Shown in pieces: positions 1 to 40,396 of a stretch of DNA of 40,396 nt. The stretch is from an uncultured Alistipes sp. (lineage in GTDB: Bacteria > Bacteroidota > Bacteroidia > Bacteroidales > Rikenellaceae). The notes under the pieces were generated by a model. That model searched no databases, was not told where the DNA came from, and was given only the letters and a program-made list of their open reading frames with translations. Both the position numbers and the translations under genes were made by a program. Positions within the stretch are counted from its first letter, which is position 1. Each line of letters opens with the position of its first letter. The stretch covers positions 1 to 40,396 of the forward strand of contig CANASP010000018.1 in NCBI GenBank assembly GCA_947364365.1. Reading direction: 5' to 3'.

Positions 1-56
1 GTCCACCCGTCCACCCGTCCACCCGTCCACCCGTCCACCCGTCCACCCGTCCACCT
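1..56. repeat. 8-bp tandem repeat at window edge
   Basis: Seven head-to-tail copies of the octamer GTCCACCC fill positions 1-56. Six are perfect and the last ends in T. The array is cut by the window edge, so its true length is unknown. It lies downstream of the terminator of the first gene. A unit of 8 is not a multiple of 3, so copy-number change would shift frame if the array lay inside a gene; no gene is visible across it here. Confidence 0.95.
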
Positions 57-78
57 GGCCGCTCTTGCGGTCGGCCGC

Positions 79-111
79 AAAAAAAGCCCGGACCCCTTTC
101 GGGGCCCGGGC
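79..111 (-). terminator. Rho-independent terminator of the TPR/OmpA-like lipoprotein gene
   Basis: Read on the minus strand, a GC-rich hairpin (arms 86-96 and 101-111, TTTC loop on the plus strand, one A/C mismatch) is followed by seven T (plus-strand A at 79-85). It lies 25 bases past the stop codon of the 137-1867 gene. Confidence 0.9.
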
Positions 112-136
112 CGTATAGCCTGTCGCGGCCGAAGAA

Positions 137-1867
137 TTACTTCAGAGCGGCGAGGTTGGCGTCCTTGGCAGCCTTGGCGGCCAGCTCGGGGTTCTTCGAG
201 ATGGCGCTGTTCAGCTGAGCCTTCGCGGTGTTGAGATCGTTCTCCTTGGCGGCGATCACAGCGCGCAGGTAGTCGGCGTCGGCCGAGTTGTCCTTGGCGA
301 TGGCACGCTTGGCCGAAGCCAGGTCGTTGTTCATCACGTCGGCGATGGCCTTGTTGTAACCGGTCAGACCCTTCGAAGCGGCCTGGTAGTTACCCTCGGC
401 AGCAGCCAGAGCGGCCTTGGTCTCGGCATCGGCGGCAGCAGCGTACTTCTTGGCCTCGGCGGTGTTGCAGTTGGCCAGGTTGACCAGCAGGAGGTTCTTG
501 TTGATCTCCTTCGACGAGTCGAGCTTCGAAGCCTTCTCGAACGACTTCAGGGCGGCAGCCTTGTCGCCGGCCTGGGTCTGGGCTACGCCGAGGTTGTTCC
601 ATACGCGGGCGTCGTTGTACTTCTTCGAAGCGGCGGTGAGGATGGCAACCTGCTGTGCGGGGGTCTTGGCCAGCGACTGGGCAGCGAAGAGGTACTCCTC
701 GACGGTCAGATCCTGACCCTTGTTGATGGCGTCGAGAATCTCGATGTCGGTCTTGCCCTGGAGGTCGGTGCTGTTGACGATCTGCGAGCGACGGAGCTCG
801 GGGAGGATCTCCTTCTTCAGCTCGGCGAATACCGACGACATGTTCTTGATCTCGCTCTCACGCTCGGCGGGCGAGTTGTAGAGGCTCAGCACCTGGAGAA
901 TGAGGTTCTTGTCCTTGATGTTCGACTGCTCGACCAGCTCCTTGAAGCCGTCCCAGTCCTCGCCGTAGGCTGCGGCGTCGATGTCGAGACCCGACTCCTT
1001 GAGCAGCTTGGCTACGACCTTGTGGCTCGACTCGCTACGTGCCTTCGAGAGCTTGTCGTTGAACTTCTCGGGACCGTCGGGCGAAGCGTAACCCTTCACG
1101 GCGATGTTCTGCGTGGCGCGGTCGTTCTGGAGGTTCTTGTCGACGTTCTCCTTGAAGTCGCCCAGGTTGGCGTTCTTCTCGTTCTTCTTCGTTACGACCG
1201 ACGAGTTGATGGCGTAGAGCAGATCGGTCTTGTCTACGACCGTCGTCACGCGCTTGTAGTTGTTGGCCATCTGAGCCATCAGGTCGCCGTACTTCAGATC
1301 CTTCTGAAGGGTGTTCAGACCGTAGGCTACGTCCAGACCGAACTCACGGGCGATGGCAGCCTTGGCAGCGGCATCGTTGCCGGCCAGCACGGCAGCCTGC
1401 TCCTTGGTGGGGATGGCGCCGGTGTTGAGGTTCACGAGCGTGAACTCCTTGCACTTGCCGCGGGGGCACTGGATCTCGGCGCGGAGCTGGAGCTTGCACT
1501 GGTCCATGCGGGGATCGTAGGGGAACTCGACGTGCTGCGTGTAGACGCCGCCGTTCTTCTTGTCGATGACGGTGTAGTTGTCGTTGACCTTCGAACCCTG
1601 GAGGATCTTGGGAGCGGCGGCAACCTCGCCGCCCTCGAATACGATGACGGGCGTTACCTTCACGACGGCCTTCTTGTTGAAGTAGGCCTCGGGGAAGGTG
1701 ACGTTGATGTCGGCGCTGACGACGCCGTTGTTCAGCGCCAGGATCTCGGGCGTTACCGTGAGGTTCACCTCGTCGCGGTACTTGGCCATCTTCTTGAAGC
1801 AGTTACAGCTCGAGAACGCCAGGGAGGCGGCTACGAGCACAACGCTCAGTTTCATGAATCTTTTCAT
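137..1867 (-). CDS. TPR and OmpA-like domain lipoprotein
   Basis: The 576-residue product begins with a signal peptide of lipoprotein type: a basic start, a hydrophobic stretch, then Cys21 after Phe-Ser-Ser. It is therefore probably exported and lipid-anchored in the envelope. The N-terminal third looks like a beta-rich domain with several Cys. Around residues 250-290 is a segment with the OmpA-family look (KGYASPDG, then an SKAR-type helix), which in that family binds peptidoglycan. The last 150 residues are Ala/Lys-rich helical repeats of TPR type (VWNNLGVAQTQAGDKAAA, AKENDLNTAKAQL). Large lipoproteins combining OmpA-like and TPR segments are common in Bacteroidales; the exact role is unknown. 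It is a single-gene unit with its own promoter-like box and terminator. Confidence 0.75.
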   Translation of the reverse strand: MKRFMKLSVVLVAASLAFSSCNCFKKMAKYRDEVNLTVTPEILALNNGVVSADINVTFPEAYFNKKAVVKVTPVIVFEGGEVAAAPKILQGSKVNDNYTVIDKKNGGVYTQHVEFPYDPRMDQCKLQLRAEIQCPRGKCKEFTLVNLNTGAIPTKEQAAVLAGNDAAAKAAIAREFGLDVAYGLNTLQKDLKYGDLMAQMANNYKRVTTVVDKTDLLYAINSSVVTKKNEKNANLGDFKENVDKNLQNDRATQNIAVKGYASPDGPEKFNDKLSKARSESSHKVVAKLLKESGLDIDAAAYGEDWDGFKELVEQSNIKDKNLILQVLSLYNSPAERESEIKNMSSVFAELKKEILPELRRSQIVNSTDLQGKTDIEILDAINKGQDLTVEEYLFAAQSLAKTPAQQVAILTAASKKYNDARVWNNLGVAQTQAGDKAAALKSFEKASKLDSSKEINKNLLLVNLANCNTAEAKKYAAAADAETKAALAAAEGNYQAASKGLTGYNKAIADVMNNDLASAKRAIAKDNSADADYLRAVIAAKENDLNTAKAQLNSAISKNPELAAKAAKDANLAALK

Positions 1868-1953
1868 AGTGCGTAATAAAATTTAAAGTGTTCTGCGTAT
1901 CTTTCTGTCTCGTTTGCCGGCGGGGCCGACGGCGGTCGGCGCTCCGAACAGCG

Positions 1954-1961
1954 CAAATATA
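1954..1961 (-). promoter_or_regulatory. Promoter -7 box for the TPR/OmpA-like gene
   Basis: The minus strand reads TATATTTG here, a match to the Bacteroidota -7 consensus TAnnTTTG, about 87 bases upstream of the ATG at 1867. No well-spaced TTTG -33 box was found, so only the -7 element is claimed. Confidence 0.5.
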
Positions 1962-2041
1962 GGAAACTCTCGCAAATTGTGCAATAACCGTGCAGAAATT
2001 GGCCGGATTTTTCCGGCCTATTTCCGCACGGAACATGCCGA

Positions 2042-4276
<2,235 letters not shown>

Positions 4277-4320
4277 TTTTACTTTGTGTATCCTGTTGTG
4301 TTTCTGTTGTTGTCTGCTAA

Positions 4321-4357
4321 AATGAAGGCAATCCCGTCGCCGGCGATTGCCTCCATT
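4321..4357 (-). terminator. rpsO-pnp intergenic hairpin (attenuator or processing site)
   Basis: Arms 4326-4333 and 4345-4352 pair perfectly and are extended by AATG/CATT at the base. The hairpin sits 14 bases after the rpsO stop and is followed on the minus strand by TTTTAG, a weak U-tract. It could be a partial terminator or an RNase cleavage site that protects or separates the rpsO mRNA, as in the E. coli rpsO-pnp operon. Confidence 0.6.
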
Positions 4358-4370
4358 TCGTCCTCGCGAA

Positions 4371-4643
4371 CTACTTGCGCAGGTTCAGGGTCTTCACGAT
4401 CGCGCGGTAGCGCTCGATGTCGACCTCCTTGAGGTACTCCAGCAGCTGGCGGCGCTTGCCGACCAGACGGAGCAGCGAACGCTGCGTGCCGAAGTCGTGC
4501 TTGTTGCTCTTGAGGTGGTTCGTAAGGTGGCTGATACGGTACGAGAACAGCGCGATCTGGCTCTCAGGCGAGCCGGTGTCGGTGTTGGACTTGCCGTACT
4601 GACCGAAAATCTCCTGCTTTTTTTCAGCGGTTAAATAAGCCAT
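4371..4643 (-). CDS. rpsO: 30S ribosomal protein S15
   Basis: The 90-residue product has the full S15 signature: [19 protein letters not shown], then [20 protein letters not shown] and [10 protein letters not shown]15 binds the central domain of 16S rRNA and nucleates platform assembly. It is the first gene of an rpsO-pnp unit; in E. coli S15 also represses its own translation through a leader structure, and a small hairpin in this leader (4701-4713) could be examined for that. Confidence 0.98.
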
Positions 4644-4713
4644 TGTGTATTGAATTATTTAAGTTCCACTCTACGACGCATCCCCCTTACCGGGATAACG
4701 CCAGAGCGTCTGG

Positions 4714-4721
4714 CAAAGGTA
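4714..4721 (-). promoter_or_regulatory. Promoter -7 box for rpsO-pnp
   Basis: The minus strand reads TACCTTTG, a perfect TAnnTTTG match, 70 bases upstream of the rpsO ATG. Just downstream the leader contains the inverted repeat CCAGA-CGC-TCTGG (4701-4713). A TTG lies at 4737-4735 but with only a 13-base spacer, so the -33 element is uncertain. Confidence 0.55.
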
Positions 4722-4805
4722 CGAATATAATTGACAATTAAGAACTAAAAATTAAAAATTATTTACCTTTCGGGCGGAAGTGTGGCGGGAAACCGCGAAA
4801 AATCG

Positions 4806-4813
4806 TAAATTTG
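4806..4813 (+). promoter_or_regulatory. Promoter -7 box for apbE
   Basis: TAAATTTG matches the Bacteroidota -7 box, 20 bases upstream of the ATG at 4834. It makes a start at the upstream in-frame ATG (4780) unlikely, since that codon would lie before the transcript begins. The 190-base gap between rpsO and apbE therefore holds two divergent promoters and nothing else visible. Confidence 0.55.
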
Positions 4814-4833
4814 CCGCTAAAAAGGTGAATATT

Positions 4834-5844
4834 ATGCTGAAAATGGTTGTTCGCGCGGTGGCGGCCGGGGCGCTGGCGCTATCCGGGGCGGGGTGCTCGG
4901 CGCCGGCCTCCTACGTCGAGGTCGACGGGGCGATGCTCGGCACGCGCATGCACGTCGCGGCCGACTTCCCCGCGGCGCGGCGCGCCGAATTCTACGCCGC
5001 GGCCATGGCGCTCGACAGCGCCGCCAAGGCCTCGATGTCGATCTTCGACCCCGGGTCGCTGCTGAGCCGCCTGAACCGCAACGAGACCGACCGCATCGAC
5101 CGGCATATCGCCTACAACCTGGCGCTGGCCGACAGCATCGGCGCGCTGAGCGGCGGCTACTACGACGTGACCGTCGGTCCGCTGGTCGAGGCGTGGGGCT
5201 TCGCCGGGCGCGAGCGGACGGAGGAGCCGAACGTCGACTCGCTGCTCGCCTTCGTCGGGCGCGACAAGGTGCGCACGGAGGGCGACCGGCTGGTGAAGGC
5301 CGACCCGCGCGTGCGCCTCGACTTCAACTCGGTGGCCAAGGGCTATACGGTCGACCGGCTGGCCGCTCTGGCCGAGCGGTTCGGGGCCCGCAACTACATC
5401 GTCGACATCGGCGGCGAGGTGCGCTGCAAGGGGGTCAACCGCTCGGGCGGCGCCTGGCGGGTGGGGATCGAGACCCCGTTCGACGGCAACATGTCGGAGG
5501 GCGACTACCTCCAGCGCCGGATCGCGATGCCGGCGGGCGGCCTGGCCACCTCGGGCAACTACCGCCGCTACTACGTCGACGCCGCGGGCCGCAAGGTGGC
5601 CCATACGATCGATCCCCACACGGGCCGCAGCGCGCTGTCGCGGCTGCTGTCGGTGACCGTCTGGGCGCCGACGTGCGCCGAGGCCGACGCGCTGGGGACG
5701 ATGTTCCTCTCGATGGGGGCCGAGCGGGCGCGTGCGGCGCTCGACACGATGCCCGCGGTGAAGGCCTACTTCATCCTCGCGGGCGAGGGGGAGGAGTACG
5801 AGGAGTATGTTTCGCCCGCGATGCGGGAACTGATTATGGAGTGA
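4834..5844 (+). CDS. apbE: FAD:protein FMN transferase (ApbE family)
   Basis: ApbE attaches FMN through a phosphoester bond to Thr/Ser of extracytoplasmic flavoproteins such as Na+-NQR or RNF subunits. The 336-residue product starts with a lipoprotein-like signal (ALALSGAGC), in keeping with an envelope location. Family motifs are all present: GGYYDVTVGPLVEAWGF, LDFNSVAKGYTVDRL, YIVDIGGEVRCKG and HTIDPHTGR. The start at 4834 is chosen because a promoter box and a purine-rich stretch lie just upstream. The gene is followed 4 bases later by the lipid kinase gene, so the two are likely cotranscribed. Its flavoprotein targets are not in this window. Confidence 0.95.
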   Translation: MLKMVVRAVAAGALALSGAGCSAPASYVEVDGAMLGTRMHVAADFPAARRAEFYAAAMALDSAAKASMSIFDPGSLLSRLNRNETDRIDRHIAYNLALADSIGALSGGYYDVTVGPLVEAWGFAGRERTEEPNVDSLLAFVGRDKVRTEGDRLVKADPRVRLDFNSVAKGYTVDRLAALAERFGARNYIVDIGGEVRCKGVNRSGGAWRVGIETPFDGNMSEGDYLQRRIAMPAGGLATSGNYRRYYVDAAGRKVAHTIDPHTGRSALSRLLSVTVWAPTCAEADALGTMFLSMGAERARAALDTMPAVKAYFILAGEGEEYEEYVSPAMRELIME

Positions 5845-5848
5845 CGCG

Positions 5849-6715
5849 ATGAAACAGGCTGCATTTCTCTACAACGACCGCTCGGGGCGGGGCAAGATCG
5901 CCCGGAGACTGGAGGCGATCCTCGCGGTGTTCCGCGAGCACGGATACGCGATCGAGCCGTTGCCGATCGACTTCGACGCCAACCCGTTCGACGGGCGCGA
6001 GGGGCTGGATCTGCTGGTGACGGCCGGCGGCGACGGCACGGTGAACTTCGCCGTCAACGCCATGAAGCGCAAGGGGCTGGACATCCCCCTGGGGGTGATC
6101 CCCGCGGGGACGGCCAACGACTTCGCCCGGGCGCTCGGCATGGCGCACGACCCCGTCGAGGCGGCGCGGCAGATCGCCTCGGGGCGCGTCGAGCGGGTCG
6201 ACGTGGGGCGGGTCAACGACCGCTGGTTCGTCAACATCTTCTCGTTCGGGCTCTTCACGACCACCTCGCAGCGGACGTCCGACGAGCGCAAGCATCGCAT
6301 CGGCAAGCTGGCCTACATGATCGAGGGCTTCAAGGAGTTCCGCGCGATGCACGCCGTACCGCTGGAGGTGGTGGCCGACGGCGAGCGGTTCGACCTCCGG
6401 TCGCTCATGGTGTTGATATTCAACGGCGTGACGGCCGGAGGGTTTCACCTGGCACGCCGTTCGTCGATCAAGGACGGCCTGTTCGACTGCCTGATGCTCG
6501 AAAAACGCGGTTTCTTCGCCTCGACGCTGGCGATGGGGCGCTTCCTGCTGGGCGGCAAGCCGAAGATCGTCCGCCACCTGCAGGTCCGGCGGCTGGAGAT
6601 CGTCTCGACGGTGGACGAGCCGACGGATGCGGACGGGCAGCCCGGGGCCGGATTCCCGCTCCATGTCGAGTGCGTGGCGGGGGGCCTGGCGGTGCAGTGC
6701 GCGCCGCAGGAGTGA
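5849..6715 (+). CDS. Diacylglycerol/lipid kinase family protein (YegS/DagK-like)
   Basis: The 288-residue protein has the DAGK catalytic fold: the nucleotide motif GGDGT at residues 60-64, then GTANDFAR at 87-94, both diagnostic of the DagK/YegS/sphingosine kinase superfamily. The C-terminal half carries the family beta-sandwich, ending with DADGQPGAGFPL, equivalent to the D-G-E-P motif of these kinases. It would phosphorylate a membrane lipid hydroxyl at the cytoplasmic face; the substrate (diacylglycerol, or a ceramide-like lipid given that Bacteroidales make sphingolipids) cannot be read from sequence. It starts 4 bases after apbE. Confidence 0.9.
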   Translation: MKQAAFLYNDRSGRGKIARRLEAILAVFREHGYAIEPLPIDFDANPFDGREGLDLLVTAGGDGTVNFAVNAMKRKGLDIPLGVIPAGTANDFARALGMAHDPVEAARQIASGRVERVDVGRVNDRWFVNIFSFGLFTTTSQRTSDERKHRIGKLAYMIEGFKEFRAMHAVPLEVVADGERFDLRSLMVLIFNGVTAGGFHLARRSSIKDGLFDCLMLEKRGFFASTLAMGRFLLGGKPKIVRHLQVRRLEIVSTVDEPTDADGQPGAGFPLHVECVAGGLAVQCAPQE

Positions 6716-6738
6716 CGGCGTTTTCCCGGGCGGAAAGG

Positions 6739-6769
6739 TTGCGAAATTGATCTGTTTTTCCTATTTTTG
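6739..6769 (+). promoter_or_regulatory. Promoter for the AraC-family regulator
   Basis: TTG (6739-6741), a 20-base spacer and TATTTTTG (6762-6769) match the Bacteroidota -33/-7 arrangement. The ATG follows 20 bases later with AGGAGA between. No terminator separates it from the lipid kinase gene. Confidence 0.6.
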
Positions 6770-6789
6770 TCCGAAAAGGAGACTACGGT

Positions 6790-7704
6790 ATGGCAATTGG
6801 CGGCAAGACGGGGGCTGCGGGCGGACGCGAAAGCCTGCGCAAGGTGTCGATCTCGCGGATCAAGAAGGAGATGAACGATGTGTTCTACCTTTCGGACGAT
6901 CTGGTGATTACGACGCTCGATGCCCAGCACAACACCACGCGCGACTACCCCGTGGCGATCGACGGCTTCTCGGTCATCATCATGATGTCGGGCGAGGCGG
7001 TGGTTTCGATCGACATGGAGAGTTACACGGTGCGCCCCAACACGATCGTCTTCTTCAACCCCGACGCGATCATCCGCACGGTGAAGTGTTCGGCCAACGC
7101 CGCGGCCTATCTGCTCGCCTTCTCCAAATCGTTCGTCAACGAGATCCAGATCGACCTATCGACCTCGCTGCCTGTCTACATGCGCTTCGGCAAGGCCCCC
7201 GTGCTGGAGGTGACGCCCCAGGACGTGGATGAGATCCGCCAGTTGTTCCAGCTCATCAAGACCATGCTGCGCAGCGACAAGGAGCGTTACCGCCACGAGA
7301 TCATCCGCACGCTCTTCACGACGGCCTTCTATCTCATCACCGAGATCAACCAGCGCGAGAAACCCGACGAGATGCGCCAGGGGCGCTGCGAGGTGCTCTT
7401 CAACGAGTTCATGTCGCTGTTGCAGCAGTACAACAAGCGCGAGCGCAACGTCAGCTTCTATGCCAAGCAGCTCAACATCACGCCCAAATACCTCTCGTCG
7501 GTGGTCAAGGAGGTGAGCGGCAAGACCGCCGCGCGGTGGATCGACGAGTCGGTGATCCTCGAAGCGAAGGCGCTGCTCAAATATTCGGGGATGAGCATCC
7601 AGGAGATCGCCTACCACCTCAATTTTTCCACCCAGTCGTTCTTCGGCAAATACTTCAAGCAGCACACCGGCACCTCGCCTTCGCGCTACAAGCGCAAGGG
7701 GTAG
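6790..7704 (+). CDS. AraC-family transcriptional regulator
   Basis: The 304-residue protein has an N-terminal cupin-like sensor domain (about residues 40-180; GEAVVSIDMESYTVRPNTIV is a typical beta-barrel run) and a C-terminal double helix-turn-helix of AraC type. The latter shows SFYAKQLNITPKYLSSVVKE, then SIQEIAYHLNFSTQSFFGKY and the closing FKQHTGTSPSRYKR signature. This arrangement usually binds a small molecule and activates nearby operons, but no target can be assigned; the adjacent pfl genes are convergent and separated by a 550-base spacer. It has its own promoter. Confidence 0.93.
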   Translation: MAIGGKTGAAGGRESLRKVSISRIKKEMNDVFYLSDDLVITTLDAQHNTTRDYPVAIDGFSVIIMMSGEAVVSIDMESYTVRPNTIVFFNPDAIIRTVKCSANAAAYLLAFSKSFVNEIQIDLSTSLPVYMRFGKAPVLEVTPQDVDEIRQLFQLIKTMLRSDKERYRHEIIRTLFTTAFYLITEINQREKPDEMRQGRCEVLFNEFMSLLQQYNKRERNVSFYAKQLNITPKYLSSVVKEVSGKTAARWIDESVILEAKALLKYSGMSIQEIAYHLNFSTQSFFGKYFKQHTGTSPSRYKRKG

Positions 7705-7793
7705 CGCGGGGCAGGACGCTTCGCTGGCCGCAGCACGAAAAGAGAGGCGGCGGATTGCGCTTTTCCGTGCCGGGCGGTCGCAGCCTTTGCCGG

Positions 7794-7890
7794 TATATTG
7801 CGGCTTTTCGGACCGCGCAGAGAGCAGCCGTCCGGCGTGGAGGACTGCATTCTCTCGCGTCCGCTCGAAAGCTACCTCCGCCGGCTGCGG
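7794..7890 (+). repeat. Composite intergenic repeat, copy A
   Basis: The copy starts with TATATTGCGGCTTTTCGG and continues into the inverted-repeat module 7824-7890 (GCAGCC...GGAGGACTGC ... CTCCGCCGGCTGCGG). The same order is found at 24861-24958 and 29027-29120. Confidence 0.75.
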
Positions 7891-7935
7891 GCCTGCAAAT
7901 ACGCTTTATCTGTGCACCAGCACGCAACTGATTTT

Positions 7936-7958
7936 GCCCTTTCTTCAAAAGAAAGGGC
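7936..7958. repeat. Perfect 10-bp hairpin
   Basis: GCCCTTTCTT, a CAA loop and AAGAAAGGGC form a perfect stem-loop. There is no T-run on either side, so it is not an obvious terminator. It lies inside the repeat-rich spacer. Confidence 0.7.
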
Positions 7959-8090
7959 GAAAGAACCTGCGCACGCAGAAAATGGCCGGATGCCGCGCGG
8001 CGCCTCGCTGAGCAGGCACGAAAGACTGCGCTGTTTCGAACACCTGCTCCTGTCGCTCGTCACCGCGCGCCCTCTTTCTCCGCCATTTTC

Positions 8091-8175
8091 CGGAGTGCGC
8101 AGTCGGAGTGCCGCTGCGCGGCAGGTGTATATTGTTGTTTCTCAAAACCGCGCAGCCCGGAGCCGCCCTGCATGG
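8091..8175 (+). repeat. Composite intergenic repeat, copy E (divergent)
   Basis: Positions 8091-8137 align with the reverse complement of 23978-24023, sharing the 14-base core GTGCCGCTGCGCGG and a GTATATT box. The following GCGCAGCCCGGAGCC resembles the start of the inverted-repeat module but the rest is eroded. Confidence 0.6.
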
Positions 8176-8201
8176 CGGGCAGAACCCCACTTCTCCAATA
8201 C

Positions 8202-8234
8202 AAAAAAAGCGGCCTCCCCTGTCAGGAAGGCCGC
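8202..8234 (-). terminator. Terminator of pflBA
   Basis: Arms 8209-8215 and 8228-8234 (GCGGCCT/AGGCCGC) form a hairpin followed on the minus strand by seven T (plus A at 8202-8208). It lies 22 bases after the pflA stop. Confidence 0.9.
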
Positions 8235-8256
8235 CCTTTATCCGACTGCGGAGCGG

Positions 8257-8985
8257 TCAGTTGACCACGACGGTCGCGAAGTAGTGCTTGAAGAGCGCTT
8301 CGGCGCGGGCGATCTGCTCGGGCGTGTTCTCCCGCACGTCGCGGAGCCGGTACTCCAGCCCCATGGCTTCGTACTTGTGCACCCCGAGCCGGTGGTAGGG
8401 GAGGATCTCCACCCGCTCCACCGAGCGGTAGCCCCCCAGGCGCTCGCCCAGCGCGCGGATGTCCTCCTCGGCGTCGCTGATGCCGGGAACCAGCACGTAG
8501 CGCAGCCAGAAGGGGTGCCCGTGCTCCTCGAGCCAGGCGGCCGTGCGCAGCGTCTGCGCGTTCTCGCGCCCGGTGAGGGCCCGGTGCCGCGCGGGGTCGA
8601 TCTGCTTGACGTCGAGCAGCACCAGGTCGACCAGCCCCAACAGCTCCTCGACGGCCGGGTTCCACACTCCGCCGTTGGAGTCGAGGCAGACGTGGATCCC
8701 CTCCGCCTTGAGGGCCCTCACCAGCGGCACGAGTTCGGCGGCCTGGAACGTGGGCTCGCCGCCCGAGAAGGTGACACCGCCCCGGCGGCCGAAGAACGGT
8801 CGCTGGTCGACGGCCATGCGGAGGATCTCCTCGGCCGGCGTCGGGCGGCTCTCGCCTGAGGCCTCGATCGTGTCGGGGTTGGCGCAGTAGAGGCAGCGGA
8901 AGTTGCAGCCCTGGAGGAAAACGACGAGCCGGAGACCCGGCCCGTCGAATGTTCCCATCGATTCGTAGGAGTGTACGCGAATCAT
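8257..8985 (-). CDS. pflA: Pyruvate formate-lyase activating enzyme
   Basis: This 242-residue radical SAM enzyme generates the glycyl radical of PflB using S-adenosylmethionine and a reduced 4Fe-4S cluster in the cytoplasm. The cluster motif is CX3CX2C at Cys27, Cys31 and Cys34, preceded by the PflA-type start SYESMGTFDGPGLR. VTFSGGEP (SAM-binding GGE) and later DVKQIDPARHRALTG and VLVPGISD are typical of PflA. It lies 25 bases downstream of pflB in the same direction and shares its transcript. The family also activates other glycyl radical enzymes, but the neighbour makes PFL the target. Confidence 0.95.
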   Translation of the reverse strand: MIRVHSYESMGTFDGPGLRLVVFLQGCNFRCLYCANPDTIEASGESRPTPAEEILRMAVDQRPFFGRRGGVTFSGGEPTFQAAELVPLVRALKAEGIHVCLDSNGGVWNPAVEELLGLVDLVLLDVKQIDPARHRALTGRENAQTLRTAAWLEEHGHPFWLRYVLVPGISDAEEDIRALGERLGGYRSVERVEILPYHRLGVHKYEAMGLEYRLRDVRENTPEQIARAEALFKHYFATVVVN

Positions 8986-9010
8986 CTTCGTGCGGTCGTT
9001 TCCCCGGCTC

Positions 9011-11239
9011 CTACATCCGTTCGTGGAAGCTGCGGCTGATGACCTCCAGCTGGTGCTCGCGGCTCAGCTTCGTGAAGTTCACGGCGTAGCCCGAGACGCG
9101 GATCGTCAGCTGCGGGTACTTCTCGGGGTGCACCATGGCGTCCTCCAGCATCTCGCGGTTGAGCACGTTGACGTTGAGGTGGTGGGCACCCTTCGTGAAG
9201 TAGCCGTCGAGCATCGTCACGAGGTTGTCGACGCGGTCCTCGGCCGTGGGGCCCAGCGACTTGGGCACGATCGAGAAGGTGTTCGACACGCCGTCCTGCG
9301 CGTCGCGGTAGCGCAGCTTGGCCACCGACGAGAGCGAGGCGATGGCGCCGCTCTTGTCGCGCCCGTGCATGGGGTTGGCCCCCGGGGCGAAGGCTACGCC
9401 CTTGGCGCGGCCGTCGGGCGTGGCGCCGGTCTTCTTGCCGTACATCACGTTGGAGGTGATCGTCAGCAGCGAGAGCGTGGGGCGGGCGTTCTTGTAGACG
9501 GGCAGCTTCTTGAGCTCCTCGCTGAAGTAGTAGACCAGGTCGACGCCCAGGTGGTCGACGCGGTCGTCGTTGTTGCCGAAGCAGGGGAATTCGCCCTCGA
9601 TGTCGAAGCCCTCGGTGAGCCCCTCGGCGTTGCGGCGGGCCGTCACCTTGGCATACTTGATCGCCGAGAGCGAGTCGAGCGCGATCGAGAGGCCGGCGAC
9701 GCCGTAGGCGAGGTTGATGCGCGGGTCGGTGTCGACGAAGGCCATCTGCGCCTTCTCGTAGTAGTACTTGTCGTGCATGTAGTGGATGATGTTCATCGCC
9801 TCGTTGTAGACGCGGGCGATCTCGGTGAGCACCATCTTGTAGTTGCGCATCACCTCCTCGAAGTTGAGCACGTCGCTCTTCAAGGCGGGGATCCCCTTGA
9901 CCATCACCGTGCCGGTGTTCTCGCAGCGGCCGCCGTTGATGGCCAGCAGCAGCGCCTTGGCCAGGTTGGCGCGGGCGCCGAAGAACTGGATCTGACGGCC
10001 GATGTCCTGGAACGAGACGCAGCAGGCGATGCCGTAGTCGTCGGAGTGGCGCACCTCGCGCATCAGGTCGTCGTTCTCGTACTGGATCGAGCTCGTGTCG
10101 GCCGAGACGCGGGCGCAGAAGGCCTTGAAGCCCTCCGGCAGGTCGGGGCTCCAGAGCACCGTGAGGTTGGGCTCGGGCGAGGGGCCGAGGTTGTAGAGCG
10201 TCTGGAGGAAGCGGAACGAGGTCTTCGTCACCTTGGTGCGGCCGTCGTTGAAGCGTCCGCCGATGGCTTCGGTGACCCACGTCGGGTCGCCGGCGAAGAT
10301 GTCGTTGTAGGACTGCATGCGCAGGTGGCGCACCATGCGCAGCTTGATGACGAACTGGTCGATGAGCTCCTGGGCGAACGTTTCGTCGATGATGCCGTGG
10401 GCGAGGTCGTACTCGATGAAGATGTCGAGGAACGACGAGACGTTACCCAGCGACATGGCGGCGCCGTCCTGCTCCTTGACGGCAGCGAGGTAGGCCATGT
10501 AGACCCACTGCACGGCCTCCTGGGCCGAGTGGGCCGGACGGCTCAGGTCCAGGCCGTAGATCTCGCCCAGGGTGCGGATCTCCTTCAGCGCCTTGATCTG
10601 CTCGGCGACCTCCTCGCGCAGACGGATCCGCGCCTCGGTCATCGGGCCCTTGAGGCTGCGCAGGTCCTCCTGCTTGGCCTCGATCAGGCGGTCGGTGCCG
10701 TAGAGGGCCAGACGGCGGTAGTCGCCGATGATGCGGCCGCGGGCGTAGTTGTCGGGAAGGCCCGTGAGGAAACCCAGCGAGCGGAACGAGCGGATCTCTT
10801 CGGTGTAGACGTCGAAGACGCCGTCGTTGTGCGTCTTGCGGTAGTGGGTGAAGATGTCCTTCACGCGGTCGTCGACCTCCACGCCGTTCTCGCGGCAGGC
10901 GCGTGCGACGACGTTGATGCCGCCGAAGGGCTTGATCGCGCGGCGCAGCAGCTCGTCGGTCTGGAGACCCACGATCAGCTCGTTCTCGCGGTCGATGTAG
11001 CCGGCACCGTGCGAAGTGATCGTCGAGACGGTCTTCGAGTCGAGCGAACGGATGCCGCCGTTCTGCCGCTCCTCCTCGAGTGCCTTGAGGCAGCACGCCC
11101 ACACGCGCTTGGTGCGCTCGGTGGGACCCTGGAGGAACGAGGCGTCGCCCGTGTAGGGGGTGATGTTCGTCTGGAGGAAGCTCGTGACGTTGATTTCGCG
11201 GCTCCAGAGACCGTCGATAAAGAGTTCGTTGAGTGTCAT
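9011..11239 (-). CDS. pflB: Formate C-acetyltransferase (pyruvate formate-lyase)
   Basis: PflB converts pyruvate and CoA to acetyl-CoA and formate in anaerobic growth. The 742-residue product has the adjacent catalytic cysteines in [11 protein letters not shown] (about residues 406-407) and the glycyl-radical motif RVSGYAVNF with Gly717 close to the C-terminus. Length is standard for the family. The start at 11239 gives [13 protein letters not shown]; an in-frame ATG at 11269 is rejected because it overlaps the -7 promoter box. pflA follows in an operon. With pckA upstream on the same strand the block handles the pyruvate/PEP node of a fermentative anaerobe. Confidence 0.97.
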
Positions 11240-11266
11240 GTCGTATGATTGTTGTCTTTTCGGCTG

Positions 11267-11274
11267 CAAAGATA
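11267..11274 (-). promoter_or_regulatory. Promoter -7 box for pflBA
   Basis: The minus strand reads TATCTTTG, a perfect TAnnTTTG match, about 27 bases upstream of the chosen ATG at 11239. It decides against the longer start at 11269. No clear -33 TTTG was found. Confidence 0.55.
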
Positions 11275-11361
11275 TTCAAATTTTCCGGATCCCCGCACTT
11301 CGCGCCGTGCCGACATGCCGCTCGGCTGCAAGATGCGGCCCCGCCTCCTCCGGTTTTTGCG

Positions 11362-11394
11362 AAAAAAGAGGTGCGACCCTCGCGGATCGCACCT
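11362..11394 (-). terminator. Terminator of pckA
   Basis: Arms 11369-11376 and 11387-11394 (AGGTGCGA/TCGCACCT) form a hairpin followed on the minus strand by CTTTTTTC (plus A at 11362-11367). It lies 25 bases beyond the pckA stop and separates pckA from pflBA transcription. Confidence 0.9.
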
Positions 11395-11418
11395 TCTTTC
11401 ATCGTATGTGACAGCCTG

Positions 11419-13023
<1,605 letters not shown>

Positions 13024-13099
13024 AGTAAATTATTTTAGAAAACGTCTTTTTACGGTCGTTCGTGCGGAGAATTTCCGGCGAAAGCCTACTCCGACGCGG

Positions 13100-13107
13100 C
13101 AAAGGTA
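13100..13107 (-). promoter_or_regulatory. Promoter -7 box for pckA
   Basis: The minus strand reads TACCTTTG about 77 bases upstream of the pckA ATG. The 300-base divergent gap 13024-13324 also holds AT-rich stretches just before hemW (13300-13320) that may carry its promoter, but no convincing -33/-7 pair was seen there, and nothing else is recognised in the gap. Confidence 0.55.
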
Positions 13108-13324
13108 GGAAAACTTTTGTATTTGTGAAAAATTTAACAGCGATTATTTCCAATTTTTTTCGGGCGGGTCGGCATCGCTTTTTATGCGCTTGATCCATAG
13201 TGCGATGGCTCGTTCGCAGGACGGGCGCGGCGAGGGGCGGACGGCCCCTCGCGGGGCTCGCGCTGAGCGCACGGCGGGGGACGCGGGTTTCGCCGTTCGG
13301 AAAATTTTGCTTAATTTTATCTCC

Positions 13325-14449
13325 ATGGCGGGAATCTATTTCCATATCCCTTTCTGCAAGCGCGTGTGCGCCTACTGCGATTTCTACAAGAGCGTGCGGC
13401 TCGACCGCATGGACGACCTGGCGGCGGCGCTCGCCGCCGAGGCCTCGGCGCGGCGCGGCTTCCTGGGCGGCGAGGCGGTGCGCACGCGCTATTTCGGCGG
13501 CGGGACGCCGTCGTTGCTGCCGGCCGGCACCGTCGCGCGGCTGCTGCGGTCGACCGAGGCGCTGTGGGACTGCTCGGCCGTGGAGGAGACGACGCTGGAG
13601 GCCAATCCCGACGATCTGGACGAGCGCTACCTCGCGGCGCTGCGCGAGGCGGGCGTCGACCGCTTGTCGATCGGCGTCCAGTCGCTCGACGACGACTGCC
13701 TGCGGCTGATGAACCGCCGCCATACGGCGGCCGGGGCCGTCGGGGCGGTGCGGGCGGCCCGGCGTGCGGGCTTCGACAACATCACCGTCGACCTGATTTT
13801 CGGCGTCCCGGGCTACGGCGGCGAGTCGCTGCGACGGTCGCTGGAGGGGATTCTGGCGCTGGAGGTGCAGCACGTGTCGGCCTACCATCTGACGGTGGAG
13901 CCGGCGACGGCCTTCGGCCGGATGGCCGAGCGGGGGCGGTTCGCGCCGGTGAACGAGGCGGTGAGCGAGGCGGAGTTCCTGGCGGTGCACGAGGCGCTGA
14001 CGGGGGCGGGTTTCGAACACTACGAGGTGTCGAACTATGCGCTGCCGGGCTTTCGGGCGCGTCACAACGCCGCCTACTGGCGCGGCGACAAATACATAGG
14101 GCTGGGCCCCGCGGCCCACTCGTTCGACGGGGAGTGCCGCAGCTGGAACGTCGCCTCGGTCGAGGAGTATCTCGCAGGGGCGCCCGCCGGGACGGAGCGG
14201 CTGAGCGAGCGCGACCGTTTCAACGAATACCTGCTCACGCGCCTGCGCACGGCCGAGGGGATCGATACGGCGTGGATCGCCCGCCGTTTCGGCGCGGCGC
14301 GTGCGGCGCGGGTGCGGCGCGCGGCCCTGCCGTGGATCGCCTCCGGCGTGGCGATCGCCGAGGGCGACCGGCTGCGTGTGGTGCCGCGGCGCATGCTGGT
14401 CTCCGATGCGGTGATCGAGTCGCTGTTCGAGGTCGACAGGCATGTATAA
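13325..14449 (+). CDS. hemW: Radical SAM heme chaperone HemW
   Basis: The 374-residue product is a member of the HemN/HemW radical SAM family. The cluster motif is CX3CX2C at Cys11, Cys15 and Cys18 followed by Asp-Phe, the CX3CX2CXF form typical of HemW rather than the CXC ending of true HemN oxidases. YFGGGTPSLLP and IGVQSLDDDCLRLMNRRH follow as in the family. It is therefore more likely a heme-delivery chaperone than coproporphyrinogen dehydrogenase. The start at 13325 (MAGIYFHIPFC) is chosen because family members begin just before the IHIPFC motif; the longer frame upstream is GC-biased sequence without family similarity. Confidence 0.9.
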   Translation: MAGIYFHIPFCKRVCAYCDFYKSVRLDRMDDLAAALAAEASARRGFLGGEAVRTRYFGGGTPSLLPAGTVARLLRSTEALWDCSAVEETTLEANPDDLDERYLAALREAGVDRLSIGVQSLDDDCLRLMNRRHTAAGAVGAVRAARRAGFDNITVDLIFGVPGYGGESLRRSLEGILALEVQHVSAYHLTVEPATAFGRMAERGRFAPVNEAVSEAEFLAVHEALTGAGFEHYEVSNYALPGFRARHNAAYWRGDKYIGLGPAAHSFDGECRSWNVASVEEYLAGAPAGTERLSERDRFNEYLLTRLRTAEGIDTAWIARRFGAARAARVRRAALPWIASGVAIAEGDRLRVVPRRMLVSDAVIESLFEVDRHV

Positions 14450-14509
14450 ACATGTGAAAACGAGAAATGTTAAGATATTATTAAATTTTTTTAGAAAGAT
14501 CGGTCGCGG

Positions 14510-14540
14510 TTGGATATGATAAATATAAGCGCTACCTTTG
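14510..14540 (+). promoter_or_regulatory. Promoter of the glycogen gene block
   Basis: TTG (14510-14512), a 20-base spacer and TACCTTTG (14533-14540) give one of the best Bacteroidota promoters in the window. The leader to the ATG at 14590 is about 45 bases. Confidence 0.7.
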
Positions 14541-14589
14541 CGGTCCGTTCCGTCCGTTCTATGAACGCAAATTACAAATCGATAACAAT

Positions 14590-17500
14590 ATGAACAATGC
14601 AAATCTGACTCCCGATTTCCTCTTCGAGGTGAGCTGGGAGGTGTGTAACAAGGTAGGCGGCATCCACACCGTCGTGGCCACCAAGGCGCAGACGGCCATG
14701 CGCAAGTTCGGCGATCGCTACATGCTGATCGGTCCCGACTTCTCGCACGAGGGGTCGGACCCCGAGTTCGAGGAGGACGCCGCGCTGCTCAAGGCGTGGC
14801 GCCAGTCGCTCTACGCCGAGGGGATCCGCGTGCGCGTGGGCCGCTGGAAGATCAAGGGCGAGCCCATCGCCGTGCTGGTCGACTTCACTTCGCAGATCCC
14901 GGCCAAGGACGAGATCCTGAAGCGGCTGTGGGAGGATTACCATGTCGACTCGATCTCGGGCCAGTGGGACTACGTCGAGCCGGTGCTCTTCGGCTGGGTG
15001 GCCGGTAAGGTGATCGCCTCCTACGCCGAGCACTTCTGCTCGCCGACGGACAAGGTGGCCGCCCACTTCCACGAGTGGATGACCGCCGCCGGCGGTCTCT
15101 ACCTGCGCAAGAACGCCCCCGCCGTGGCTACGGTCTTCACCACCCACGCCACCGTCGTGGGCCGTTGCCTGGCGGGCAACCGCCTGCCGCTCTACGCCGA
15201 CCTGGCCAAGTTCAACGCCGACGAGCTGGCCCGCCAGTTCAACGTGACGGCCAAGCACTCGATCGAGAAGGCCGCGGCGACGAACCTCGACGCCTTCCTC
15301 ACCGTGTCGGACATCACGGCCCGCGAGTGCCGCCACCTGCTGGGCCGCGAGGTCGACGGCGTGACGCCCAACGGTTTCGAGGACGATATCGTCTGGGAGG
15401 GCGCCGAGTACGACCGCAAGCGTGCGGAGGCCCGCAAGGCGCTCATCGGGGTGGCCGAGGCGTGCCTGGGCGTGACCTTCGCGGGCGATCCGATCATCGT
15501 CGGGACCAGCGGCCGCTACGAGTTCCGCAACAAGGGCATCGACATTTTCCTGGAGTCGCTCAAGCAGCTGGCGGCGTCGGACAAGCTCGACCGCGAGGTG
15601 CTGGCCTACGTCACCGTGCCCGCCGCGACGCTCGGTCCGCGCGCCGACCTGCAGGCCCATCTGGCCGACGCGTCGAAGCCCCTCGACGCCGCGCAGATCC
15701 GTTTCACGACCCACACGCTGGAGCATCCGGCGTGGGATCCTGTGGTCAACGCCGTCAGCGGCTCGGTGCTGGCCGCCGCCGACTCGAAGGTGCGCGTGGT
15801 CTTCGTGCCGACCTACCTGAACGGTGCCGACGGCATCTTCGACAAACCCTACTACGACCTGCTCGCGGGCATGGACGTGACGGTATACCCCTCCTACTAC
15901 GAGCCGTGGGGCTACACCCCGCTTGAGTCGGTGGCCTTCTCGGTGCCCACGCTCACCACGACGCTGGCCGGGTTCGGCCTGTGGGTGGAGAAGCTGCCCG
16001 CCCACGCCGGCGTGGAGGTGATCCGCCGCGACGACTACAACGACCAGGAGGCCGCCCAGAAGATCGCCGACGCGCTGCTGCGCTTCTGCCGTCTGGACGG
16101 GAAGGCGCTGGCCGCCGCGCGCACCTCGGCGCGCGAGATCGCCGAGACGGCGCTCTGGGAGCGTCTCTACACCCACTACGAGCAGGCGTATGCTGGTGCG
16201 GTCGACAGCCTGGTGGCCCGCACCAACCGGGCGCTGCTCGACGGCGGTTCGCGGACCGAGCAGATCAACTTCGTGCGCCAGCAGCTCTTCGTCGAGAAGC
16301 CCAACTGGAGCCGTCTGATGGTCGACAAGACCCTGCCCGCGCGGCTGGAGGCGCTGGAGAAGCTCTCGCATAACCTCTGGTGGTGCTGGAACTCCGACGC
16401 CCGCGACCTGATCGAGGGGATCGACCCCGAGCTGTGGGCCGCGTCGGACCACAACCCGATCGTCTTCCTCGACCGCCTGAGCACGGCGCAGATCAAGGCC
16501 CTGGAGGCCGACGAGGAGTTCCTCGCCCGTCTCGACGCCGTCTACCGCCGCTTCTGCGACTACATGAACGAGAAGCCCGATCCGGCCACCACGACCGTGT
16601 CGTACTTCTCGATGGAGTACGGTCTGCACTCGTCGCTGAAGATCTACTCGGGCGGTCTGGGTATCCTGGCCGGCGACTACCTCAAGGAGGCCTCGGACAA
16701 GAACGTGCCGATGGCGGCCGTGGGTCTGCTCTACCGCTACGGCTACTTCACGCAGAAGCTCTCGGCGCAGGGTTCGCAGGAGGCGACCTACGAGGCGCAG
16801 AACTTCTTCAAGCTGCCGATCTCGCCCGTGCGCGACGGGGAGGGCAACTGGCTGACGGTGACCATCGCCTTCCCGGGCCGTACGCTCTCGGCCCGCGTGT
16901 GGAAGTGCCAGGTGGGCCGCACCGACCTCTACCTGCTCGACGCCGACTTCGAGGCCAACCTTGAGGAGGACCGCCGCATCACCCACCACCTCTACGGCGG
17001 CGACTGGGAGAACCGCCTCAAGCAGGAGATCCTGCTCGGCATCGGCGGTATTCGCGCCCTGCGCAAGCTGGGTATCAAGAACCAGGTCTACCACTGCAAC
17101 GAGGGCCACGCCGCCTTCATCGGCATCGAGCGCATCCGCGAGCTGGTCAACCACGGCAAGCTGAGCTTCTCGGAGGCGCTGGAGGTGATCCGCTCCTCGT
17201 CGCTCTTCACGACCCATACGCCCGTGCCGGCCGGTCACGACGCCTTCCCCGAGTCGATGATCCGCCAGTACATGGCCCACTATCCCGACGTGCTGGGCAT
17301 CACCTGGGAGCAGTACATCAACCTGGGCAAGACCAACCCCAACGATCCGAACGAGAAGTTCTCGATGTCGGTGCTGGCCTGCAACCTCTCGCAGGAGGTC
17401 AACGGCGTGTCGTGGCTCCACGGCGAGGTGTCGAAGGAGATCCTGGGCAACATGTGGCCCGGCTACTTCAAGAACGAGTTGCACATCGGCTACGTGACCA

Positions 17501-18837
17501 ACGGCGTGCACTTCCCCACGTGGATCGCCACGTCGCTGCGCCGCCTCTACACCCGCTACTTCCCCGAGGGATTCAGCAAGCACGTCTACGACATCCCCGA
17601 GTGGCAGAAGGTACACAACATCCCCGACGAGGAGCTCTGGTCGGCCCGCATGGCGCTCAAGCAGCGGCTGGTCAACCACATCCGCAAGCGTTACAGCGAC
17701 CCCGCGCAGGTGCGCCTCGACTCGCCGCGCCAGATGTTGCAGATCATCGACGGCATCAAGCCCGAGGTGCTCACCATCGGTTTCGCCCGTCGCTTCGCCA
17801 CCTACAAGCGCGCCTACCTGCTCTTCACGAACCTCGACCGTCTGTCGGCCATCGTCAATAACAAGGAGCGTCCCGTGCAGTTCATCTTCGCGGGCAAGGC
17901 CCACCCCAACGACAAGCCGGGGCAGGATCTGATCAAGCGCATCGTCGAGGTATCGGCCATGCCGCAGTTCGTGGGCAAGATCCTCTTCCTGCAGAACTAC
18001 GACATGGAGCTGGCCCGCCGCATGGTCCAGGGCGTCGACGTATGGCTCAACACGCCGACCCGTCCGCTGGAGGCTTCGGGTACGTCGGGCGAGAAGTGCG
18101 TGATGAACGGCGTGATGCAGTTCTCGGTGCTCGACGGCTGGTGGGTCGAGGGCTACAAGGAGGGCGCCGGCTGGATGCTCCCCATGGAGCGCACCTTCGC
18201 CGACCAGCGCTTCCAGGACGAGCTCGACGCCGAGATGATCTACAACACCATCGAGGACGAGATCGCTCCGCTCTACTACGACCGCGACGGGGAGAACATC
18301 CCCCGCAAGTGGGTCGCCTCGGTCAAGAAGTGCGTGGCCGACATCGCCTCGAACTTCACGATGAACCGCCAGCTGATCGACTACGAAGACCGTTTCTACA
18401 ACAAGCTGGCCGCCCGCAAGGCCGAGATCGTGGCCGACGGCTACCGGCTCGCCCGCGAGATCGCGGCGTGGAAGCGCAAGGTTTCGGCGGCGTGGGACAA
18501 GGTCCGCGTGGTCGACGTCCAGCGCGTCAACCTCGACCGCGAGGCGGTCTACGTGGGCGAGAAGTACCGCTTCGAGGTGAAGCTCGACGTGGCCAACCTG
18601 CGGCCCGAGGATATCGGCGTGGAGATGGTCATCGCCCGGCAGATCGTCGGCAGCGAGGCGGCCAACGTCACGCGGACGATCCAGCTGGAGCGCACCGCCG
18701 TCGAGGGCAGCCTGGTGACCTACACGCTCGACTACACGCCCGAGGATACGGGTACGTTCGACGTGGCGCTGCGTATCTTCCCGCAGAACCCGCACCTGCC
18801 CCACCGCATGGACTTCGCGCTGGTGAAGTGGGCTTAA
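14590..18837 (+). CDS. Fused GT3-type glycogen synthase and alpha-glucan phosphorylase (GT35)
   Basis: This 1415-residue protein joins two opposing glycogen enzymes. Residues 1 to about 560 resemble GT3 (yeast/animal-type) glycogen synthases: FEVSWEVCNKVGGIHTVV at the N-terminus, TSGRYEFRNKGIDIFLESL near 307 and the EX7E motif in YPSYYEPWGYTPLE near 430. From about 580 comes a DUF3417-like segment (LSHNLWWCWNSDARDL), then a phosphorylase domain (SYFSMEYGLHSSLKIYSGGL near 667). The phosphorylase PLP site is EASGTSGEK, with Lys near residue 1169. No stop or frameshift interrupts the junction. The synthase part would extend alpha-1,4 glucan from a sugar nucleotide; the phosphorylase part would release glucose-1-phosphate. 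It heads the glycogen block. Confidence 0.92.
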   Translation: MNNANLTPDFLFEVSWEVCNKVGGIHTVVATKAQTAMRKFGDRYMLIGPDFSHEGSDPEFEEDAALLKAWRQSLYAEGIRVRVGRWKIKGEPIAVLVDFTSQIPAKDEILKRLWEDYHVDSISGQWDYVEPVLFGWVAGKVIASYAEHFCSPTDKVAAHFHEWMTAAGGLYLRKNAPAVATVFTTHATVVGRCLAGNRLPLYADLAKFNADELARQFNVTAKHSIEKAAATNLDAFLTVSDITARECRHLLGREVDGVTPNGFEDDIVWEGAEYDRKRAEARKALIGVAEACLGVTFAGDPIIVGTSGRYEFRNKGIDIFLESLKQLAASDKLDREVLAYVTVPAATLGPRADLQAHLADASKPLDAAQIRFTTHTLEHPAWDPVVNAVSGSVLAAADSKVRVVFVPTYLNGADGIFDKPYYDLLAGMDVTVYPSYYEPWGYTPLESVAFSVPTLTTTLAGFGLWVEKLPAHAGVEVIRRDDYNDQEAAQKIADALLRFCRLDGKALAAARTSAREIAETALWERLYTHYEQAYAGAVDSLVARTNRALLDGGSRTEQINFVRQQLFVEKPNWSRLMVDKTLPARLEALEKLSHNLWWCWNSDARDLIEGIDPELWAASDHNPIVFLDRLSTAQIKALEADEEFLARLDAVYRRFCDYMNEKPDPATTTVSYFSMEYGLHSSLKIYSGGLGILAGDYLKEASDKNVPMAAVGLLYRYGYFTQKLSAQGSQEATYEAQNFFKLPISPVRDGEGNWLTVTIAFPGRTLSARVWKCQVGRTDLYLLDADFEANLEEDRRITHHLYGGDWENRLKQEILLGIGGIRALRKLGIKNQVYHCNEGHAAFIGIERIRELVNHGKLSFSEALEVIRSSSLFTTHTPVPAGHDAFPESMIRQYMAHYPDVLGITWEQYINLGKTNPNDPNEKFSMSVLACNLSQEVNGVSWLHGEVSKEILGNMWPGYFKNELHIGYVTNGVHFPTWIATSLRRLYTRYFPEGFSKHVYDIPEWQKVHNIPDEELWSARMALKQRLVNHIRKRYSDPAQVRLDSPRQMLQIIDGIKPEVLTIGFARRFATYKRAYLLFTNLDRLSAIVNNKERPVQFIFAGKAHPNDKPGQDLIKRIVEVSAMPQFVGKILFLQNYDMELARRMVQGVDVWLNTPTRPLEASGTSGEKCVMNGVMQFSVLDGWWVEGYKEGAGWMLPMERTFADQRFQDELDAEMIYNTIEDEIAPLYYDRDGENIPRKWVASVKKCVADIASNFTMNRQLIDYEDRFYNKLAARKAEIVADGYRLAREIAAWKRKVSAAWDKVRVVDVQRVNLDREAVYVGEKYRFEVKLDVANLRPEDIGVEMVIARQIVGSEAANVTRTIQLERTAVEGSLVTYTLDYTPEDTGTFDVALRIFPQNPHLPHRMDFALVKWA

Positions 18838-18855
18838 GGGAGCCTTGCGGAGTCG

Positions 18856-18882
18856 CTTCCGGGGCCTTTCGGGTCCCGGAAG
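18856..18882 (+). other. Hairpin between the glycogen fusion gene and the debranching gene
   Basis: CTTCCGGG and CCCGGAAG form an 8-bp stem 19 bases after the stop codon, without a T-run. It may stabilise the upstream mRNA or give partial termination. An AT-rich stretch with TATCTTTA (18959-18966) follows before the next gene and could be a weak internal promoter. Confidence 0.45.
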
Positions 18883-18997
18883 AGCGCCCCGGAAGGGTTA
18901 AATGAAGAAAAGATGTTAAAAAAACGCGGGAACGGGAACGAAATCCGGAAATTTTTAATATCTTTATTGAACCAAAAGCATATTTAACGAACAAGAT

Positions 18998-21010
18998 ATG
19001 TCAGCACTTACTTTCGACAAAAGCGAATTGGGCAATCTGGAGTACTCGCTGCAACGCGAAATGCTCTCGACGGACCGTATCGGCGGCTACATGGGTACGA
19101 CGATCGTCTGCTGCAATACGCGCCGGTACCACGGTCTGATGGTGGCTCCCATCGACGACAGCGGCCGGACCTATGTACTGCTCTCGTCGCTCGACGAGAC
19201 GGTGATCCAGCACGACCAGGCGTTCAACCTGGCGCTCCACCGTTTCCAGGGCGTCTACGAGCCGCGCGGCCACAAGTACGTCACCAACTTCGAGTATACG
19301 CCGACCCCCACGATCACCTATCGCGTGGGCGGCGTGATCCTGAAGAAGGAGCTGCTGTGGATCCACAAGCGCACGCAGCTGATGATCCGCTACACGCTCG
19401 TCGACGCCCACTCCGAGACGCGTCTGCGTCTGCGCCCCTACCTCGCTTTCCGCGACAAGCATGCGCTGACCCACGCCAACATGCAGGCCGACGGCCGCTC
19501 CTATCCGGCCATCAACGGCGTGAAGAGCCGCCTCTACGACTCCTTCCCGTGGCTCTACATGCAGACGAGCAAACCCGGCGTGGAGTTCGTCCCGGCCCCC
19601 GACTGGTACTACAACTTCGAGTACCAGCAGGATCTCGCCCGCGGTTACGAGGGGCACGAGGACCTGCTGACGACGGGCTATTTCGAGACCGAGTTGAAGA
19701 AGGGCGAGAGCATCGTCTTCTCGGCCTCGCTCGACGAGATGGCCTCGGCCGAGACGATCGAGCAGATGTTCGAGACGTCGATCGCCCGACGGACGCACAA
19801 GATCGACTTCATGAGCTGCATGGAGCACTCGGCGCGCCAGTTCCTCATCCGCCGCGCGGGCCGCACGGAGGTCGTCGCTGGCTACCCGTGGCACGGCGTC
19901 TCGGGGCGTCAGACCTTCGTCGCGCTGCCGGGCATCACCCTCCCGCAGCACCACAAGGAGGACTGCATCGACGCGCTCGACACGCTGGTGGGCGAGATGC
20001 GCGACGGCATGTTCGTCGGTTCGGCGTCGGCCGCCGTGGCCGCCGATGCGCCGCTGTGGTTCTTCTGGACGTTGCAGCGTCTGGAGAGCGAGCTGGGTGC
20101 GAAGGAGATCTGGAAGCGCTACGGCGAGGCCATGAAGCAGCTGCTGGAGAGCTACCGCCGCGGCGTGGCCGGGCGCGTGGTGATGAACGACAACGGTCTG
20201 GTATGGGCCTCGTCGGAGGAGCGTCCGCTCACGTGGATGGACTCGACGGTCGACGGCCGCGCCGTGACGCCGCGCAACGGTTATCAGGTGGAGGTCAATG
20301 CGCTGTGGTATAACGCCGTATGTTATGCGCTCGACCTGGCCGAGGCCAATGGCGACAAGGCCTTCGTCAAGGCCTGGAAGGACGTCCCCGCCCGCACGGC
20401 GGCGTCGTTCGTCGAGCTGTTCCGCCTGCCCGCGGGTTACCTGGCCGACTACGTGGGCGGCGAGGGCGCGGTCGACCAGATCCGCCCCAACATGATTATC
20501 GCCTGCGCGCTGCCCTACAAGATGATCGACATGGAGACGATGGTCGACGTGATGCGCACGGTGCGCCAGCACCTGCTCACCCCGCGCGGTCTGCGCACCC
20601 TCTCGCCGCGCGATCCCTTCTACAAGGGTTCGCAGGAGGGGTCGGTCGCCGAGCGCGACATCGCCGCCAAGAACGGTTCGGTATGGCCCTGGCTCATGCA
20701 GTTCTACGTGCAGGCCTGCTTCGACATCGACGGTGACCGCTACCTGCCCCAGGCCGAGGAGATCCTCGCCGGGTTCGAGGAGGATATCCAGAGCTACGGC
20801 ATCGGCTCGATCTGCGAGCTCTACGACGCCGATCCCCCGTTCGCACCGCGCGGCGCCGTGTCGCAGGCGTGGAGCGTGGCCTCGGTGTGCGAGATCGACC
20901 GCATGATCCGTGAATACCGCCCCGCCAAGCGGACGGCCCGGGCCGCGAAGCCCGCCGCACGCAAGGCGCCGGCCGCGCGGAAAAGCCCCGCCAAGAAGAG
21001 CGCGAAATAA
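18998..21010 (+). CDS. Glycogen debranching enzyme (amylo-alpha-1,6-glucosidase, GH133-like)
   Basis: The 670-residue protein has the bacterial/archaeal debranching-enzyme layout. An N-terminal beta domain carries STDRIGGYMGTTIVCCNTRR, YHGLMVAP and LLSSLDETV. A C-terminal (alpha/alpha)6 catalytic domain follows, with YPWHGVSGRQTFVALPG, LVWASSEERPLTWMDSTVDG and RNGYQVEVNALWYNA. It removes alpha-1,6 branch stubs from glycogen in the cytoplasm, working with the upstream phosphorylase. The last ~30 residues are an odd extension made almost only of Lys, Arg, Ala and Pro, like histone H1 tails, after the catalytic domain ends near YDADPPFAPRGAVSQAWSVA. The gene is second in the glycogen block. Confidence 0.92.
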   Translation: MSALTFDKSELGNLEYSLQREMLSTDRIGGYMGTTIVCCNTRRYHGLMVAPIDDSGRTYVLLSSLDETVIQHDQAFNLALHRFQGVYEPRGHKYVTNFEYTPTPTITYRVGGVILKKELLWIHKRTQLMIRYTLVDAHSETRLRLRPYLAFRDKHALTHANMQADGRSYPAINGVKSRLYDSFPWLYMQTSKPGVEFVPAPDWYYNFEYQQDLARGYEGHEDLLTTGYFETELKKGESIVFSASLDEMASAETIEQMFETSIARRTHKIDFMSCMEHSARQFLIRRAGRTEVVAGYPWHGVSGRQTFVALPGITLPQHHKEDCIDALDTLVGEMRDGMFVGSASAAVAADAPLWFFWTLQRLESELGAKEIWKRYGEAMKQLLESYRRGVAGRVVMNDNGLVWASSEERPLTWMDSTVDGRAVTPRNGYQVEVNALWYNAVCYALDLAEANGDKAFVKAWKDVPARTAASFVELFRLPAGYLADYVGGEGAVDQIRPNMIIACALPYKMIDMETMVDVMRTVRQHLLTPRGLRTLSPRDPFYKGSQEGSVAERDIAAKNGSVWPWLMQFYVQACFDIDGDRYLPQAEEILAGFEEDIQSYGIGSICELYDADPPFAPRGAVSQAWSVASVCEIDRMIREYRPAKRTARAAKPAARKAPAARKSPAKKSAK

Positions 21011-21120
21011 GGAAAACAACAACGACAGCCGGGCGCACGAGGGTTTCGTGTCGTACCGAATGACAGCATCCTCCCGCACGGTTCGCCGGCGGGCCGGGAA
21101 ACGGAACGGGATTTGATCTC

Positions 21121-21178
21121 CCCGTGAGGCCGCAGGCGTGCCGCGCGGCCCACGGGACCCGCGGGCGCTTCGGCGCCC
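21121..21178 (+). other. Double stem-loop in the glycogen block
   Basis: In the 312-base gap 21011-21322 two strong hairpins lie side by side. The first is 21121-21156: CCCGTG, one bulged A, GGCCGC, an 11-base loop, GCGGCC, CACGGG. The second is 21163-21178: GGGCGC, a UUCG tetraloop, GCGCCC. There is no T-run, so it is not a standard terminator. It may stabilise or process the polycistronic mRNA or be a leader of the downstream gene. Nothing else is recognised in this gap. Confidence 0.6.
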
Positions 21179-21322
21179 CGGGCGGAGAACGCACCGCAAC
21201 GAATCGGGCGGGAGCTGAAAAATGGAGCACCGACGCGTGCGGCCGATCCTGCGATCGCCGCGCCGAGCCGGTAACGCGCTGAGGCCGCCGAAACAAAAAA
21301 GCAATTACAGAAATTTTCGATT

Positions 21323-22639
21323 ATGAGAGTACTAATGTTCGGTTGGGAGTTTCCGCCCCACATCGCTGGCGGTCTGGGAACGGCATGCTACGGAATGACC
21401 CGCGGCCTGGCGCGCAACGACGTCGACGTGACGTTCGTCATGCCCCACGCCTACGGGGACGAGGATCAGCGCTTCACGCGAGTGGTCAACGCCAGCGACG
21501 TCGAGGCGCTCTACGGCTCGACGCAGAGCGGCGCGGACGATATCCTGAGCAAGATGTCGTTCATCCACATCGACTCGAACATGGTGCCGTACATCTCGCC
21601 CGAGGAGTACGAATCCTACCACGAGCAGTATGTCAAGTCGGGCGAGAAAGTGTGGTCGACCAGCGACGTGTGGAAGCAGCGCTACACCTTCTCGGGCAAA
21701 TACGGCGCCAACCTGCTGGAGGAGGTCGCCCGCTACGCCGTGGTAGCCGCCCAGGTGGCCAAGGATCTGGAGGGGCAGTTCGACGTGATCCACGCCCACG
21801 ACTGGCTCACCTACTTCGCCGGCATCGCCGCCAAGCGCGTGTCGGGCAAGCCGCTGGTGGTGCACATGCACGCCACGGAGTTCGACCGCAGCGGCGAGAA
21901 CATCAACACGCAGACCTACGCCATCGAGCGGGCGGGCATGCACGCCGCCGACCGCGTGATCGCCGTGTCGAACCTCACGCGCAACATCGTCATCAACCGC
22001 TACGGCGTGCCTGCCGAGCGCGTGGTGACGGTCCACAATGCCGTGCGCTTCGCCGAGAATTCGGGCGCGGCGCCCGAGCGCGGCGTCGACGACAAGATCA
22101 TCACCTTCCTGGGCCGCATCACCTACCAGAAGGGTCCCGACTACTTCGTCGAGGCGGCCGCCAAGGTGCTCAAGCGCGTGCCCAACGTGCGCTTCGTGAT
22201 GGCCGGCTCGGGCGACATGATGAACCACGTGATCCGCCGCGTGGCGCGTCTGGGCATCGCCGACCGCTTCCACTTCACGGGCTTCCTCCGCGGCGAGGAC
22301 GTCCACAAGATGTTCCAGCTCTCGGACGTCTACGTCATGCCTTCGGTCTCGGAGCCCTTCGGCATCTCGCCCCTGGAGGCGATGCGTTCGAACGTGCCCG
22401 TTATCATCTCCAAGCAGAGCGGCGTGGCCGAGGTGCTCGACTATGCCGTGAAGGTCGACTACTGGGACGTCGACGCCCTGGCCGACGCCATGTACGGCCT
22501 GATCGCCTACCCGGCGCTGGCCGACATGTTCTCGTCGAAGGGCCTGGAGGAGGTGACCAACCTCAAGTGGAACGACGCTGCGGCGAAGATCAAGGCCGTG
22601 TACGAGGCGGCTATCGAAGAGAACGAGAAAAATAATTAA
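21323..22639 (+). CDS. GT4/GT5-fold glycosyltransferase, glycogen synthase-like
   Basis: The 438-residue GT-B fold enzyme opens with MRVLMFGWEFPPHIAGGLG, where the Gly-Gly-Leu loop is the sugar-nucleotide/acceptor loop shared with bacterial glycogen synthases. It has IHAHDWLTY in the N-terminal domain and the C-terminal EX7E motif in SVSEPFGISPLEAMRSNVPV, preceded by FLGRITYQKGPDYFVEAA. It is placed between a debranching enzyme and a GH57 amylase, so it probably builds or remodels alpha-1,4 glucan. Donor specificity (ADP- or UDP-glucose) cannot be read. The start follows an A-rich stretch; the next gene begins 15 bases after the stop. Confidence 0.85.
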   Translation: MRVLMFGWEFPPHIAGGLGTACYGMTRGLARNDVDVTFVMPHAYGDEDQRFTRVVNASDVEALYGSTQSGADDILSKMSFIHIDSNMVPYISPEEYESYHEQYVKSGEKVWSTSDVWKQRYTFSGKYGANLLEEVARYAVVAAQVAKDLEGQFDVIHAHDWLTYFAGIAAKRVSGKPLVVHMHATEFDRSGENINTQTYAIERAGMHAADRVIAVSNLTRNIVINRYGVPAERVVTVHNAVRFAENSGAAPERGVDDKIITFLGRITYQKGPDYFVEAAAKVLKRVPNVRFVMAGSGDMMNHVIRRVARLGIADRFHFTGFLRGEDVHKMFQLSDVYVMPSVSEPFGISPLEAMRSNVPVIISKQSGVAEVLDYAVKVDYWDVDALADAMYGLIAYPALADMFSSKGLEEVTNLKWNDAAAKIKAVYEAAIEENEKNN

Positions 22640-22654
22640 AATAAAACTACCCTT

Positions 22655-23875
22655 ATGAAAACCGTTTGCTTATACTTCCAGGTCCATCAGCCCTGGCGCC
22701 TGAAGAAATACCGCTTCTTCAACATGGGCAAGGATCACAACTACCTGGACGACCTGCTCAACCGATCGATCATGCAGAAGGTCGCGCGGCAGTGCTACCT
22801 GCCGATGAACGCCCTGCTGCTGAAGCTCATCAAGGAAAACAAGGGTAAGTTCCGCTGTTCGTTCTCGATCACGGGTATCGCCATCGAGCAGTTCCGCGCC
22901 TATGCGCCCGAGGTGCTCGAATCGTTCAAGGCGCTGGCCGAGACGGGGTGCGTGGAGTTCCTGGCCGAGACCTACTCCCACTCGTTGGCCGCACTGGCCT
23001 CCAAGGAGGACTTCACGGCGCAGGTCAAGCTGCACATGGCCGCCATCAAGAAGGAGTTCGGCGTGAAGCCGACGGCGTTCCGCAACACCGAGCTCATCTA
23101 TTCGGACGAGATCGGCGAGATGGTCGCCGGCATGGGCTTCCGCACGATGCTGGCCGAGGGTGCCAAGCACGTGCTGGGCTGGAAGTCGCCCAACTACGTC
23201 TATGCCAACGCCATCGACCAGAAGCTGCGTCTGCTGCTGCGCAACTACAAGCTCTCGGACGACATCGCTTTCCGCTTCTCCAACCAGGGCTGGGACCAGT
23301 GGCCGCTGACGGCCGACAAGTACGCTTCGTGGCTCGCTTCGGGCGAGACGCCGGGCGACGTCATCAACCTCTTCATGGATTACGAGACCTTCGGCGAGCA
23401 CCAGGCGGCCGATACGGGGATCTTCGAGTTCATGCGTTCGCTGCCCAAGGCCGTGCTGGCCAAGAAGAGCGGACTGGAGTTCGCCACGGTGAGCGAGGCG
23501 GCGAAGAAGTACCAACCCGTCTCGGTGCTCCACTGCCCGCATGTGATGTCGTGGGCCGACGAGGAGCGCGACGTGACGGCATGGCTCGGCAACGAGTTGC
23601 AGAACGAGGCCTTCTCGAAGCTCTACGCTCAGAAGGAGAAGGTCGCCGCGCTGAAGAGCGCCGACTTCGACTACGTGTGGAGTTTCCTCCAGACCTCGGA
23701 CCACTTCTACTACATGGCCACCAAGTGGCTGTCGGACGGCGACGTGCACTCCTACTTCAACCCCTACGACTCGGCCTACGACGCCTTCATCAACTACATG
23801 AACGTGTTGTCGGACTTCATCATCGAGCTCGACAAGGCGGTGGCGGCGAAGGCTGCCAAGAAATCGAAGAAGTAG
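22655..23875 (+). CDS. GH57 family glycoside hydrolase (alpha-amylase or glucanotransferase)
   Basis: The 406-residue protein shows the GH57 conserved regions: HQP at residues 11-13, the nucleophile region FRNTEL with Glu146, and the acid region MDYETFGEHQ with Asp242. The HCPHVMSWADEERDVTAW segment follows. Family members hydrolyse or transfer alpha-1,4 glucans, and without a signal peptide this one is cytoplasmic. Its length is near the shorter GH57 amylases. It is the last gene of the glycogen block, 15 bases after the GT4 gene, and is followed by a strong terminator. The Lys/Ala-rich C-terminal end is short and unremarkable. Confidence 0.93.
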   Translation: MKTVCLYFQVHQPWRLKKYRFFNMGKDHNYLDDLLNRSIMQKVARQCYLPMNALLLKLIKENKGKFRCSFSITGIAIEQFRAYAPEVLESFKALAETGCVEFLAETYSHSLAALASKEDFTAQVKLHMAAIKKEFGVKPTAFRNTELIYSDEIGEMVAGMGFRTMLAEGAKHVLGWKSPNYVYANAIDQKLRLLLRNYKLSDDIAFRFSNQGWDQWPLTADKYASWLASGETPGDVINLFMDYETFGEHQAADTGIFEFMRSLPKAVLAKKSGLEFATVSEAAKKYQPVSVLHCPHVMSWADEERDVTAWLGNELQNEAFSKLYAQKEKVAALKSADFDYVWSFLQTSDHFYYMATKWLSDGDVHSYFNPYDSAYDAFINYMNVLSDFIIELDKAVAAKAAKKSKK

Positions 23876-23899
23876 CCTTTGCGAGGTGTATCGAAACGC

Positions 23900-23940
23900 G
23901 ACGCCCGGGACCAATCGCTGGTCCCGGGCGTCGGGCTTTT
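23900..23940 (+). terminator. Terminator of the glycogen block
   Basis: A perfect 14-bp stem (23900-23913 with 23919-23932, loop ATCGC) is followed by GGGCTTTT. It ends transcription 25 bases after the GH57 stop. Confidence 0.92.
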
Positions 23941-24023
23941 CGGAGGGGCGAGGCTGCGGCCCGTCGGCTCTGACGAGCCGAAATATACGTTTACCGCGCA
24001 GCGGCACCCCGCTGTGCGCTCCG
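23941..24023 (-). repeat. Composite intergenic repeat, copy D (reverse orientation)
   Basis: Read on the minus strand the order is the GTGCCGCTGCGCGG core, GTATATTTCGG, a 6-bp hairpin (CGGCTC and GAGCCG at 23965-23980) and GGGCCGCAGCC. This matches the start of copies A and B, but the second arm of the long inverted repeat is missing. Confidence 0.65.
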
Positions 24024-24045
24024 AAAGGCGGGGCGGTCGTGCAGT

Positions 24046-24684
24046 CTACTGCTTGGGTTTGAAGATGCGATAGCCGATCGAGAGGCCGATCTTGTTGGGG
24101 TACCACTCCGACGAGCCGTTGAAGGGGTCGGGATGGGGCGGATCGACGGGCCGGTGGGGGTACATGTCGATCTGGTGGTCTAACGAATAGCCGTTGTAGT
24201 GGCTGTCCATGAAGGCCCAGCCCAGGTAGGCGTCGAGCAGCCACCGCTCGCGGAACTGCCACTCCCAGCCTACGCACAGGCCGATCATCATGCCGTAGCC
24301 CTTGCTGTAGCGGTTCTCGAATCGGATGCTCCAGCCGTCGATATAGGGTTTGGACATGTCGAAGGCCATCATGCCGAGGTTGGCCCCGAGGTACCAGCCG
24401 CGGTTGTGCTCCTTGAAGTAGCGGCGGTATTCGCCCATGAGGATCCCGAAGAACATGTGCTTGCCGTGGATCGACTTCCAGGGCGAGAAGACGACTTCGG
24501 TCTGGAGGGTCGACTTGGGCGATATGGCGAACTCGACGGCGGGGTTGACGACGCCGGCCAGGGCGTAGAGGCCGTTGAGCTTGACATAGCCCTGGGCCCG
24601 GGCGGGGCGTGCGGCGACCGTGGCCGCGACGACGACGGCGAGCAGGGCGAGGCTTCGCGTGAGGTGGAGTAGGGTTTTCATCAT
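24046..24684 (-). CDS. DUF3575-type outer-membrane beta-barrel protein
   Basis: With the start at 24684 the product is 212 residues. A signal peptide ends near Ala-Arg-Ala before QGYVKLNGLYAL. The mature part alternates aromatic and polar residues as in small beta-barrels (YLGANLGMMAFDMSKPYIDG, GLCVGWEWQFRERWLLDAYL) and ends with GLSIGYRIFKPKQ, an aromatic-containing final strand. It fits the DUF3575 family of Bacteroidales, of unknown function. The longer frame up to 24732 overlaps the promoter and is rejected. It stands alone, convergent with the glycogen block. Confidence 0.8.
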   Translation of the reverse strand: MMKTLLHLTRSLALLAVVVAATVAARPARAQGYVKLNGLYALAGVVNPAVEFAISPKSTLQTEVVFSPWKSIHGKHMFFGILMGEYRRYFKEHNRGWYLGANLGMMAFDMSKPYIDGWSIRFENRYSKGYGMMIGLCVGWEWQFRERWLLDAYLGWAFMDSHYNGYSLDHQIDMYPHRPVDPPHPDPFNGSSEWYPNKIGLSIGYRIFKPKQ

Positions 24685-24701
24685 GAAACGGTTTGCGGTG
24701 G

Positions 24702-24733
24702 TGAAGATACGAAAAGTCGCGTGCAGAAACAAA
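24702..24733 (-). promoter_or_regulatory. Promoter for the DUF3575-type gene
   Basis: On the minus strand TTTG (24733-24730), a 20-base spacer and TATCTTCA (24709-24702) match the Bacteroidota pattern with one change in the -7 box. It lies 18 bases upstream of the ATG at 24684. Confidence 0.6.
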
Positions 24734-24860
24734 TGCCGGCCGGATTATGCCGGGGAGACGGGCGGGCATGGTCCGCGGCAGGCTTCGTCGGGAATGTTCG
24801 GAAAACGATGGCCCGAAGGGCCGGCGGAGAGCAGCCGCCCGGCGGATTGTTTTTTCTCTG

Positions 24861-24958
24861 TAAATTCGGCTCCTATCGGAGCCGGCAGTCCGCAGCCACC
24901 CGATGCGGAGGACTGCTCTTTTCGCGTGCGCTCAAAAAGCCTCCTCCGCTGGCTGCGG
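24861..24958 (+). repeat. Composite intergenic repeat, copy B
   Basis: TAAATTCGG, a 7-bp hairpin (24867-24873 with 24878-24884, TATC loop) and the long inverted repeat CCGCAGCC...GCGGAGG / CCTCCGC TGGCTGCGG (24890-24958). It sits in a 480-base gene-free gap (24685-25166) that also holds a promoter, further GC-rich sequence at 24740-24860 and 24960-25080 without a gene, and two hairpins near 25100. Confidence 0.8.
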
Positions 24959-25080
24959 ACCGGCTGCCTCGCATGGGAGGCTCCCCGGAATTGGCTGTCG
25001 GCTGCCTCTTTGCGGCGAAGACCTGCAACGCGCTGGCGCTCGTGCGGCTGCTGCGGAGTGCGCTCCGGTCCATGCCTGTA

Positions 25081-25145
25081 ACGGCCCGGCGGGCCGTGCG
25101 TTCCTTCTGTTGAACGACGGGGCCCGACCTTGCGGCCGGGCCCCG
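25081..25145. other. Two GC-rich hairpins after frr
   Basis: ACGGCCC-GGC-GGGCCGT (25081-25097) and a 9-bp stem CGGGGCCCG/CGGGCCCCG (25118-25126 with 25137-25145). The second lies 22 bases past the frr stop and may end the pyrH-frr transcript, although no proper T-run follows it on the minus strand. Confidence 0.55.
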
Positions 25146-25166
25146 GGTGTGGCGGAGGGGTACGGA

Positions 25167-25724
25167 TCAGACGGTCATGATCTCCTTCTCCTTGCGGGCC
25201 ATGGCCTCGTCGAGGAGCTTGGTGTACTTCTCCAGGAGCTTCTGCGTGCGGGTCTCGCCGTCCTTCGACTCGTCCTCGGGCATGCCCTCCTTGGTCGCCT
25301 TCTTGAAGGCCTCGACCGCGTCGCGGCGGGCGTTGCGCAGGCTGATGCGGGCCGTCTCGGCCTCGCCGCGCACCTGCTTGACGAGTTCCTTGCGGCGCTC
25401 CTCCGTCAGCGGCGGGATCGAAAGGCGGATCTGCTCGCCGTTGTTCGAGGGCGTAAGGCCGATGTTCGAGTCGAGGATCGCCTTCTCGATCGGGCGGATC
25501 ATGTTCTTGTCCCAGGGCTGGATGAGGATCGTCCTCGCGTCGGGCACGGTGACGCTCGCTGCGCCCGAGACGGGCACCTGCGAACCGAAATAGTCGACCA
25601 TCACGCCGTTGAGCACGTTGGGCGATGCCTTGCCGGCGCGCACGTTGAGCAGTTCCTCCTCGAGGTGGTCGATCGCCTTCTGCATGCGGGCGGAGGCGTC
25701 GTTGAGAATCGTGTTGGTGTCCAT
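25167..25724 (-). CDS. frr: Ribosome recycling factor
   Basis: The 185-residue protein splits post-termination ribosomes together with EF-G. Signature segments are LLNVRAGKASPNVLNGVMVD, SVTVPDARTILIQPWD, KNMIRPIEKAILDSNIGLTP and IPPLTEERRKELVKQVR. Length is exactly that of the family. It is the last gene of a pyrH-thioredoxin-frr run, starting 4 bases after the thioredoxin gene stop. Confidence 0.98.
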   Translation of the reverse strand: MDTNTILNDASARMQKAIDHLEEELLNVRAGKASPNVLNGVMVDYFGSQVPVSGAASVTVPDARTILIQPWDKNMIRPIEKAILDSNIGLTPSNNGEQIRLSIPPLTEERRKELVKQVRGEAETARISLRNARRDAVEAFKKATKEGMPEDESKDGETRTQKLLEKYTKLLDEAMARKEKEIMTV

Positions 25725-25728
25725 TGCG

Positions 25729-26304
25729 TTATTGTTTTTCGAGTGTTCGTTCGATCGTGTCGATGAGGGCGGCGAACTCCTCCTCGTCGAAGCCCACCGT
25801 GGCGGTGACGATCCGCCCGTCGGGACCCACGAGGAAGTTGCGCGGGATGTAGTTGGAGGCGAAGCGGTCGTAGACGGCGCGCTCGGGGTCGAGGCCCATG
25901 GGGAAGGTGTAGCCCGCCTTCTCGCGGAAAGCCTCGACGGTGGCGCGCTCCTCGCCGCGCGAGATGGGCAGGAAGACGAAGTCGCGCCCGGCGAAGCGGT
26001 CGATGAGCTCCGTCTGGACGTGGGTGAGCTCCTCGCGGCAGGGCGGGCACCACGTGGCCCAGAAGTTGACCAGAACGACCTTGCCCCGCAGCGCCGACAG
26101 CGTCACGCGGCTGCGGTCGATCATCTCGACCGTGAAGTCGGGGGCCTGTTCGCCTTCGCGGACGAGCGTCGTGGCCTCGACGTCGTCCTCGGCCTGCTGC
26201 TGCCGCCGGCTGCCGCACGAGGGGAGCAGCACGATCGCCGCGATCACGACGGCGATCAGCGCCAGGAGAATGAGGAGTTGACGGTTGCTTTTCTTGGTTG
26301 CCAT
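25729..26304 (-). CDS. TlpA/ResA-like thioredoxin-fold lipoprotein
   Basis: The 191-residue protein has one hydrophobic N-terminal segment (residues 10-29) ending in LLPSC with Cys30, so it is a lipoprotein or is membrane-anchored facing the periplasm. The redox motif WCPPC is at 85-89, preceded by VVLVNFWAT, and the cis-Pro region is YIPRNFLVGPDG. This is the TlpA/ResA class that reduces or delivers thiols outside the cytoplasm. It lies 12 bases after pyrH and 4 bases before frr, a place where the two essential genes are usually adjacent, so its transcription is probably coupled to them. The partner is unknown. Confidence 0.9.
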   Translation of the reverse strand: MATKKSNRQLLILLALIAVVIAAIVLLPSCGSRRQQQAEDDVEATTLVREGEQAPDFTVEMIDRSRVTLSALRGKVVLVNFWATWCPPCREELTHVQTELIDRFAGRDFVFLPISRGEERATVEAFREKAGYTFPMGLDPERAVYDRFASNYIPRNFLVGPDGRIVTATVGFDEEEFAALIDTIERTLEKQ

Positions 26305-26316
26305 TGTCTTGCGGAT

Positions 26317-27024
26317 TTACAGTTTGACCAGCGTGCCGATCTTGTCGCCCGCGAGCAGGCGGGCCAGGTTGCCCGGCGTGTCCATGTCGAAGACGATGAT
26401 CGGGAGGCGGTTTTCGCGGCAGAGGGTGAAGGCTGTCTGGTCCATCACCTTGAGCCGGCGGGCGAGCACCTCGTCGAAGGTGATCTCGTCGAACTTCTCG
26501 GCCGCGGGATCCTTCTCGGGATCGGCCGTGTAGACGCCGTCGACGCGCGTCCCCTTGAGCATCACCTCGGCCTCGATCTCGATGCCGCGCAGCGCCGAGG
26601 CGGTGTCGGTGGTGAAGTAGGGGTTGGAGGTGCCGCCGCCGACGATGACCACGTAGCCCGCCTCCAGGTACTCGATGGCGCGGGCCTTGGAGAAGTATTC
26701 GCCGATGGGTTCCATGCGGATCGACGTGAGGACCTTGCACCGCACGCCGTTGTCCTCCAGCGCCGACTGGAGCGCCAGCGAGTTGATGACCGTCGCGAGC
26801 ATCCCCATCTGGTCGCCCTTGACGCGGTCGAAGCCCCGCTTGGCGCCCGTCAGGCCGCGGAAGATGTTGCCGCCGCCGATGACGATGCCGATCTGGACGC
26901 CCTGCCCGGCGACGGCCTTGATCTGTTCGGCATAGGACTGGAGCACCTCGGGCGAGAGCCCGTATTTCTGGCTGCCCTGGAGCGATTCGCCGCTCAGTTT
27001 CAGGAGGATTCTGTTGTATTTCAT
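26317..27024 (-). CDS. pyrH: UMP kinase
   Basis: PyrH phosphorylates UMP to UDP and belongs to the amino acid kinase fold. The 235-residue product has the start KYNRILLKLSGESLQG, the GGGNIFRG loop, DQMGMLATVINSLALQSALE and the GTSNPYFTTDTASALRG segment typical of bacterial UMP kinases. The start at 27024 (MKYNRI) is preferred over 27036 because family members begin just before the LKLSGE strand and the promoter box lies right upstream. First gene of the pyrH-thioredoxin-frr operon. Confidence 0.97.
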   Translation of the reverse strand: MKYNRILLKLSGESLQGSQKYGLSPEVLQSYAEQIKAVAGQGVQIGIVIGGGNIFRGLTGAKRGFDRVKGDQMGMLATVINSLALQSALEDNGVRCKVLTSIRMEPIGEYFSKARAIEYLEAGYVVIVGGGTSNPYFTTDTASALRGIEIEAEVMLKGTRVDGVYTADPEKDPAAEKFDEITFDEVLARRLKVMDQTAFTLCRENRLPIIVFDMDTPGNLARLLAGDKIGTLVKL

Positions 27025-27047
27025 GTCGGATCGCATTTATCGTTATG

Positions 27048-27055
27048 CGAAGATA
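27048..27055 (-). promoter_or_regulatory. Promoter -7 box for pyrH operon
   Basis: The minus strand reads TATCTTCG, one change from TAnnTTTG, 23 bases upstream of the ATG at 27024. It is back-to-back with the dxs promoter box 35 bases away. Confidence 0.45.
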
Positions 27056-27089
27056 AGGATTTTTCGCGAATAAATTTCGATTTATTGCC

Positions 27090-27097
27090 TATCTTTG
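27090..27097 (+). promoter_or_regulatory. Promoter -7 box for dxs
   Basis: TATCTTTG is a perfect -7 box ending only 7 bases before the dxs ATG at 27105. Transcription would then start at or within a few bases of the start codon, giving an almost leaderless mRNA. Confidence 0.55.
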
Positions 27098-27104
27098 TGT
27101 TCCC

Positions 27105-28979
27105 ATGACACGCAACGAATACAGACTGCTCGATCGGATCGATTCGCCGCGGGACCTCAAGCGGCTCTCGCCGGAGGAGCTGCGCCGCTACTGCGACGAG
27201 CTGCGCCGCTATATCGTCGACGAATGTTCGGTCAATCCCGGCCACCTGGCGTCGAGCCTCGGCGCCGTGGAGCTGGCCGCGGCGCTGCATTATGTCTACG
27301 ATACGCCCGAGGACCGCATCGTGTGGGACGTGGGACACCAGACCTATGCCCACAAGATCATCACGGGGCGGCGCGAGGCCTTCCGCCGCAAGCGTCGGCT
27401 GGGGGGTATCAGCGGTTTTCCGCGCATGGCCGAGAGCCCCTACGACGCCTTCGGAGGCGGTCACGCCTCGGTGTCGATCTCGGCGGCCTTCGGCATGGCC
27501 AAGGCGGCCGAACTGCGGGGCGAGCGGCGCAAGGTGGTGGCCGTCATCGGCGACGGATCGATGACCGGCGGTCTGGCCTTCGAGGGGCTGAACAACGCCG
27601 GCGCCTCGAAGCGTACCGACCTGCTGGTGATTCTCAACGACAACAACATGGCCATCGACCAGGCCACGGGCGCGCTGAAGAGCTACCTGGTGAAGATCTC
27701 GACCTCGAAGCACTACAACCGCCTCAAGCAGGGGTTGTGGCGCGCGCTGCACCATACGCCGCGGCTGCTGCGGCTGTGTCAGAAGGCGGGCAATGCCGTG
27801 AAGCAGGGGCTGCTGAACAATTCGAATCTTTTCGAGAGCCTCAATTTCCGCTATTTCGGGCCGGTCGACGGCCACGATCTGGGCGAGCTGGTCCGCACGC
27901 TGCGGGCGCTGCGCGGGATCGAGGGGCCCAAGCTGCTGCACGTGATGACGGTCAAGGGCAAGGGTTATGGCCCGGCCGAGTGCGACCAGCCGACGTGGCA
28001 CGCGCCGGGGCGGTTCAACCCCGACACGGGCGAGCGGATCGCGGCCAAGGCGCCTGCGGCCCGCTACCAGGATGTCTTCGGGCGGACGCTCGTGGAGCTG
28101 GCCGAGGCCGACGCCCGCGTGGTGGGCGTGACGCCCGCGATGCCGACGGGCTGCTCGATGAACCTGCTGATGCAGGCGATGCCCGAGCGGTGTTTCGACG
28201 TGGGGATCGCCGAGGGCCATGCCGTGACCTTCTCGGCGGGGCTGGCGGCGGCGGGGATGGTGCCTTTCTGCAACATCTACTCGTCGTTCATGCAGCGCGC
28301 CTACGACAACGTGATCCACGACGTGGCGATCCAGGACCTGCCGGTGGTGCTCTGCCTCGACCGCGGCGGTCTGGTGGGCGAGGACGGCGTGACGCATCAC
28401 GGCGTCTTCGATATGGCGGCCTTCGCGCCGGTGCCGGGCCTGACGGTGGCGGCGCCGATGGACGAGCGCGAGTTGCGCGACATGATGTACACGGCGCTGC
28501 ACCACGGCCACCCCTTCATGATCCGCTATCCGCGCGGCGGGGGTGCCGGGGCGGCCTGGGAGGGCGAACCCTTCGCTGTGCTGCCCGTGGGCCGGGGCCG
28601 TTGCCTGCGCGAGGGGCGCGACGTGGCGCTCCTGACGGTCGGCACGACGGGCCATGCCGCGGCGCGCGCCGCCGGGCGGGCAGAGGCCGAGGGGCTGAGC
28701 GTCGCCCACTACGACCTGCGCTACGTCAAGCCGCTCGACGAGGAGCTGCTCGCTGAGGTCGGGAGCCGCTTCCGCCGCGTGGTGACCGTCGAGGACGGCT
28801 GCGTGCGGGGCGGCGTGGGCGAGGCGGTGGCCGCCTGGTTCAACGCCCGCGGCTATGCGGTGGCTGTGCGGTCGCTCGGCATCGGCGACGAGTGGGTCGA
28901 CCACGGCACGCCGGCCGAGCTTTATGCCCGGTGCGGCTACGACGAGGAGGGCATCCTCGCGGCGCTGCGCGAGGCGTAG
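27105..28979 (+). CDS. dxs: 1-deoxy-D-xylulose-5-phosphate synthase
   Basis: The 624-residue thiamine-diphosphate enzyme joins pyruvate and glyceraldehyde-3-phosphate, the first step of the MEP isoprenoid pathway. Visible motifs are NPGHLASSLGAVELAAALHY, DRIVWDVGHQTYAHKIITGR, the ThDP/Mg site GDGSMTGGLAFEGLNNAG...NDNNMAI, and CLDRGGLVGEDGVTHHGVFD in the pyrimidine domain. The C-terminal transketolase-C domain ends near SLGIGDEWVDHG. The start at 27105 is the only Met before the conserved N-terminal region. It stands alone, divergent from pyrH and convergent with yaaA. Confidence 0.98.
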   Translation: MTRNEYRLLDRIDSPRDLKRLSPEELRRYCDELRRYIVDECSVNPGHLASSLGAVELAAALHYVYDTPEDRIVWDVGHQTYAHKIITGRREAFRRKRRLGGISGFPRMAESPYDAFGGGHASVSISAAFGMAKAAELRGERRKVVAVIGDGSMTGGLAFEGLNNAGASKRTDLLVILNDNNMAIDQATGALKSYLVKISTSKHYNRLKQGLWRALHHTPRLLRLCQKAGNAVKQGLLNNSNLFESLNFRYFGPVDGHDLGELVRTLRALRGIEGPKLLHVMTVKGKGYGPAECDQPTWHAPGRFNPDTGERIAAKAPAARYQDVFGRTLVELAEADARVVGVTPAMPTGCSMNLLMQAMPERCFDVGIAEGHAVTFSAGLAAAGMVPFCNIYSSFMQRAYDNVIHDVAIQDLPVVLCLDRGGLVGEDGVTHHGVFDMAAFAPVPGLTVAAPMDERELRDMMYTALHHGHPFMIRYPRGGGAGAAWEGEPFAVLPVGRGRCLREGRDVALLTVGTTGHAAARAAGRAEAEGLSVAHYDLRYVKPLDEELLAEVGSRFRRVVTVEDGCVRGGVGEAVAAWFNARGYAVAVRSLGIGDEWVDHGTPAELYARCGYDEEGILAALREA

Positions 28980-29026
28980 GCGTTTGCCCGGCCGCGTTCT
29001 GCGGGCGGGAATGACAATCGGATAGA

Positions 29027-29120
29027 TAATTTTGCGGAGCGCAGCTTGCGGCCCGCAGCCACCCGGCGCGGAGGGCCGCTCGTATCGGCTATGCCTCACA
29101 CGCGCCTCCGCTGGCTGCGG
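29027..29120 (+). repeat. Composite intergenic repeat, copy C
   Basis: TAATTTTG (29027-29034) and a GC-rich stretch lead into the inverted repeat CCGCAGCCACCCGGCGCGGAGG ... CTCCGCTGGCTGCGG (29053-29120). The copy lies in the convergent gap between dxs and yaaA and fills most of it. Confidence 0.8.
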
Positions 29121-29171
29121 GCCGGGAGCCGTGGCGGGTCTTGCTTGAGGAGAGTCGTGCGGCCGGCCGCC

Positions 29172-29927
29172 TCAGAGCACGAAGAGCGGGGCGTCGGGGC
29201 GGCTCGCCGCCGGGTCGAAGCGGAAACCCTCCCATGCGAAGTCGCCGAGCGCCTCGGGCCGGTCGATGCGCCCGAGCAGCAGGTGGCGCGCCATGGCGCC
29301 GCGGCACATCTTGGTGTAGACCACCACGGTGCGTAGCCGCTCGCCCTCGCGCAGGCGGAACGCGGGGGTGACGACCCGCACCGAGCGGCAGACCCGCCGC
29401 CAGTCGAACAGTCGTTTCATCTCGTCGCTGGCCAGGTTGACGAGGATGCCGTCGTCGGCCTCGACGCGTTCGATCAGGCAGTCGGTCAGGCGCGGCGCCC
29501 AGAAATCGAAGAGCGGGGCGTCGCCGCACCCGGCGAGACGGACGTCTCCTTCGAGCCGGTAGGGACGGATGGCGTCGAGCGGGCGGAGCAACCCGTAGAG
29601 AAACGAGGTGATGTTGAGGTGGCGCTGGGCGTGGGCGAAATCGTCGGCGGTGAAGCCGGCGGGGGCGATTCGCTGGAAGACGATACCCGTGTAGGCGGCG
29701 ATCGCCGCGTGGGCCGCGGCGTCGTGGAAGCAAAGATAGCGCCGGTGGTTCTCGGCGGCGATGCGCGGGTTGACCCGGAGCGCGCGGGCGAGCTCCCCGA
29801 CGGGGAGTGCCGCGAGCTCGGCGGCCAGCGTGTCGGCCTCGGCGGCGAAGCGGGGCGCGGTGGTGCGGGGCGTGGCGAAGGCCGGCGTGTCGGCCATCGT
29901 CTTGGCGCAGGAGAGGAGTATCTGCAT
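29172..29927 (-). CDS. yaaA: YaaA-family peroxide stress protein
   Basis: The 251-residue product has the YaaA (DUF328) features: a start of QILLSCAKTM type, the middle YTGIVFQRI and FLYGLLRPLDAIRPYRLE blocks, and a late LVNLASDEMKRLF segment. In E. coli YaaA lowers intracellular iron and limits hydrogen peroxide damage (family knowledge). The start at 29927 is chosen because the frame upstream has no family similarity and simply runs through GC-rich sequence. It lies 137 bases downstream of the radical SAM gene on the same strand. Confidence 0.92.
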   Translation of the reverse strand: MQILLSCAKTMADTPAFATPRTTAPRFAAEADTLAAELAALPVGELARALRVNPRIAAENHRRYLCFHDAAAHAAIAAYTGIVFQRIAPAGFTADDFAHAQRHLNITSFLYGLLRPLDAIRPYRLEGDVRLAGCGDAPLFDFWAPRLTDCLIERVEADDGILVNLASDEMKRLFDWRRVCRSVRVVTPAFRLREGERLRTVVVYTKMCRGAMARHLLLGRIDRPEALGDFAWEGFRFDPAASRPDAPLFVL

Positions 29928-30064
29928 GGTTGCGTAGCGGGATTTGCCGGTTTGTCGGGCGGCCGGAGCGGCGCCGGACCGTCCTGGGACCGTTCGGCGG
30001 CGTTTCGCGGGGCGACTTTTCCGTGGGTTTGCGGGGGGCTTTCCGGTGCGTTCGGCGGGCGGTG

Positions 30065-30838
30065 TCAGGCGACCGAGCAGGGGATACCCAGCGCCTCGAC
30101 GCGCGCGGCAATCGCCCGGAGCTCCTCGCGCGGGACCTTCGCGAGCGTGGGGCAGGGGGTGTCGCGGTCGAGCGAGTAGACCATCACCTGACGGGGCCGG
30201 ATCTCGTCGACGAGCCGCAGCCAGGCGGCGACCTCCTCCTCGGTGGTGTTGTCGACGGGGAGCCCGTCGCAGGTGCCGCGCAGGAACATCGTCTGGAGGA
30301 TCATCCGCCCCTCGAAGCGCCGCATGGCCTCGACCGTGGCGCGCACGGAGTAGGCGGGGTTCTGCGGGCGGTTCATGCGGCGGACGGTGGCGTCGAAGGC
30401 CGAATCGAGCTTGAGGATGTTGTTGTCGACGCGGCGGAGGGCCCGGCAGACGTCGTCGCGGTGGAGCTGCGTGGCGTTGGAGAGCACCGAGACCCGTGCC
30501 GCGGGGCAGAGGGCGTCGCGCAGCGCGAGCGTGTCGCCGATGATGGCCTCGAACTCGGGGTGGAGCGTCGGCTCGCCGTTGCCGGCGAAGGTGATGACGT
30601 CGGGCGGCGTGCCGTCGGCGACCATGCGCCGCAGGGTCTCGCCGAGCAGGCGGCTCACGTCGCTGCGGCGGTTGAAGCGGCGAAGGCCCGGGTGGTCGGC
30701 GTTCCAGCCGCACTCGCAGTAGATGCAGTCGAACGTGCAGAGTTTCGACGTGGGGGGCAACAAGTTGACGCCCAACGAAAGGCCCAGTCGCCGCGAATGC
30801 ACCGGGCCGAAGATGATGTCGTTGAAAAGCGCTGTCAT
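30065..30838 (-). CDS. Radical SAM protein, COG0731-like
   Basis: The 257-residue protein starts with NDIIFGPVHSRRLGLSLGVN and has CX3CX2C at Cys34, Cys38 and Cys41 for a 4Fe-4S cluster, then VITFAGNGEPTLHPEF as the SAM-binding region. These features place it in the COG0731 family, related to wybutosine-type Fe-S oxidoreductases, whose bacterial substrate is not known. It begins very close to its promoter box and may be cotranscribed with yaaA. Confidence 0.88.
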   Translation of the reverse strand: MTALFNDIIFGPVHSRRLGLSLGVNLLPPTSKLCTFDCIYCECGWNADHPGLRRFNRRSDVSRLLGETLRRMVADGTPPDVITFAGNGEPTLHPEFEAIIGDTLALRDALCPAARVSVLSNATQLHRDDVCRALRRVDNNILKLDSAFDATVRRMNRPQNPAYSVRATVEAMRRFEGRMILQTMFLRGTCDGLPVDNTTEEEVAAWLRLVDEIRPRQVMVYSLDRDTPCPTLAKVPREELRAIAARVEALGIPCSVA

Positions 30839-30842
30839 GGTG

Positions 30843-30850
30843 CGAAGGTA
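30843..30850 (-). promoter_or_regulatory. Promoter -7 box for the radical SAM gene
   Basis: The minus strand reads TACCTTCG only 4 bases before the ATG at 30838, so the transcript would be leaderless or nearly so. It lies 12 bases from the divergent symporter box, so the two promoters overlap. Confidence 0.45.
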
Positions 30851-30862
30851 GGAAAAATTTCG

Positions 30863-30870
30863 TATCTTTG
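30863..30870 (+). promoter_or_regulatory. Promoter -7 box for the symporter gene
   Basis: TATCTTTG lies 34 bases upstream of the ATG at 30905 in a 66-base divergent gap. Confidence 0.5.
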
Positions 30871-30904
30871 AAAGAGTGAAAAATCCGCTAATACGACGAC
30901 CTGC

Positions 30905-32089
30905 ATGAAAATCCGGTTCGGTCTGCTCTCCCGCGTGATCGCGGCCATCGTGCTGGGGGTCGCGTGCGGCCTGCTGCTGCCCGCGTGGGCGGTGCGGCTG
31001 TCGCTGACCTTCAACGCGTTATTCGGCGCCTTTCTCAATTTCGTGATTCCGCTGCTCATCTTCGGGCTGGTGGCCCCGGGTATCGCCGACCTGGGGCGCG
31101 GCGCCGGGCGGCTGCTGGCGCTCACGGCGGCGCTGGCCTACGCCTTCACCCTCTTCTCGGGGTTCGGGACCTACGCGGTCGGTCGGGCGCTCTTCCCGGC
31201 GCTGCTCGACGGCGCCCGGGCGGTGCTGCCCGAGGCCGGGGCGGCGCTGCAACCCTACTTCACGGTGGCGATGCCGCCCGTGATGGAGGTGATGACGGCG
31301 CTGGTGCTGGCCTTCGTCGTGGGGCTGGGCATGGCCTACACGGGGGCGCGGAGCCTCAAGGCGGGGCTGGACGAGCTGCGGGCGATCGTCGAGCGGACGA
31401 TCACGCGGGTGATCGTGCCGCTGCTGCCCCTCTATATCTTCGGAATCTTCGTGCAGATGACCCGCTCGGGGCAGGCGGCGTCGGTCGTGGCGGTGTTCGT
31501 CAAGCTCGTCGTCGTCATCTTCGCGCTGTCGGCGGCGCTGCTCGTCGTTCAGTTCTGCGTGGCGGGGATCGCTACGCGCCGCAACCCGCTGAAGATGCTG
31601 CGGACGATGCTCGCGGCCTACCTCACGGCGCTCGGCACGCAGTCGTCGGCGGCGACGATCCCCGTGACGCTCGAAAGGACGCAGCGGCTGGGCGTCGACC
31701 CCGCGGTGGCGTCGTTCACCGTGCCGCTGTGCGCCACGATCCACCTTTCGGGGTCGATGCTCAAGATCACGGCCTGCGCCCTGGCGGTGGCGATGCTCGC
31801 CGGGAGCGACTTCTCGGCTGCGCTCTTCGCGCGCTTCATCCTGCTGCTGTCGGTGACGATGGTGGCGGCGCCGGGCGTGCCGGGCGGGGCGATCATGGCG
31901 GCGCTGGGGCTGCTGGAGTCGGTGCTGGGGTTCGACGAGACGCTCTGCGGCCTGATGATCGCCACCTACATCGCCATGGACAGCTTCGGCACGGCGACCA
32001 ACGTCACCGGCGACGGCGCCGTGGCGGCGATCGTCGACGCCGTGGCGCGCCGCTGCGGAATCCGGCGGGGTGCGGGCGACGCGAAATAG
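30905..32089 (+). CDS. Dicarboxylate/amino acid:cation symporter (DAACS family)
   Basis: The 394-residue membrane protein has about eight hydrophobic segments and the DAACS (GltP/SstT) signatures. These include FLNFVIPLLIFGLVAPGIAD in the second segment, a serine-rich hairpin AYLTALGTQSSAATIPVTLE, the SFTVPLCATIHLSGSM segment, and the substrate site TYIAMDSFGTATNVTGD near the C-terminus. It would import glutamate, aspartate, serine/threonine or a C4-dicarboxylate with Na+ or H+; the ligand is not decided by these motifs. The start at 30905 places the first membrane segment directly after a short basic N-terminus. Confidence 0.92.
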   Translation: MKIRFGLLSRVIAAIVLGVACGLLLPAWAVRLSLTFNALFGAFLNFVIPLLIFGLVAPGIADLGRGAGRLLALTAALAYAFTLFSGFGTYAVGRALFPALLDGARAVLPEAGAALQPYFTVAMPPVMEVMTALVLAFVVGLGMAYTGARSLKAGLDELRAIVERTITRVIVPLLPLYIFGIFVQMTRSGQAASVVAVFVKLVVVIFALSAALLVVQFCVAGIATRRNPLKMLRTMLAAYLTALGTQSSAATIPVTLERTQRLGVDPAVASFTVPLCATIHLSGSMLKITACALAVAMLAGSDFSAALFARFILLLSVTMVAAPGVPGGAIMAALGLLESVLGFDETLCGLMIATYIAMDSFGTATNVTGDGAVAAIVDAVARRCGIRRGAGDAK

Positions 32090-32124
32090 GTATTTATACG
32101 TAGCGTTCGGCGTAAAAAAACGGC

Positions 32125-32132
32125 TACTTTTG
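32125..32132 (+). promoter_or_regulatory. Promoter -7 box for the alpha-oxoamine synthase gene
   Basis: TACTTTTG matches TAnnTTTG 80 bases upstream of the ATG at 32212. The -33 element is not clear. Confidence 0.5.
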
Positions 32133-32211
32133 AGGGCCTTTTCGTGTGCGCGTTCACTGGGACGGCCCGTGCGCGGGGCGAATGACTGAAAACTTTAAAA
32201 TCAAATACGTT

Positions 32212-33483
32212 ATGGTTGATATTTTTGCACGCCTGGAGAAGAATGCGGGCGGACCGATCGGTCAGTACATGGGTTATGCCCACGGGTATTTCGCCTTCCC
32301 GAAACTCGAAGGCGAAATCGGCCCCCACATGGTCTTCCGGGGCAAGAAGATGTTGAACTGGAGCCTGAACAACTACCTCGGTCTGGCCAACCACCCCGAG
32401 GTGCGCAAGGCCGACGCCGAGGGTGCCGCCGAGTTCGGCATGGCCGCCCCGATGGGCGCCCGCATGATGAGCGGCCAGACGGTCTACCACGAGCGTCTGG
32501 AGCGCGAGTTGGCCGAGTTCGTGGGTAAGGAGGATGCCTTCCTGCTCAACTTCGGCTACCAGGGCATGATCTCGATCATCGACTGCCTGCTCACGCCGCG
32601 CGACGTGGTGGTCTACGACGCCGAGGCCCACGCCTGCATCATCGACGGTCTGCGCATGCACAAGGGCAAGCGCTTCGTCTTCGGCCACAACGACATGGAC
32701 TCGCTGCGCCTCCAGCTGCAGCACGCCACCGACCTGGCCGAGGAGCAGAAGGGCGGCGTGCTGGTCATCACCGAGGGCGTCTTCGGCATGAAGGGCGACC
32801 TGGGCAAGCTCGACGAGATCGTCGCGCTGAAGAAGGAGTTCCAGTTCCGTCTGCTCGTCGACGATGCCCACGGCTTCGGCACGATGGGCCCGGGCGGTCG
32901 CGGTACGGCGGCCCACTTCGGCGTCGTGGACGGTGTCGATGTGCTGTTCAACACCTTCGCCAAGTCGATGGCCGGGATCGGCGCCTTCGTGAGCGGTCCC
33001 CGCTGGCTGATCAACCTCTTCCGCTACAACATGCGTTCGCAGCTCTACGCCAAGTCGCTGCCTATGCCGATGGTGATCGGCGCGCTGAAGCGTCTGGAGC
33101 TCATCCGCAACCACCCCGAGTACCAGGAGAAGCTGTGGGAGATCGTCCGCGCCTTGCAGGGCGGTCTGAAGGAGAACGGCTTCAACATCGGCGTGACGAA
33201 CTCGCCCGTGACCCCCGTCTTCATGAAGGGCGGCGTGCCCGAGGCGACGAACCTGGTGGTCGACCTGCGCGAGAACCACGGCGTCTTCTGCTCGATCGTG
33301 GTCTATCCCGTGATCCCCAAGGGCGAGATCATCCTGCGTGTGATCCCGGCGGCGGCCCACACGGTCGAGGATGTCAACTACACGCTGGAGGCCTTCAAGG
33401 CCGTGCGCGAGAAGCTGGAGAGCGGTTATTACGCCTCGATGCCGATTCCCGTGCGTGCCGACGAAGGGTTCAAGGTGCGCTAA
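32212..33483 (+). CDS. Alpha-oxoamine synthase family PLP enzyme (SPT/KBL/AONS-like)
   Basis: The 423-residue protein is a fold-type I PLP enzyme of the family that condenses an amino acid with an acyl-CoA. Seen are the LNWSLNNYLGLANHPEVRKA start block, the MGARMMSG loop, the DAEAHACIIDG cofactor-stacking region, LLVDDAHGFGTMG and the Schiff-base lysine in NTFAKSMAGIGAF (about Lys251). Bacteroidota use a member of this family as serine palmitoyltransferase for sphingolipids, but this N-terminus (MVDIFARLEKNAGGPIG...) and the MGARMM loop differ from the well-studied bacterial SPT, which has GCAGSRF there. It may be a distinct paralogue, so I do not assign spt. The GTG at 32146 and ATG at 32182 are alternative starts. 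Confidence 0.85.
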   Translation: MVDIFARLEKNAGGPIGQYMGYAHGYFAFPKLEGEIGPHMVFRGKKMLNWSLNNYLGLANHPEVRKADAEGAAEFGMAAPMGARMMSGQTVYHERLERELAEFVGKEDAFLLNFGYQGMISIIDCLLTPRDVVVYDAEAHACIIDGLRMHKGKRFVFGHNDMDSLRLQLQHATDLAEEQKGGVLVITEGVFGMKGDLGKLDEIVALKKEFQFRLLVDDAHGFGTMGPGGRGTAAHFGVVDGVDVLFNTFAKSMAGIGAFVSGPRWLINLFRYNMRSQLYAKSLPMPMVIGALKRLELIRNHPEYQEKLWEIVRALQGGLKENGFNIGVTNSPVTPVFMKGGVPEATNLVVDLRENHGVFCSIVVYPVIPKGEIILRVIPAAAHTVEDVNYTLEAFKAVREKLESGYYASMPIPVRADEGFKVR

Positions 33484-33530
33484 ATCAACGGTCTGGCGGT
33501 GCGGTTTCGGCCGCGACCGGCCGGTTTTCG

Positions 33531-33563
33531 ATCCCGGAAGCTGCGGCTTCCGGGATTTTTTTT
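33531..33563 (+). terminator. Terminator of the alpha-oxoamine synthase gene
   Basis: A perfect 11-bp stem (33531-33541 with 33546-33556, TGCG loop) is followed by a run of eight T. Confidence 0.95.
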
Positions 33564-33573
33564 GCCTAAAAAA

Positions 33574-33604
33574 TTTGCAAAGTCGGAAATTAGCCCTATA
33601 TTTG
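33574..33604 (+). promoter_or_regulatory. Promoter of tRNA-Gly
   Basis: TTTG (33574-33577), 19 bases, then TATATTTG (33597-33604): a full consensus Bacteroidota promoter, about 68 bases upstream of the tRNA. Confidence 0.8.
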
Positions 33605-33672
33605 CAATCCCAAAACAAACGTTTCAGGGTTGCACGAGGAGCCGGAGGGTTCCGGTGCGGCAGAAACAAATT

Positions 33673-33745
33673 GCGGAAATAGCTCAGTTGGTAGAGCACA
33701 ACCTTGCCAAGGTTGGGGTCGCGAGTTCGAGTCTCGTTTTCCGCT
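33673..33745 (+). tRNA. tRNA-Gly (anticodon GCC)
   Basis: The 73-base cloverleaf has acceptor GCGGAAA/TTTCCGC, D-arm GCTC...GAGC, anticodon stem CAACC/GGTTG with loop TTGCCAA (anticodon GCC), and T-arm GCGAG-TTCGAGT-CTCGT. CCA is not encoded. It marks the boundary between GC-rich core genome and the AT-richer region to its right. Confidence 0.97.
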
Positions 33746-33754
33746 CTGAAACAG

Positions 33755-33785
33755 GAGGATCGAGAAATCGATCCTCTTTTCTTTT
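33755..33785 (+). terminator. Terminator of tRNA-Gly
   Basis: GAGGATCGA, GAAA loop and TCGATCCTC (33755-33776) form a 9-bp stem followed by TTTTCTTTT. Confidence 0.93.
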
Positions 33786-34023
33786 GTCGGTCAGCGGGTT
33801 GTAAGGAAACAACCTTTTTTGCTGTTAACGATCTGTTAACCGATCTTTTGCACGGTTTTGCTGCAAATCTTCATCTTGATAAAGAACCCAACACAAAGAT
33901 AGTATCTTTATTTGTATCCACTCCTACTAATTATCGAATAATTGCATCTGCTGCATTTTTTGAGGGGAGTCCTATTCAATGCCCTCAAAACGAATGTTTT
34001 GATAGATAATCGAAAATATCTTG
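33786..34023. other. AT-rich spacer after tRNA-Gly
   Basis: No gene is seen. The spacer holds a tandem of GTTAACGATCT and GTTAACCGATCT (33824-33846), a -7-like TATCTTTG on the minus strand at 33901-33894 with nothing coding behind it, and a stem TTTTGAGGG/CCCTCAAAA (33958-33966 with 33982-33990) that may end the minus-strand gene cluster arriving from the right. No copy of the tRNA 3' end was found by eye. Confidence 0.5.
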
Positions 34024-34536
34024 TTATCTGATTCTGTCGGCGCAAAAACTCTTGCGTCGACATTTCGCGCAATGCACGCCGTGCCAAACAGCATCGAACT
34101 GATCAGCGGCGGCATCGACCAGTGTAGGTTCGTCGGTAAGAATGCCCGCTTCGAAATTACGAGTCGTGGTACCTTTCATGCCGAGTCCTGCACCGGTCAG
34201 ATTGGCAGAACCGATGTAGGCCATTTCACAATCGAAAATCAATATTTTGAAATGTACGCGCGGACATAACCGTCGCTCCAGCCGGCTCCATAATAACGGG
34301 TATTTGTCAAAATCGTTGGCGAAGTTCTGGCCGGGCTCCTTGGCGTGGATCAACCGCACCTCGACACCTCGTCGAATCAAACCCTCCAGTACCCGAAGCA
34401 ATGGCACAGCGTCTAAACCATCTTTGACATAGAGGTCTTTGATGTCGGCCGTTCCGATCCATAGGTAATGTCGCACCTGACGGATGCGTTTAATCACCTC
34501 GTTATAGTGGGCTTCGTTTTGGATGTAGCGGATCAT
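34024..34536 (-). CDS. Phospholipase D-like protein with one HKD motif
   Basis: The 170-residue protein carries a single HxKx4D catalytic motif (His95, Lys97, Asp102) followed by YIGSANLTGAGLG, as in small PLD-superfamily nucleases that act as dimers (Nuc, BfiI-like) rather than two-motif lipases. The N-terminal half has a strand-helix pattern with YLWIGTADIKDLYV. The C-terminus ends with His155, Cys156, Cys159 and Cys165, which could bind a metal. It has no signal peptide. It overlaps the end of the ADP-ribosylglycohydrolase gene by 4 bases (ATGA), so the two are translationally coupled. A nuclease role is inferred from fold and context. Confidence 0.82.
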   Translation of the reverse strand: MIRYIQNEAHYNEVIKRIRQVRHYLWIGTADIKDLYVKDGLDAVPLLRVLEGLIRRGVEVRLIHAKEPGQNFANDFDKYPLLWSRLERRLCPRVHFKILIFDCEMAYIGSANLTGAGLGMKGTTTRNFEAGILTDEPTLVDAAADQFDAVWHGVHCAKCRRKSFCADRIR

Positions 34537-35474
34537 CGCATTACAATAATTTCCACCAACCGACGGGCTTTTTCGGTGAGTTCACCGCATTGCAACAAGC
34601 CTTGCACCCAATCTTCGGGTAGTGCCGCATATCCCATGCGGGCACCGAGCAATGCTCCGGCCACCGCGCAATTCGTGTCCGTATCGCCGCCGGCAGCGAT
34701 AAGCGTTCGTATTGCCGACCGGAAATCCGTTCCGAAGTTGTAAGCCCATAAGCCGGCCGATAGTGTGCGTAGTGTGTAACCTCGTGTATCGGGGTTGTCT
34801 AAACATAGTTTTGCAATATCCGGTTGAAATCCCAATTGCACGAACTCCTCGATTTCAGGCGCATACTTTGCGCCGAGAGCAAGCAAGTCCGATTCGGATA
34901 CCGGCACTCCGTTCAATTCACACCGAATGATATGGGCGACGATAACGCACGAGCCGACACAACGCGGATCGAAATGGGTCAGACGGCAAATCCGTTCCGT
35001 ATTCGCATATACAGCCGCCTCGTTCGGATAATCCCAGATGCCCGTAATACAGGTCCGCATCAAGGCCCCGTTGGCAGCACTTCGGCATCGGCTGAATTTC
35101 CAAAAGAACTCCGAAATTTCATACGGCTGTTGCGCATATTGCGGCATACGCAGAATGTCGTAGGTGTGCCGCCCGATGCCCCGACCGTCGCGGCGGAACC
35201 ATTGCACGAAACGCTCCGCAATATCGTTTGGAACGACCTGCCTGTTTTCAAGCAGGCTGTCGAGAATGCAAAGCATCTGGCTGGTGTCGTCCGTCCATTC
35301 TCCTTGCCGCCAACGACGCCGGAAATCGTCCTGAACGATATCCGAATAGCCGTTCACGCCATTCGGATAGGTGGCGGCAACCTGCTCACGGGACATCCCC
35401 TCGGCGGCCAACCCCAGCGCGTCGCCGATGGCCTGCCCGAAGAGAATGCCGAAGATTTTGTCATTCAGTTGCAT
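34533..35474 (-). CDS. ADP-ribosylglycohydrolase family protein
   Basis: The 313-residue protein has the ARH/DraG metal-binding motifs in order: GDALG at 17-21, TDDT at 61-64 and GGDTDTNCAVAGALLGARMG near residue 270. Such enzymes remove ADP-ribose from proteins, DNA or nucleotides with two Mg2+ ions. The start at 35474 is chosen because the family begins just before the IGDALG helix; the longer frame upstream is antisense-like sequence overlapping the ATPase gene. It begins 17 bases after the ATPase stop and overlaps the PLD gene, so it is the middle of a three-gene unit. Confidence 0.93.
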   Translation of the reverse strand: MQLNDKIFGILFGQAIGDALGLAAEGMSREQVAATYPNGVNGYSDIVQDDFRRRWRQGEWTDDTSQMLCILDSLLENRQVVPNDIAERFVQWFRRDGRGIGRHTYDILRMPQYAQQPYEISEFFWKFSRCRSAANGALMRTCITGIWDYPNEAAVYANTERICRLTHFDPRCVGSCVIVAHIIRCELNGVPVSESDLLALGAKYAPEIEEFVQLGFQPDIAKLCLDNPDTRGYTLRTLSAGLWAYNFGTDFRSAIRTLIAAGGDTDTNCAVAGALLGARMGYAALPEDWVQGLLQCGELTEKARRLVEIIVMR

Positions 35475-35490
35475 AACAGGCTCCCTTTTG

Positions 35491-36447
35491 TTATCTGGAA
35501 GTAGACTCAAACAAATCCTTTCTCTCTTTGAAGAAGTGATAATAGAGTTTGCTCGATTGCAGTTCTTCGAACTTATGAATACACGCAGGATCTCCGTCGA
35601 GATCATAGATTCTTGCAGAAGGAATCGACAAGAGTAGCGGAGAGTGCGTTGCCATGATGATTTGACATTGGTTGAATCTGGCCATGAAAAGTAATAGTTC
35701 GGCCAATTTAAGTTGCATTTGCGGCGACAAACTATTCTCAGGTTCGTCAAAAAAATACAGACCCGACTCTTGCATCATATTCGATATATAGACAAAACTA
35801 TTCTCCCCGTTAGACATCCCGGTCTCCTCACGTCCCAACTTGTCTCTCAAAAATTGGGGTACGGTGTTTCTACGAATACGGCAACCCTCACTCAGGCGTT
35901 CTGCCTCTCCGTCATCTTCCTCAAAATTCAAATGTTTGTCCCATATGGCCGCTCCATGTTTTATTCCTATGTCTTTTTTTATAAGCATTTTGCTCTTAAT
36001 TAGGAACTGTTTCCGTTTCATGTGCTCCTGCTGTAGGTCTCTAAAAATATCATCGCTCGTAATTACGTGCGTAATTTGCGATATGTCGAACATATTGGAA
36101 TGGGACAGGGTAACATCGTACTCCTCTCCGCACCATCTGAGGTCGGTTTCAAAAGAGCATTTTTCCACATAAGCCTCCATGTGTGTGGTGGAGTTGTAGA
36201 GACTTCTGCGATTTGCTCTCAACTTCTTTGCAATCACGTTTATGGCGGTGGATTTACCGCTTCCGTTTTCGCCATAAAGAATCGTGATAGGCTCGAACTC
36301 CAATTTACTCAACCCGATATTCCGCATGATCTTAAACGGGTAAGGGTTTTGATAATATCGACGGATCGAAGGAGGAACATAAAATTTATGAAGATAATCC
36401 TCCTCTGCCCATTGCGAAGGGAAGTAAAATTTCTTCAAGTAGACCAT
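35491..36447 (-). CDS. SMC/ABC-like AAA family ATPase
   Basis: The 318-residue protein has Walker A GENGSGKST (residues 59-67), a signature-like SNGEN before Walker B LYFFDEPENSLSP, and an H-loop IIMATHSPLLL. This is the single-polypeptide ABC ATPase type found in OLD, RloC, Gabija- and retron-like systems, here without a visible TOPRIM or HNH domain. The insertion between Walker A and signature is short and Lys-rich, not a long coiled coil. It lies 24 bases after the WG-repeat gene and 17 before the ADP-ribosylglycohydrolase gene. It would supply ATP-driven sensing or switching; the function is unknown. Confidence 0.9.
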   Translation of the reverse strand: MVYLKKFYFPSQWAEEDYLHKFYVPPSIRRYYQNPYPFKIMRNIGLSKLEFEPITILYGENGSGKSTAINVIAKKLRANRRSLYNSTTHMEAYVEKCSFETDLRWCGEEYDVTLSHSNMFDISQITHVITSDDIFRDLQQEHMKRKQFLIKSKMLIKKDIGIKHGAAIWDKHLNFEEDDGEAERLSEGCRIRRNTVPQFLRDKLGREETGMSNGENSFVYISNMMQESGLYFFDEPENSLSPQMQLKLAELLLFMARFNQCQIIMATHSPLLLSIPSARIYDLDGDPACIHKFEELQSSKLYYHFFKERKDLFESTSR

Positions 36448-36470
36448 ATACCACGTTTCATTAGAATGAT

Positions 36471-38234
36471 CTAAAATGTGGAAGGCACTACAATTCCTTC
36501 GTACTCCAAAGGATAGGCAATGCTGCCGTCGAGGTGCAATTCACCCCACCTGTCCTCCCTGCAGACTGTAATGGTGGTGGCGTGGGGCGGCATCTGTTCG
36601 ATTCGGTCATACTCGAAAGGTATGACGGTCTCACCCGAAAGATCGAGAACTCCGCTCGAGCCGTGCAATGTGGCGACGATCAGTTCGCCACGTCCCGGCC
36701 GTAACGGGTAGAGCGTATCGTAAATGCAGGGAATGACCGATGTACCGTCACGACGGATAATTCCTTTGCGAGCAAGGCGGTATGCGGGAAGATAGTTCTG
36801 TTCGAACTCTTTGCCCCAATCCATCAGGTTTTCATCGTTCCATATCGACTCGTCGAGGTTGTCAATGACGAAAGGCAATCGGGTACCGAGTCGATCGACC
36901 GTGTAACGCTCTTCGCCGACCGTTACCAAGAAAAAGCCCTCGCCCAAACATTGGCCGGTGTCGTAGCATGGCGGCGTAATCCTTTTACCCTCCGTACCGA
37001 CTATTTGCCATTTCCCGTCGATGAGCCCTGCGGCAACACCTTCTCCGTTCATAACCAACCTTTCGTAGACAGGAGGTAAGGTAATTTTTCCCTGCAAATC
37101 CGCAAAACCTAATTTCTCGTTCTGTTCGATTCGGATATGCTCCGAATCGCCGGACATGATGCAACCATACACAGTCGCAAGAACCTCTTTGCCCGCATCG
37201 TCGATAAGCCCCCATTTGTCATCGCGTGTCACGCGAAATACCATACCCGGTTTCTCGTCAGGGATAATATCGTATTCAAATATATTATCGTATTCGAGTT
37301 TCGTGATTTGCCGTCCGGAATGGGCCACAAGGCCATATTTGCCGTCCCTGCCGACGATGATGCAAGGAATATTGCACTTAAATAAATCTTCCTCCGATCG
37401 ACGGAAATCCGGATTCCAATATTGTGCCTCCTCGTATGTTGCAGAGGCCGTCTCGGTATCCATGTCAAGAACTCGTTCCTGCCTGTTTATGAATATGGGT
37501 TTATCGTTCTTTTTTACAAACGTTTTGAACGTCCCGTCGAACATCGGATGCGGCATAGTCCCGTAAATCGGTCGGGTAATCATGTTCCCCAATGGGTCGA
37601 TTACCCCGCGTCCGTCGCCCTGTTCCTTTGCAAAGTAACTGAAATAACCCGTTTCAGGACAGATTGCCACATCGTCGTATTCTCGGTCGTCTATCCGTTC
37701 TCCGGTGAGTGCATAGATAAAATGCCACTTGCCGTGCTGTTTGACAGCACCGATGTTCCAGCAACTCAAATCGGTGGCCTTGTCATATTGAGCCGGGATT
37801 ACCATTTTACCGAACCTGTCGGCATATCCCCATGATTCGGATAAGCATTCCGTTCGTTCGAGATTCCATGTTTGGACACAAACGGCCGTGAAGCAGGGAT
37901 TCTCTAAAAGGTCGTTACGACCTGACCAACGCGGGTTTTCGTGAAAATCGTAGATTTTGACGCTCTGTTCCGAATATTCCAAGATGCGGTAGTCACTTAT
38001 GGCATACGTTACACCTGGACTAAATCGATAATGTCGTTCATTACGTATTTCGCATTCTCCGAAACGATACTGCTGGGGAATCGTGAATTTTTCATCATCC
38101 TTTACAACAAGGCCATAGCGCCACCGAGTTGCATACAACAGTCCTTTCGTAATGAAATTTATACCATAGGTTACATCGTTTGAGAATTGTTCGCAATTTT
38201 CCGGTTCGGGTGTTAAATTTTCCATATCGTTCAT
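36471..38234 (-). CDS. WG-repeat protein
   Basis: The 587-residue protein is made of imperfect repeats of the WG (KWG) type: GYADRFGKMVIPAQYD, KYGLVAHSGRQITKLEYD, KWGLIDDAGKEVLATVYG, KLGFADLQGKITLPPVYE, GVLDLSGETVIPFEYDRIE and RWGELHLDGSIAYPLEYE. These form beta-rich scaffolds of unknown ligand. No signal peptide or membrane segment is seen, so it is cytoplasmic. Codons are AT-richer than those of the core genes to the left. It sits between a WYL regulator and an ATPase in one direction. Confidence 0.9.
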   Translation of the reverse strand: MNDMENLTPEPENCEQFSNDVTYGINFITKGLLYATRWRYGLVVKDDEKFTIPQQYRFGECEIRNERHYRFSPGVTYAISDYRILEYSEQSVKIYDFHENPRWSGRNDLLENPCFTAVCVQTWNLERTECLSESWGYADRFGKMVIPAQYDKATDLSCWNIGAVKQHGKWHFIYALTGERIDDREYDDVAICPETGYFSYFAKEQGDGRGVIDPLGNMITRPIYGTMPHPMFDGTFKTFVKKNDKPIFINRQERVLDMDTETASATYEEAQYWNPDFRRSEEDLFKCNIPCIIVGRDGKYGLVAHSGRQITKLEYDNIFEYDIIPDEKPGMVFRVTRDDKWGLIDDAGKEVLATVYGCIMSGDSEHIRIEQNEKLGFADLQGKITLPPVYERLVMNGEGVAAGLIDGKWQIVGTEGKRITPPCYDTGQCLGEGFFLVTVGEERYTVDRLGTRLPFVIDNLDESIWNDENLMDWGKEFEQNYLPAYRLARKGIIRRDGTSVIPCIYDTLYPLRPGRGELIVATLHGSSGVLDLSGETVIPFEYDRIEQMPPHATTITVCREDRWGELHLDGSIAYPLEYEGIVVPSTF

Positions 38235-38251
38235 AACTTTGCTTTTTTCTG

Positions 38252-38259
38252 CAAAGTAA
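38252..38259 (-). promoter_or_regulatory. Possible internal -7 box before the WG-repeat gene
   Basis: The minus strand reads TTACTTTG, one change from TAnnTTTG, 17 bases before the ATG at 38234. It would allow the last four genes to be transcribed apart from the regulator. The -33 side is unclear. Confidence 0.35.
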
Positions 38260-38297
38260 GGGATATGGTATGTAACACTATTTCATATTATAAAAAA

Positions 38298-39218
38298 TCA
38301 CTTGTTGTCAGTAATATATTGACTATTCATGGCACGAATTATTCCTGCAATGCGATTTCTCAACTCGCAGGGTGCAAGCACCTCGATTTGGTCGCCGTGC
38401 AGGAGCAGTTCCTGTACGAAGTCGAATGTCGGTGACAGATAATATTCGAAGATCGAATAGTCCTGTGTGCGTTCCGTTTCCCGTTGCGACGCGTGAAGGG
38501 GCAATGACCGCAGGTAGTGCGGCAGTTCCGCATAGGCTTTCAGTCGAATGGTCGTGGGCGGCGAATAGCCGTCGGTAGCGATGCCGTAGTAACATGCAAA
38601 ATAGTCGGCCGGATGAAATTCTGCGGGATAAACGAAGGTCTCGTCGGTGCAATCCAATTGCAAGATACGATCCAGTGCGTAAATACGCATATCGTTCGAC
38701 CCGTTCTTGCGAGCGAGCAGATACCAGCGTCGCTTGAACATTTTGACGCCCAGCGGTTCGATTACGAATTTGGCGGGAGTTGTACTTCGATAGCTGCAAT
38801 ACGATAATTGCAACCGTCTGTTTTCACGCAATCCCGTTAATATAGGTTGTAAAAACTCCGTGCCGCCGGGAATATCTTCGAGCTGGATTTTATCGGTCAG
38901 ATCGCGGTATTCGGCAAGCGTATTACCCGTTGCGAACGAATTCAACATCCATTGGTTCACCGTGTCGTTTTCGATGGCATCCCGATTGGCAATGTAATAC
39001 GTGTTCCGGCCCCGGCCACGATGGCAGGCAATCTCTACGCCGAAATGTTTCTCAATGGCATTGCGATGATTGTGGAATGTCCGTAACGACAACGGGGAAC
39101 GATCATCGTTCAACGACGACCGTTCCCATTGAATAGCGATGTTTTCGTATGAAATCTCTCGGGCTCGGCGGATCGTATCGATCAGCCACAGATAGCGCCG
39201 CAAAAGCAAATCGACCAT
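38298..39218 (-). CDS. WYL-domain transcriptional regulator
   Basis: The 306-residue protein begins with a winged helix-turn-helix (YLWLIDTIRRAREISYENIA, then SLRTFHNHRNAIEKHFGV). A WYL domain follows from about residue 130, with FVIEPLGVKMFKRRWYLLAR giving the W-Y-L run, and a C-terminal WCX-like part ends with LLLHGDQIEVLAPCELRNRI. WYL regulators of this form (BrxR, CapW and relatives) often control phage-defence operons through a nucleic-acid or nucleotide ligand. The start at 39218 is set by a 1-base TGATG overlap with the stop of the upstream gene. The longer frame upstream overlaps that gene and is rejected. Confidence 0.9.
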   Translation of the reverse strand: MVDLLLRRYLWLIDTIRRAREISYENIAIQWERSSLNDDRSPLSLRTFHNHRNAIEKHFGVEIACHRGRGRNTYYIANRDAIENDTVNQWMLNSFATGNTLAEYRDLTDKIQLEDIPGGTEFLQPILTGLRENRRLQLSYCSYRSTTPAKFVIEPLGVKMFKRRWYLLARKNGSNDMRIYALDRILQLDCTDETFVYPAEFHPADYFACYYGIATDGYSPPTTIRLKAYAELPHYLRSLPLHASQRETERTQDYSIFEYYLSPTFDFVQELLLHGDQIEVLAPCELRNRIAGIIRAMNSQYITDNK

Positions 39219-40039
39219 CAGAACGAAGCAGGATTCAAATCGCAACCGTAATTGCGCACCAATTCGGCGATCTTTCGGAAATATCCATCGGAAAGTGCGG
39301 CCGAGAACTGACATGTATGCAGCAAAAGTCGGGGCTCTCCGTCTTTACGCGATTCGTTCACATTGATCCATGCCCCGGAATCCGTGATGCTTTTCTCCGG
39401 TACCCATTCAACACCGAATGTTTCTCCGAAATAGTCATCGCTTGCATATTTTTTCGGATAATGCCCGACTGCCGCGATGATAATCGGAAAACGATTAAAA
39501 AAGTCTTTAGTGAAAAATTGTTTTCTTTCCACAATGGATTGGCGAGTCGCTTCCGGATTCGTGCGATTGCTGTTCAATGCAGCTGCGGCACTCATATCGG
39601 TCGAAAAACAATATTGATGAAAATCCAGAAAATCATTGCTGCCGGATTTTTTGCCAAAAATCATATCGATCAGCTTTTGGTATTGATACCACGTGCGGGC
39701 AGTTCCTTCTTTCCCTTCGGGATATTTTCCATTTTTCGTCAGATTGGTAATTTGATATTTCTGCCAACAATGCGGACAAAGCGGATTACCATATATCCTT
39801 GATTTGCGAAATTCGGCAATTACTTCATTGAAACCTGTTTGTTGAGCAATATTTTTGCTCCAATCCTCCCAATTACGTTTTACCTCTATTTCGTATTGGT
39901 TTCTTCCCGTTTCTTTCTTTAAATCAATCGCCGGCTCCTTACTGAGCAGCAGGATTTTCGCATTCGGATTTCCCCAGCCGATAAAATCGGGAGTATCTAC
40001 ACGATCAATCAGTTGTTCAAATTCTTTCGGATAAATCAT
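39218..40039 (-). CDS. Hypothetical protein, possibly uracil-DNA glycosylase superfamily
   Basis: The 273-residue protein opens with FIGWGNPNAKILLLSKEPA. This weakly recalls the first motif of UDG-superfamily proteins (a G-x-P-x-A-x-I-L strand followed by the catalytic loop), but the canonical GEAPG is replaced by SKEPA. A CPHC pair (NPLCPHCWQKYQ) may bind zinc. A middle FSTDMSAAAALN, the strand FPIIIAAVGHYPKKY and the late LLLHTCQFS follow, roughly where UDGs carry their second histidine loop. The assignment is therefore tentative. It starts the minus-strand cluster, behind a TATATTTG box, and its stop overlaps the regulator start. Confidence 0.5.
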   Translation of the reverse strand: MIYPKEFEQLIDRVDTPDFIGWGNPNAKILLLSKEPAIDLKKETGRNQYEIEVKRNWEDWSKNIAQQTGFNEVIAEFRKSRIYGNPLCPHCWQKYQITNLTKNGKYPEGKEGTARTWYQYQKLIDMIFGKKSGSNDFLDFHQYCFSTDMSAAAALNSNRTNPEATRQSIVERKQFFTKDFFNRFPIIIAAVGHYPKKYASDDYFGETFGVEWVPEKSITDSGAWINVNESRKDGEPRLLLHTCQFSAALSDGYFRKIAELVRNYGCDLNPASF

Positions 40040-40063
40040 CGTTTATTTAGTTTAGTATAGATG

Positions 40064-40071
40064 CAAATATA
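40064..40071 (-). promoter_or_regulatory. Promoter -7 box for the accessory gene cluster
   Basis: The minus strand reads TATATTTG 24 bases upstream of the ATG at 40039, in a strongly AT-rich stretch. It would drive the putative six-gene cluster reading leftwards. Confidence 0.6.
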
Positions 40072-40175
40072 GTTCTTTATTATGAAATATGGTTGCATAT
40101 AAAATATAAATTTTTAGCTGGATATAATTTATTTAACCTCTCGTTCTTTGACGACGACCGTCGATGCCAATAAAG

Positions 40176-40213
40176 AAAAACCGCAATATTTCAGCATCTT
40201 ATTTGCGGTTTTT
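40176..40213 (-). terminator. Bidirectional terminator
   Basis: AAAAACCGCAA (40176-40186) and TTGCGGTTTTT (40203-40213) form an 11-bp stem with a 16-base loop and U-tracts on both strands. It ends the partial gene at the right edge and insulates the cluster to the left. Confidence 0.85.
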
Positions 40214-40226
40214 CCTTATGGGAAAC

Positions 40227-40396
40227 TTAAAGTTTCAGCCTCTTATGGTTATGTTGTCCGTGTATTGGGTGCTGCAAGGTTTGTCGTACTTTTTCGAATT
40301 GCTCCCTGCACCATTCCTTAAACGGTACTTTGTCGATATTGAGTTGCAGTTTTCGTTTGTCGGTCGGATCAGGTATTATTTGCGCCGTTATCCGCT
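40227..40396 (-). CDS. 3' end of an unidentified gene, cut by window edge
   Basis: On the minus strand an open frame runs in from the edge and gives about 55 residues before a TAA at 40229-40227. The end reads IIPDPTDKRKLQLNIDK, then VPFKEWCREQFEKVRQTLQ and a His/Lys-rich tail NHKRLKL. A terminator follows 14 bases later, which supports a real gene end. The charged, helical look resembles C-termini of mobile-element proteins, but no family can be named from this fragment. Confidence 0.55.
   Translation of the reverse strand, partial: RITAQIIPDPTDKRKLQLNIDKVPFKEWCREQFEKVRQTLQHPIHGQHNHKRLKL

Follow-up and report, generated by a model that had tools for sequence, protein, structure and literature searches.

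Six minus-strand genes behind a tRNA-Gly gene on an Alistipes contig are best explained, with a confidence that we place at the midpoint of the scale, as one version of an anti-phage cassette that is under WYL control, spreads horizontally, and occurs in many Bacteroidales. The cassette is probably aimed at modified phage DNA. It is modular rather than one fixed six-gene system: a WYL regulator and an HKD-Cys4 phospholipase D-like nuclease (PLD) recur, and the other genes are exchanged; in relatives, the exchanged genes encode UDG-looking proteins, DEDDh exonuclease, PD-(D/E)XK nuclease, GmrSD, McrBC, and Mrr. The first-pass annotation had proposed a candidate defence or stress system made of these six genes; the defence-type character of the locus is borne out, in that the WYL, PLD, ATPase, and UDG-like families repeatedly accompany one another or are joined by GmrSD, McrBC, Mrr, PD-(D/E)XK, and retron-type genes, but the idea of a single fixed system is not, the full set having no second occurrence in the loci examined. 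Defence in gut Bacteroidales is less well mapped than in enterobacteria.

Genomic setting and gene order

The window (the whole stretch of DNA analysed) is the entire contig C18, of 40,396 bases, so that the sequence 5′ of the UDG-like gene ends after 357 bases. Its six genes are all open, with no internal stops, and read UDG-like, WYL, WG, ABC-type ATPase, ADP-ribosylglycohydrolase (ARH), and PLD in the 5′-to-3′ direction of the minus strand (Table 1); gene calls throughout are frames chosen for their length and conservation rather than the output of a gene finder. Successive junctions consist of a 1-base overlap, gaps of 63, 23, and 16 bases, and a 4-base overlap, in exact agreement with the arrangement first described. 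The single box reported ahead of the run, TATATTTG, is likewise present: it begins at position 40071 on the minus strand, ~25 bases 5′ of the first ATG, and agrees with what we take to be the Bacteroidota −7 pattern, TAnnTTTG. Also as described, the stretch after the tRNA is AT-richer, with a GC content of 0.469, versus 0.647 before tRNA-Gly. Among the proposed gene identities, those of the WYL, WG, ATPase, ARH, and PLD proteins stand, all five having clear Pfam matches; the exception is the UDG-like gene.

Table 1. Features of the locus, with coordinates in the window
Feature	Position	Strand	Size	Basis
tRNA-Gly(gcc), integration site, left cassette border	33673..33746	+		ARAGORN, Rfam RF00005
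PLD (last gene of the run), phospholipase D-like nuclease with one HKD motif	34024..34536	-	170 aa	Pfam PLDc_2 1.5e-12
ARH, ADP-ribosylglycohydrolase	34533..35474	-	313 aa	Pfam ADP_ribosyl_GH 3.6e-68
ABC-type ATPase (AAA_21)	35491..36447	-	318 aa	Pfam AAA_21 9.8e-17
WG-repeat protein	36471..38234	-	587 aa	Pfam WG_beta_rep 1e-31, 5 stretches
WYL-WCX transcription regulator	38298..39218	-	306 aa	Pfam WYL 5.2e-16, WCX 8.4e-10
UDG-like gene (first of the run), candidate for a protein of DNA glycosylase fold	39218..40039	-	273 aa	Family motifs and weak profile match
Promoter-like box TATATTTG of the six-gene run	40064..40071	-		Pattern match; the match alone is no evidence of function

The tRNA-Gly gene is an integration site: among the relatives that keep the same upstream gene and tRNA, the first frame of ≥100 aa behind the tRNA encodes a tyrosine integrase in four of six (the comparison drew on 20 fetched genomes out of 56 others with the upstream gene). 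Gene content behind the same tRNA differs among relatives. For the right border, the window holds no direct or inverted repeat of ≥12 bases of the tRNA.

Recurrence of the WYL regulator and PLD nuclease

The PLD carries H95, K97, and D102, as well as C91 and the cysteines of C156-X2-C159-X5-C165; over 107 aligned rows, C159 occurs in 99%, and each of the other motif residues occurs in 100%. At least 558 relatives are present in genome_contigs, and elsewhere the protein is found in one plasmid record, no phage records, and two viral contigs. The WYL regulator, whose start ATG at 39218 overlaps the UDG-like stop by 1 base (an alternative 338-aa frame begins at 39314), has relatives at E ≤1e-25 in 72 of 268 genomes of the family. 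Its residues 1 to 120 have no Pfam helix-turn-helix match, and the regions 5′ of WYL genes contain no convincing common operator or shared inverted repeat.

Within the Rikenellaceae, a WYL relative of this subfamily lies ≤6 kb from the HKD-Cys4 PLD at 9 of 16 places (the window and eight others) when 0.12 would be expected, in a count based on 20 WYL rows from genomes holding a PLD; at the other seven places, two of them on contigs shorter than 6 kb, no WYL gene is that close. Around 80 PLD genes in named records, the best and hence the closest of the at least 558 relatives, this WYL is present at 26 loci, a DEDDh exonuclease at 26, and a GmrSD, McrBC, Mrr, or PD-(D/E)XK gene at 31, versus 0, 0, and 1 in 28 control regions, although the count is partly self-confirming because the models were built from families frequent around those 80 loci. 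The exonuclease, present in 26 of the 80, is absent among the six window genes by Pfam. An order-wide sample of 29 PLD loci, scored with the same models, offers a better check: WYL is found at 5, the exonuclease at 4, and such restriction genes at 5, with 0, 0, and 1 in the 28 controls. The two samples share two loci, both of which lack these genes. The controls come from order-sample genomes rather than from the genomes of the 80 and amount to 447,082 bases, versus 506,742 bases of test sequence; 28 of 30 control stretches were obtained, a few of them very short (one of 56 bases). All of these co-occurrence counts are lower bounds, since many loci end at contig edges.

The association of WYL with PLD weakens for more distant PLDs. 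As most PLDs of the order sample are without WYL (24 of 29) and without the exonuclease (25 of 29), the nuclease may serve a general role. In cassette relatives, the GmrSD, McrBC, and Mrr families are often located between WYL and PLD, and they recur, with the exonuclease, as neighbours of the WYL subfamily. A retron-type reverse transcriptase adjoins two PLDs without this WYL, which are the closest PLDs among the matches listed.

Across the loci that were examined by means of the window proteins, the full six-gene set has no second copy. Synteny is conserved in part: WYL–WG–ATPase–PLD appear in the same order once, in Alistipes An66 (G054, locus L029), where the copy looks partly decayed, with a 141-aa ATPase remnant and a PLD without its first residues, and ARH is near a PLD in a few loci. 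Both ARH and the ATPase accompany the PLD at 4 of the 80 loci.

One alternative, which we judge somewhat unlikely, is that the six are unrelated accessory genes heaped at a tRNA hot spot, with only pairs such as UDG-like/WYL or WYL/PLD cooperating. In its favour, the full set has no second copy in the loci examined, ARH and WG vary, and different genes occupy the same tRNA in relatives; set against this are the shared orientation of all six genes, which overlap at two junctions and follow a single box, the retention of four of the six in order in G054, and a WYL/PLD linkage far above chance.

The UDG-like gene

An alignment of 16 sequences defines the UDG-like family by the motifs GxGNPxxxxL, F-x-T-E/D, and, near the end, Q-x-S. 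Residue 148 is E in at least 90% of the 16 rows and D in the window protein. Searches of the window protein against Pfam, NCBIfam, PADLOC, PHROGs, and PDB sequences gave no UDG match at the thresholds used, which leaves its label weakly supported, and the Pfam UDG domain is absent from all 16 family members. In hhalign, the family gives a weak, ordered match to a mixed UDG-like set, with a score of 25.1 and a probability of 4.7% (maximum of 28 shuffles, 14.5), although this set includes family-B-like rows, which favours family B. Profile comparisons of the window family with the PLD and WYL alignments and with one UDG-looking family returned nothing; comparisons with an Ung set were given no weight, being unreliable owing to four rows in wrong frames (L323, L327, L331, and L332). 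The protein is a weakly supported candidate DNA glycosylase.

UDG-like genes adjoin WYL in two other genomes, lying 3 bases before it in G345, as in the window order, and 42 bases after it in G451. Of the UDG-like regions that were retrieved, 11 of the 13 in the order sample and both of those in the family lack a WYL match. Two further relatives (L263 and L269) are near adenine methyltransferase genes, and the window protein has no match among plasmids or phages. For UDG-looking genes more broadly, 20 further WYL loci include 7 with such a gene, versus 0 of 48 other regions, a count that is partly self-confirming because the models behind it were mostly drawn from the WYL loci counted.

By analogy, the nearest precedents of the window cassette are Brig1 and Brig3, UDG-superfamily defence enzymes described beside a predicted ADP-ribosyl glycohydrolase (PMC11078745, PMC13160076), which in the account of brig3 was discarded as a factor (PMC13160076). 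The E/D148 of the window family resembles the acidic pocket residues E147 of Brig1 (often Asn in UDGs) and D127 of Brig3, an equivalence suggested by motif order only. The window locus differs in its additional WYL, PLD, ATPase, and WG genes.

Proposed mechanism and implications

In the modular cassette that we favour, WYL would keep the operon repressed until it binds a signal of infection, either nucleotide-like or arising from DNA damage. The UDG-like protein would remove modified bases from phage DNA to leave abasic sites, and the PLD, perhaps gated by the ABC-type ATPase, would cut this DNA. The WG protein, of a type common in Bacteroidota, would act as an interaction scaffold. ARH would remove the ADP-ribose that phage ADP-ribosyltransferases attach or, alternatively, might expose a base to the glycosylase, in the way that BapA serves Brig3. 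Type IV restriction genes (GmrSD/BrxU, McrBC, and Mrr) are present in cassette relatives and not in the window copy, whose modified-base enzyme in their place would be the UDG-like protein.

A bolder form of this reading, which we think quite unlikely, makes WYL and the HKD-Cys4 PLD the constant part of an immune cassette with a plug-in design. Its exchangeable slot would hold a recogniser of modified or foreign phage DNA (UDG-like, GmrSD, McrBC, Mrr, or, going by the closest PLDs among the matches listed, a retron-type reverse transcriptase), the PLD would be the shared finishing nuclease, acting for example at abasic sites, and the window ARH would unmask or clean the substrate. If so, the locus would represent restriction by base excision, with an effector shared among cassettes.

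More generally, a recurring frame of WYL, exonuclease, and HKD-Cys4 PLD around a variable middle would be a convenient index to undescribed defences against modified DNA, and several UDG-looking families found around WYL are direct candidates for further Brig-type glycosylases. Should the PLD act on the products of the glycosylase, a single operon would couple base excision to restriction.

Relation to known defence systems

Matched protein by protein against PADLOC, the locus yields no complete system; the first-pass annotation likewise gave no named system with this exact set. Like BrxR/CapW-type regulators (PMC9122601, PMC9122588), the WYL-WCX subfamily shares operons with defence genes, those of type IV restriction among them, and the most highly represented partners reported for BrxR relatives are BREX and type IV restriction (PMC9122601). 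Unlike those loci, the window has no BREX or CBASS genes among its six, and frequent companions of its WYL subfamily are the DEDDh exonuclease and the HKD-Cys4 PLD; the words “Bacteroid,” “phospholipase,” and “glycosylase” are absent from the main text of PMC9122601.

A second alternative is that the run represents the predicted ARG-centred systems in a Bacteroidota version, in which ARH would reverse phage ADP-ribosylation of host molecules, WYL would sense ADP-ribose products, and the PLD would be a back-up effector. Section 3.8 of PMC9503650 describes these as an ARG and a WYL regulator, no ADP-ribosyltransferase, and variable nuclease effectors, with a phosphatase in a little over 55% and often a peptide-binding chaperone. 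The window matches in having ARH and WYL in one run without an ADP-ribosyltransferase recognised by Pfam among the six genes, and its ARH retains intact metal motifs (GDALG at 17, DDT at 62, and GGDTD at 262). PDB sequence matches of ARH include 2cwc (4.4e-28) and 6dre (1.4e-25), the latter presumably Tri1. We nevertheless consider this reading unlikely: no phosphatase or chaperone of those kinds is found by Pfam among the six, and ARH, as a rare companion of the PLD (4 of 80), is cargo rather than core. Bacteroidota are not among the example lineages of section 3.8.

The AAA_21 ABC-type ATPase, with its Walker A at 59, SNGE at 212, DEPE at 234, and THSP at 267, resembles the Septu and PARIS ATPases PtuA and AriA, whose partners are PtuB HNH and AriB Toprim, respectively. 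A two-part abortive system in which the ATPase restrains the PLD until triggered is, in our estimate, decidedly unlikely. The best ATPase scores are with the PtuA and AriA models and with AriA chains, and the ATPase gene lies next to the PLD gene in G054 (L029) and G104 (L028); yet the protein is short, neither partner is present among the six genes, such an ATPase is rare at PLD loci (the 4 of 80 above), and ATPase loci without a PLD exist. When a small number of candidates was scored in each of 393 order genomes, the close ATPase family appeared in 5, among them the genome of the window; it adjoins WYL in G471, and its scan of genome_contigs returned nothing. As named systems, Septu and PARIS were rejected for want of a partner gene among the six (PtuA equivalog, 31.2 bits versus a cut-off of 500), DISARM for a DrmC score of 42.9 bits versus a cut-off of 133 with no other DISARM gene among the six, and a retron for want of a reverse transcriptase among the six.

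UDG-like and HKD enzymes also exist in repair. A host DNA-repair or stress operon unrelated to defence is nonetheless just as improbable as the ATPase-restrained nuclease: WYL regulators can answer genotoxic stress (PMC10693628) and many order-sample PLDs lack cassette genes, but presence is patchy (29 of 295 order genomes), the site is a tRNA, partners come from restriction and retron genes, and the same genome encodes its own UDG, above the Pfam cut-off, on C19.

Gene neighborhood of the PLD family

The main result comes from the neighbors of the PLD gene, the widest marker among the six genes: it occurs in 15/268 Rikenellaceae genomes and 29/295 Bacteroidales genomes (own genome included in both) and has at least 558 members among the genome contigs searched. 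The best 80 of these (at least) 558 were kept for neighborhood study; two of them are from Treponema and three from Fibrobacter. Among the 80 loci, 26 have a WYL relative no more than 9 kb from the PLD gene (controls, 0/28), a DEDDh exonuclease is present in 26/80 (controls, 0/28), and GmrSD, McrBC, Mrr, or PD-(D/E)XK genes are present in 31/80 (controls, 1/28). The WYL gene is upstream of the PLD gene and on the same strand in 20 of the 26 WYL-bearing loci, and a common arrangement runs WYL, exonuclease, variable genes, PLD (Pfam names of neighbors in such loci were checked on representatives). The 29 PLD loci of the order-wide sample show a looser association than the 80 (WYL, 5/29; exonuclease, 4/29; restriction genes, 5/29), indicating that the cassette is a feature of PLDs nearer to that of the window; more distant PLDs often lack it.

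Plasmids carry related arrangements. Plasmid pE2-28 of Prevotella sp. E2-28 encodes, by independent annotation, WYL, a 3′-5′ exonuclease, and two DUF262 (GmrSD) genes without a PLD, and on a Segatella hominis plasmid, PLD and WYL genes lie on opposite strands, separated by 5 kb, and PD-(D/E)XK and HAD genes are nearby.

Regulation by WYL proteins is already known for islands with type IV restriction (PMC9122601), and ARG plus WYL has been predicted as a conflict system (PMC9503650, section 3.8). In the literature searched, with subscription papers mostly outside its reach, no account of this Bacteroidales frame of WYL, exonuclease, and PLD came up.

Separately, Parabacteroides faecis, P. gordonii, and P. 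goldsteinii (loci L078, L081, and L079, respectively) have an ARH gene 22 to 23% identical to that of the window, starting 0.55 to 1.1 kb after the PLD start on the same strand (Pfam was run on the L078 and L081 genes).

Copies within Rikenellaceae

Within Rikenellaceae, the WYL-PLD link is strong: the WYL subfamily lies within 6 kb of 9/16 PLD places (own included), with 0.12 expected, and the close ATPase family is within 6 kb of WYL in four of nine loci (genomes G000, G054, G104, and G471). The window's gene order is reproduced best in Alistipes sp. An66 (G054, locus L029), which has WYL, WG, an ATPase remnant (141 aa), and a PLD lacking its first residues, with a relaxase gene near; this copy looks partly decayed. 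Locus L076 has WYL, WG, and PLD.

Among the best 80 of at least 558 PLDs, the nearest in named records is also that of Alistipes sp. An66. The closest PLDs of all, on An66 contig C44 (84%) and in G028 (86% over residues 31 to 170, in two frames), are preceded by a retron-type reverse transcriptase (family checked for the An66 gene), and G028 has an ARH 67% identical to that of the window, 7.6 kb from its PLD. In the PLD tree, the window PLD pairs with that of C44: close PLDs have different companions. An alignment of 107 PLD rows shows no variation at the HKD residues or at C91, C156, and C165, and C159 is kept in 99%; the four cysteines would form a metal or Fe-S site.

The L067 reverse transcriptase matches PADLOC RT-Protease_XI (1.4e-94), and the L056 gene clusters with it; such a reverse transcriptase and the PLD behind it may make up a retron in which the PLD is the effector.

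At one chromosomal site behind a secG-like gene (identified by eye; L231, L232, and L234 of G198, G154, and G157), the WYL gene is alone in two genomes; in the third, two GmrSD genes and the exonuclease follow it, as though cargo had been inserted behind a resident WYL regulator.

The window locus and its tRNA-Gly

The overlaps and gaps of the six genes agree exactly with the first-pass annotation, as does the box preceding the run, and the AT-richer stretch it described after tRNA-Gly(gcc) has a GC content of 0.469, versus 0.647 before the tRNA. Five of the six genes have clear Pfam names, and motifs are kept in the ATPase (Walker A, signature-like, Walker B, and H-loop), the ARH (GDALG, DDT, and GGDTD), and the PLD (one HKD motif).

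The tRNA-Gly beside the run is a landing site. We sampled 20 relatives with the same upstream gene, of 56 others found (61 genus genomes). In six of the 20, tRNA-Gly is kept behind that gene, and in four of these six, a tyrosine integrase, truncated in one, is the first frame of ≥100 aa behind it (three were confirmed by Pfam; the fourth, in L321, is a near copy of that in L304). In another of the six, L307, the tRNA end recurs as a near-copy 164 bases farther on. The window, one entire contig of a 2.15-Mb, 87% complete genome, has no integrase and no repeat up to the contig end.

UDG-like and UDG-looking families

The window's candidate glycosylase family, recognized by no family library searched, occurs in 14/295 order genomes and 3/200 family genomes (own included). 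WYL accompanies it in 2/13 regions fetched from the order sample, in the window's order in G345 (UDG-like, then WYL three bases on) and as WYL followed by two UDG-like genes in G451; the two regions from family genomes have no WYL. Two other regions lie near adenine methyltransferase genes, one with a type III restriction-type helicase. G21-x-G23-N24-P25, F145-x-T147, and Q244-x-S246 are invariant; position 148 is E in at least 90% of the sequences and D in that of the window. These conserved motifs come in the same order as the motifs of UDGs. Profile comparison with a UDG-like set was weak (score, 25.1; maximum in 28 shuffles, 14.5; probability, 4.7%).

Other UDG-looking families occur in 7/20 other WYL loci of Rikenellaceae and in 0/48 other regions (28 controls plus 20 tRNA-site regions). 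Four of the eight families scanned match Pfam UDG below the cut-off (1e-4 to 0.07); of the remainder, two are linked by profile comparison only, one by a weak BLAST match to these families, and one by eye. On a viral contig, a UDG-looking gene without a Pfam match lies eight bases before a PLD gene.

Proposed action

Gene order, partner exchange, signs of mobility, and intact motifs are established for the cassette. During infection, WYL repression would be relieved; the candidate UDG-like protein might act as a glycosylase on modified bases, and the PLD would cut, with or without ATPase gating; the ARH could remove ADP-ribose marks or unmask bases. As precedent (PMC11078745 and PMC13160076), BapA, the partner of Brig3, strips glucose so that Brig3 can act. 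The ADP-ribosyl glycohydrolase of the Brig3 locus was set aside as not needed, which counts against a necessary role for the window ARH.

Recurrent accessory genes

Two further genes recur in these neighborhoods. In one, Pfam recognizes NTPase and finger pieces of DNA polymerase III alpha (L108 gene), which raises the question of a DnaE decoy or relic. The other, found near WYL genes, has Pfam zinc-finger matches below the cut-off in L153.

Positions of the window genes and of features at fetched loci
Locus	Coordinates	Feature
Window	34024-40039	Six genes, minus strand
Window	40071	TATATTTG box
L229 (G218)	6220-10170	Single WYL gene amid three UDG-looking genes, one each of families D, E, and B
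L345 (IMG/VR contig)	1415-2742	UDG-looking gene and PLD near terminase-like gene (by eye)
L348 (IMG/VR contig classed as viral)	5977-12284	WYL, exonuclease, McrB, McrC
L067	7921-9516	Retron type XI-like reverse transcriptase directly before PLD 84-86% identical to the window's
L056	9595-11185	As for L067
L153	9346-9597	Small duplicated zinc-ribbon-like protein (FYCEYCG repeats)
L076, L224, L228		As for L153
L028, L061, L108, L221, L222, L225, L229, and others		~360-aa gene with DNA polymerase III alpha pieces, in Alistipes cassettes
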